Source of the DNA: Limnoperna fortunei
Lineage: Eukaryota > Mollusca > Bivalvia > Mytilida > Modiolidae
Length of the DNA stretch: 64,000 nt
Direction of reading: 5' to 3'
Assembly: GCA_944474755.1 (NCBI GenBank)
Contig: OX104124.1
Span: 7,032,437 to 7,096,436, forward strand
The position numbers and the translations under genes are program-made. Positions 1-64,000 of the stretch are shown one piece after another (within the stretch, counting starts at the first letter, position 1; each line of letters opens with the position of its first letter). The notes below the pieces were generated by a model. That model did no database searches, had not been told where the DNA came from, and was given only the letters and a program-made list of their open reading frames with translations.

Positions 1-3000
1 TGAAGGCAGGGAATATGGACAAGTTAACAACTACAGTGAAGGCAGGGAATATGGACAAGTAACAACTACAGTGAAGACAGGGAATATGGACAAGTTAAAC
101 TACAGTGAAGGCAGGGAATATGGACAAGTTAACAACTACAGTGAAGGCAGGGAATATGGACAAGTTAACAACTACAGTGAAGGCAGGGAATATGGACAAG
201 TTAACAACTACAGTGAAGGCAGGGAATATGGACAAGTTAACAACTACAGTGAAGACAGGGAATATGGACAAGTTAAACTACAGTGAAGGCAGGGAATATG
301 GACAAGTTAACAACTACAGTGAAGGCAGGGAATATGGACAAGTTAACAACTACAGTGAAGACAGGGAATATGGACAAGTTAACAACTACAGTGAAGACAG
401 GGAATATGGACAAGTTAACAACTACAGTGAAGGCAGGGAATATGGACAAGTTAACAACTACAGTGAAGGCAGGGAATATGGACAAGTTAACAACTACAGT
501 GAAGGCAGGGAATATGGACAAGTTAACAACTACAGTGAAGACAGGGAATATGGACAAGTTAACAACTACAGTGAAGACAGGGAATATGGACAAGTTAAAC
601 TACAGTGAAGACAGGGAATATGGACAAGTTAACAACTACAGTGAAGGCAGGGAATATGGACAAGTAACAACTACAGTGAAGACAGGGAATATGGACAAGT
701 TAAACTACAGTGAAGACAGGGAATATGGACAAGTTAACAACTACAGTGAAGACAGGGAATATGGACAAGTTAACAACTACAGTGAAGACAGGGAATATGG
801 ACAAGTTAACAACTACAGTGAAGACAGGGAATATGGACAAGTTAACAACTACAGTGAAGACAGGGAATATGGACAAGTAACAACTACAGTGAAGGCAGGG
901 AATATGGACATGTTAAACAACAGTGAAGGCAGGGAATATGGACAAGTTAAACTACAGTGAAGGCAGGGAATATGGACAAGTTAACAACTACAGTGAAGGC
1001 AGGGAATATGGACAAGTTAACAACTACAGTGAAGACAGGGAATATGGACAAGTTAACAACTACAGTGAAGACAGGGAATATGGACAAGTTAAACTACAGT
1101 GCAGGCAGGGAATATGGACAAGTTAACAACTACAGTGAAGGCAGGGAATATGGACAAGTTAACAACTACAGTGAAGACAGGGAATATGGACAAGTTAACA
1201 ACTACAGTGAAGACAGGGAATATGGACAAGTTAACAACTACAGTGAAGGCAGGGAATATGGACAAGTTAACAACTACAGTGAAGGCAGGGAATATGGACA
1301 AGTTAAACTACAGTGAAGGCAGGGAATATGGACAAGTTAACAACTACAGTGAAGGCAGGGAATATGGACAAGTTAACAACTACAGTGAAGGCAGGGAATA
1401 TGGACAAGTTAACAACTACAGTGAAGACAGGGAATATGGACAAGTAACAACTACAGTGAAGACAGGGAATATGGACAAGTTAACAACTACAGTGAAGGCA
1501 GGGAATATGGACAAGTTAACAACTACAGTGAAGGCAGGGAATATGGACAAGTTAAACTACAGTGAAGGCAGGGAATATGGACAAGTTAACAACTACAGTG
1601 AAGGCAGGGAATATGGACAAGTTAACAACTACAGTGAAGACAGGGAATATGGACAAGTTAACAACTACAGTGAAGACAGGGAATATGGACAAGTTAACAA
1701 CTACAGTGAAGACAGGGAATATGGACAAGTTAACAACTACAGTGAAGGCAGGGAATATGGACAAGTTAACAACTACAGTGAAGGCAGGGAATATGGACAA
1801 GTTAACAACTACAGTGAAGACAGGGAATATGGACACGTTAACAACTACAGTGAAGACAGGGAATATGGACAAGTTAACAACTACAGTGAAGGTAGGGAAT
1901 ATGGACAAGTAACAACTACAGTGAAGACAGGGAATATGGACAAGTTAACAACTACAGTGAAGGCAGGGAATATGGACAAGTTAACAACTACAGTGAAGGC
2001 AGGGAATATGGACAAGTAACAACTACAGTGAAGACAGGGAATATGGACAAGTTAACAACTACAGTGAAGACAGGGAATATGGACAAGTTAACAACTACAG
2101 TGAAGGCAGGGAATATGGACAAGTTAACAACTACAGTGAAGACAGGGAATATGGACAAGTAACAACTACAGTGAAGACAGGGAATATGGACAAGTTAACA
2201 ACTACAGTGAAGGCAGGGAATATGGACAAGTTAACAACTACAGTGAAGGCAGGGAATATGGACAAGTAACAACTACAGTGAAGGCAGGGAATATGGACAA
2301 GTTAACAACTACAGTGAAGGCAGGGAATATGGACAAGTTAACAACTACAGTGAAGGCAGGGAATATGGACAAGTTAACAACTACAGTGAAGGCAGGGAAT
2401 ATGGACAAGTAACAACTACAGTGAAGACAGGGAATATGGACAAGTTAAACTACAGTGAAGGCAGGGAATATGGACAAGTTAACAACTACAGTGAAGGCAG
2501 GGAATATGGACAAGTTAACAACTACAGTGAAGGCAGGGAATATGGACAAGTTAACAACTACAGTGAAGGCAGGGAATATGGACAAGTTAACAACTACAGT
2601 GAAGACAGGGAATATGGACAAGTTAAACTACAGTGAAGGCAGGGAATATGGACAAGTTAACAACTACAGTGAAGGCAGGGAATATGGACAAGTTAACAAC
2701 TACAGTGAAGACAGGGAATATGGACAAGTTAACAACTACAGTGAAGACAGGGAATATGGACAAGTTAACAACTACAGTGAAGGCAGGGAATATGGACAAG
2801 TTAACAACTACAGTGAAGGCAGGGAATATGGACAAGTTAACAACTACAGTGAAGGCAGGGAATATGGACAAGTTAACAACTACAGTGAAGACAGGGAATA
2901 TGGACAAGTTAACAACTACAGTGAAGACAGGGAATATGGACAAGTTAAACTACAGTGAAGACAGGGAATATGGACAAGTTAACAACTACAGTGAAGGCAG

Positions 3001-4580
3001 GGAATATGGACAAGTAACAACTACAGTAAAGACAGGGAATATGGACAAGTTAAACTACAGTGAAGACAGGGAATATGGACAAGTTAACAACTACAGTGAA
3101 GACAGGGAATATGGACAAGTTAACAACTACAGTGAAGACAGGGAATATGGACAAGTTAACAACTACAGTGAAGACAGGGAATATGGACAAGTTAACAACT
3201 ACAGTGAAGACAGGGAATATGGACAAGTAACAACTACAGTGAAGGCAGGGAATATGGACAAGTTAAACTACAGTGAAGGCAGGGAATATGGACAAGTTAA
3301 ACTACAGTGAAGGCAGGGAATATGGACAAGTTAACAACTACAGTGAAGGCAGGGAATATGGACAAGTTAACAACTACAGTGAAGACAGGGAATATGGACA
3401 AGTTAACAACTACAGTGAAGACAGGGAATATGGACAAGTTAAACTACAGTGAAGGCAGGGAATATGGACAAGTTAACAACTACAGTGAAGGCAGGGAATA
3501 TGGACAAGTTAACAACTACAGTGAAGACAGGGAATATGGACAAGTTAACAACTACAGTGAAGACAGGGAATATGGACAAGTTAACAACTACAGTGAAGGC
3601 AGGGAATATGGACAAGTTAACAACTACAGTGAAGGCAGGGAATATGGACAAGTTAAACTACAGTGAAGGCAGGGAATATGGACAAGTTAACAACTACAGT
3701 GAAGGCAGGGAATATGGACAAGTTAACAACTACAGTGAAGGCAGGGAATATGGACAAGTTAACAACTACAGTGAAGACAGGGAATATGGACAAGTAACAA
3801 CTACAGTGAAGACAGGGAATATGGACAAGTTAACAACTACAGTGAAGGCAGGGAATATGGACAAGTTAACAACTACAGTGAAGGCAGGGAATATGGACAA
3901 GTTAAACTACAGTGAAGGCAGGGAATATGGACAAGTTAACAACTACAGTGAAGGCAGGGAATATGGACAAGTTAACAACTACAGTGAAGACAGGGAATAT
4001 GGACAAGTTAACAACTACAGTGAAGACAGGGAATATGGACAAGTTAACAACTACAGTGAAGACAGGGAATATGGACAAGTTAACAACTACAGTGAAGGCA
4101 GGGAATATGGACAAGTTAACAACTACAGTGAAGGCAGGGAATATGGACAAGTTAACAACTACAGTGAAGACAGGGAATATGGACAAGTTAACAACTACAG
4201 TGAAGACAGGGAATATGGACAAGTTAACAACTACAGTGAAGGTAGGGAATATGGACAAGTAACAACTACAGTGAAGACAGGGAATATGGACAAGTTAACA
4301 ACTACAGTGAAGGCAGGGAATATGGACAAGTTAACAACTACAGTGAAGGCAGGGAATATGGATAAGTAACAACTACAGTGAAGACAGGGAATATGGACAA
4401 GTTAACAACTACAGTGAAGACAGGGAATATGGACAAGTTAACAACTACAGTGAAGGCAGGGAATATGGACAAGTTAACAACTACAGTGAAGACAGGGAAT
4501 ATGGACAAGTAACAACTACAGTGAAGACAGGGAATATGGACAAGTTAACAACTACAGTGAAGGCAGGGAATATGGACAAG
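1..4580 (+). repeat. 2,350-bp higher-order repeat, two tandem copies
   Basis: Within the array the order of unit lengths and G/A variants at 1-2,350 recurs from 2,351 to about 4,580 at a constant offset of 2,350 bp. The copies differ by a few substitutions, for example GGACATG with an altered unit end near 905-925 versus GGACAAG near 3,258, GGACACG at about 1,834 versus GGACAAG at about 4,184, GTGCAGG at 1,099 versus GTGAAGG, and a TAAAG variant at about 3,028. They fall out of register near 4,580, where one 36-bp unit is missing from the second copy. This points to a recent block duplication. Confidence 0.9.
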
Positions 4581-4839
4581 TAACAACTACAGTGAAGGCA
4601 GGGAATATGGACAAGTTAACAACTACAGTGAAGGCAGGGAATATGGACATGTTAACAACTACAGTGAAGGCAGGGAATATGGACAAGTTAACAACTACAG
4701 TGAAGGCAGGGAATATGGGCAAGTTAAACTACAGTGAAGGCAGGGAATATGGACAAGTTAACAACTACAGTGAAGGCAGGGAATATGGACAAGTTAACAA
4801 CTACAGTGAAGGCAGGGAATATGGACAAGTAACAACTAC

Positions 4840-7800
4840 AGTGAAGGCAGGGAATATGGACAAGTTAACAACTACAGTGAAGGCAGGGAATATGGACAAG
4901 TTAACAACTACAGTGAAGACAGGGAATATGGACAAGTTAACAACTACAGTGAAGACAGGGAATATGGACAAGTTAACAACTACAGTGAAGGCAGGGAATA
5001 TGGACAAGTTAACAACTACAGTGAAGACTGGGAATATGGACAAGTTAACAACTACAGTGAAGACAGGGAATATGGACAAGTTAACAACTACAGTGAAGAC
5101 AGGGAATATGGACAAGTTAACAACTACAGTGAAGGCAGGGAATATGGACAAGTAACAACTACAGTGAAGACAGGGAATATGGACAAGTTAACAACTACAG
5201 TGAAGGCAGGGAATATGGACAAGTTAACAACTACAGTGAAGGCAGGGAATATGGACAAGTAACAACTACAGTGAAGACAGGGAATATGGACAAGTTAAAC
5301 TACAGTGAAGGCAGGGAATATGGACAAGTTAACAACTACAGTGAAGGCAGGGAATATGGACAAGTTAACAACTACAGTGAAGGCAGGGAATATGGACAAG
5401 TTAACAACTACAGTGAAGACAGGGAATATGGACAAGTTAAACTACAGTGAAGGCAGGGAATATGGACAAGTTAACAACTACAGTGAAGACAGGGAATATG
5501 GACAAGTTAACAACTACAGTGAAGGCAGGGAATATGGACAAGTTAACAACTACAGTGAAGGCAGGGAATATGGACAAGTCAACAACTACAGTGAAGGCAG
5601 GGAATATGGACAAGTTAACAACTACAGTGAAGACAGGGAATATGGACAAGTTAACAACTACAGTGAAGACAGGGAATATGGACAAGTTAAACTACAGTGA
5701 AGGCAGGGAATAAGGACAAGTTAACAACTACAGTGAAGACAGGGAATATGGACAAGTTAACAACTACAGTGAAGGCAGGGAATATGGACAAGTTAACAAC
5801 TACAGTGAAGACAGGGAATATGGACAAGTTAACAACTACAGTGAAGACTGGGAATATGGACAAGTTAAACTACAGTGAAGACAGGGAATATGGACAAGTT
5901 AACTACAGTGAAGACAGGGAATATGGACAAGTTAACAACTACAGTGAAGACAGGGAATATGGACAAGTTAACTACAGTGAAGACAGGGAATATGGACAAG
6001 TTAAACTACAGTGAAGGCAGGGAATATGGACAAGTTAACAACTACAGTGAAGACAGGGAATATGGACAAGTAACAACTACAGTGAGGACAGGGAATATGG
6101 ACAAGTTAAACTACAGTGAAGGCAGGGAATATGGACAAGTTAACTACAGTGAAGACAGGGAATATGGACAAGTTAACAACTACAGTGAAGACAGGGAATA
6201 TGGACAAGTTAACTACAGTGAAGACAGGGAATATGGACAAGTTAACAACTACAGTGAAGACTGGGAATATGGACAAGTAACAACTACAGTGAAGACTGGG
6301 AATATGGACAAGTAACAACTACAGTGAGGACAGGGAATATGGACAAGTTAAACTACAGTGAAGGCAGGGAATATGGACAAGTTAACTACAGTGAAGACAG
6401 GGAATATGGACAAGTTAACAACTACAGTGAAGACAGGGAATATGGACAAGTTAACTACAGTGAAGACAGGGAATATGGACAAGTTAACAACTACAGTGAA
6501 GACAGGGAATATGGACAAGTTAACAACTACAGTGAAGACTGGGAATATGGACAAGTTAAACTACAGTGAAGACAGGGAATATGGACAAGTTAACTACAGT
6601 GAAGACAGGGAATATGGACAAGTTAACAACTACAGTGAAGACAGGGAATATGGACAAGTTAACTACAGTGAAGACAGGGAATATGGACAAGTTAAACTAC
6701 AGTGAAGGCAGGGAATATGGACAAGTTAACAACTACAGTGAAGACAGGGAATATGGACAAGTTAACAACTACAGTGAGGACAGGGAATATGGACAAGTAA
6801 CAACTACAGTGCAGACAGGGAATATGGACAAGTTAAACTACAGTGAAGACAGGGAATATGGACAAGTTAAACTACAGTGAAGACAGGGAATATGGACAAG
6901 TTAAACTACAGTGAAGACAGGGAATATGGACAAGTTAAACTACAGTGAAGACAGGGAATATGGACAAGTTAACAACTACAGTGAAGACAGGGAATATGGA
7001 CAAGTTAAACTACAGTGAAGGCAGGGAATATGGACAAGTTAAACTACAGTGAAGACAGGGAATATGGACAAGTTAACAACTACAGTGAAGACAGGGAATA
7101 TGGACAAGTTAAACTACAGTGAAGACAGGGAATATGGACAAGTTAAACTACAGTGAAGACAGGGAATATGGACAAGTTAACAACTACAGTGAAGGCAGGG
7201 AATATGGACAAGTAACAACTACAGTGAAGACAGGGAATATGGACAAGTTAAACTACAGTGAAGGCAGGGAATATGGACAAGTTAACAACTACAGTGAAGG
7301 CAGGGAATATGGACAAGTTAACAACTACAGTGAAGGCAGGGAATATGGACAAGTTAACAACTACAGTGAAGACAGGGAATATGGACAAGTTAAACTACAG
7401 TGAAGGCAGGGAATATGGACAAGTTAACAACTACAGTGAAGACAGGGAATATGGACAAGTTAACAACTACAGTGAAGGCAGGGAATATGGACAAGTTAAC
7501 AACTACAGTGAAGGCAGGGAATATGGACAAGTTAACAACTACAGTGAAGGCAGGGAATATGGACAAGTAACAACTACAGTGAAGGCAGGGAATATGGACA
7601 AGTTAACAACTACAGTGAAGGCAGGGAATATGGACAAGTTAAACTACAGTGAAGACAGGGAATATGGACAAGTTAACAACTACAGTGAAGGCAGGGAATA
7701 TGGACAAGTTAACAACTACAGTGAAGGCAGGGAATATGGACAAGTAACAACTACAGTGAAGACAGGGAATATGGACAAGTTAACAACTACAGTGAAGGCA

Positions 7801-9700
7801 GGGAATATGGACAAGTTAACAACTACAGTGACGGCAGGGAATATGGACAAGTTAACAACTACAGTGAAGACAGGGAATATGGACAAGTTAACTACAGTGA
7901 AGACAGGGAATATGGACAAGTTAACAACTACAGTGAAGACAGGGAATATGGACAAGTTAACAACTACAGTGAAGACAGGGAATATGGACAAGTTAACAAC
8001 TACAGTGAAGACAGGGAATATGGACAAGTTAACAACTACAGTGAAGGCAGGGAATATGGACAAGTTAACAACTACAGTGAAGACAGGGAATATGGACAAG
8101 TTAACAACTACAGTGAAGACAGGGAATATGGACAAGTTAACAACTACAGTGAAGACAGGGAATATGGACAAGTTAACAACTACAGTGAAGGCAGGGAATA
8201 TGGACAAGTAACAACTACAGTGAAGGCAGGGAATATGGACAAGTTAACAACTACAGTGAAGGCAGGGAATATGGACAAGTTAACAACTACAGTGAAGACA
8301 GGGAATATGGACAAGTTAACAACTACAGTGAAGACAGGGAATATGGACAAGTTAACAACTACAGTGAAGGCAGGGAATATGGACAAGTTAACAACTACAG
8401 TGAAGACTGGGAATATGGACAAGTTAACAACTACAGTGAAGACAGGGAATATGGACAAGTTAACAACTACAGTGAAGACAGGGAATATGGACAAGTTAAC
8501 AACTACAGTGAAGGCAGGGAATATGGACAAGTAACAACTACAGTGAAGACAGGGAATATGGACAAGTTAACAACTACAGTGAAGGCAGGGAATATGGACA
8601 AGTTAACAACTACAGTGAAGGCAGGGAATATGGACAAGTAACAACTACAGTGAAGACAGGGAATATGGACAAGTTAAACTACAGTGAAGGCAGGGAATAT
8701 GGACAAGTTAACAACTACAGTGAAGGCAGGGAATATGGACAAGTTAACAACTACAGTGAAGGCAGGGAATATGGACAAGTTAACAACTACAGTGAAGACA
8801 GGGAATATGGACAAGTTAAAACTACAGTGAAGGCAGGGAATATGGACAAGTTAACAACTACAGTGAAGACAGGGAATATGGACAAGTTAACAACTACAGT
8901 GAAGGCAGGGAATATGGACAAGTTAACAACTACAGTGAAGGCAGGGAATATGGACAAGTCAACAACTACAGTGAAGGCAGGGAATATGGACAAGTTAACA
9001 ACTACAGTGAAGACAGGGAATATGGACAAGTTAACAACTACAGTGAAGACAGGGAATATGGACAAGTTAAACTACAGTGAAGGCAGGGAATATGGACAAG
9101 TTAACAACTACAGTGAAGACAGGGAATATGGACAAGGTAAACTACAGTGAAGGCAGGGAATATGGACAAGTTAACAACTACAGTGAAGGCAGGGAATATG
9201 GACAAGTTAACAACTACAGTGAAGACAGGGAATATGGACAAGTTAACAACTACAGTGAAGACAGGGAATATGGACAAGTTAAACTACAGTGAAGACAGGG
9301 AATATGGACAAGTTAACTACAGTGAAGACAGGGAATATGGACAAGTTAACAACTACAGTGAAGACAGGGAATATGGACAAGTTAACTACAGTGAAGACAG
9401 GGAATATGGACAAGTTAAACTACAGTGAAGGCAGGGAATATGGACAAGTTAACAACTACAGTGAAGACAGGGAATATGGACAAGTAACAACTACAGTGAG
9501 GACAGGGAATATGGACAAGTTAAACTACAGTGAAGGCAGGGAATATGGACAAGTTAACTACAGTGAAGACAGGGAATATGGACAAGTTAACAACTACAGT
9601 GAAGACAGGGAATATGGACAAGTTAACTACAGTGAAGACAGGGAATATGGACAAGTTAACAACTACAGTGAAGACAGGGAATATGGACAAGTTAAACTAC
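4840..9700 (+). repeat. Duplicated array block, offset about 3.4 kb
   Basis: The stretch from about 4,840 to 6,270 is repeated at about 8,219-9,690. The offset is 3,379 bp at the left and 3,414 bp further right, so one unit was gained or lost. Both copies share a rare CTGGG variant, an alternating run of 33- and 36-bp units (5,875-6,000 and 9,289-9,415) and GAGGACA variants (6,086 and 9,497). A further related pair is 7,258-8,211 with 10,507-11,643, offset 3,249 bp with extra units in the second copy. Confidence 0.8.
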
Positions 9701-11685
9701 AGTGAAGACAGGGAATATGGACAAGTAACAACTACAGTGAAGACAGGGAATATGGACAAGTTAAACTACAGTGAAGGCAGGGAATATGGACAAGTTAAAC
9801 TACAGTGAAGACAGGGAATATGGACAAGTTAACAACTACAGTGAAGACAGGGAATATGGACAAGTTAAACTACAGTGAAGACAGGGAATATGGACAAGTT
9901 AACAACTACAGTGAAGACAGGGAATATGGACAAGTTAACAACTACAGTGAAGACAGGGAATATGGACAAGTTAAACTACAGTGAAGACAGGGAATATGGA
10001 CAAGTTAAACTACAGTGAAGACAGGGAATATGGACAAGTTAACAACTACAGTGAAGACAGGGAATATGGACAAGTTAACAACTACAGTGAAGACAGGGAA
10101 TATGGACAAGTTAAACTACAGTGAAGGCAGGGAATATGGACAAGTTAACAACTACAGTGAAGGCAGGGAATATGGACAAGTTAACAACTACAGTGAGGAC
10201 AGGGAATATGGACAAGTAACAACTACAGTGAAGACAGGGAATATGGACAAGTTAAACTACAGTGAAGGCAGGGAATATGGACAAGTTAAAACTACAGTGA
10301 AGACAGGGAATATGGACAAGTTAACAACTACAGTGAAGACAGGGAATATGGACAAGTTAAACTACAGTGAAGACAGGGAATATGGACAAGTTAAACTACA
10401 GTGAAGACAGGGAATATGGACAAGTTAACAACTACAGTGAAGGCAGGGAATATGGACAAGTTAACAACTACAGTGAAGACAGGGAATATGGACAAGTTAA
10501 ACTACAGTGAAGGCAGGGAATATGGACAAGTTAACAACTACAGTGAAGGCAGGGAATATGGACAAGTTAACAACTACAGTGAAGGCAGGGAATATGGACA
10601 AGTTAACAACTACAGTGAAGACAGGGAATATGGACAAGTTAAACTACAGTGAAGGCAGGGAATATGGACAAGTTAACAACTACAGTGAAGACAGGGAATA
10701 TGGACAAGTTAACAACTACAGTGAAGGCAGGGAATATGGACAAGTTAACAACTACAGTGAAGGCAGGGAATATGGACAAGTTAACAACTACAGTGAAGGC
10801 AGGGAATATGGACAAGTTAACAACTACAGTGAAGGCAGGGAATATGGACAAGTTAACAACTACAGTGAAGGCAGGGAATATGGACAAGTTAACAACTACA
10901 GTGAAGACAGGGAATATGGACAAGTTAACAACTACAGTGAAGGCAGGGAATATGGACAAGTTAACAACTACAGTGAAGGCAGGGAATATGGACAAGTAAC
11001 AACTACAGTGAAGACAGGGAATATGGACAAGTTAACAACTACAGTGAAGGCAGGGAATATGGACAAGTTAACAACTACAGTGAAGGCAGGGAATATGGAC
11101 AAGTTAACAACTACAGTGAAGACAGGGAATATGGACAAGTTAACTACAGTGAAGACAGGGAATATGGACAAGTTAACAACTACAGTGAAGACAGGGAATA
11201 TGGACAAGTTAACAACTACAGTGAAGACAGGGAATATGGACAAGTTAACAACTACAGTGAAGACAGGGAATATGGACAAGTTAACAACTACAGTGAAGGC
11301 AGGGAATATGGACAAGTTAACAACTACAGTGAAGACAGGGAATATGGACAAGTTAACAACTACAGTGAAGACAGGGAATATGGACAAGTTAACAACTACA
11401 GTGAAGACAGGGAATATGGACAAGTTAACAACTACAGTGAAGACAGGGAATATGGACAAGTTAACAACTACAGTGAAGACAGGGAATATGGACAAGTTAA
11501 CAACTACAGTGAAGGCAGGGAATATGGACAAGTTAACAACTACAGTGAAGACAGGGAATATGGACAAGTTAACAACTACAGTGAAGGCAGGGAATATGGA
11601 CAAGTTAACAACTACAGTGAAGGCAGGGAATATGGACAAGTAACAACTACAGTGAAGACAGGGAATATGGACAAGTTAAACTACA

Positions 11686-14600
11686 GTGAAGGCAGGGAAT
11701 ATGGACAAGTTAACAACTACAGTGAAGGCAGGGAATATGGACAAGTTAACAGCTACAGTGAAGGCAGGGAATATGGACAAGTTAACAACTACAGTGAAGA
11801 CAGGGAATATGGACAAGTTAAACTACAGTGAAGGCAGGGAATATGGACAAGTTAACAACTACAGTGAAGACAGGGAATATGGACAAGTTAACAACTACAG
11901 TGAAGGCAGGGAATATGGACAAGTTAACAACTACAGTGAAGGCAGGGAATATGGACAAGTTAACAACTACAGTGAAGGCAGGGAATATGGACAAGTAACA
12001 ACTACAGTGAAGACAGGGAATATGGACAAGTTAAACTACAGTGAAGACAGGGAATATGGACAAGTTAACAACTACAGTGAAGACAGGGAATATGGACAAG
12101 TTAACAACTACAGTGAAGACAGGGAATATGGACAAGTTAAACTACAGTGAAGACAGGGAATATGGACAAGTTAACAACTACAGTGAAGGCAGGGAATATG
12201 GACAAGTAACAACTACAGTGAAGACAGGGAATATGGACAAGTTAAACTACAGTGAAGGCAGGGAATATGGACAAGTTAACAACTACAGTGAAGGCAGGGA
12301 ATATGGACAAGTTAACAACTACAGTGAAGACAGGGAATATGGACAAGTTAAACTACAGTGAAGGCAGGGAATATGGACAAGTTAACAACTACAGTGAAGA
12401 CAGGGAATATGGACAAGTTAACAACTACAGTGAAGGCAGGGAATATGGACAAGTTAACAACTACAGTGAAGGCAGGGAATATGGACAAGTTACCAACTAC
12501 AGTGAAGACAGGGAATATGGACAAGTTAACAACTACAGTGAAGGCAGGGAATATGGACAAGTTAACAACTACAGTGAAGACAGGGAATATGGACAAGTTA
12601 ACAACTACAGTGAAGGCAGGGAATATGGACAAGTTAACAACTACAGTGAAGGCAGGGAATATGGACAAGTTAACAACTACAGTGAAGGCAGGGAATATGG
12701 ACAAGTTAACAACTACAGTGAAGACAGGGAATATGGACAAGTTAACAACTACAGTGAAGACAGGGAATATGGACAAGTTAACAACTACAGTGAAGACAGG
12801 GAATATGGACAAGTTAAACTACAGTGAAGGCAGGGAATATGGACAAGTTAACAACTACAGTGAAGACAGGGAATATGGACAAGTTAACAACTACAGTGAA
12901 GGCAGGGAATATGGACAAGTAACAACTACAGTGAAGGCAGGGAATATGGACAAGTTAACAACTACAGTGAAGACAGGGAATATGGACAAGTTAACAACTA
13001 CAGTGAAGACAGGGAATATGGACAAGTAACAACTACAGTGAAGGCAGGGAATATGGACAAGTTAACAACTACAGTGAAGACAGGGAATATGGACAAGTTA
13101 ACAACTACAGTGAAGGCAGGGAATATGGACAAGTTAACAACTACAGTGAAGACAGGGAATATGGACAAGTTAACAACTACAGTGAAGACAGGGAATATGG
13201 ACAAGTTAACAACTACAGTGAAGACAGGGAATATGGACAAGTTAACTACAGTGAAGACAGGGAATATGGACAAGTTAAACTACAGTGAAGACAGGGAATA
13301 TGGACAAGTTAAACTACAGTGAAGACAGGGAATATGGACAAGTTAACAACTACAGTGAAGACAGGGAATATGGACAAGTTAACAACTACAGTGAAGACAG
13401 GGAATATGGACAAGTTAACAACTACAGTGAAGACAGGGAATATGGACAAGTTAACAACTACAGTGAAGACAGGGAATATGGACAAGTTAACAACTACAGT
13501 GAAGACAGGGAATATGGACAAGTTAACAACTACAGTGAAGGCAGGGAATATGGACAAGTTAACAACTACAGTGAAGACAGGGAATATGGACAAGTTAACA
13601 ACTACAGTGAAGACAGGGAATATGGACAAGTTAACAACTACAGTGAAGACAGGGAATATGGACAAGTTAACAACTACAGTGAAGGCAGGGAATATGGACA
13701 AGTTAACAACTACAGTGAAGGCAGGGAATATGGACAAGTAACAACTACAGTGAAGACAGGGAATATGGACAAGTAACAACTACAGTGAAGACAGGGAATA
13801 TGGACAAGTTAACAACTACAGTGAAGACAGGGAATATGGACAAGTAACAACTACAGTGAAGACAGGGAATATGGACAAGTTAACAACTACAGTGAAGACA
13901 GGGAATATGGACAAGTTAAACTACAGTGAAGACAGGGAATATGGACAAGTTAACAACTACAGTGAAGACAGGGAATATGGACAAGTAACAACTACAGTGA
14001 AGACAGGGAATATGGACAAGTTAACAACTACAGTGAAGACAGGGAATATGGACAAGTTAAACTACAGTGAAGACAGGGAATATGGACAAGTTAACAACTA
14101 CAGTGAAGGCAGGAAATATGGACAAGTAACAACTACAGTGAAGACAGGGAATATGGACAAGTTAAACTACAGTGAAGGCAGGGAATATGGACAAGTTAAC
14201 AACTACAGTGAAGGCAGGGAATATGGACAAGTTAACAACTACAGTGAAGGCAGGGAATATGGACAAGTTAACAACTACAGTGAAGACAGGGAATATGGAC
14301 AAGTTAAACTACAGTGAAGGCAGGGAATATGGACAAGTTAACAACTACAGTGAAGACAGGGAATATGGACAAGTTAACAACTACAGTGAAGGCAGGGAAT
14401 ATGGACAAGTTAACAACTACAGTGAAGGCAGGGAATATGGACAAGTTAGCAACTACAGTGAAGACAGGGAATATGGACAAGTTAACAACTACAGTGAAGG
14501 CAGGGAATATGGACAAGTTAACAACTACAGTGAAGACAGGGAATATGGACAAGTAACAACTACAGTGAAGGCAGGGAATATGGACAAGTTAACAACTACA

Positions 14601-17600
14601 GTGAAGGCAGGGAATATGGACAAGTTAACAACTACAGTGAAGGCAGGGAATATGGACAAGTTAACAACTACAGTGAAGACAGGGAATATGGACAAGTTAA
14701 CAACTACAGTGAAGGCAGGGAATATGGACAAGTAACAACTACAGTGAAGACAGGGAATATGGACAAGTTAACAACTACAGTGAAGACAGGGAATATGGAC
14801 AAGTTAACAACTACAGTGAAGACAGGGAATATGGACAAGTTAACAACTACAGTGAAGGCAGGGAATATGGACAAGTTAACAACTACAGTGAAGGCAGGGA
14901 ATATGGACAAGTAACAACTACAGTGAAGACAGGGAATATGGACAAGTTAAACTACAGTGAAGACAGGGAATATGGACAAGTTAACAACTACAGTGAAGAC
15001 AGGGAATATGGACAAGTAACAACTACAGTGAAGACAGGGAATATGGACAAGTTAACAACTACAGTGAAGACAGGGAATATGGACAAGTTAAACTACAGTG
15101 AAGACAGGGAATATGGACAAGTTAACAACTACAGTGAAGACAGGGAATATGGACAAGTAACAACTACAGTGAAGACAGGGAATATGGACAAGTTAACAAC
15201 TACAGTGAAGACAGGGAATATGGACAAGTTAAACTACAGTGAAGACAGGGAATATGGACAAGTTAACAACTACAGTGAAGGCAGGAAATATGGACAAGTA
15301 ACAACTACAGTGAAGACAGGGAATATGGACAAGTTAAACTACAGTGAAGGCAGGGAATATGGACAAGTTAACAACTACAGTGAAGGCAGGGAATATGGAC
15401 AAGTTAACAACTACAGTGAAGGCAGGGAATATGGACAAGTTAACAACTACAGTGAAGACAGGGAATATGGACAAGTTAAACTACAGTGAAGGCAGGGAAT
15501 ATGGACAAGTTAACAACTACAGTGAAGACAGGGAATATGGACAAGTTAACAACTACAGTGAAGGCAGGGAATATGGACAAGTTAACAACTACAGTGAAGG
15601 CAGGGAATATGGACAAGTTAGCAACTACAGTGAAGACAGGGAATATGGACAAGTTAACAACTACAGTGAAGGCAGGGAATATGGACAAGTTAACAACTAC
15701 AGTGAAGACAGGGAATATGGACAAGTAACAACTACAGTGAAGGCAGGGAATATGGACAAGTTAACAACTACAGTGAAGGCAGGGAATATGGACAAGTTAA
15801 CAACTACAGTGAAGGCAGGGAATATGGACAAGTTAACAACTACAGTGAAGACAGGGAATATGGACAAGTTAACAACTACAGTGAAGACAGGGAATATGGA
15901 CAAGTTAACAACTACAGTGAAGACAGGGAATATGGACAAGTTAAACTACAGTGAAGGCAGGGAATATGGACAAGTTAACAACTACAGTGAAGGCAGGGAA
16001 TATGGACAAGTAACAACTACAATGAAGGCAGGGAATATGAACAAGTTAACAACTACAGTGAAGGCAGGGAATATGGACAAGTTAACAACTACAGTGAAGG
16101 CAGGGAATATGGACAAGTTAACAACTACAGTGAAGACAGGGAATATGGACAAGTTAACAACTACAGTGAAGGCAGGGAATATGGACAAGTTAACAACTAC
16201 AGTGAAGGCAGGGAATATGGACAAGTTAACAACTACAGTGAAGACAGGGAATATGGACAAGTTAACAACTACAGTGAAGACAGGGAATATGAACAAGTTA
16301 ACAACTACAGTGAAGGCAGGGAATATGGACAAGTTAACAACTACAGTGAAGACAGGGAATATGGACAAGTTAACAACTACAGTGAAGGCAGGGAATATGG
16401 ACAAGTTAACAACTACAGTGAAGACAGGGAATATGGACAAGTTAAACTACAGTGAAGACAGGGAATATGGACAAGTTAACAACTACAGTGAAGACAGGGA
16501 ATATGGACAAGTTAACAACTACAGTGAAGGCAGGGAATATGGACAAGTTAACAACTACAGTGAAGACAGGGAATATGGACAAGTTAAACTACAGTGAAGA
16601 CAGGGAATATGGACAAGTTAACAACTACAGTGAAGACAGGGAATATGGACAAGTTAACAACTACAGTGAAGACAGGGAATATGGACAAGTTAACAACTAC
16701 AGTGAAGACAGGGAATATGGACAAGTTAACAACTACAGTGAAGACAGGGGAATATGGACAAGTTAACAACTACAGTGAAGACAGGGAATATGGACAAGTT
16801 AACAACTACAGTGAAGGCAGGGAATATGGACAAGTTAACAACTACAGTGAAGGCAGGGAATATGGACAAGTTAACAACTACAGTGAAGACAGGGAATATG
16901 GACAAGTAACAACTACAGTGAAGGCAGGGAATATGGACAAGTTAACAACTACAGTGAAGGCAGGGAATATGGACAAGTTAACAACTACAGTGAAGACAGG
17001 GAATATGGACAAGTTAACAACTACAGTGAAGACAGGGAATATGGACAAGTTAACAACTACAGTGAAGACAGGGAATATGGACAAGTTAACAACTACAGTG
17101 AAGGCAGGGAATATGGACAAGTTAACAACTACAGTGAAGACAGGGAATATGGACAAGTTAACAACTACAGTGAAGACAGGGAATATGGACAAGTTAACAA
17201 CTACAGTGAAGACAGGGAATATGGACAAGTTAAACTACAGTGAAGGCAGGGAATATGGACAAGTTAACAACTACAGTGAAGACAGGGAATATGGACAAGT
17301 TAACAACTACAGTGAAGGCAGGGAATATGGACAAGTTAACAACTACAGTGAAGGCAGGGAATATGGACAAGTTAACAACTACAGTGAAGGCAGGGAATAT
17401 GGACAAGTTAAACTACAGTGAAGGCAGGGAATATGGACAAGTTAACAACTACAGTGAAGGNNNNNNNNNNNNNNNNNNNNNNNNNNNNNNNNNNNNNNNN
17501 NNNNNNNNNNNNNNNNNNNNNNNNNNNNNNNNNNNNNNNNNNNNNNNNNNNNNNNNNNNNNNNNNNNNNNNNNNNNNNNNNNNNNNNNNNNNNNNNNNNN

Positions 17601-20600
17601 NNNNNNNNNNNNNNNNNNNNNNNNNNNNNNNNNNNNNNNNNNNNNNNNNNNNNNNNNNNNGCAGGGAATATGGACAAGTAACAACTACAGTGAAGACAGG
17701 GAATATGGACAAGTTAACAACTACAGTGAAGACAGGGAATATGGACAAGTTAACAACTACAGTGAAGACAGGGAATATGGACAAGTTAACAACTACAGTG
17801 AAGACAGGGAATATGGACAAGTTAACAACTACAGTGAAGACAGGGAATATGGACAAGTTAACAACTACAGTGAAGACAGGGGATATGGACAAGTTAACAA
17901 CTACAGTGAAGACAGGGAATATGGACAAGTTAACAACTACAGTGAAGGCAGGGAATATGGACAAGTTAACAACTACAGTGAAGGCAGGGAATATGGACAA
18001 GTTAACAACTACAGTGAAGACAGGGAATATGGACAAGTTAAACTACAGTGAAGGCAGGGAATATGGACAAGTTAACAACTACAGTGAAGGCAGGGAATAT
18101 GGACAAGTTAACAACTACAGTGAAGACAGGGAATATGGACAAGTTAACAACTACAGTGAAGACAGGGAATATGGACAAGTTAACAACTACAGTGAAGACA
18201 GGGAATATGGACAAGTTAACAACTACAGTGAAGGCAGGGAATATGGACAAGTTAACAACTACAGTGAAGGACTGGGAATATGGACAAGTTAACAACTACA
18301 GTGAAGACAGGGAATATGGACAAGTTAACAACTACAGTGAAGACAGGGAATATGGACAAGTTAAACTACAGTGAAGGCAGGGAATATGGACAAGTTAACA
18401 ACTACAGTGAAGACAGGGAATATGGACAAGTTAACAACTACAGTGAAGGCAGGGAATATGGACAAGTTAACAACTACAGTGAAGGCAGGGAATATGGACA
18501 AGTTAACAACTACAGTGAAGGCAGGGAATATGGACAAGTAACAACTACAGTGAAGGCAGGGAATATGGACAAGTTAACAACTACAGTGAAGGCAGGGAAT
18601 ATGGACAAGTAACAACTACAGTGAAGACAGGGAATATGGACAAGTTAAACTACAGTGAAGACAGGGAATATGGACAAGTTAACAACTACAGTGAATACAG
18701 GGAATATGGACAAGTTAACAACTACAGTGAAGACAGGGAATATGGACAAGTTAACAACTACAGTGAAGACAGGGAATATGGACAAGTTAACAACTACAGT
18801 GAAGACGGGGAATATGGACAAGTAACAACTACAGTGAAGGCAGGGAATATGGACAAGTTAAACTACAGTGAAGGCAGGGAATATGGACAAGTTAACAACT
18901 ACAGTGAAGACAGGGAATATGGACAAGTTAAACTACAGTGAAGACAGGGAATATGGACAAGTTAACAACTACAGTGAAGGCAGGGAATATGGACAAGTTA
19001 ACAACTACAGTGAAGGCAGGGAATATGGACAAGTTAACAACTACAGTGAAGACAGGGAATATGGACAAGTTAAACTACAGTGAAGACAGGGAATATGGAC
19101 AAGTTAACAACTACAGTGAAGGCAGGGAATATGGACAAGTAACAACTACAGTGAAGACAGGGAATATGGACAAGTTAAACTACAGTGAAGGCAGGGAATA
19201 TGGACAAGTTAACAACTACAGTGAAGGCAGGGAATATGGACAAGTTAACAACTACAGTGAAGGCAGGGAATATGGACAAGTTAACAACTACAGTGAAGAC
19301 AGGGAATATGGACAAGTTAAACTACAGTGAAGACAGGGAATATGGACAAGTTACCAACTACAGTGAAGGCAGGGAATATGGACAAGTTAACAACTACAGT
19401 GAAGGCAGGGAATATGGACAAGTAACAACTACAGTGAAGACAGGGAATATGGACAAGTTAAACTACAGTGAAGGCAGGGAATATGGACAAGTTAACAACT
19501 ACAGTGAAGGCAGGGAATATGGACAAGTTAACAGCTACAGTGAAGGCAGGGAATATGGACAAGTTAACAACTACAGTGAAGACAGGGAATATGGACAAGT
19601 TAAACTACAGTGAAGGCAGGGAATATGGACAAGTTAACAACTACAGTGAAGACAGGGAATATGGACAAGTTAACAACTACAGTGAAGGCAGGGAATATGG
19701 ACAAGTTAACAACTACAGTGAAGGCAGGGAATATGGACAAGTTAACAACTACAGTGAAGGCAGGGAATATGGACAAGTAACAACTACAGTGAAGACAGGG
19801 AATATGGAGAAGTTAAACTACAGTGAAGACAGGGAATATGGACAAGTTAACAACTACAGTGAAGACAGGGAATATGGACAAGTTAACAACTACAGTGAAG
19901 ACAGGGAATATGGACAAGTTAAACTACAGTGAAGACAGGGAATATGGACAAGTTAACAACTACAGTGAAGGCAGGGAATATGGACAAGTAACAACTACAG
20001 TGAAGACAGGGAATATGGACAAGTTAAACTACAGTGAAGGCAGGGAATATGGACAAGTTAACAACTACAGTGAAGGCAGGGAATATGGACAAGTTAACAA
20101 CTACAGTGAAGACAGGGAATATGGACAAGTTAAACTACAGTGAAGGCAGGGAATATGGACAAGTTAACAACTACAGTGAAGACAGGGAATATGGACAAGT
20201 TAACAACTACAGTGAAGGCAGGGAATATGGACAAGTTAACAACTACAGTGAAGGCAGGGAATATGGACAAGTTACCAACTACAGTGAAGACAGGGAATAT
20301 GGACAAGTTAACAACTACAGTGAAGGCAGGGAATATGGACAAGTTAACAACTACAGTGAAGACAGGGGAATATGGACAAGTAACAACTACAGTGAAGGCA
20401 GGGAATATGGACAAGTTAACAACTACAGTGAAGGACAGGGAATATGGACAAGTTAACAACTACAGTGAAGGCAGGGAATATGGACAAGTTAACAACTACA
20501 GTGAAGACAGGGGAATATGGACAAGTTAACAACTACAGTGAAGACAGGGAATATGGACAAGTTAACAACTACAGTGAAGACAGGGAATATGGACAAGTTA

Positions 20601-23600
20601 AACTACAGTGAAGGCAGGGAATATGGACAAGTTAACAACTACAGTGAAGACAGGGAATATGGACAAGTTAACAACTACAGTGAAGGCAGGGAATATGGAC
20701 AAGTAACAACTACAGTGAAGGCAGGGAATATGGACAAGTTAACAACTACAGTGAAGACAGGGAATATGGACAAGTTAACAACTACAGTGAAGACAGGGAA
20801 TATGGACAAGTTAACAACTACAGTGAAGACAGGGAATATGGACAAGTTAACAACTACAGTGAAGACAGGGAATATGGACAAGTTAACTACAGTGAAGACA
20901 GGGAATATGGACAAGTTAAACTACAGTGAAGACAGGGAATATGGACAAGTTAAACTACAGTGAAGACAGGGAATATGGACAAGTTAACAACTACAGTGAA
21001 GACAGGGAATATGGACAAGTTAACAACTACAGTGAAGACAGGGAATATGGACAAGTTAACAACTACAGTGAAGACAGGGAATATGGACAAGTTAACAACT
21101 ACAGTGAAGACAGGGAATATGGACAAGTTAACAACTACAGTGAAGACAGGGAATATGGACAAGTTAACAACTACAGTGAAGGCAGGGAATATGGACAAGT
21201 AACAACTACAGTGAAGACAGGGAATATGGACAAGTTAACAACTACAGTGAAGACAGGGAATATGGACAAGTTAACAACTACAGTGAAGACAGGGAATATG
21301 GACAAGTTAACAACTACAGTGAAGGCAGGGAATATGGACAAGTTAACAACTACAGTGAAGGCAGGGAATATGGACAAGTAACAACTACAGTGAAGACAGG
21401 GAATATGGACAAGTTAAACTACAGTGAAGACAGGGAATATGGACAAGTTAACAACTACAGTGAAGACAGGGAATATGGACAAGTTAACAACTACAGTGAA
21501 GACAGGGAATATGGACAAGTTAACAACTACAGTGAAGGCAGGGAATATGGACAAGTTAACAACTACAGTGAAGGCAGGGAATATGGACAAGTTAACAACT
21601 ACAGTTAAGACAGGGAATATGGACATGTTAAACTACAGTGAAGACAGGGAATATGGACAAGTTAACAACTACAGTGAAGACAGGGAATATGGACAAGTTA
21701 ACAACTACAGTTAAGACAGGGAATATGGACATGTTAAACTACAGTGAAGACAGGGAATATGGACAAGTTAACAACTACAGTGAAGGCAGGAAATATGGAC
21801 AAGTAACAACTACAGTGAAGACAGGGAATATGGACAAGTTAAACTACAGTGAAGGCAGGGAATATGGACAAGTTAACAACTACAGTGAAGGCAGGGAATA
21901 TGGACAAGTTAACAACTACAGTGAAGGCAGGGAATATGGACAAGTTAACAACTACAGTGAAGACAGGGAATATGGACAAGTTAAACTACAGTGAAGGCAG
22001 GGAATATGGACAAGTTAACAACTACAGTTAAGACAGGGAATATGGACATGTTAAACTACAGTGAAGACAGGGAATATGGACAAGTTAACAACTACAGTGA
22101 AGACAGGGAATATGGACAAGTTAACAACTACAGTGAAGACAGGGAATATGGACAAGTTAACAACTACAGTGAAGGCAGGGAATATGGACAAGTTAACAAC
22201 TACAGTGAAGGCAGGGAATATGGACAAGTAACAACTACAGTGAAGACAGGGAATATGGACAAGTTAAACTACAGTGAAGACAGGGAATATGGACAAGTTA
22301 ACAACTACAGTGAAGACAGGGAATATGGACAAGTTAACAACTACAGTGAAGACAGGGAATATGGACAAGTTAACAACTACAGTGAAGGCAGGGAATATGG
22401 ACAAGTTAACAACTACAGTGAAGGCAGGGAATATGGACAAGTTAACAACTACAGTTAAGACAGGGAATATGGACATGTTAAACTACAGTGAAGACAGGGA
22501 ATATGGACAAGTTAACAACTACAGTGAAGACAGGGAATATGGACAAGTTAACAACTACAGTTAAGACAGGGAATATGGACATGTTAAACTACAGTGAAGA
22601 CAGGGAATATGGACAAGTTAACAACTACAGTGAAGGCAGGAAATATGGACAAGTAACAACTACAGTGAAGACAGGGAATATGGACAAGTTAAACTACAGT
22701 GAAGGCAGGGAATATGGACAAGTTAACAACTACAGTGAAGGCAGGGAATATGGACAAGTTAACAACTACAGTGAAGGCAGGGAATATGGACAAGTTAACA
22801 ACTACAGTGAAGACAGGGAATATGGACAAGTTAAACTACAGTGAAGGCAGGGAATATGGACAAGTTAACAACTACAGTGAAGACAGGGAATATGGACAAG
22901 TTAACAACTACAGTGAAGGCAGGGAATATGGACAAGTTAACAACTACAGTGAAGGCAGGGAATATGGACAAGTTAGCAACTACAGTGAAGACAGGGAATA
23001 TGGACAAGTTAACAACTACAGTGAAGGCAGGGAATATGGACAAGTTAACAACTACAGTGAAGACAGGGAATATGGACAAGTAACAACTACAGTGAAGGCA
23101 GGGAATATGGACAAGTTAACAACTACAGTGAAGGCAGGGAATATGGACAAGTTAACAACTACAGTGAAGGCAGGGAATATGGACAAGTTAACAACTACAG
23201 TGAAGACAGGGAATATGGACAAGTTAACAACTACAGTGAAGACAGGGAATATGGACAAGTTAACAACTACAGTGAAGACAGGGAATATGGACAAGTTAAA
23301 CTACAGTGAAGGCAGGGAATATGGACAAGTTAACAACTACAGTGAAGGCAGGGAATATGGACAAGTAACAACTACAATGAAGGCAGGGAATATGGACAAG
23401 TTAACAACTACAGTGAAGGCAGGGAATATGGACAAGTTAACAACTACAGTGAAGGCAGGGAATATGGACAAGTTAACAACTACAGTGAAGACAGGGAATA
23501 TGGACAAGTTAACAACTACAGTGAAGGCAGGGAATATGGACAAGTTAACAACTACAGTGAAGGCAGGGAATATGTACAAGTTAACAACTACAGTGAAGAC

Positions 23601-25520
23601 AGGGAATATGGACAAGTTAACAACTACAGTGAAGACAGGGAATATGAACAAGTTAACAACTACAGTGAAGGCAGGGAATATGGACAAGTTAACAACTACA
23701 GTGAAGACAGGGAATATGGACAAGTTAACAACTACAGTGAAGGCAGGGAATATGGACAAGTTAACAACTACAGTGAAGACAGGGAATATGGACAAGTTAA
23801 ACTACAGTGAAGACAGGGAATATGGACAAGTTAACAACTACAGTGAAGACAGGGAATATGGACAAGTTAACAACTACAGTGAAGGCAGGGAATATGGACA
23901 AGTAACAACTACAGTGAAGACAGGGAATATGGACAAGTTAAACTACAGTGAAGACAGGGAATATGGACAAGTTAACAACTACAGTGAAGACAGGGAATAT
24001 GGACAAGTTAACAACTACAGTGAAGACAGGGAATATGGACAAGTTAACAACTACAGTGAAGACAGGGAATATGGACAAGTTAACAACTACAGTGAAGACA
24101 GGGGATATGGACAAGTTAACAACTACAGTGAAGACAGGGAATATGGACAAGTTAACAACTACAGTGAAGGCAGGGAATATGGACAAGTTAACAACTACAG
24201 TGAAGGCAGGGAATATGGACAAGTTAACAACTACAGTGAAGACAGGGAATATGGACAAGTTAAACTACAGTGAAGGCAGGGAATATGGACAAGTTAACAA
24301 CTACAGTGAAGGCAGGGAATATGGACAAGTTAACAACTACAGTGAAGACAGGGAATATGGACAAGTTAACAACTACAGTGAAGACAGGGAATATGGACAA
24401 GTTAACAACTACAGTGAAGACAGGGAATATGGACAAGTTAACAACTACAGTGAAGGCAGGGAATATGGACAAGTTAACAACTACAGTGAAGACTGGGAAT
24501 ATGGACAAGTTAACAACTACAGTGAAGACAGGGAATATGGACAAGTTAACAACTACAGTGAAGACAGGGAATATGGACAAGTTAAACTACAGTGAAGGCA
24601 GGGAATATGGACAAGTTAACAACTACAGTGAAGACAGGGAATATGGACAAGTTAACAACTACAGTGAAGGCAGGGAATATGGACAAGTTAACAACTACAG
24701 TGAAGGCAGGGAATATGGACAAGTTAAACTACAGTGAAGGCAGGGAATATGGACAAGTTAACAACTACAGTGAAGGCAGGGAATATGGACAAGTAACAAC
24801 TACAGTGAAGACAGGGAATATGGACAAGTTAAACTACAGTGAAGACAGGGAATATGGACAAGTTAACAACTACAGTGAATACAGGGAATATGGACAAGTT
24901 AACAACTACAGTGAAGGCAGGGAATATGGACAAGTTAACAACTACAGTGAAGACAGGGAATATGGACAAGTTAACAACTACAGTGAAGACAGGGAATATG
25001 GACAAGTAACAACTACAGTGAAGGCAGGGAATATGGACAAGTTAACAACTACAGTGAAGGCAGGGAATATGGACAAGTTAACAACTACAGTGAAGACAGG
25101 GAATATGGACAAGTTAAACTACAGTGAAGACAGGGAATATGGACAAGTTAACAACTACAGTGAAGGCAGGGAATATGGACAAGTTAACAACTACAGTGAA
25201 GGCAGGGAATATGGACAAGTTAACAACTACAGTGAAGACAGGGAATATGGACAAGTTAAACTACAGTGAAGACAGGGAATATGGACAAGTTAACAACTAC
25301 AGTGAAGGCAGGGAATATGGACAAGTAACAACTACAGTGAAGACAGGGAATATGGACAAGTTAAACTACAGTGAAGGCAGGGAATATGGACAAGTTAACA
25401 ACTACAGTGAAGGCAGGGAATATGGACAAGTTAACAACTACAGTGAAGGCAGGGAATATGGACAAGTTAACAACTACAGTGAAGACAGGGAATATGGACA
25501 AGTTAAACTACAGTGAAGGC
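11686..25520 (+). repeat. Super-repeat of about 7.8 kb in the array
   Basis: The unit order over about 11,686-19,460 is repeated colinearly over about 19,468-25,520. Matching landmarks give shrinking offsets: 7,782 bp (11,686/19,468), 7,641 bp (13,285/20,926), 7,355 bp (15,344/22,699), 6,222 bp (18,038/24,260) and 6,186 bp (19,185/25,371). Shared private variants include GGATATGG at 17,881 and 24,102 and AGGAAATATGG at 15,284 and 22,637. The steps in offset are whole blocks missing from the second copy or extra in the first. Inner duplications at offsets of 1,172 bp (14,172/15,344) and 850 bp (21,390/22,240) sit inside. Confidence 0.8.
17461..17660. other. Assembly gap of exactly 200 N
   Basis: There are 200 N between GTGAAGG on the left and GCAGGGAATATGG on the right, both in the satellite array. 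A round 200 is a scaffolder placeholder, not a measured length, so the true size is unknown and the unit phase across it is not informative. Confidence 0.99.
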
Positions 25521-28500
25521 AGGGAATATGGACAAGTTAACAACTACAGTGAAGACAGGGAATATGGACAAGTTAACAACTACAGTGAAGGCAGGGAATG
25601 TGGACAAGTTAACAACTACAGTGAAGGCAGGGAATATGGACAAGTTAACAACTACAGTGAAGGCAGGGAATATGGACAAGTAACAACTACAGTGAAGACA
25701 GGGAATATGGACAAGTTAAACTACAGTGAAGACAGGGAATATGGACAAGTTAACAACTACAGTGAAGGCAGGCAATATGGACAAGTTAACAACTACAGTG
25801 AAGACAGGGAATATGGACAAGTTAACAACTACAGTGAAGACAGGGAATATGGACAAGTTAACAACTACAGTGAAGGCAGGGAATATGGACAAGTTAACAA
25901 CTACAGTGAAGGCAGGGAATATGGACAAGTTAAACTACAGTGAAGGCAGGCAATATGGACAAGTAACAACTACAGTGAAGACAGGCAATATGGACAAGTT
26001 AACAACTACAGTGAAGGCAGGGAATATGGACAAGTTAACAACTACAGTGAAGGCAGGGAATATGGACAAGTTAAACTACAGTGAAGGCAGGGAATATGGA
26101 CAAGTTAACAACTACAGTGAAGGCAGGGAATATGGACAAGTTAACAACTACAGTGAAGGCAGGGAATATGGACAAGTTAACAACTACAGTGAAGACAGGG
26201 AATATGGACAAGTTAAACTACAGTGAAGACAGGGAATATGGACAAGTTAACAACTACAGTGAAGACAGGGAATATGGACAAGTTAACAACTACAGTGAAG
26301 ACAGGGAATATGGACAAGTAACAACTACAGTGAAGGCAGGGAATATGGACAAGTTAAACTACAGTGAAGGCAGGGAATATGGACAAGTTAACAACTACAG
26401 TGAAGACAGGGAATATGGACAAGTTAACAACTACAGTGAAGGCAGGGAATATGGACAAGTTAAACTACAGTGAAGACAGGGAATATGGACAAGTTAACAA
26501 CTACAGTGAAGACAGGGAATATGGACAAGTTAACAACTACAGTGAAGACAGGGAATATGGACAAGTTAACAACTACAGTGAAGACAGGGAATATGGACAA
26601 GTTAACAACTACAGTGAAGACAGGGAATATGGACAAGTTAACAACTACAGTGAAGACAGGGAATATGGACAAGTTAAACTACAGTGAAGGCAGGGAATAT
26701 GGACAAGTTAACAACTACAGTGAAGACAGGGAATATGGACAAGTTAACAACTACAGTGAAGACAGGGAATATGGACAAGTTAACAACTACAGTGAAGACA
26801 GGGAATATGGACAAGTTAAACTACAGTGAAGACAGGGAATATGGACAAGTTAACAACTACAGTGAAGACAGGGAATATGGACAAGTTAACAACTACAGTG
26901 AAGACAGGGAATATGGACAAGTTAAACTACAGTGAAGGCAGGGAATATGGACAAGTTAACAACTACAGTGAAGACAGGGAATATGGACAAGTTAACAACT
27001 ACAGTGAAGACAGGGAATATGGACAAGTTAAACTACAGTGAAGACAGGGAATATGGACAAGTTAACAACTACAGTGAAGACAGGGAATATGGACAAGTTA
27101 ACAACTACAGTGAAGGCAGGGAATATGGACAAGTTAAACTACAGTGAAGGCAGGGAATATGGACAAGTTAACAACTACAGTGAAGACAGGGAATATGGAC
27201 AAGTTAACAACTACAGTGAGGACAGGGAATATGGACAAGTTAACAACTACAGTGAAGGCAGGGAATATGGACAAGTTAACAACTACAGTGAAGGCAGGGA
27301 ATATGGACAAGTTAACAACTACAGTGAAGACAGGGAATATGGACAAGTTAACAACTACAGTGAAGGCAGGGAATATGGACAAGTTAACAACTACAGTGAA
27401 GACAGGGAATATGGACAAGTTAAACTACAGTGAAGGCAGGGAATATGGACAAGTTAACAACTACAGTGAAGGCAGGGAATATGGACAAGTTAAACTACAG
27501 TGAAGGCAGGGAATATGGACAAGTTAACAACTACAGTGAAGACAGGGAATATGGACAAGTTAACAACTACAGTGAAGGCAGGGAATATGGACAAGTAACA
27601 ACTACAGTGAAGGCAGGGAATATGGACAAGTTAACAACTACAGTGAAGGCAGGGAATATGGAGAAGTTAACAACTACAGTGAGGACAGGGAATATGGACA
27701 AGTTAAACTACAGTGAAGGCAGGGAATATGGACAAGTTAACAACTACAGTGAAGACAGGGAATATGGACAAGTGAACAACTACAGTGAAGACAGGGAATA
27801 TGGACAAGTTAACAACTACAGTGAAGGCAGGGAATATGGACAAGTTAACAACTACAGTGAAGGCAGGGAATATGGACAAGTTAAACTACAGTGAAGACAG
27901 GGAATATGGACAAGTTAACAACTACAGTGAAGGCAGGGAATATGGACAAGTTAACAACTACAGTGAAGACAGGGAATATGGACAAGTAACAACTACAGTG
28001 AAGGCAGGGAATATGGACAAGTAACAACTACAGTGAAGACAGGGAATATGGACAAGTAACAACTACAGTGAAGGCAGGGAATATGGACAAGTTAACAACT
28101 ACAGTGAAGACAGGGAATATGGACAAGTTAAACTACAGTGAAGACAGGGAATATGGACAAGTTAAACTACAGTGAAGGCAGGGAATATGGACAAGTTAAC
28201 AACTACAGTGAAGACAGGGAATATGGACAAGTTAACAACTACAGTGAAGACAGGGAATATGGACAAGTTAACAACTACAGTGAAGGCAGGGAATATGGAC
28301 AAGTTAACAACTACAGTGAAGACAGGGAATATGGACAAGTTAACAACTACAGTGAAGACAGGGAATATGGACAAGTTAAACTACAGTGAAGGCAGGGAAT
28401 ATGGACAAGTTAACAACTACAGTGAAGACAGGGAATATGGACAAGTTAACAACTACAGTGAAGACAGGGAATATGGACAAGTTAACAACTACAGTGAAGA

Positions 28501-31074
28501 CAGGGAATATGGACAAGTTAACAACTACAGTGAAGACAGGGAATATGGACAAGTTAAACTACAGTGAAGACAGGGAATATGGACAAGTTAACAACTACAG
28601 TGAAGACAGGGAATATGGACAAGTTAACAACTACAGTGAAGACAGGGAATATGGACAAGTTAACAACTACAGTGAAGGCAGGGAATATGGACAAGTTAAC
28701 AACTACAGTGAAGACAGGTAATATGGACAAGTTAACAACTACAGTGAAGACAGGGAATATGGACAAGTTAAACTACAGTGAAGACAGGGAATATGGACAA
28801 GTTAACAACTACAGTGAAGACAGGGAATATGGACAAGTTAACAACTACAGTGAAGGCAGGGAATATGGACAAGTTAAACTACAGTGAAGGCAGGGAATAT
28901 GGACAAGTTAACAACTACAGTGAGGACAGGGAATATGGACAAGTTAACAACTACAGTGAAGGCAGGGAATATGGACAAGTTAACAACTACAGTGAAGGCA
29001 GGGAATATGGACAAGTTAACAACTACAGTGAAGACAGGGAATATGGACAAGTTAACAACTACAGTGAAGGCAGGGAATATGGACAAGTTAACAACTACAG
29101 TGAAGACAGGGAATATGGACAAGTTAAACTACAGTGAAGGCAGGGAATATGGACAAGTTAACAACTACAGTGAAGGCAGGGAATATGGACAAGTTAAACT
29201 ACAGTGAAGGCAGGGAATATGGACAAGTTAACAACTACAGTGAAGACAGGGAATATGGACAAGTTAACAACTACAGTGAAGGCAGGGAATATGGACAAGT
29301 AACAACTACAGTGAAGGCAGGGAATATGGACAAGTTAACAACTACAGTGAAGGCAGGGAATATGGACAAGTTAACAACTACAGTGAGGACAGGGAATATG
29401 GACAAGTTAAACTACAGTGAAGGCAGGGAATATGGACAAGTTAACAACTACAGTGAAGACAGGGAATATGGACAAGTGAACAACTACAGTGAAGACAGGG
29501 AATATGGACAAGTTAACAACTACAGTGAAGGCAGGGAATATGGACAAGTTAACAACTACAGTGAAGACAGGGAATATGGACAAGTTAACTACAGTGAAGA
29601 CAGGGAATATGGACAAGTTAACAACTACAGTGAAGACAGGGAATATGGACAAGTTAAACTACAGTGAAGACAGGGAATATGGACAAGTTAAACTACAGTG
29701 AAGGCAGGGAATATGGACAAGTTAACAACTACAGTGAAGACAGGGAATATGGACAAGTAACAACTACAGTGAAGGCAGGGAATATGGACAAGTAACAACT
29801 ACAGTGAAGACAGGGAATATGGACAAGTAACAACTACAGTGAAGACAGGGAATATGGACAAGTAACAACTACAGTGAAGACAGGGAATATGGACAAGTTA
29901 AACTACAGTGAAGACAGGGAATATGGACAAGTTAAACTACAGTGAAGGCAGGGAATATGGACAAGTTAACAACTACAGTGAAGACAGGGAATATGGACAA
30001 GTTAAACTACAGTGAAGGCAGGGAATATGGACAAGTTAACAACTACAGTGAAGACAGGGAATATGGACAAGTAACAACTACAGTGAAGGCAGGGAATATG
30101 GACAAGTAACAACTACAGTGAAGACAGGGAATATGGACAAGTAACAACTACAGTGAAGGCAGGGAATATGGACAAGTTAACAACTACAGTGAAGACAGGG
30201 AATATGGACAAGTTAAACTACAGTGAAGACAGGGAATATGGACAAGTTAAACTACAGTGAAGGCAGGGAATATGGACAAGTTAACAACTACAGTGAAGAC
30301 AGGGAATATGGACAAGTTAACAACTACAGTGAAGACAGGGAATATGGACAAGTTAACAACTACAGTGAAGGCAGGGAATATGGACAAGTTAACAACTACA
30401 GTGAAGACAGGGAATATGGACAAGTTAACAACTACAGTGAAGACAGGGAATATGGACAAGTTAAACTACAGTGAAGGCAGGGAATATGGACAAGTTAACA
30501 ACTACAGTGAAGACAGGGAATATGGACAAGTTAACAACTACAGTGAAGGCAGGGAATATGGACAAGTTAAACTACAGTGAAGGCAGGGAATATGGACAAG
30601 TTAACAACTACAGTGAAGACAGGGAATATGGACAAGTTAACAACTACAGTGAAGACAGGGAATATGGACAAGTTAACAACTACAGTGAAGGCAGGGAATA
30701 TGGACAAGTTAACAACTACAGTGAAGACAGGGAATATGGACAAGTTAAACTACAGTGAAGGCAGGGAATATGGACAAGTTAACAACTACAGTGAAGACAG
30801 GGAATATGGACAAGTTAACAACTACAGTGAAGGCAGGGAATATGGACAAGTTAACAACTACAGTGAAGACAGGGAATATGGACAAGTTAACAACTACAGT
30901 GAAGACAGGGAATATGGACAAGTAACAACTACAGTGAAGGCAGGGAATATGGACAAGTTAAACTACAGTGAAGGCAGGGAATATGGACAAGTTAACAACT
31001 ACAGTGAAGGCAGGGAATATGGACAAGTTAAACTACAGTGAAGACAACAACAGACAGGCTTACCATAGTATAAC

Positions 31075-31140
31075 CCAATAACCCTTTATTCTCCCATCCT
31101 CCACCTGGAGACGCACTGGGCAGATGTATGGGTCAGGAAC
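31075..31140 (+). repeat. Decayed dispersed-repeat fragment at array edge
   Basis: Just past the satellite edge, about 50 bp including GACGCACTGGGCAG and GGTCAGGAACCCTCC resemble the end of the dispersed repeat at 43,675-44,092 (there GATGCGCTGGGCTG and AGCACTGGGAACCCTCC). Spacing and order are kept, identity is moderate. The rest of 31,141-31,690 is AT-rich with nothing recognisable. Confidence 0.4.
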
Positions 31141-31690
31141 CCTCCGATTTTTTTAATATCTTGTGTGCAAACACAGGAGACAGTTCACTTGAATAAACAG
31201 AATCATTAAGAACATATATTTATATTTCTACCATTCTGTAGAATTTATATAATTTATCTTTTGATCTTTTAAGAAGACAAGAAATAACAGATATATAAAT
31301 CTTAAAAGTTGCTGTAAAATAGATATAATTACTATTATGACTGAGGCATGGTCAGACAAATTAAACCATAAATCTACATCCCTGTGACCTTTAATGAAAT
31401 GACCACACAACTGATATCACCATTCACCATTTATCACTTCAACTTGTTTAAATTGACAAAACAAATTGCTACATGTGAATTCAATCTGTTTCCTCTCCGT
31501 AATTGACATGGCCCAATGACAGTTACACAAATCATAGAAGCAAATGATCACAATATGGTCAATCTCACCTTAACCAGCCAGGCCATACAAAAAAATAAAC
31601 TGACAAGGCCATTCAAACAAAATGTTGGTTTGATAAGGATTTTCTCCATTTTTTTTTATATTTGTTTTTACTACAAAAAATGCATCTTTT

Positions 31691-32870
31691 GCTTGTTTAT
31701 ATGAGGTTTAACGATGTATCAGCAATTTTTGTCTCGCCTGCGACAATAGTCGCTGGAGGCGAGACATATGTATGGGAATCAGCCGCCGCCGGCGGCGTAA
31801 ACACTTGACATCTTGCTTCATATATTTGTAAGCTGAAGTCCTAGGTCCATCAAATTTGGTTCAGAGGTAGCTTATGATGAGTACTTGCCAGTCAGTCACC
31901 TGTCACCTGACCTTGACCTCAATTTCACGGTCCAGCGACTACGTTAAAGTTTTTGGGTTACGACAGTTCCTCTGTAACTACGCATGGTAGGATGACAATA
32001 TTTGGTGTATAGGTTGCTGATGACTAGTACATGACTGTCTGGTAGGTGTCACCTGACCTTGACCTCAATTTCACGGTCCAGCGACTACGTTAAAATTTTT
32101 GGGTTACGACTGTTCCTCTGTTACTACACATGGTAGGATGACAATATTTGGTGTATAGGTTGCTGATGACTAAGTACATGACTGTCTCGGGTAGGTGTCG
32201 CCTGACCTTGACCTCAATTTCATGGTCCAGCGACTACGTTAAAGTTTTTGGGTTACGACAGTTCCTCTACACATGGTAGGATAGCAATATTTGGTATATA
32301 GGTTGCTGATGACTAAGTACATGACGGTCTGGTAGGTGTCACCTGACCTAAATTTCGTCATAAGCATTACGTAAATAGCATTAAATATCAGCAGCGGCCT
32401 GTATACAAAATATTGTCACCATACCATGCATAGTTACAGGGAACAGCCGTAACCCAAAACCTTTAACGTAGTCGCTGGACCGTGAAATTGAGGTCAAGGT
32501 CAGGTGACACCTACCAGACAGTCATGAACTAGTCATCAGCAACCTATATACTAAATATTGTCATCCTACCATGCGTGGTAACAGAGTAACGGCTGTAACC
32601 CAAAAACTTTAACGTAGTCACTGGACCGTGAAATTGAGGTCAAGGTCAGGTGACAGGTGACTGACTGGCAAGTACTCATCATAAGCTACCTATAGACCAA
32701 ATTTGATGGACCTAGGGCTTGGGCTTACAAATATATGAAGCAAGATGTCAAGTGTTTACGCCGCCGCCGGATTCCCATACATATGTCTCGCCTCCAGCGA
32801 CTTTCGTCGCAGGCAAGACAAAAATTGCTGAAAGTGGCATTAAATATCAAACAAGCAAACAAACAAAAAA
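31691..32870. mobile_element. Palindromic foldback element with long inverted arms
   Basis: Arms at about 31,720-32,165 and 32,395-32,830 are inverted copies at high identity. Both ends start AGCAATTTTTGTCT and contain a hairpin (GTCTCGCC with GGCGAGAC) and a GCCGCCGCCGGCGGC-type run (shorter on the right). The arms contain tandem copies of a unit of about 150 bp: three direct copies on the left (from about 31,900, 32,048 and 32,198) and two inverted copies on the right. The outermost 30-45 bp on both sides resemble the 3' tail of the SINE family in this window, pointing outward. There is no coding potential. Foldback or MITE-like is the best label; the superfamily is unknown. Confidence 0.85.
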
Positions 32871-34294
32871 ATTAAGTTATCTCCCCTTAACAAATATTTG
32901 AAGAGTACAGAATTAAAAGATTGATTAGATATATTTAAACAATCATACTGAAATATTTGCATGCTTCATTTCTTGTGTATTTTATACTAAACATGTAGGA
33001 TCTCTATCAACCATCAAACTATGAATTTTTAGTTTATATTATCTACATAAAAATTTATCAGATTGAAATGGTCAGCTATTTTATGATTTATGACAAAAGT
33101 CAAAATAATTACAAACCAAAAAGATAAAAATTTAATGCTTTGTAAATACTTTCCATTTTAAGGGTATTCAAACTGAGTTTTATGGCCAACAATAAAATAA
33201 AACTACCTGAAAATTGCTTAGCAATTATATATGTAATGCCATGTCATATTTCGAACAATATGGACATAAAATGTCAGAATTGACCATGATTTTAACAGAT
33301 AAATGGCTTATTTACATAAAATAAGTATTTATTTATTTAACATTATTTCCATAACTGCCAAACAAGGTTGAAATATTCATAAACTATCAAATTTGATGGC
33401 ATTCTATAGAAAATGTCTGTATATACAACATCCAAGGATTATAATGTTTAGGCCCTCTACTTAAACCTGTATTGACCTTATAATGTACTCCCTAGATCAG
33501 ATGGTTAGGGCATACAAAATGATACAATTATCGGTTGTTTTATTTTTACACATTTTTTTACTAAAGATTATCTAATTAGTCTGGGCAAAGTATAATATAC
33601 AAGAAGTTAAAGTTGCAGGAACAGTGGATTAGGTGCATTATTTACAGCAAACATTTAGTGGTGTCCAATCGGTTTAAAACATGAACTGATTATTTATTCC
33701 CTGATTATTTATTTATTGATTATTTATTATTTAATTGTGGTAAACAAGATTTATCCCCCATTTGTTTTCTGTTTTCTTTCAATCAATTAAATATTTTCTA
33801 AAGTGCATGCTTTATTTATTTTTTTTTGGCACACCTATAAAAGTACCAGTGGTTTTTTCTGGGTAGAGGGCTGGTATGGGTAAGTGAGATAAGTGCCTCA
33901 CCCCCTGGCTTTATGAGAAATCCTGGATCTACTACTGAGTGCTAAATAACAGAATGAAGGATTTGTGTCGATCAAAAAACCCCATAGGCTTCCATGTGCC
34001 TGTGACCAGTTACCAACATTTTATGACGATTTCATACCAAAGAAAGATAACTCTTTGTAAATTTTAGAATATACCGGTAGGCAGAAGAATCTATTTCCCC
34101 AATGTTTAAACTGTTATGTGGTGTAAGCTATATTCAATTTCTGCTTGGTTTGTACAACATCAACTCTGTGGAGTGCCTCAAATTAATATTAATGTTTGGT
34201 TTCAAACAATTTAATTGTTTCCGATAAAAAGCTTTTGGAATACTAGAACATTTTTCTCATAGGTTTCTAAATAGAAGCAGCTATCTTGGAGGGG
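32871..34294. other. AT-rich stretch without recognisable genes
   Basis: Only short stop-limited frames, homopolymer runs and simple AT-rich sequence are visible. I see no splice-flanked exon, RNA gene or known repeat here. Confidence 0.6.
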
Positions 34295-34635
34295 TGGCAA
34301 GATCTTTTCTGTTAATGTGTTTCGGGCATTTTTACAGATGTGTTAAATGCTTTTTTTGAAAATAAAGCTACTGTTAACTGTTTTTCAATCATTAGCTGTT
34401 ATCAGTTTACTTAAAAATTGACATTGTTGTTAACTGTTATAATGAAAATAAAAACCATGTTTGCTGTTAATAGTTTTGCCCTTCGATGAGATTCTGCTGT
34501 TATCTGTTTTTTATACTGTTTTCAGTTTTTTAATGCAAATTGCTGTTATCGGTTATCATTATTTTAAATTTACTGTTATCTGTTTTGGGAAAAGTAAAAA
34601 TTAGTTAACCTGTTAATGGACCCCTCTAGCCCCAC
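34295..34635 (+). repeat. Unclassified dispersed repeat rich in TGTTAACTGTT, copy 1
   Basis: This begins GCAAGATCTTTTCTG, is rich in CTGTTAACTGTT/CTGTTATCTGTT words, and ends in TGTTAATGGACCCC. The same ordered landmarks, including AAAAATTGACATTG and AATGAAAATAAAAACC, occur at 61,190-61,565 on the same strand. It has no open frame, clear terminal repeats or target duplication that I can define. Confidence 0.75.
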
Positions 34636-34824
34636 CTCACATCTTGGATTTGGAAAAAAAAAATAAAATAAATGTAATAAACATTCCAATAAACATGTAC
34701 ATACTATATTGCAAATATAATTAAAATAAAATCTCATTTGTTCCCCCAGTTTTGTTACAGTCGCTGAGAAACTCTAACAACATCCCATTAAAGGTCATCT
34801 TAGATTGAACTTTTGTATTCACAT

Positions 34825-34825
34825 G

Positions 34826-34867
<42 letters not shown>
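34825..34867. repeat. AAT trinucleotide microsatellite (LINE 3' tail)
   Basis: About 14 consecutive AAT units directly abut the 3' UTR of the minus-strand LINE. LINEs without poly-A often end in such short tandem repeats, so this is read as the element's own tail. Confidence 0.85.
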
Positions 34868-34870
<3 letters not shown>

Positions 34871-35045
34871 TATTTTATGAGGGTAAACTCAGTTAGCTAC
34901 ACTAATCTTCCCTGAGGCCCTCATATTAAACCAAAGAAAATAATGTAGTACAGCATACATTGATCAAATTGTGAGACAATTATAAACATTACATATACAG
35001 AAAATATACAAGTGTACAGAAAGTAACATACAAATTGGTGAAAAG

Positions 35046-37337
35046 TTATACATTGTCCTGATGGTCTGAAGAATATAATAAGTAGTTTTTAATATTTGTC
35101 TTGAATACATTGGTGCTAATAGATTCACGCACTGAAGGTGGTAAGTTATTCCATAGCAAAGGGGCTGAATATACAAAAGATTTTTTGAATTGTTCAGTTT
35201 TTGGTTTAGGGACATTGAGATTACCTTTTAAGGCATTTCTTAGAGCATATGGGTTCGTTTCAGAAATATATGAAAATCTTTTATTGAGGTAATCTGGAGC
35301 CTCATTTTTTAAGCATTTGAAAGTAAGTAGACATTTGTGATATTTAATTCTTTCTTCAATTTTCATCCAGCCAAGATATTTAAATAAAGGTTCTGAAGGT
35401 GTTAATTAATCAGCATCCATAATAAGTCGTGCTGCTCTTTTTTGCAGTTTTAAAATTCTGTTTAGTCCTTCATTATTACAGCTGCCCCATATTATACAAC
35501 AGTAATCTATTAGGGGTAGAATATATCCATTGTAAAATAATTTTCTTAATTCAAGATTTAAATATTGTTTGATTTTTGAAAGAAGATAAATTCTAGATGA
35601 AATTGTGGAACAGACTACGTCTACCTGACTGGACCAATTTAGATGTTGGTCTACTTTGATTCCTAATAATTTTTCACATGTCGAATTTTGTAGTTTATTG
35701 GAAGAAATTGTAAGGCAAAGTTCATTCTCTTGTGAGGAAAGTTTTTGTCTAGTTCCAATTATCATACATTTTGTTTTATTTGAATTTATGAACATGTTAT
35801 TTTCATGACACCATTGTTCTACACAATTTAAATCTTGTTGTATTTTAACCTGTAGCTCTTTGATATTTGAGCCTGATGTGTGTATAGTGGAATCATCAGC
35901 GTACATGTCAGTTTGACAATTTTTAATATATAAAGGGAGATCATTTATATATATTATGAATAAAAGAGGACCTAGTATAGAACCCTGAGGTACACCAAAA
36001 TTTATTGGAAGTTGATCTGATTTGGTATTTCCAATTTGGACTTGCTGTGTTCTGCCATGAAGATATGATTTGAAAAGTGCAATACTATTTTTATCAAACC
36101 CATATATTTTCAATTTACTACATAAAATTTCATGATCAACAACATCAAATGCTTTTTGAAAATCTAAAAGAACAGCCAGATTTATGTTTCCATTATTGAT
36201 TTCTTGAAGCCATTTGTCAATAATGTTTATAAGGGCAGTTTGACACGAATGATTTGGTCTGAAACCAGATTGGGCAGGGTGTAAGAGATTGAATTTTATT
36301 AAAAATTTATATAAATGCTGTGATAAATGCTTTTCTATCAGCTTAGTCAATGTAGGCAACACTGAGATAGGTCTATAGTTTGAGGCTAAAAATCTCTCAC
36401 CAGTTTTAAAAACTGGTGTTACTTTGGCATTCTTTAAAATTTTAGGATAGGTACCCGTATCGATTATTCTATTAAAAATATATGTTAAGGATGTGGCAAT
36501 TATTTGGGCACTTATTTTAAGTATTCTTGGTCCAATGTTATCAGTTCCAGGGGACTTGTTAGCATCTAATTTTGTTATTTCATTGTAAATTGTATTTACT
36601 TCAACTGGAGGAATTGAGAATGTTTTGCTAATTGGGAGTCTCATTTTTACAAAGTTGCTTAATTGATGGAAGTTAGTACACATATCTTTATTTAAAGTAT
36701 TTGTTTCATTTTTAAGGTTTTGAACACAGGAAGTAAAAAAATTATTAAAAGTATCTGCTATTTCTTTTGGATCTGTTATTTTTTGGTCATTGTCGTTCAG
36801 AAGTTCATTTGGTTTTACAGGGTTTGATGGATTAAGACTGTGAAGACATTTCCATAAAATTTTAGGGTCTTTAGAATCTTTAATGATTTTACTGTAATAT
36901 TGTTTCTTAGAATCATCCAATATTTGTTTTGTTTTATTTCTCCAAAATTTATATTCATCCCATAACCCTAATCTGTTGCATTTGTCTCTCATTTGTCTTG
37001 CATGCATTATGTCACTGTTGTACCAGTCAGGTTGTCTTTCTACCTTGACACGCTTAGATAAAATTGGGGCATGTTTATTTATGACTGCATTAAAAATATT
37101 GTACCAGATTTCCATAGCTAACGATGGGTCATCTTGTTGTTCAACAAAATGAAAAGGGGCATTTGACAAGTCATAAAGAAATTCATCTTCACTGAAATTC
37201 TTAAAATTTCTATAGGAGATTGTAGTATGAGTGTGTTTTCTATTAAGGATTTTCTCTTGTCTTGTTAAACATACCGGATAATGATCACTTAGGGAATATT
37301 GGACAACATGTGATTCTTGGATCATGTATCGCTCCAT
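35046..37337 (-). pseudogene. LINE pol: endonuclease end, reverse transcriptase, C-terminal region
   Basis: This would encode the LINE polyprotein that nicks the target and reverse-transcribes the element RNA. The visible protein starts with the last endonuclease motif (SDHYPVCLTR); the rest of that domain is lost by truncation. The reverse transcriptase follows, with LLDFQKAFD, GVPQGSILGPLLF and the catalytic MYADD (about 35,892-35,906). The conserved C-terminal region (LPLIDYCCIIWG, KLQKRAARLIMDAD) runs into an in-frame TAA at 35,406-35,408. The same frame continues without further stops (LTPSEPLFKYLGW, then KIEERIKYHKCLLTFKCL) to its natural end at 35,046. Only one stop interrupts about 750 codons, so the copy is fairly young. 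It is assigned to the Jockey/CR1-type LINEs on motif style; the exact clade is unresolved. Confidence 0.9.
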
Positions 37338-37340
37338 TTA

Positions 37341-39683
37341 TCATAAATAAACTGAAGGTTAAGATAAAAGATTACATTTGATTGGTTAACGTTTTTTTCA
37401 TTGATTGGATAATATTTATATCAACTGTTCAATCTGAGATGACCTACATTACAGAATATTTGTGACATAGGTTCTATGTTAAATTAATGTTACGACAGCC
37501 ATCTTGGATTTCAAATGAAAAAAAAAACTTTGTAGAGAACCATCTAATAAAAATTTACATACAATATGGCTTGTATCAGAATATCATTTAATGATATGTC
37601 ATTTGAACATCTGAACCGAATCAGCTTTTGCCGGACCAAATTTGTAGATGTTGCCATTGTTTACATAACTAGCTACCTTATATGAATGTAGATACAGACA
37701 TATATCATACATAAAAGTTATTGTAAACATCATACTATTCATAACTGTTATAAACAAGCTGTGTATATCTGGACAAAATTCAAAAGAATGTAAATAAAAT
37801 AACATTTTATTATACACAGAAATAATTCACAAAGCTGAAAGCAACTGCTTCATGGGAAACCCATCCATAGAAATTATCATGAGGTCATTGATAACCATTT
37901 ATTTTTATTCCTTCAATTTTAGCTTACTAGTATATATTTTATATATTATCAAAGCCAATGATTAAAATAAAATATGATTTAAACGAACTTTTGTGTTTCA
38001 ACCCCATTTTAAAGTGTTTGTTTATCAAACAGTTACAATTTTTCGTTACAGGCCATTGTAGTCAACTTTTTTCTCATTTCTCGCTGTTGGTAATTAGACG
38101 TATACCGGAAATAAACAAATGGCACGTAATCCATTTGCCAAACTAAAATGTTTAAAAAATGAGCTAAATACTCATGATCTTTGCAATTTTTATTGGTTTT
38201 ACATATTTACTCAAAAGTTGGAAGCTGTGTGAATCAGTACTACCAGATATATAAGTATTTTCTGTGAAAGAACCAACAGGGCAACTGGAACTTCGATAAT
38301 AACAATGTCGGACTTTCAGACCGACGAAACACAATTTCTTACCGATCCAAGCATTATTATATCGGTTTTGTCCGTCGGACCGACGCATTTCGTGAAGACT
38401 GAAACAATCTATACCAAAAATACTAATCAACTGGAAATCAACAAATTTTAATAAATTTATGGCTTTTACTGTATAAATACATGAAATATATATAAGCCTG
38501 ATTAGATATACTCAGGTGAATTAAAATACTTTTCATTTATTCAGTCAACGGCACACAAAATGCATGTCTCAATATGGAAATGCAGATTATTTGAACGACA
38601 CAGCAGATATTAACTAATTTTGCATGTACACGATGTAGTAATTGAACTTTTTTTATGCTTTGTGGAGTTTTTGATTTATTGTTGACTATTCCATTTTTAT
38701 GGGATGTATTACCAGTCCTTAAGCACTGGACAAGTTGGACCTGGGGTATTCACAATTCTATATTCTTGCATGTCCCTGGAATTTTATATCTTTGCTCCAT
38801 TTCCCCATTTAAAATTTCAGATTAAATCTGAGATTTAGTGAATTGTCCATGAAATAAATCAAACTGTTCTTTTTTTTTTTTTTTTTGTACATTGTAATAA
38901 TAAACAATATTAATTATACGAATCAGAATGTGCAAAGCAATAACTGCTTTCTTTTAACCTAGGCCTATGATATTTGATTTGAGAATAAATCATAGAAATT
39001 TTTAAAGATTTTTTTTTTAATTTTGGAAAGGGGTGTCTACAGTTTTAGTTGGCTAAAACAGTTTTTATTTTATATTTAATATCCTTTCATTTATATTTCT
39101 AGGTAACCTTTTTTCATTGTCTTACAGAAATGTGAACAAGTGACTTTTCTTAAACTCTTTTGCTGTAAAATTGTTCACAAATGTATACTGTCCAAATATG
39201 TTTTTGATTTGTTGAAGATAAAAGATTTGATATTTTTTGTTTAAATGTTTATAAAGTTGAGTACTTGTCCATTTTTTAACTGACTTTACCGAAAAACGCC
39301 AGAGGGTACCTGAGCATAGAACCCTTGATATTTAATATATTGACTTTATTGAAACCTATATATATATATTATACTTTGAAGATATTATTGTTCAATGATT
39401 TCTTTGTAAGCATAAACGATCCATACAATCCATACAATCGTATATAAACCGGCCGGACTGACTGGTCCATATAATGTACATTTGATTTACACATCTGTTA
39501 GAAAAACATAATTAAATAAATAAGTGATTAGTAATCTAAGTGAAGATTATTTACAACAACTAACTAATATGTAAAATGAGTTTTCAGAACAAAAATAACC
39601 TAAAATGACAGAACATGTTGTGTATATGGAGCAAATAAGTTAGCATAGAAGGGAAGCTTACAAAATGTACAGGTATAATATAA
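37341..39683. other. AT-rich stretch without recognisable genes
   Basis: Short open frames only, for example a 48-codon frame at about 38,307-38,453 (plus) with no flanking splice signals or recognisable domain, and a poly-T run near 38,870. Nothing supports a gene. Confidence 0.55.
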
Positions 39684-39790
39684 CAAATAGTTCATGACAC
39701 TGAGGGTCATATGGCAGTATATGGACCGTTTGGTGGCCCCCAAGCAGTCCATATACTGCCATATGACCAGTGTCATGAACTATTTGTGTA
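39684..39790. repeat. Hairpin-forming inverted repeat (MITE-like)
   Basis: Arms of about 42 bp read ACAAATAGTTCATGACACT then GGTCATATGGCAGTATATGG on the left and the exact reverse complement on the right, apart from a 3-bp GAG insertion in the left arm. The loop of about 20 bp is GGTGGCCCCC-rich. It lies immediately outside the left end of the transposon at 39,801, so it may be an older MITE or part of a longer terminus. Confidence 0.85.
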
Positions 39791-39943
39791 TATACTCCTT
39801 TCTCATTGTATCGTGCGTTCCATTGTATCGTGCTATTTTTGTTTACGAATATAGCGCATGCGCGACGCCACCTAGCGGCAAGATATTTTGGGAATATAAA
39901 CACCAGAAGCACGTTGTCATCTGTCAGAAGAATTTATTCAGAA

Positions 39944-42132
39944 ATGTCTCAGTTACCGGTAAGTAACATTAAAAAAATCATAAAACCAATAAAATCCATA
40001 GTTTTCCCAAGTGACCTCATTACCACTTTCCCAAAAAATTAGATTTATGAACTAATTTCCATGTCTTCTCTCCCCAGTCAACTTCCTTAGTGTCGTCTGA
40101 TAGTTTTACTACATAGATCACGTGACCCCTGTCATAAAAAAAAAGTACGGAACACCGAAATAACAAAAACCGATGTTTATTTTTTTATCTTAAATGAAAA
40201 ACATAACCGAAATAAGAAAAATTTTGAAATTTACTAATAAGAAACACTATTTATTTTACAGTAATAATATTAATAAATATAAATTTATAAAATCAAAATT
40301 AAATCTACATCTAGATGTAGATGTAGATTTAATTTTGATTTTATAAATTTTTTTGTAAATTTTTTTTTACAGTAATAATATTAATAAATATAAATTTATA
40401 AAATCAAAATAAAATCAAATAAATAATGGGCTTAAATTTTGAAATAAAACAAATAATGAAATTTTATTATTTTTCATTTTAGGATTTTGAAAAGCAGAAG
40501 CGACTACAATACAATAGAGCCAACCTTCAAAGGGCCTATGATGCAGTAATGTCAGAAGGAATGTCTGTCTACAAGGCTTCCAGGGTATTCAATGTGCCAA
40601 CACAAACCCTTAGAGACAGAGTCAATGGAAAAGTAGCTTTGGATTCCAAAGTGGGGCATGACACTATTTTTACCTATGAGGAAGAGGAAGCATTGGTACA
40701 TCATATAAAGTATATGGCAGAAATAGGGTATGGATATACCAGAACAAGCATACAACGCATGGCAAGGGAATATGCTACATCTCTCCATAAACCGTCGCAA
40801 ACCAAGCAGCAAGGCACTGTTCAGCTAAGTAATAATTGGTTCTATGGATTTTTAGATAGATGGTCAGATTTGAAATTAGCAAAACCACAGAAGCTTTCTT
40901 GGGCTAGAGCCCAAAATGCATCCCAAGAAAAAATTAAAAATTACTTTAAAGAGCTTTCGACAATAATAACTAAAAATGACTTATCAGAAAAACCACACAG
41001 AATCTACAATATTGATGAAACTGGCATAGCAACAGACCACTCTCCACCAAAGATTGTATGTGCCAAAGGAGCAAATCCTCAGTCGGTAACGTCTAATAGG
41101 TCATCCACTGTCACAATTATTGCTGGAGGCAATGCTGTTGGAAATTTTATACCCCCATTTTATGTTTTCCCAGGTAAAAGATGGAATCCAGACTTACTGA
41201 GTGGAGCACTTCAGGGTTCCTCTGGTCAGATGAGTGAAAGTGGCTGGTCTAATGGAGCTATATTTGAAAATTATATAACCACTCATTTTGCAATCAATGC
41301 TGGTATAACTGACCAAGCAAATCAAGTACCATTGCTAATTTTATTTGATGGACATCGTTCCCATATCAGTTTAACTTTGACCAACTGGGCAAAACAGCGT
41401 AATGTGATATTATTTGTCCTTCCTCCTCATAGCAGCCACCTTACCCAACCGTTAGATGTTGGTGTTTTTGGACCATTAAAAAACATATACAACAGAGAAT
41501 GTGCAGTTTATCTGCAGACACATCCTGGCTGTAGCATTACCAAATATGATATTGCTGCACTAACCAGTAGGCCATACCTTAAAGCTATGTGTCCAGAAAA
41601 TTTAATTTCAGCTTTTAAAAAGACTGGGGTATTTCCTGTAAATTCAAAGGCAATCACTACTGAGAAAACCGCTCTTTCAACAATATATGCAGCTAAAGTA
41701 AACAGTACACCTGGAAAGGAACCTGATGTAAATAAACCTGCTACTTGTCAGGAGAATGACCATAACTCTGCTACAACTTCTGAAGTCCATCAGATTGACA
41801 ACTCTATGTTAGAGGAACCATCAAACTTCTTAAACAAACAGCCTGAGAATGTCCAACAACCTGCTGATAATAGGCCAGCCAGTTTCTTTAATGCAAGAAC
41901 AATCACATCAGTACCGGAGAAGAAAACTAAACGAAAATTTGTACCTCCTTACCTTGCAGGAAACTTGTCTAAAAAGTCCAACATGGAAATACTAGAGTCT
42001 ACAAACAGCAAGAAACCAAAACCTGAGATCACTAGTTCAATCAAACCAACAAAGAGTAAAAACAAACCAGTCACTGCTTCTAACAAAGTTACAAAAGAAA
42101 CACACAGTGGGAAAAAATCGACCAGTACATAA
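39944..42132 (+). CDS. pogo/Tigger-like DDE transposase (two exons)
   Basis: The enzyme would cut and rejoin transposon ends in the nucleus. Exon 1 (39,944-39,958) encodes MSQLP and ends at a strong donor (CCG then GTAAGT); exon 2 starts at 40,483 after a T-rich tract ending TTTTAG, in phase 0, giving MSQLPDFEKQKR. The downstream ATG at 40,549 would be residue 28. The N-terminal part has a pipsqueak-type helix-turn-helix (SVYKASRVFNVPTQTLRDRV), then a CENP-B/Tc5-like DNA-binding region ending in NNWFYGFLDRW. The DDE_1 core keeps all three acids: NIDETGI (D codon 41,014), LFDGHRSH (41,347) and QPLDVGVFG (41,455), with 35 residues between the second and third. The C-terminal third is lysine-, serine- and asparagine-rich. 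The frame stops at TAA 42,130-42,132, upstream of an in-frame zinc finger. It is probably a defective or very recent copy. Confidence 0.9.
39959..40482 (+). other. Intron of the transposase gene, with a 70-bp palindrome
   Basis: This 524-nt intron is bounded by GTAAGT and TTTTAG. It holds a near-perfect palindrome at 40,281-40,350 (31-bp arms, 8-base loop TAGATGTA) and a direct repeat of about 45 bp starting TTTTACAGTAATAATATT at about 40,256 and 40,366. The second TTTTTTTTTACAG also looks like a splice acceptor (about 40,371), but the TTTTAG at 40,482 gives the better protein. Confidence 0.75.
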
Positions 42133-42426
42133 GTTTTTGATGACCAGAGGCCAAGCACATCTGGACTAAATACTAAAGGTGGACCAATTTCCTTGATGGA
42201 ATCTTCAGAAGAATTAAGTCAGAGTGATTTCACTGATGATGAGGAAATGTGTTGTGTCTGTGACAAGTGGCAACCATCTGAAAGGAAGGGAATACCTGGA
42301 TGCATATTTGTACAATGGGCAAAATGTGCTTTTTGTCCTCACTGGACACATTTACGTTACTGTACTGAAGTAACTGTTTTGAGGAGAAACAGTGTGTTCA
42401 GGTGTCCACACTGTATAGAAAAGTAA
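42133..42426 (+). pseudogene. Transposase C-terminal zinc finger after in-frame stop
   Basis: Directly after the TAA at 42,130 the same reading frame continues for 97 codons: a linker with RPSTSGLNTKGGPISL, an acidic stretch (SEELSQSDFTDDEEM), then a cysteine/histidine module with CCVCDKW, CAFCPHWTHLRYC and FRCPHC, ending at TAA 42,424-42,426. Spacing is PHD-like or treble-clef-like and the position suits the natural end of the transposase. A frame kept open past the stop suggests one nonsense change; readthrough is the alternative. It is not likely a separate gene, as no promoter or good start is evident. Confidence 0.75.
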
Positions 42427-42907
42427 AATATAAAGCATCCATACCTGAATTTACCTGTAAATATGTTAACTTTACGTTTGTTAAACTGTTTCTTGGAGTT
42501 TTCTGGATGTTTTTATCAAGTTTGTGTTTCCAGCTGTTATAGTGTTATTTCTTACAAAACAGTACCAAACATGTATATTTTTAATGCGTACTGCGCTCCA
42601 TACTTCGATTTGATGACGTAGCACGATACAATGGAACTCTCCTATTTCTACTAGAATGAAACATGCCGAACTTCAACGGAAGTTTGTGAACGATTCCAAA
42701 AGAGATATTTATTAATTTCTATATAAGTGAAAAGGTTGAATGCTGAAGTAAATGTCATAACAAAGAAAACACGAAAGGTAAGTGAGTTGAATGTTTTTTA
42801 TTACAGAAAAATTAAGTAGCACGATACAATGAGACACCGGGCTGTACATTGTATAAAGATAGCTAGGATTTAGGCATATCAGCAATACCCCTTACTGTCC
42901 CTAATAT

Positions 42908-42969
42908 CATCTTCGCTAGCCAAGTGTTACGATCAGGTCCCCCCTCTCTTCACCCTTGGCAGATCTAGA
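42908..42969 (+). repeat. Left terminal inverted repeat of the two-gene element
   Basis: This 62-bp repeat matches the complement of 48,152-48,212 except in the middle (about 42,925-42,945). It contains its own inner palindrome, GCCAAG near the start against CACCCTTGGC near the end, so each terminus can fold. It is preceded directly by CCCTAATAT. Confidence 0.9.
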
Positions 42970-43095
42970 TGAGTTTTTTGTAATTCCCGCCAACGCCACC
43001 TTACGGATTCACAAGTTGCGTCCCTTTATATTACATCATAATCTGCCAATCAGAATAAGGCTTGTATATCGGTTTGGTGTCATTTTTGAAGTAAA

Positions 43096-43347
43096 ATGGC
43101 AGCGCCCAGCTTCGAGAAAGCTTGTGAATTTCTAGCCGCGCTAGAAATCAGGTTACATCAATGTAGGCAATTTTACAACGAAAATCTGTTTTTTGTTGGT
43201 ACCACGCGAAGCTGAAAATCACTAGCGGATAGTTCGAATTTGTCGTTGGTAGACCAAGAGCTTGTTACATGTTGGCGACGACAAGTGGAGATTGATATTG
43301 AAGTCAAGCGTCTACCAGGAGAAATTAAAATTGATTCCTATAGATGA
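43096..43347 (+). pseudogene. Candidate first exon of the element's plus-strand gene
   Basis: A good-context ATG (GTAAAATGGCAGCG) opens a frame beginning MAAPSFEKACEFLAALEIRL and continuing FYNENLFFVGTTRS. It is interrupted by TGA at 43,213-43,215, then continues in the same frame (KSLADSSNLSLVDQELVTC, then VEIDIEVKRLPGEIKIDSYR) to a stop at 43,345. A splice-donor-like CAGTG then GTAAGC lies about 20 bp further on. I do not recognise a domain. Its place just inside the left terminus and upstream of the helicase fragment suggests a 5' exon of the same gene; the helicase Walker A and DEAH exons that should follow are not visible. Confidence 0.4.
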
Positions 43348-43674
43348 GACACACACAGTTCAGTGGTAAGCAACATTAATAATTTATTTCTTCGTTTATT
43401 CATTGATATTTTATGACTTTTCGTTCGTTTACTAGTGTCATTACACATAAGCTGTGTTATTTTCGCTGCAGGACGATTCATCCCATAATAAGTAAAACGG
43501 ACCACGGAAAATATATAATAGTGAATACAGATATTGTCATATCAACAAATAATTATTTATATAAAAATAATATAATAGAAAAATAATTAATGCATTAAAA
43601 TTAATAAGGAAACATTATTACAAATTATTAAAACTTTTACAATGAAGATTCATTATACACTACTAATTAATATA

Positions 43675-44092
43675 GATTGATTGATTGATTGGATGGCTGC
43701 TTTACGTCCAGCGAGCAGTATTTCAGCTATATTCAGGACAGGAACAAACAATAAATCAACAGAAAATGGGGGTTGGATGGGTCACAGGGAATAAAATTTT
43801 GACTGCCACTGGAAAAGTATGGAGTTTTGGGAAGGGGCGGAAAATATAGCCTTTTGTAGCCGCTACAATGAGCCTACTCTTTTTCAAAATCTACAAAAGG
43901 GGTCTTTATCGTGCAAGGAGCGTGGCACTCTCCAAACACGTTACCCACTACGGTCTGTGGTGGTCAGGCTTTCCGTATTATGACCTGACAACCCCCAAAC
44001 GAGAGGGTCTCCCCTATCCACCACCCGGGGATGCGCTGGGCTGCTCTGTGGGTCAAGCACTGGGAACCCTCCCAGTATGGTCCCAGAATTAA
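43675..44092 (+). repeat. Dispersed repeat starting with GATT units (SINE-sized)
   Basis: It begins with five GATT units, then GGATGGCTGCTTTACGTCC and a body of about 400 bp ending near CCCTCCCAGTATGGTCCC. Relatives occur at 54,908-55,160 (GATT run, then CAGCAGTATTTC, ACCTACTCTTTTTC, CACTACGAACTGGTCA) and as a short piece at 31,090-31,140. A 74-codon frame at 43,868 is part of the repeat, not a gene. It lies inside the helicase gene of the two-gene element, in the place of missing exons. Confidence 0.7.
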
Positions 44093-44319
44093 TATCGAAG
44101 GTTGTCAATTGCAACGATATATGGTCGAGCTATTCAGAAGACACAATGACAGCTGTACATGTATGTCTAACAAATGTTTTAAAGTTTTTTTAATTAAGGG
44201 TTTATTGTTGTCTTATTAATACTGGTATGTACTTGCAATTGACTATGTCGACTTTGTTGTTATGTGGCATGTCATTAAAAAATTAAAATTCTCTACACTG
44301 CCTTTTCCAATAAAACCTG

Positions 44320-44365
44320 GATGCCATGATAGTGTTGAACACCATTAAAGCAAACAAACAAAATA
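44320..44365 (+). repeat. SINE-like tail fragment
   Basis: GTTGAACACCATTAAAG followed by CAAACAAACAAA matches the 3' tail of the SINE family in the window. Little else of a SINE remains upstream. Confidence 0.4.
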
Positions 44366-44492
44366 ACTGATAATCTACTTCATTAACCAACTGTGGGAGG
44401 GTATTTCAGGTAAAACAGTGTAATGTTAAAGTGCCAAATAACATGATAGTTAATATATACTTGGAACTAATATAATTTTAACAATTTTGCAG

Positions 44493-45622
44493 GGGTGAAC
44501 AAAGTAAGAATGATGACCCATTTAGAGAATGGTTTTCAAGGTTAGAACTAAGGTCTCCTTGTCCTAACCTTCCATTGGCTGCATTAACAGCTATTTCTGG
44601 ACCCAGTGAAAGAAGAAAAAATATGAAAAGGTGTTGCTTAGCTGCAAGAGCAGAAGTAGTACTGGAGTCTTGGGACACACCAACATCAAAATATCCACTG
44701 TTTCCAATCCAAACAAAGATAATCTTGAACATGTGTTTGAATGTGTAATAAACAGCATAAAAACAAAACACTTATGTATGCGATTTTCTGTACAACTATA
44801 TATACAGATGTACATGTAGCAAAACTGTACCTGAATGATGTTTGTAAAATTATTGGGAATCGGTTGTGAACATTTTCAAATGTTCCACAGCAAACCAAAT
44901 GAAAAAGGGAAAGAAAAAATATGTCACGACATGACCATGGATGACAAGATTCTCATCTGATATGCACAAATTCAGCAGTAATGGGAGTGAATTTCTAGGG
45001 TGTTCACAATATCGTACTGTGAATAACCCAGGGAAATGGATACAATTGCACAGAAATTAGGTAGAGCCGGCAGAGATGGAACACTTTTTGATGAACTTGT
45101 TTTAATATAACACGAAGGACATATGAAGAAAGTAGAGTGTGACAATGTGAAAACACCAGCTTTTGTGTTCTAGTTATATGACTAAACCTACTTCTATTGC
45201 ACCTTTGCACAATTGTTGTGATGTTTGCGACAAAAAATGCCCTTGTCATGCTTGTGGAGAGGAGACATGTCCAAGAACACATGTTGCTGCTGTGGCGACT
45301 CAACAGGATTCTGATTCTTCTAATGAAGAAAGTATGAACAGATTTACTTATCCAGGGAGTCTAGAACATTCTCGAAAGAAGCTCGAGTCATTTAAAAGTT
45401 CATGGACCGAATATAAACTGGAGCATTACTTCACCATGAAGTCCTTCAATGATTTACTGATACAGTAATATCAATATTGCACGAAGATGTGAAATATTAT
45501 TTACACCAGATGAAGTTATGAGAAACTTTCATATGAATATATGCCAAATAAAATGCATTGTTTTTGAAGATACTGAAATGTACAACATGTCGGATAGTGA
45601 TTGTAACACCTCATCTTATTAA
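44493..45622 (+). pseudogene. RecQ-like SF2 DNA helicase, 3' part, degenerate
   Basis: RecQ helicases unwind DNA with ATP. After an acceptor (TTTTGCAG, 44,485-44,492) the frame reads GEQSKNDDPFREWFSRLELR, then LAALTAISGPSERR (motif III region) and VVLESWDTP. A frameshift near 44,670 leads to TVSNPNKDNLEHVFECVINS. Further on, in shifted and stop-broken frames, come FHSKPNEKGKEKICHDM, MGVNF-stop-GVHN (motif V) and QKLGRAGRDG (motif VI, about 45,052-45,081). The RecQ zinc-binding part is clear: SIAPLHNCCDVCDKKCPC (from about 45,188), then a serine/acid-rich stretch and MNRFTYPGSLEHSRKK. One more shift reaches RRCEIIFTPDEVMRNFH and the natural end at TAA 45,620. Walker A and DEAH parts are absent. 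At least two frameshifts and several stops make it non-functional. RecQ assignment is firm; its link to the transposon rests on position. Confidence 0.85.
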
Positions 45623-45937
45623 AGTGTCAAAACTGACATGTCATTTCTATAATTACTATGGTTAATGTATATTTTGCCAATATAATATAAATTTTAAGGT
45701 AAAAGTTGTGTTGTTCCTCTCCAAAAAGTATATTGTTGCCTTTATTTATATTAACATATATCAGCATGAAGCCAGGATGTTGCATGCTTGCAATACAATC
45801 TACCAAAATTTATCATCTTCCTATTTCACGCGGATGATTTAATACATGTTCTAGCTGCCATATCTTTACATGTTGTGTGCAGTAGTTAAAATAAAAACTT
45901 CACAGAAAATCATTGTAACATCTTAACTAATTTCTCC
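45623..45937. other. Non-coding stretch between convergent gene relics
   Basis: AT-rich sequence between the end of the helicase relic and a SINE fragment; nothing recognised. Confidence 0.5.
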
Positions 45938-46030
45938 AGGTATTAGGGCTTCCTGCCCTGATAAAAAATGGACGATATGGCAAAAAATTGCTGAAAGTGG
46001 CATTAAACACCATTTACAAAAACATAAATT
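45938..46030 (+). repeat. SINE 3' fragment
   Basis: GGCTTCCTGCCCTGATAAAA, GGACGATATGGC and AAAATTGCTGAAAGTGGC then CATTAAACACC match the body and tail of the SINE family; the tRNA head is missing. Confidence 0.7.
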
Positions 46031-46436
46031 AAGTGGTGCATGGAATTCATTCAAGTGTGATAAAGTTGTTACAGGTTAGGGTCCAAGGTTGCCAGTTGTC
46101 TCTAAGCACTACAGCTTTTTTAACCAATAAAATTACTATTGGTCACCACGAAACAACAAATATTGTGGAAAGTGATGATCAATGCTAACAACCAATCAAT
46201 CAATATCATACAGGTAGCAACCAATAAAAAAAGTACACAAATGTAAGAAGTACTAATGTAAGACAATAACAAACAGGTTTCACATGGATTATGATCTTTT
46301 ATGTGACAGTACAGTATTACAAATGTGGTGAAATATATTTTACACTGATACATACAAGTCGCTCCTTGTTTTATATGATCCATTTATAAAGATTGTCTAT
46401 CTGTATACATGACACATTTTGGAAACCGTATTCACG

Positions 46437-46580
46437 ACCAGGTTTATAATATACTATTGATCACATGGTCTGTCAAAAATGAGGATGCGGGTCGAGTCTC
46501 ACTGCAGGCAGGGTGCACTTGACTAATCTTAATTCTCCAAAAAACAAAATCGGAACGCTATGATATAGCTGAAAAAAGTT
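46437..46580 (+). repeat. SINE head-and-body fragment inserted in the DUF6589-like gene
   Basis: It contains ATTGATCACATGGTCTGTCA, a box-B-like GCGGGTCGAGTCTCAC and GGGTGCACTTGACTAATC, ending GATATAGCTGAAAAA. It sits exactly where the minus-strand coding sequence of the zinc-finger gene ends, so it likely contributed to its loss. Confidence 0.75.
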
Positions 46581-47705
46581 TATTATTCCTTGGACTAGAA
46601 GTTCAACCAGATTGTCATTGGGAATGTTATGGCAGTGCCTCCATGAAGGTTTGTGCAACAAATCCATTTACATTCAGAACCTTTCTTTGGCAATAAAAGT
46701 GAAATACAGTATGCTATGAAACCAAACAACCATAACTTTTATTTTGTGCGATTACCAAGGCGGAACATTTGAAATTTAGCATTGCATAATATTCTGTCCA
46801 CATCTCCCATTTTACAGGCATCATATGTATCACTCAGCAGACATGCACATTTCATTAACTATGCTATGTACAAGGCAATTTTATATTGGATTTTGAGCTA
46901 AATGGTTCATTAATGTCTAGATCCTCCAATGATCCTTCCTGAGTTGTCTTTTTAATTCACCAGTTGTCTTTTATTTTTTGGTGCAAACTTCACAAATATA
47001 TTTGTTTTCCAGATTGTCAAACATTATTCTTTTTTTTATATGTTTGGTCATCAAGGGCTGATGTTCTTTATGAAATCTTGGATACCTCTGTAAAAAAAAG
47101 AATGCATTTCTAAGTACACAATACTTCAGCTTAGGAGGATGGTACTTTCCTTTACATTTGACGACACGACAATGTTCACTCTACTTCAATCCCTTTTGGT
47201 GTGAATGAAGTGCACTTATTTTAACTGCCTTTGCCCTTTTCGATGGTAATTTGTAGTAGACACTGCATGCAAACTACAAGCTAGTTTTGTCCACATCCAG
47301 AATTTAATCAATAATACATTAAGTTCAGTCAACTGTTGTGATGTTGATAACACTAGTACCCAACCACCCCCCCCCCTTTTTCTGATATATTTATCAAATG
47401 TTAAATGCCTAAAGGAATGTATCCATATGACCAATGATGTTTTTTTTTTTAAATATAAAATATTATTACCTTAACATTATCTGGCAAAAACTAATTCACA
47501 CAAATTCTTTTACTTTTCAATACATTTTTAGAATCCATAGCAGATATGTAGTTACTGACGCTATTTGCCTTTCTTGGACTTATAGTTGTTGATATCTTCG
47601 TTTTTCTAGCTGTTGGCGAATGCAATATTTTGTGCTCTGCAGTTCTCGTCGGGGTCGTTACTTCTGGGCTAATTGCTGCGTCTGGTTGACATTTTCATCG
47701 GACAT
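46575..47705 (-). pseudogene. Zinc-finger protein with DUF6589-like region, degenerate
   Basis: This minus-strand gene starts just inside the right terminus. A start at 47,705 gives MSDENVNQ, then a frameshift to a serine/threonine/proline-rich stretch (PDAAISPEVTTPTRTAEHKI, later ARKTKISTTISPRKANSVSN). One TAG follows before a donor at 47,469-47,468 (AAG then GTAATA). A second exon begins at 47,087 after a TTTTTTTTACAG acceptor. It holds a C2H2 finger, YICEVCTKK-stop-KTTGELKRQLRKDH, in which the first histidine is glutamine. Then come DTYDACKMGDVDRILCNAKF, FRLGNRTK, a tryptophan/phenylalanine-rich helix, a HGG motif and NIPNDNLVELLVQ, in shifting frames. The order (GD..R, K..L, HGG.G.NIP.D) recalls DUF6589-type proteins of invertebrate and fungal elements. 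That match is from memory and moderate. At least three frame breaks are present and the 3' part is lost at a SINE. Confidence 0.6.
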
Positions 47706-48151
47706 TTCAGTAGGCGCCACAGAGAAACGCTGGCGGAGCGTACACATTGTTGACTTGTGAATTTTTATCTAAGCAAACTTATCAGTTCATATTTCTCCTT
47801 TTTAGTATGCTTCTTCGATGTATCATATGCGATCTTCGAAAGCATGGAAAGTATGTTACAAAAACCGCAAACAAGTACGTCATATAAATCCCATCAACAC
47901 GGGTGCGGTATGTAAGCCAGAATTTCACATAACTTATTAAAAACACATAAGGTGTTGACAAAAATCGTACGACTGTCCTTCTTAGGTAGAATTTTTTATG
48001 TATCATTGTACAATTATACGCAATCGATCGTCGCCATGATTTGTTTACTTTCTTAAGCGTACACGTGTTTTTTGTTAAACACACTCTGATTGGTGCAGTT
48101 GTTGGTTCCTGCATCCAATCAAAACCGTTCCTGTGTGACACCGAAATACCG

Positions 48152-48212
48152 TCTAGATCTGCCAAGGGTGAAGATAAGAGTATCGGTTCGTAACCCTTGG
48201 CTAGCGAAGATG
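48152..48212 (-). repeat. Right terminal inverted repeat of the two-gene element
   Basis: It reads inward as CATCTTCGCTAGCCAAG, GGTTACGAACC, then TCTTCACCCTTGGCAG and ATCTAGA, matching the left repeat. CCCTAATAT follows immediately at 48,213-48,221 as the second target-site copy. Confidence 0.9.
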
Positions 48213-48221
48213 CCCTAATAT

Positions 48222-48932
48222 ATGCGCTATATACAATTTCTTTACTTAATAGTGATCTAGACTAACAAAATGTTATGGGATCCCTGAGCCGTCCCCTTCT
48301 CTGGAAAGTCTCCATATCCGGCCCCAGCACCATAAACATTTTCTTTGCTGAAAACTTTTTATTCTCAATTTCATCCAATCAAATCTTTCCTTTTTTCTGT
48401 TGTCATGGTAGTTGAGCAAATTCTCATGCTGAGCAAAACATTTTTACTCAAAAACGTTTTATGGCGATCGAGCCAGGACTACCATGGACTTTACTCACCT
48501 CTGTAATACGATAACTTCCGTTACATAAATACTCTCTCTCTGGAACTTCGCTGCACTTGCTCGTGTTTAATTTCCCGCCAAAACAAGGGACACAATGCCA
48601 AAAGCAATGTCATCATTCCGAAAATCGTATACGGGTTTTGTGTTTTTATATTTACACGGTGTAAATTGATAAAAGAAGATGAAAGTTATTTTATTTTCTG
48701 GCATTACAGAGTACATTTAAAATTATGTCTCTGATTAGATTTCTTTTCTTTTTTTTGGGAGGGGGGTGCGGGGATGGAGGTCCGATGTCGCCGAGTAGGC
48801 AAGGTAGTTCGTCATCTACGGGCAGCATGTTCTCAACAATATGGGCGCACTCAGGTGCTCCGGACGATTGGGCAGTAACTGCTTATAATTAGACACCAGT
48901 TACTCTTAGTCTTGTTCAGAAAAAAAGTCCTA
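48222..48932. other. Stretch without recognisable genes
   Basis: Mixed-composition sequence with a T- then G-rich run near 48,750-48,775; no supported exon, RNA gene or known repeat. Confidence 0.5.
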
Positions 48933-49012
48933 TTCTAGAAGAAGAAAGACTACAACGTCTCGGGCGTCGGGGCATTTTCTGACCAGATGTTGTAGTCTTT
49001 CTTCTTCTAGAA
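48933..49012. repeat. Perfect 24-bp inverted repeat (hairpin)
   Basis: TTCTAGAAGAAGAAAGAC plus TACAAC at 48,933-48,956 is exactly complementary to 48,989-49,012, with a GC-rich loop of 32 bases. It abuts the larger inverted repeat starting at 49,009. Confidence 0.9.
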
Positions 49013-49525
49013 CTATGCAGTGATGCACATATGACGGCGGGTCAAAAAGTTTAATGGTGTATACAAAAATAAAAATAAAAATAAAAGTAAAAAATGAAAA
49101 AGGTTTTCGGTGGTAGTTAGGCTCCCAGGCGAGGCCAAAGCATTGGATGGAGGTCTAAAATAGCAGGTTTGCTCCGGGTACTCCGGCTTCCTCCCTCAAT
49201 AAATACTGGACGCAATGATATAGCTGAAAAATTGCTGAAAGTGACGTTAAACGCCAATCAAACAATTAAACAAACATCTACTCAGACTGGGATTTGTTGT
49301 TCATATGTTAATGTCACCCCTTCGTGTGTTCTATGTTCATTATAACGACCCAGTTGATCGGTTTAAAAAAAACTCTCCAACGTCCATCCAATGCTTTGGC
49401 CTCGCCTGGGAGCCTAACTACCACCGAAAACCTTTTTCATTTTTTACTTTTATTTTTATTTTTATTTTTGTATACACTATTAAACTTTTTGACCCGCCGT
49501 CATATGTGCATCACTGCATAGTTCT
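49009..49525. repeat. Long inverted repeat (arms about 143 bp) around a SINE
   Basis: The left arm 49,009-49,151 (AGAACTATGCAGTGATGC, GACGGCGGGTCAAAAAG, an A-rich AAAATAAAAATA run, GGTTTTCGGTGGTAGTTAGG) is almost the exact complement of 49,383-49,525. The spacer of about 230 bp contains a SINE 3' half. The arms could form a long hairpin, and they may be a foldback element or a replication-derived inversion. Confidence 0.9.
49172..49278 (+). repeat. SINE 3' half in the spacer of the inverted repeat
   Basis: CTCCGGGTACTCCGGCTTCC, GGACGCAATGATATAGCTG, AAATTGCTGAAAGTGACG and TTAAACGCC with an A/C-rich tail match the SINE family; the tRNA-like head is absent. Confidence 0.8.
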
Positions 49526-49559
49526 CTGGACAGTGGAGGAAATTACTTACAGTTACATT

Positions 49560-49712
49560 TACCTCCGACCTGCGTTAGGAAAACTGGCAATCCTTGTCAA
49601 TTAAGATTGGAGTCGAGTACATCCTGCCTGCAATGAGAATCGAACCCGCAATCTCAGCGTTGACAGACAACGCGATCACTAGTAGACGAACTACCTTAGC
49701 TACTCGGCCCCC
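49560..49712 (-). repeat. SINE head-containing fragment
   Basis: On the minus strand it reads GGCCGAGTAGCTAAGGTAG (box A region), then GCGGGTTCGATTCTCATTGC (box B) and a stretch ending GGATGTACTCGACTCC. The tail half is missing. Confidence 0.8.
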
Positions 49713-49789
49713 AGTCTGAGTTTCTGATTTCTGGTCAACAGCTGTGGCGTCCGGTATAATAGTTAATCGGAATATCGACCGCAAGATCT

Positions 49790-50334
49790 AGCATAACATG
49801 AGTTGTGAAAGGTGAGCACCGTAAATCCGGGTTTATGGAATAAAGGCCGAATTGTACTGCCGTTATAATCCGAAGTTAGTTTTGTGATTTGTCGGATTAA
49901 CACGGTAAAAGGCGACGATACGATTATTCGTTCTAGAGGAATACTGCTATCAATGAACCCCGTACTATAATATATTTTTATAAATCCTGATAGTAACCAC
50001 AACAAAAGTCAAATGATGCAACATAAAATAACTTAGCATAGCATAACATAAAATAACATAACACTCATTAATCTTGCGTTATCTCAATTAATGGCAGTTA
50101 GATTGAAGTTAATGGAGCTGGTTGACCGCTGCGGAGATAGCTCATGGTCAGCTTGTACTGTCGTAATTTCTTTTAGTTTCTTTTACTTCATTAAACACAC
50201 AGGTATGCGAAAAATTATGACGTCTTGATACCCTCCGTTTTATTTCTCGATTTAAAAGTAAACGGCTTTCCTTCATGTGCATTTGCTTTGTACAGTTGAA
50301 ATGTGTTTCTTTCTTTTTCAACAAAGAAACACAG
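49790..50334. other. Stretch with short CATAA repeats only
   Basis: A few AGCATAACATAA-like units lie near 50,030-50,065 and a short inverted repeat (GTGTTTCTTT with AAAGAAACAC) near 50,303-50,332. No gene is recognised. Confidence 0.5.
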
Positions 50335-50425
50335 TTATGTGTGATGCATTCTAAACATTTTTACCCAACATTTAAGCCACCGCGCAGTGCCGGAAGTGGC
50401 TTGAAGTATAACCTGCTGCAGGACG
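50335..50425 (+). CDS. Possible upstream exon of the C-type lectin gene
   Basis: A tract of T and C ends at AACACAG (50,334), followed by an open stretch encoding LCVMHSKHFYPTFKPPRS and GSGLKYNLLQD, and a strong donor (GACG then GTAAGTTT) at 50,426. The exon ends in phase 1, matching both lectin exons downstream on the same strand. I do not recognise the domain; the start methionine or signal peptide would lie further upstream. The link to the lectin gene is inferred from phase, strand and distance only. Confidence 0.35.
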
Positions 50426-51299
50426 GTAAGTTTCTATGCAGTTCTAAGTGACCTTATTATACGGTTTTCCAACAGAATCTATGTACAAAAATTAAAGAAA
50501 AATAGAGAAGATTTTGTTTTTAAGAAAGGTCCAAATAAAGCCATCACTCCCCCTACCTCATGATCACAAAAGATATATTTTAATAAGTTATAAATTAAAA
50601 TTCTACAACACTTTCAATATGTAAATTGGTGAATCAATTACTGTCTTTTACTGTGTTTTTTGCCTTTGATTACTTTTTTAACTTTTATAAATAACAGTAA
50701 AAATTTTAACTTATGATCAAAACAAGAGAATGAGTTTCGGCGACACTGATTTCCGCTCGGCACAGCACCCATTTTCTAAGTTAATTAACACGTAAATATT
50801 TGGCACACTTCTACAGAATTTGCCGAGTGACGAGATCTTATCATGATGTAACTGTACCGAGTTTCATGAATATGTAAAGCAATCTTTAATTAAAAAAAAA
50901 CCTTCAATGCAAATGTTATAACCTGTGCCACTTGGTACAGACGAACGAACGGAAGAACAGTCTGAAAAGATTATATGGAGGGATATACAAAAACACCGAC
51001 AATGCTGATAATCATTAGTATAGAACTACAGATGGCGGGTGTCACATATTTATGCATTTTACTCTAGAGTTGCACTCTGTTCGAGTATCGTTCAATGTGG
51101 CTATTAGATATTTGCATACAGCTGACGCTTAACCACACGTTTTTTGGTTTGCTTTGCTAAAATAAAACAGTTGCGTAATTTTAAAGGAAAAAAATGGATG
51201 TCAATCCTTAGCAACTTGTAATACAAATCAGCTGTTAGCTGTTTATAGTACGTTCAGTACGTAGTACAGATCGGCTACTTTAATTAAGACTTTGATGTT
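50426..51299. other. AT-rich stretch without recognisable genes
   Basis: No supported exon or repeat; it would be intronic if the exon at 50,335-50,425 belongs to the lectin gene. Confidence 0.5.
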
Positions 51300-51575
51300 C
51301 GTTTGAATGATGTTTAATGCCACTTTCAGCTTTATTATGGCGTCCAGTTAGTATTGAGGGAGGAAGCCGGAGTACCCGGAGAAAACCTCGGACCTTCGGT
51401 AGGAAAACGGACAATCCTGGTCAATATTAGAGTCGAGTACACCCTGTCCGCAGTTAGACTCGAACTTCCGACCTTCAGTATGAAAGTGGCAATCATTGTC
51501 AATTAAGATTGGAGTCGAGTACACCCTGTCCGCAGTGAGACCTCTTTGTGACATACCACGTGATCAATAGTAGAC
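51300..51575 (-). repeat. SINE with an internal duplication of about 80 bp
   Basis: Read on the plus strand it has the reversed tail (GTTTGAATGATGTTTAATGC), the body, and then twice a segment starting GACCTTC and containing GAGTCGAGTACACCCTGTCC (first copy about 51,400, second about 51,470). The head beyond is decayed (ATCAATAGTAGACGATTGGCC). Confidence 0.8.
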
Positions 51576-51763
51576 GATTGGCCAACAAAGCCTGCTTAAG
51601 ACTATTTTAAGCAACCAATAAGATTGTGTATACATCACTACTTTGATAATAGGAAAGGGGGCACTGATAACGCAGGATATGCCAACCCTAATGTAACACC
51701 AGATGTCACCTTTTTGAAATGAGTTGGTGTTGCTAATTTGTTACTCAAGAGTAAAGATATATT

Positions 51764-52618
51764 CAGCGGTCGCGTTAACGCGAATATTTGCGTTTTTCAC
51801 GCAAAAATTTTGGTGCCCACGCAAAATTTCATGACCCATGCGTTATCGGCACGCAAATTATTTTAATGTGTGAACGCAATTTTGGTACCTATTTTCCCCA
51901 CATTGTACGGAAATAAATCATTTCATACCCGTTTAAAAATTTTTTAATTGTTTTACGTAATTTCCGGTCAAAGACTTTCAGAAAACATGGCATCAAAGTC
52001 ATCCCAAAGGTCACTTAAAGACTTTTTGAAAAACAGTGCATCCAAAAATACTACATCTAATTCGGATATAAATAGAACAATCGAATCAGAGGGATCATCT
52101 CAAAGCAATGAACCACAATGTTTTAACAGTTTTTTCATATGGGATGTAAATAATCTTCGATAAAAAACACAATTGTCAAATAAAATCAAAACCAATAAAA
52201 TCATGTATTTTCTCACATATTAAAATGATTTCAAACTTGCTGATTTGCCAAGCTTTCAGTAATCGTAAATTACTTTCAGCTGGCCCCTCTAAATAACCAA
52301 GGATCGACCAATCAAATCCATTTATTCTGTTTCAAGACCTTGACACTAGAATAGTTTTTACAAAAAATGAATGATCGATCTTTTCGAAAGTTTATCTTTA
52401 AATATTGATTTCTAATCACGCAAATGCTTTAAAACGGTGAGATCGTCATTGTTTGTGGATAAATGCACTCTACAATTACCTAAAACACAAGCTAATAGCC
52501 ATTTAAGCCAAACTATATACATAATGCATTTCACGCAAATTTTCATAACTGGCACGCAATAAAAAAGTGTCAGTGCGTTTTTTACACGCACAATTTTTCT
52601 AACCTAGCGCGACCGCTG
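51764..52618 (+). mobile_element. Internally deleted hAT-like transposon (855 bp)
   Basis: Both ends start CAGCGGTCGCG, and the next 90 bp on each side are a weaker inverted match rich in ACGCAAA/TTTGCGT words. Inside, an ATG at 51,987 opens MASKSSQRSLKDFLKNSASK and a serine/asparagine-rich stretch to 52,163, like the N-terminus of a larger transposase whose catalytic part is gone. It interrupts a tandem-repeat unit (see 52,619). Flanks share only TATATT, so the target duplication is unclear and hAT is tentative. Confidence 0.65.
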
Positions 52619-52785
52619 TTATATTTGATTGGTAGTTGTAGGGTTACCCACCGAGCATCAAGAGTAAAGATGTATTTAATTCTTAGTTGCAGTGTTACCC
52701 ACCAAGCAAAAACGTTTCTTTAATGGTAGTAACAGGGTTACCCACCAAACATGAAACCATCGTTTAGTGATTAGTCTTATTAGTC
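52619..52785 (+). repeat. Short tandem repeat with GGTTACCCACC units
   Basis: Three units of about 45-50 bp end in GTTACCCACC (about 52,640, 52,695 and 52,735). The words CAAGAGTAAAGAT at 51,746 and 52,661 show that the 855-bp transposon landed within this repeat. Confidence 0.7.
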
Positions 52786-52811
52786 AGTATTTAATGGTCC
52801 ATGTATTCCAG

Positions 52812-54214
52812 TTTCAGGGTCGTGCCATCCAGACTACGTATACTATAGGCATTTACAGTTCTGTTACTATATGGACCAAATTACTCCAATAAATTTTCCG
52901 TACATGAAAATAAAATGTTCAGGTGTTGGTGGACAACTGGCTGCTGTGGACTCTTCAGATAAGCAAGAGTATTATACACATTTTCTAGGTAAATTTTTTA
53001 ATTAAAATTTAATTAATGGTTATATTTATTTCATTGACCTAACTCCATTGTCACAATATCATAGGAGGTCCTTTGTTATTATGCTTAATTGTATTTGCAA
53101 ATCGATGTAAGTAAAATATATTGAATAGGTATACAATTATCGTATTGTTTCGCTACTAACTTTTTAGCCAATTTCAACTTATTTTACGTTAACCTTCTAA
53201 AGTTTGAAATTATTTTTGTTCATAGTTTAATTAAATTTGAAACCGACATGTTATGGAGGATATTGTGAAAATAAGCCGGTCTAAATTAAATCATTATACG
53301 GTTATCAATACGTTAATGTATTATATATTCCATAAATCAAGGCAAGGTCCTTCCAAAATGTTATCATTTGTTTGTTTGTATGGTGTTTTAATGCCACTTT
53401 CAGCAATTTTTCAGCTATATCGTGGCGTCGAGTTTTAAATGAGGAGGGAAGCCAGAGTACCTGGAGAGAACCCCCGAACTGCGGTAAAAAAACTGGCAAT
53501 CCATGTCAATTAAAATTAGAGTCGAGTACATCCTGCCTGCAGAGAATCGAACACCTTATCATTTGTACTGTTATATATATGTATTATACCTTCAACTCCT
53601 ATGTATGTTGGCGGGCCTCGAGTGCAGTTAAGGTAGATCGTCCAAGTATACTATTGATCACGTGTTCTGTCAACACCGAGTTCGAGTCTCACTACAAGCA
53701 GTATGCGTTAGACTCCAATTTTAATTAAAAAGTTGCAAGTTTTCTTACTGAAGGTAGGGGTTTTCTCCGGGTACTCTGACTTCGCCCCCTTTGAGTGGCG
53801 TAAAACACCATTAAAAACCCCCAAAATCCTAAATATAGACTTTCAGCAACGAGGTGAACTTTATCATAACATAAGAAAATAACTATATTGATTGAATGGT
53901 GTTTGTACTGTCTGAGGAGCAAATGAGCAATATGTTGTTGTTTTATTAACGAAAACAATTCAAAATCGAATATTATGTGTTAACTATTGTCTATTTAGAC
54001 GGAAGACCTCTGACAAGAGTCTGCATAGCAGGTGAGAGGAAACGAGACGGTGCATGGGCATTAGATGACGGAACACCGTTAACGTATTTCAACTGGTATC
54101 CAGGCCATCCCGAGTCGAATTCTCAAACTTGCATCGTCTTTAAATACACGAATTTAAGGGGTCGATAGTTCGTGCGCCTTTTCTGAAAGTTGTATATACA
54201 TTTGTGAAATTTAG
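52812..54214 (+). CDS. C-type lectin domain protein, two exons, one frameshift
   Basis: C-type lectins are secreted or membrane sugar-binding proteins, numerous in molluscs. Exon B (52,812 or 52,818 to 52,988) follows TTCCAG/TTTCAG and encodes SGSCHPDYVYYRHLQFCYYM, then KIKCSGVGGQLAAVDSSDKQ and EYYTHFL, the first half of a CTLD. It ends in a phase-1 donor (CTAG then GTAAAT). Exon C starts at 53,999 after ATTTAG and joins in phase: RPLTRVCIAGERKRDGAWAL, DDGTPLTYFNWYPGHPESNS, QTCIVFKYTNLRG, then TAG at 54,166. One extra G in GGGG (54,158-54,161) explains this: in the next frame the domain finishes correctly as DSSCAFSESCIYICEI and stops at 54,212. The usual WIGG appears as CIAG and the calcium-site motif is not typical, so sugar binding is uncertain. 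It is either a pseudogene or has a base-call error. The 1-kb intron contains two SINEs. Confidence 0.8.
53350..53555 (-). repeat. SINE in the lectin intron, minus strand
   Basis: Plus-strand reading gives TTTGTTTGTTTGTATGGTG, CCACTTTCAGCAATTTTTC, CGTGGCGTCGAG and GAGTCGAGTACATCCTGCC, then a truncated head. Confidence 0.85.
53608..53815 (+). repeat. SINE in the lectin intron, plus strand
   Basis: The head (GGCCTCGAGTGCAGTTAAGG), ATTGATCACGTGTTCTGTC, GAGTTCGAGTCTCACTAC (box B) and CTCCGGGTACTCTGAC body lead to a short tail. Together with the minus-strand copy just upstream it forms a head-to-head pair. Confidence 0.8.
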
Positions 54215-54727
54215 TAGTGTTTTCAGCATAATGGGTCTCACAAAGTTTGAGATTACTTTCAGATGACTGTAGGATGAAAACAACCCGGTCGCTAACTTAA
54301 CTGTTTCCACAGCAACACTCTGCTGAAGCAACAATACAGTTTTTATATGATATGTTTTGCGTAAAAACTTTTAAAGGTTTTTGTTAGTTTGTTTTGTAAA
54401 ATCAAGGATGTATGTTCTTCTATTACCAGACCGACTATGACAAAATGCCCGTTAATAGTATATCGTATATCATGTTCATGACCTTCTGCGACAAATCTAA
54501 GCGATATTTGTCGACCTCTGTTAATAAGGTACTGTACTATGCAACATACGTTATGGTTTACTCCGTATTATAATTCTTTTATTTCCAGTCAACAAAATCG
54601 ATTAAAAAAACTTGACATGGAGGTTAACTAATAAGCACGTGCTACTAATAGTCAATAAATTAAGCTGTTTTGTCACCTTGCAAATGTTTGATAAGTCTGC
54701 AATCTAATTAAAATTAAATCTTTCACT

Positions 54728-54752
54728 TGCTCCCCCCCCCCCCTTTTTTTGT
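54728..54752. repeat. C-run then T-run homopolymers
   Basis: A run of 12 or more C followed by T residues. Such runs are error-prone; the complementary strand is G-rich. Confidence 0.8.
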
Positions 54753-54907
54753 TATTCTGTTGTTGACTAGGATTTTAATCACTATATACATGATAATACA
54801 ATTTATGTGTAATTGTGCTTCAAGTATATATGAAAAATGAAACTTGTTCATTCGTTGACTGTTCATACAGTCTTAGATTTAGAATAATTTATATACAAAC
54901 TTATAAC

Positions 54908-54978
<71 letters not shown>

Positions 54979-55160
54979 CCTGTCTAGCAGCAGTATTTCG
55001 GGCTTGAAGGAACAATGGCCTGGGCTGTGCTACACGAAGAAAAAAAAACAGAAATTTAATAGAACTAGAGAATTTGCTTCTGTTAAACCTACTCTTTTTC
55101 GACACAGATAAGGGGCAAAAAACGTTGCGCACTACGAACTGGTCAACCGATATGTAAAAG
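54908..55160 (+). repeat. GATT microsatellite and linked dispersed repeat
   Basis: About 17 TTGA/GATT units (54,908-54,977) pass into CAGCAGTATTTCGGGC and a body with AACCTACTCTTTTTCG and CGCACTACGAACTGG, a relative of the repeat at 43,675-44,092 in the same orientation. Confidence 0.75.
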
Positions 55161-55433
55161 TTATTCGTCTTCATCTTGGAATGTAGTTCTTGGTTGCATT
55201 TTGAATTGTTTGAATTTTTGGTTTGTAAATTTCTTCATTCATCTGTATATTTATGGTCTCCCGACACTTGGTTTAGAACTATCCACGAAAACGTTTAAAA
55301 CAACATATTTTGCTGCGTGTTTTTAATAATATTTTACACGTCGAATATGACGTCAATGGTCATCTACGCACTAGAATTTACGACAAGCGAAACCGGATTT
55401 TAATTTCGAAACTATAATTTGTTCTCACTTATG

Positions 55434-55610
55434 CAGCAATATTCCAGCTCTCCCGCATACGATGTCTATATTTCTCAATTGATCATGTATGAAAAGCTTG
55501 CAGTGAGTGAGATTTTTGCAAACGTCACCAATTTCTTCGGGATAGACATAAACCGAGGTTACAAGAAAAAACGACTCGTCCGTGCATTTAAACGTTTTAC
55601 TATAGATACT
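55434..55610 (+). pseudogene. Fragment resembling a retroelement C-terminal region
   Basis: The open stretch encodes SSSPAYDVYISQLIMYEKLA and later RGYKKKRLVRAFKRF. A motif of the kind SPAYGVYISQLIRY followed by a basic KL-x-AF-x-KF segment is common near the end of a family of invertebrate reverse-transcriptase polyproteins. This recognition is from memory. There is no catalytic domain nearby, so it is a fragment. An acceptor-like TTATGCAG just upstream could instead mean an exon. Confidence 0.4.
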
Positions 55611-55709
55611 AAAGATATCATTTCCTTGTTGATGAATATTCCGTATCCAGCCATTTTCAACAACACACACTACAGTAACGGAAGCGGGAGGTTTTTCATA
55701 CCATAAAAC

Positions 55710-57239
55710 TGGTTTACGTTGTAGTTGCTGTATGTTTTGGTTGTTGGTTCTCTAGTTGGCAGTTTCCTTGTTGTTCGGTTTTTGTTATTACCTTTATTTA
55801 TCAAATCTTTGAATTCTTATGCAATTTAGAAAAAATACACATGTACACCGTTTGACTCACAGTTCGAAATCTTTCAGTTATTAGCACTAAACCACAATAC
55901 ACACGAACCGTTCGTTTCAAGGTTTACACAAACAGGTATGTTGTATATCCTATAGCCACCAGATTTACACAAGAAACTGATTTATTATCAACATCAAAAT
56001 TTTGTTTAATAACTAGCATTTAAACATATTCTGTTAGCGAAAGACTTGAATTTTAGGAAAAGAAAGTAATAGATTATGAAATGTGTCTACTTGTACATCC
56101 ATATTCATTAATTAAGAGATATAATTAAAAGAAAGAAAGACTTCTTAAAGGAAAGAAAGACTTCTTGACAATTGCATTCGATTTGTCTTCTGTTGGGACA
56201 AGTCACCAAAGTTGGGGAATTCAAATGAGCATTTTTTCAAATAAATTTTATAGTAAAATTAGACACTAGTAAATGTTTATCGAACCAATTCCACATTGCT
56301 GAGTGTATATCTTTCTACAAACCTCTTTTTCAAAATTTTATCATTTAACAACATTCAAATCAGAACTTCAGAATTACTTTGACTGTTTACTACTGAGGCA
56401 GTAAACACAGAATAAGATGATGACACAATCTTCGTTTTACTGGATTTTAAAATCTTTTTTGGCAGTTTTTTTCACTTTATTCGATTTTTAAATCCTTTTT
56501 TAGAATCCCCCACAATAAACACAATATAGAGTGTAAGGATTCTTCAGTTAAGATAGCAAACAAAGATATCTTGTACTAGCCGTTCTTTGTTAATAAATAC
56601 CCTGATTCTTAAACATGCTGGGCTTGTTTAATTGACATTATACTAAGTTTGTTAGTCCGTTTTACATGTAACATAGGTAATACTTGTAGTAATGTCTACT
56701 TTTTATCTTACATATCCCCCAAAAGCGTGAAATTAAGGATACTATAAAAAGCATTAAAATCAGTTTCGTATCTTGACTATCACCTGGAAAAAAAACTATC
56801 TTGACAACATTGAATAACAAAATGTCATTAGATACCAAGGTTATATAATTAATTACGCCAGACGCGCGTTCCTGATCAATGCTTATCATTGGACTAAAAC
56901 CCCAAAAGTATTAAAACCGCCAAATGAACAAGATGTTGTGGAGCTTTTATCTATTATGATATAACAAATCCGGCGAAGTAGAAGGAAAACCATTAGAATA
57001 TAAATCATTTTCGAAATGTTGTGGCAGTAAATTTAGGCAATGATTATATAAAAAAATTAATCAGAAATGCGTTTGACATTTCGACCAAATGTTTAAATGT
57101 GCATGCATACTTTATGCAGAGTGAAAAAATATCGGCTTACTTTTTAAAAGCATTGGCTTGCTTTTCTCAACTTCCTAACCGATCATGTCACCATTGTGAT
57201 GTTTCTATCGGATTGCTTTTTTTCTATTGCGATACTTTT
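55710..57239. other. AT-rich stretch without recognisable genes
   Basis: Only a short direct repeat (AAAGAAAGACTTCTT at about 56,133 and 56,151) stands out. No exon or RNA gene is supported. Confidence 0.5.
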
Positions 57240-57315
57240 TTTAAAAGCATCGCGTAACTGGTTAAAAGCATCGCGTAACTGGTTAATAGCATCGCGATAC
57301 TTGTTAAAAGCTTAC
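57240..57315 (+). repeat. Short tandem repeat with AGCATCGCGTAACTGG units
   Basis: Three to four units of about 21 bp: AAAAGCATCGCGTAACTGGT is exact twice, then diverges to ATAGCATCGCGATACTTG. Confidence 0.8.
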
Positions 57316-57481
57316 AAATAAGTTAAAAAGCATGAATATCCCTATTGTGACATGAACGAGCACTGACAAACAATTGACAACCGTGGGGTTACTTGTGGTT
57401 TAAATCTGTGAGGTAATGACTAATAGGAGTCCCCGCTTAGTTACAAACCGGTGTGACAGATAACCAATGACGTCAAACCAA

Positions 57482-58272
57482 TTAACGTATGGACGACCTT
57501 AACTTAACGTATGGGCGACCTTAACTTAAAGTATAGACGACCTTAACTTACCGTATGTACGACCTTAACTTTACGTATGTACGACCTTAACTTAACATAT
57601 GTACGACCTTAACTTAACGTATGTGCGACCTTAACCTAAAGTATAGACGACCTTAACTTAACGTATGTACGACCTTAACTTTACGTATGTACGACCTTAA
57701 CTTAACGTATGTACGACCTTAACGTATGTACGACCTTAACTTAACGTATGTACGACCTTAACTTAACGTATGTACGACCTTAACTTTACGTATGTACGAC
57801 CTTAACTTAACGTATATACGACCTTAACTTTACGTATGTACGACCTTAACTTAACATATGTACGACCTTAACTTAACGTATGTGCGACCTTAACTTAAAG
57901 TATAGACGACCTTAACTTAACGTATGTACGACCTTAACTTTACGTATGTACGACCTTAACTTAACGTATGTACGACCTTAACTTAACGTATGTACGACCT
58001 TAACTTAACGTATGTACGACCTTAACTTAACGTATGTACGACCTTAACTTAACGTATGTACGACCTTAACTTAACGTATGTACGACCTTAACTTAACGTA
58101 TGTACGACCTTAACTTTACGTATGTACGACCTTAACTTAACGTATATACGACCTTAACTTTACGTATGTACGACCTTAACTTAACGTATGTACGACCTTA
58201 ACTTTACGTATGTACGACCTTAACTTTACGTATGTACGACCTTAACTTAACATATGTACGACCTTGACTTGA
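57482..58272 (+). repeat. 22-bp minisatellite (about 36 units)
   Basis: The unit is AACGTATGTACGACCTTAAC plus TT. Variants include AAAGTATAGACG, AACATATGTACG, TTTACGTATG and GTATGTGCG, and one 16-bp short unit near 57,720. An ordered set of variants is repeated with an offset of about 259 bp (for example AACATATG at about 57,595 and 57,854), so this array also has higher-order structure. Confidence 0.95.
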
Positions 58273-58621
58273 CTGTTGGAAACAACTACTTTATTAGCCT
58301 TTAACTGAACGATAATCCTTGGCCACGAATATCACTGTATTCATTTAAGGTTTGGGAATATTTTATACCTCGTGATGTATATATTCAGTCCGCTAGTACT
58401 GCAGGAATATGAAATGTATCCAAAACTTATTCGTAAATTAAAGTTGTCTCGCTTGTCATATCATTAGTAATGTATTTTGAATTTGTGGCTTGCGCATGCG
58501 TTTTGTTTGTTTACTGTTATAATTAATGATATATCAATGTTTAGTCTTTAAACCAATAAAATGTACTTACTTACTTATAATTTAAAGTTTGAATATTATC
58601 TGTATAGTAAATTAAACAATC

Positions 58622-58877
58622 GCTTGTTTGTTTGAATGATGTTTAACGCTACTTTTAGCAATTTTTCAGTTATATCATGGCGTCCGGTTTTTATTGGGAG
58701 AGGAAGTCGGAGTACCCGGAGAAAACCTCCTGCCTTCGGTAGGAACACTAGCAATCCTTGTCAACTTAAACTGGAGTCGAGTACACCGTGCCCGCAGTGA
58801 GACTCGAACCCGCAATTGACAGACACTGAGATCAATAGTAGACGAACTACCTTTACCACTCGGCCACTGAGGCCACC
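58622..58877 (-). repeat. Full-length tRNA-derived SINE (reference copy)
   Basis: On the minus strand the element starts with a tRNA-like head: GGCCGAGTGGTAAAGGTAG (box A, about 58,850-58,866) and GCGGGTTCGAGTCTCACTGC (box B, core 58,801-58,810). A body with CTCCGGGTACTCCGAC and GGACGCCATGATATAACTG follows, then a tail AAAATTGCTAAAAGTAGC and AAACAAACAAGC at 58,622. At 255 bp it is the most complete copy here; pol III transcription would be internal. Similar SINEs are widespread in bivalves, but I cannot name the family with certainty. Confidence 0.9.
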
Positions 58878-60099
58878 TTAAACAATCGTGCCACTTGTTT
58901 CGTCGTTCTTCTGTAGAAAAGAAGTGAATAAAATATATCTCGACAGAATACAGGAACATGTCGGCGAGAAAGATCACTATTTGTATCCAATTATGTGTCA
59001 TTAATCGCGTTAAGTTAAAAAGCGAAAAACTCGAGCTTAAATGTCACTACCAGGCTAGTAATAATATCTCTGGGACTAATGGTCCACTAGCAGATACGTT
59101 TATAACTATAGAAAAGAGTGGTCTTTACAAATTCAAATAAGCTTAAGATTTTTAGAAAACGAAACAGAATGTGCTGTTATTAAAAAGGAGATAATGTTCC
59201 AATTTCGTAAATGTAAGAATAAGTAAATGAAAATTTTTAACAAGACAGTTATCAATCGAAGCAATAGGGACCAAAGAATTTGTCCGCGCTGTGCAGTTTA
59301 GGGTCACAAGAATTAGCTTCACTTTCTTTATTAGCACTGGAATAAAAAAGAAAGTTAAATTTTTTTCTAAAATCTACTCTGTTTTCACAACTGAGGACAG
59401 CAAACTAACTATTCTAAGTTGTTTGTTCGTTTTAAAGGACTAGGTTCACTAAATACCAATTTCGGCCCTATATTGAAAAACACTTTTCTAGTGTTATTCT
59501 GATAGAATAAGATTAATGTAGTGTAAAATGCAGTTTTTATGTTTTTTCTTATGTTTTTACTAATTTTTGGGTCAAAACTGCAAAATAAATGGCAATCACA
59601 AATTTCTGTCAAAAGACAACAAAACATAAAAACATATGATTGCAATATCTGGCATAAAACTTTTATTCCAATTATAATTTTCATATAAAAAGGTTTATAA
59701 TTGCTATCAACAACATAAATTAGTATACATATAATTTTTTTTTTTTTGGGGGGGGGGGGGGGGGAGGGGAGATGATTTTTAGCAGAAATTCACAGATTTC
59801 TGGAAATAAATAACAGAAGTAAAAGAAATAACATGTGATTGTCATCAGAAGTTGAAAAGAAGAAATTAGTTTAAAATAATTGTAAAAATGACGCGTTATG
59901 TTTTTTTTTAAATTATAGTTTTCGTATTTATAAATTTTTAATACTATTAACAAAAATACATTTTTAATGAAAAAAATCACAGATTTATGGAAATAATCAA
60001 TGAAAGTATGAAAAAATAAATAATTTGACTAATAAATGGCGCAAAAGAGTTTATTTCACATATAGTTTATAAATAGGTTTTGAAATCTTTCAGACAAAT
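58878..60099. other. AT-rich stretch with weak internal repeats
   Basis: CACAGATTTCTGGAAATAA (59,790) and CACAGATTTATGGAAATAA (59,977) with similar flanks, and CACAAATTTCTG at about 59,597, suggest decayed copies of one element. A T-run passes into a G-run of 16 or more near 59,733-59,765. No genes are supported. Confidence 0.5.
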
Positions 60100-60905
60100 A
60101 TATATCCTTATTCTCCAAATCCAAAATCAGGTACAGAGAAATAATACAAAAGTACGACATATAGTATTATATGCATAATATATGTAAAAGATGAATTAAT
60201 ATAATCAAAATAAAGGTACAGAGATTCAGTTAAAATACATAATAAAAAACTAATAAGAAATTTCAATTTCAATCTATCCAGGAGATTCTATTTTTTTGTT
60301 TATAGCTCGAATAAATTTACAAAGGTTGATAAGATCTGGTAATTGTAGGAATTGATCAATTCCTAATATTTTATAACGTTTGGGCTCGTATAGAATTTAG
60401 ATTTAACAAACTGTTTTCTCTCTTCACAAAGTGATATAATGCAATTCATCTCCTTTATCCTGCGATTGACACACAATACATTTGCGATTTTGTCTTAATA
60501 CATTGTGCCATCTACCGGATTCTACAGGTAATTTATGATTCGTGGTTCTAAAACGAAAAAAGATAATATAGTTTTTATCATTGAGTATATTAAAATAATT
60601 TTCAAACTCTAAATCTTCTTTGTACATTCTTTAATTAGTAGCTTTAGGGCTCTCGTGTAAATTGGAAAGCCACTGCTGTTTAAAATGCTCTAACAGCGTT
60701 TGTTTAATTGAGCTATGTAACCATGAAATACTCGGGAATTTTTTAGAAAGCCACATATTTGATTTACCACAGTCATCTAGTATAAATTTGATATAAGAAA
60801 GCCACGAGAAGTCATCGAATAGGCTAACTTGTATAACAAGAAAGAAAGCTTGCTCTCTTTACCAGTAACAAATTTTCCCCAGAAAATAATCATTCTAAGT
60901 TTAAT
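60100..60905 (-). pseudogene. LINE C-terminal region and 3' UTR relic
   Basis: Minus-strand reading from about 60,905 gives MIIFWGKFVTGKESKLSFLL, LSYIKFILDDCGKSNMW, SWLHSSIKQTLLEHFKQQW, EFENYFNILNDKNYIIFFRF, then RTTNHKLPVESGRWHNVLR and CIVCQSQDKGDELHYI. After frame breaks come RKQFVKSKFY and LINLCKFIRAINKKIESPG with a stop at 60,274-60,276. HKLPVESGRW and C..C...DELHY are typical of the zinc-finger-like C-terminus of LINE polyproteins. The untranslated end includes TTTGGATTTGGAGAATAAGG near 60,110. The catalytic part is gone. This is not the same family as the LINE at 34,825. Confidence 0.75.
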
Positions 60906-60989
60906 ACAGATGTTAAGCAATGCCTGCCGATACTACTTTGGGAGCGTTGGTGGTATTATTTCAAAAGAAGTGCCTACATTTATTACAAA

Positions 60990-61135
60990 TTACGGAGTTT
61001 AACCTATTTTCATTTAAAAACTTTTTCCGTAGAATTTTGGCCACATCCTTGGTAACTGTGCGTCTCTCATTAGTCTTTCGGTTCTTCTGTAGAGCATAAT
61101 ATGCATTGGAAGTAGTTAGTTTTAATTTTTGGCAT
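60990..61135 (-). pseudogene. Possible Cys4-type N-terminal zinc module
   Basis: From an ATG at 61,135 the minus strand reads MPKIKTNYFQCILCSTEEPK. After a frameshift the other frame continues ERRTVTKDVAKILRKKFLNE and NRLNSVICNKCRHFF, then stops. Paired CxxC motifs about 40 residues apart around a basic helix resemble N-terminal zinc modules of invertebrate element-encoded proteins. It is unassigned and could belong to another broken transposon gene. Confidence 0.35.
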
Positions 61136-61189
61136 TGTAGAGTTTCTGAAATACAATCTGAAGTGACACATATTTCCTTTTTTTTTCGG

Positions 61190-61565
61190 GGGGGGGGGGG
61201 CGTGCAAGATCTTTTCTGCTAGTGTGTTTAATAAAATAAACCAACTGTTAACTGTTTTTCAGTTAACAGTTGGAAGTGGCTGTAATCTGGTTCCTTAAAA
61301 ATTGACATTGTTGTTAACTGTTATAATGAAAATAAAAACCCTGTTTGTTGTTAAAAGTCAAAACACTGTAAACTGTTTTACAAATTTTCCTCTGTTATTC
61401 CTTATTAAAATCTCAATTCTGCTTTTATCTGTTTTTTAATTTTTTAATTCACTGTTCTCTGTTTTCTCATGTATATTGCTGTTATCTGTTATCATTAATT
61501 TAAATTTACGGTTATCTGTTTTTGGAAAAATAATTTGTTTACCTGTCAATGGACCCCCTCTTGAC
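61190..61565 (+). repeat. Unclassified dispersed repeat rich in TGTTAACTGTT, copy 2
   Basis: Same landmarks in the same order as 34,295-34,635: GCAAGATCTTTTCTG, TTAACTGTTTTTCAG, AAAAATTGACATTGTTG, AATGAAAATAAAAACC, CTGTTATCTGTTATCATTA and TCAATGGACCCC. It is preceded by a run of G residues. Confidence 0.75.
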
Positions 61566-62440
61566 CGCCCCCCTCCCCTCTTCCTTACAGCAAATGTTTC
61601 AATATTTTCATTAATCGAGCGAAAGGCACTCTATTTAAATGGTTTAGCTAATATACATAAAAATAGTAATAACAAGTATTGAACTATAAAGCGTAAAATC
61701 GAAAGAATATTTATGAATACAAAGTACCTAGAATTTCTACATGTTCAACTAATAAGCACCTGACAAGAAAAAACTATCTAAAATTACAAATTAGAGGCTA
61801 TCTCTTCAAAGCTTAAGGGGGGCTTCGCCCCCTGGGCCCCTAACATGGCACTACCTACACCCCTCGCCCATCAAGGTGCGCTCCCTGTAACTGGAAATCC
61901 TATTTCCGCATCTTTGGCTATGTCTTTTAGTTTTATTATTGCACAGGTCGTAGCAACCAGAGAAATAGTGGAACAGTCGGAGATGTGACCAGTAGGGACA
62001 CGAAGTGGCCCTACCACCCCGCGAAGGGCGTGGCCTTTACGGCATCCCGCATTCTGATAGTGTTCCTGGCACTAAAAAGTGAACGACTTTTAAAAAACGG
62101 CAATTTATTACCATACTTAACAGCATTTGTTTACAAATGATCCACTCTCTTGGTTAATCAGAGTCTCTTATATGAATATTTTATTAATAAATAAATATAA
62201 AACAAGCAAGAATATGCCAGGCTCTAAATCATCAACGGCTAAGGGTCGACAACCCGTTTAACCGTGAATATTTAAATATAGATAAGGGTTTTCCATGTGC
62301 TATTATTTGTCACTTACCAAGTTGCACTCGAGATCGTAACGGTTGCTGAATTATATTGAAAGTTATTGGAAAAAATTAGATTTATGTTGAACGTTTGACA
62401 AATTAAAGAGTATACTTAATGAAATTCTATCATTTTTTAT
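61566..62440. other. Stretch with GC-rich hairpin, no recognised gene
   Basis: GGGGGGCTTCGCCCCC (about 61,816-61,831) forms a tight hairpin, followed by a GC-richer patch to about 62,060. It may be a repeat end; no coding or RNA gene is supported. Confidence 0.45.
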
Positions 62441-62469
62441 TTCCACTTACGAAATAAAATTGGTGCGGT

Positions 62470-62950
62470 TTTCCGTACCAGAGGGTCGGCAGGACCTTTT
62501 ACGAAACAGCGGGAAAGGCTGATTTATTCGCCGGGAATTCGGGATTTAACAAATAAAACTGCGGGAATTCGGGATTTTTACATAGCGGAATCCGGGAATG
62601 ATCGTTTTATTTCAACGGGATAAGGGATTTCTACTTAGCGGGATACGGGAAATTCATTTTATTTTATTGGGAAATCGGGAAATCCATGTATCTCACAATC
62701 TTTCACTTTGGTAAGTCTTCGGGTAAGTCTAAAATCAATAACAGATCATGACAAACATAAAAAATGCATGCGGAAATCACACATACATGCTATATATAAA
62801 AGTCACAATACTTTGCAATTTACAGCATCATCCATGTTCATCTACAGATCTGAGGTTAGTCGTCTGATTTTTGAACGGGAAAACGGGATTGATAAATTAT
62901 TTCACTGGGAAAACGGGATTTTGTATTTATTTTTACGGGAGTACGGGATG
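62470..62950 (+). repeat. Degenerate tandem repeat with CGGGAATTCGGGATTT words
   Basis: Units of roughly 35-50 bp with GCGGGAATTCGGGATTT, GCGGGATACGGGAAATT and AACGGGAAAACGGGATT recur irregularly, interrupted by unrelated sequence at about 62,690-62,865. The unit boundary is not well defined. Confidence 0.65.
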
Positions 62951-62955
62951 AGACT

Positions 62956-62999
62956 CCCTCCAACCCCACCCCCACCCCCCCCACACCCCCCCCCCCCCC
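62956..62999. repeat. C-rich tract
   Basis: CCAACCCCACCCCC, then several C-runs up to about 14 long. The minus strand is G-rich and could form a G-quadruplex. Confidence 0.8.
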
Positions 63000-63000
63000 G

Positions 63001-64000
63001 TACCAGCAACTTAAAGCATATGACGTGTCCTAAAAAAAGTCCTTCAATTGGACCAGATGAGATGTATTTGTAACTGGTTACAAACTGGTTACAATTATAT
63101 AAAATGTGCACTAATTTCTTGCCATATCTAATGGTACCGCTTGCTACGTCAGTGTATTGTGTAATATGTTACTGAATATAATGAACAAAAAGTAGTATGT
63201 TTAATAGCCACAACCTCGAGTATATAGTATATCTGGCTCTGCCCCATCTATTTGCTGTATATTTGATGATCGTGTTTGTGTCAGTTTTGCACCATGCCCA
63301 GTAAAATATAATTAAGTACATTTATAATTATCTCCCCTGAATATTACTTGTAACATATTAATTACATTATATATATACAATTAACGGAAATTCTTTTATC
63401 ATGAATTTATTTTTAATAAAATTATTTTGATACATATTATTTTGTAAGATTTGTAATATACATGTTTTAAAATCTAATTGTTTTGCTATTTATATTGCTA
63501 AAAATACCATGTGCGACATTCTTACAAAATTTAACTATACTACAAGTCGTGTCAATAATTCTAGGTTTTTTGCGTGACAAATGAAAAATGTATTTTTGAA
63601 GAATCTCTGTATGAGATTTTATACTAACTTAAGGTTTACACATACTTAGTCCGAGAATATATATATACAGACATCCAATTGTTGCGGCAACCATATAATA
63701 TATCTATCCAGCGAATTTATAAAGCATCTGAAATACCGGGTTAACACCGAATATTTATATATATACGTCTACAAATTAAGATCAACACTTTTAGAATTAG
63801 ATTTTTAATACTGTCAAATTGTTCTTACCCTCAGCGTGAACTTGCACCGTTGTGTCGCTCATTCGCATTCATTATGTCCAGCGGTCTAGATCACTCGGCC
63901 AAATCCGCCATAAAAATATAGCTCCATTAAAGCGAGTTGAAGTGTAGACATAGACATGGTACATGTGAACTAGCGTGTGACGATGAAATTTTAACCAATA
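63001..64000. other. AT-rich stretch without recognisable genes
   Basis: Low-complexity AT-rich sequence with short ATATAT tracts; nothing else seen to the window edge. Confidence 0.55.

Follow-up and report, generated by a model that had tools for sequence, protein, structure and literature searches.

A probable AcademH transposon with broken helicase and DUF6589 genes in Limnoperna fortunei

Introduction

AcademH, a lineage of the Academ superfamily of DNA transposons, is said to be found in animals and fungi, by the title of Kojima 2020. According to the available part of PMC10045372, target duplications are 9 or 10 bp long for AcademH but 3 or 4 bp for AcademX, lengths that are related to the encoded helicase (AcademH) and nuclease (AcademX). 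Helicase_C and DEAD are named among the domains from AcademH, KolobokH or Helitron in the accessible portion of PMC10799480, and an excerpt of PMC10294476 describes a bivalve-specific amplification of Academ, with 100 curated elements of mean length 5,565 bp.

Here we analyse an element within a 64,000-nucleotide stretch of Limnoperna fortunei DNA, hereafter the window. We consider it highly probable that this element is a non-autonomous DNA transposon of the AcademH lineage, with a 9-bp duplication and broken genes for a RecQ-type helicase and a DUF6589/C2H2 protein, and that its subfamily moved in trans.

Borders and genomic copies

The interval 42899..48221 comprises a DNA transposon and its flanking 9-bp duplications, the element proper spanning 42908-48212 (5,305 bp). 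Both copies of CCCTAATAT directly adjoin the inverted repeats, which align over 62 versus 61 nt:

42899..42907, no strand: left copy of the target site duplication, CCCTAATAT, 9 bp
42908..42969, + strand: left terminal inverted repeat, 62 nt, placed by alignment and by genome matches to the left end
48152..48212, - strand: right terminal inverted repeat, 61 nt, placed by alignment and by at least 40 genome matches, window included
48213..48221, no strand: right copy of the target site duplication, CCCTAATAT, 9 bp

The window's right end matches the left ends of the copies at 85.5%, and copies of the subfamily have CATCTTCGCTAGC ends. The borders and the inverted repeats of about 62 bp given in the original prediction are borne out by the recurrence of these ends across the 1.34-Gb genome: at least 40 strong matches, window included, were found for the left end (scored from 1019 candidates) and likewise at least 40, window included, for the right end (832 candidates), copy numbers from either listing being lower bounds. 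One further match to the left end stands at 84%. Among the matches listed, 20 of the 39 other left ends begin exactly at the equivalent of position 42908, 6 begin within one base of it and 13 extend 2-7 bases further outward.

The left- and right-end lists were then paired and the flanks alone were read, giving 17 pairs which, with the window, L043 and L044, cover 20 of the 40 left ends; the remaining 20 stayed unpaired, having no right end listed within reach or, for a possible pair 27 kb apart and a complex cluster at C5:77.48 Mb, being left out. Exact 9-bp direct repeats, the length originally proposed, flank 17 of the 20 paired copies. A further copy has an 8-bp duplication and two have none at the border, one of these carrying the same nine bases displaced 5 bases outward. 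Among 272 comparisons of mispaired flanks, made as a control, none showed agreement with at most one mismatch. L043 is a second full-length copy, 99.6% identical to the window element over 5,306 columns, and has its own target duplication, AAGAGTACC; the subfamily has thus moved recently. In an empty-site search for the window insertion the joined flanks matched a dispersed repeat, with matches extending at best about 5-15 bases beyond the junction.

At G000:C5:77.48 Mb (L005-L007) three left ends of the family lie within 1.4 kb, two in the same orientation with the same outer flank and one opposite, a rearranged or nested cluster. The window also holds other features. Positions 1-31046 consist of a 36-bp minisatellite with about 874 copies (95% matches), which may continue leftward and parts of which are open for 300-526 codons, and a 22-bp tandem array of about 36 copies lies at 57482-58270. 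An open frame of 643 aa with a reverse transcriptase domain (4.8e-35) is found at 35406-37337 on the - strand. Another, of 549 aa at 40483-42132 on the + strand, has DDE_1, HTH_psq and HTH_Tnp_Tc5 domains and ends 0.8 kb left of the AcademH-like copy; we take it to be a pogo/Tigger-like transposase.

Gene remnants in the window element

The element contains the remnants of two convergent genes, in the order originally described:

44482..44745, + strand: remnant of the helicase, opening part of its C-terminal half; weak alone (E 0.36), colinear with the next pieces
44871..45116, + strand: remnant of the helicase, Helicase_C portion including GRAGRDG, disrupted by frameshifting and stops; matches the relatives' helicase
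44996..44998, + strand: stop codon in the helicase, common to 8 of 8 copies examined
45024..45026, + strand: second stop codon in the helicase, common to 8 of 8 copies examined
45151..45465, + strand: helicase remnant, RecQ-type zinc-binding segment (HNCCDVC...), E 8e-7
46619..46879, - strand: remnant of the C-terminal part of a DUF6589 transposase-like protein, E 0.0043, 10.0 bits
46929..47015, - strand: weak C2H2 zinc-finger remnant of the DUF6589 protein, joint E 0.03 with 46604-46882

The three helicase pieces follow the same order as in the helicase of the relatives. As a control for the profile scores, 200 elements were randomised by first-order Markov resampling. The RecQ-like helicase is supported by two + strand segments scoring 20.0 and 19.7 bits, against a best of 5.6 among the 200, while the best DUF6589 score was 10.0 bits (- strand) against 6.3. 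The window gives a strong helicase signal. Its own DUF6589 signal is short and weak, and it is the better-preserved relatives, which carry the predicted C2H2/DUF6589 protein, that bear the argument. Neither a helicase nor a DUF6589 domain was found when seven window ORFs were scanned singly against Pfam, and the window's own helicase ORF had no match among solved structures. A short repeat nested at 43686-43738, perhaps another mobile element, also occurs in L039 and L040 (53 bp, 87%).

Better-preserved relatives in the same genome

Across the genome 108 matches to the DUF6589 family were obtained, often several per gene. Two related families have both genes far better preserved, again convergent and between 9-10-bp duplications (9, 9, 10 and 9 bp in the four elements), in agreement with the earlier expectation that both genes, between borders of this kind, would recur in other elements. 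In the first, L041 and L042 are 99.5% identical, 6.6 kb long and bounded by perfect inverted repeats of 111-112 bp and target duplications TAGTATGCA and GGAATAACT. They encode a DUF6589 protein with a C2H2 finger and a convergent helicase with DEAD and Helicase_C domains (PF00270, PF00271), whose closest solved structures are RecQ, WRN and BLM; the closest named relatives of L041 are mollusc proteins (Mytilus galloprovincialis, 58%). L041 sits inside a 27-bp tandem array and, since the 19-mer across its joined site occurs 69 times in the flanks, its duplication arose on insertion. This 27-bp minisatellite is open in several frames on both strands. The other family, L039/L040, makes a third with that of the window; it is about 10 kb long, its inverted repeats measure about 103 bp and, with the ends read as CAATC...GATTG, its target duplications come to 10 and 9 bp, the border being uncertain by a base or two. 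The termini of the L041 and L039 families differ from those of the window's subfamily.

In addition, at L047 and L049, each of which has a near-identical second copy, the strand opposite DUF6589 encodes a helicase that includes an HNCCDNC segment; the element ends of L047/L048 and L049/L050 were looked for and not found. A helicase ORF was detected within the stretch examined at 14 of 30 DUF6589 loci, on the opposite strand in all 14. Because the profile used was built from five proteins (families L041/L042, L039, L047 and L049), many of these 14 are copies of the profile families; L012, L020/L023/L033 and L030 are more independent. At the 16 loci with no helicase match the stretch ends only about 1.5 kb past the match, and absence there means little.

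DUF6589 as a predicted transposase

Pfam lists DUF6589 (PF20231) as a family of unknown function. The D/D/E triad is kept in nearly every row of the DUF6589 protein alignment, the candidate residues in the modelled protein P0036 being D231, D384 and E676, and the best structural alignments of the predicted model are to Hermes, P-element, ISCth4, Transib and RAG1, on which grounds we predict that the DUF6589 protein is the element's transposase, of the DDE type. This would make good the original expectation of a transposase among the two proteins. Foldseek alone gave no significant result for the predicted structure. A C/DxxH signature between the second D and the E is not conserved (no column has it in more than 5 of 23 rows). 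Searching solved structures with the DUF6589 profile returned 137 rows at E up to 10, the best 60 of which are mainly C2H2 fingers and include no transposase. The prediction suggests that proteins annotated solely as DUF6589 provide the catalysis for a transposon group widespread in animals; many 'uncharacterized' proteins could then be relabelled transposases.

An AcademH element or a separate superfamily

The original prediction had proposed an undescribed, distinct superfamily. That proposal is not supported, since a helicase together with duplications of 9 or 10 bp is already attributed to AcademH (PMC10045372, part available). Duplication length had also been used to exclude both Kolobok and Academ. 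For Kolobok the exclusion stands, its duplications being TTAA in the accessible part of PMC9587614; for Academ, supposed to make 3-4-bp duplications, it falls, because AcademH makes duplications of 9 or 10 bp (PMC10045372, same part).

We give little probability to a reading in which DUF6589, as a still unnamed DDE transposase domain, and a convergent RecQ helicase define a large group of two-gene transposons, found in molluscs, hemichordates, cnidarians and sea urchins, that ranks as a superfamily separate from Academ and whose dead-gene copies, thousands of bases in length, move in trans. We likewise regard as unlikely the narrower reading in which the DUF6589 and RecQ elements are a DDE superfamily of their own, apart from Academ and resembling AcademH only in helicase and 9-10-bp duplications. 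Such a separation would suit the status of DUF6589 in Pfam, the failure to find that name in the literature searched, a comparison with AcademH that covers the helicase, the duplications and the inverted repeats, and the lack of any link to XPG: one search, which scored the best 7995 candidates by shared words, found none between XPG and DUF6589/RecQ elements. Five XPG_I places exist in the genome, none within the window element or the relatives read; the only one looked at, L055, is presumably an asteroid-type host gene. However, AcademH occurs in animals and fungi, by the title mentioned above. It is also stated to combine helicase and 9-10-bp duplications (PMC10045372, in part), and Academ elements are common in bivalves at a similar length (PMC10294476, excerpt). 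Membership of the window element in AcademH is likely, not proven.

Shared stop codons and probable movement in trans

The helicase core was read in eight copies of the window's subfamily (the window, L043-L046 and L058-L060), whose identity to the window's core ranges from 86 to 99%. Both stops occur in all eight, adjoining identical conserved residues. Between the stops a frameshift is present in the window and in L043, and L059 has one just before them. The two common stops point to a helicase that was likely dead already in the ancestor of these copies, and to a subfamily that likely spread in trans with enzymes borrowed from elsewhere. No enzyme donor was found, the better-preserved relatives with known ends having different terminal sequences. 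Alternatively, the gene copies broke separately after each insertion, with no trans mobilisation. Private frameshifts in the copies would agree with this, but both stops are present in 8 of 8 copies although their cores diverge by as much as about 14% from that of the window, and one ancestral dead gene is a better fit than repeated identical mutations; we hold separate breakage to be quite improbable. The likely inactivation of the helicase in an ancestor, followed by further spread of the element, makes the need for a helicase in cis testable.

Discussion

For the AcademH reading we propose the following mechanism. In the better-preserved relatives the DUF6589 protein would act as a DDE transposase, its predicted RNase H-like fold being split by an insertion of helices and a zinc finger. 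After binding to the inverted repeats it would excise the element and integrate it where the two target strands are cut 9 bp (sometimes 10) apart, repair of the gaps producing the duplication, while the convergent RecQ helicase may help to unwind or repair the ends or the target. The window's subfamily would have moved in trans, using the enzymes of another element.

Duplications of 9 bp and long inverted repeats are typical of Mutator-like elements (MULEs), and a MULE that acquired a helicase would share both with the window element. This origin is very improbable: a MULE-type Pfam domain is absent from ten proteins of relatives and homologues, DUF6589 is the sole transposase candidate among them, and the C/DxxH signature that would be expected of MuDR, KolobokH, hAT or P is not conserved in its rows. 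KolobokH, a Kolobok transposon with a RecQ helicase (on the complementary strand in one rhodophyte Kolobok) and a DDD/E transposase, resembles the window element and its relatives in these genes, but can practically be dismissed, since it makes 4-bp TTAA duplications, has its superfamily's C/DxxH signature and is described from fungi only (all PMC9587614, part available), whereas 17 of 20 duplications here are 9 bp and differ in sequence.

RAG-like transposons, Transib, hAT (Hermes) and the P element are the best structural matches of the predicted DUF6589 model, and RAG-like elements, in the partial source available, also have two convergent genes. Their accessory gene differs from a RecQ helicase, no transposase stands among the best 60 of the 137 rows in the sequence search of solved structures, and hAT and P have the C/DxxH that DUF6589 rows do not conserve. 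AcademX, the other Academ lineage, is unlike the window element in having a nuclease for the helicase and 3- or 4-bp duplications (PMC10045372, in part), at odds with the 17 of 20 exact 9-bp duplications of the window's family. AcademH, in contrast, matches in every feature tested, with homology of its transposase to DUF6589 presumed. Terminal inverted repeats are present in the window element and its relatives, duplications of 9 or 10 bp are found in both, and the DEAD/Helicase_C helicase is represented by PF00270 and PF00271 in the relatives and by a remnant in the window. For DUF6589, the conserved D/D/E residues and the fold of the predicted model would suit a DDE enzyme. Altogether, the window element resembles AcademH in its helicase gene and its 9- or 10-bp duplications and shows no difference from it in any feature tested; the genes of the window copy are dead.
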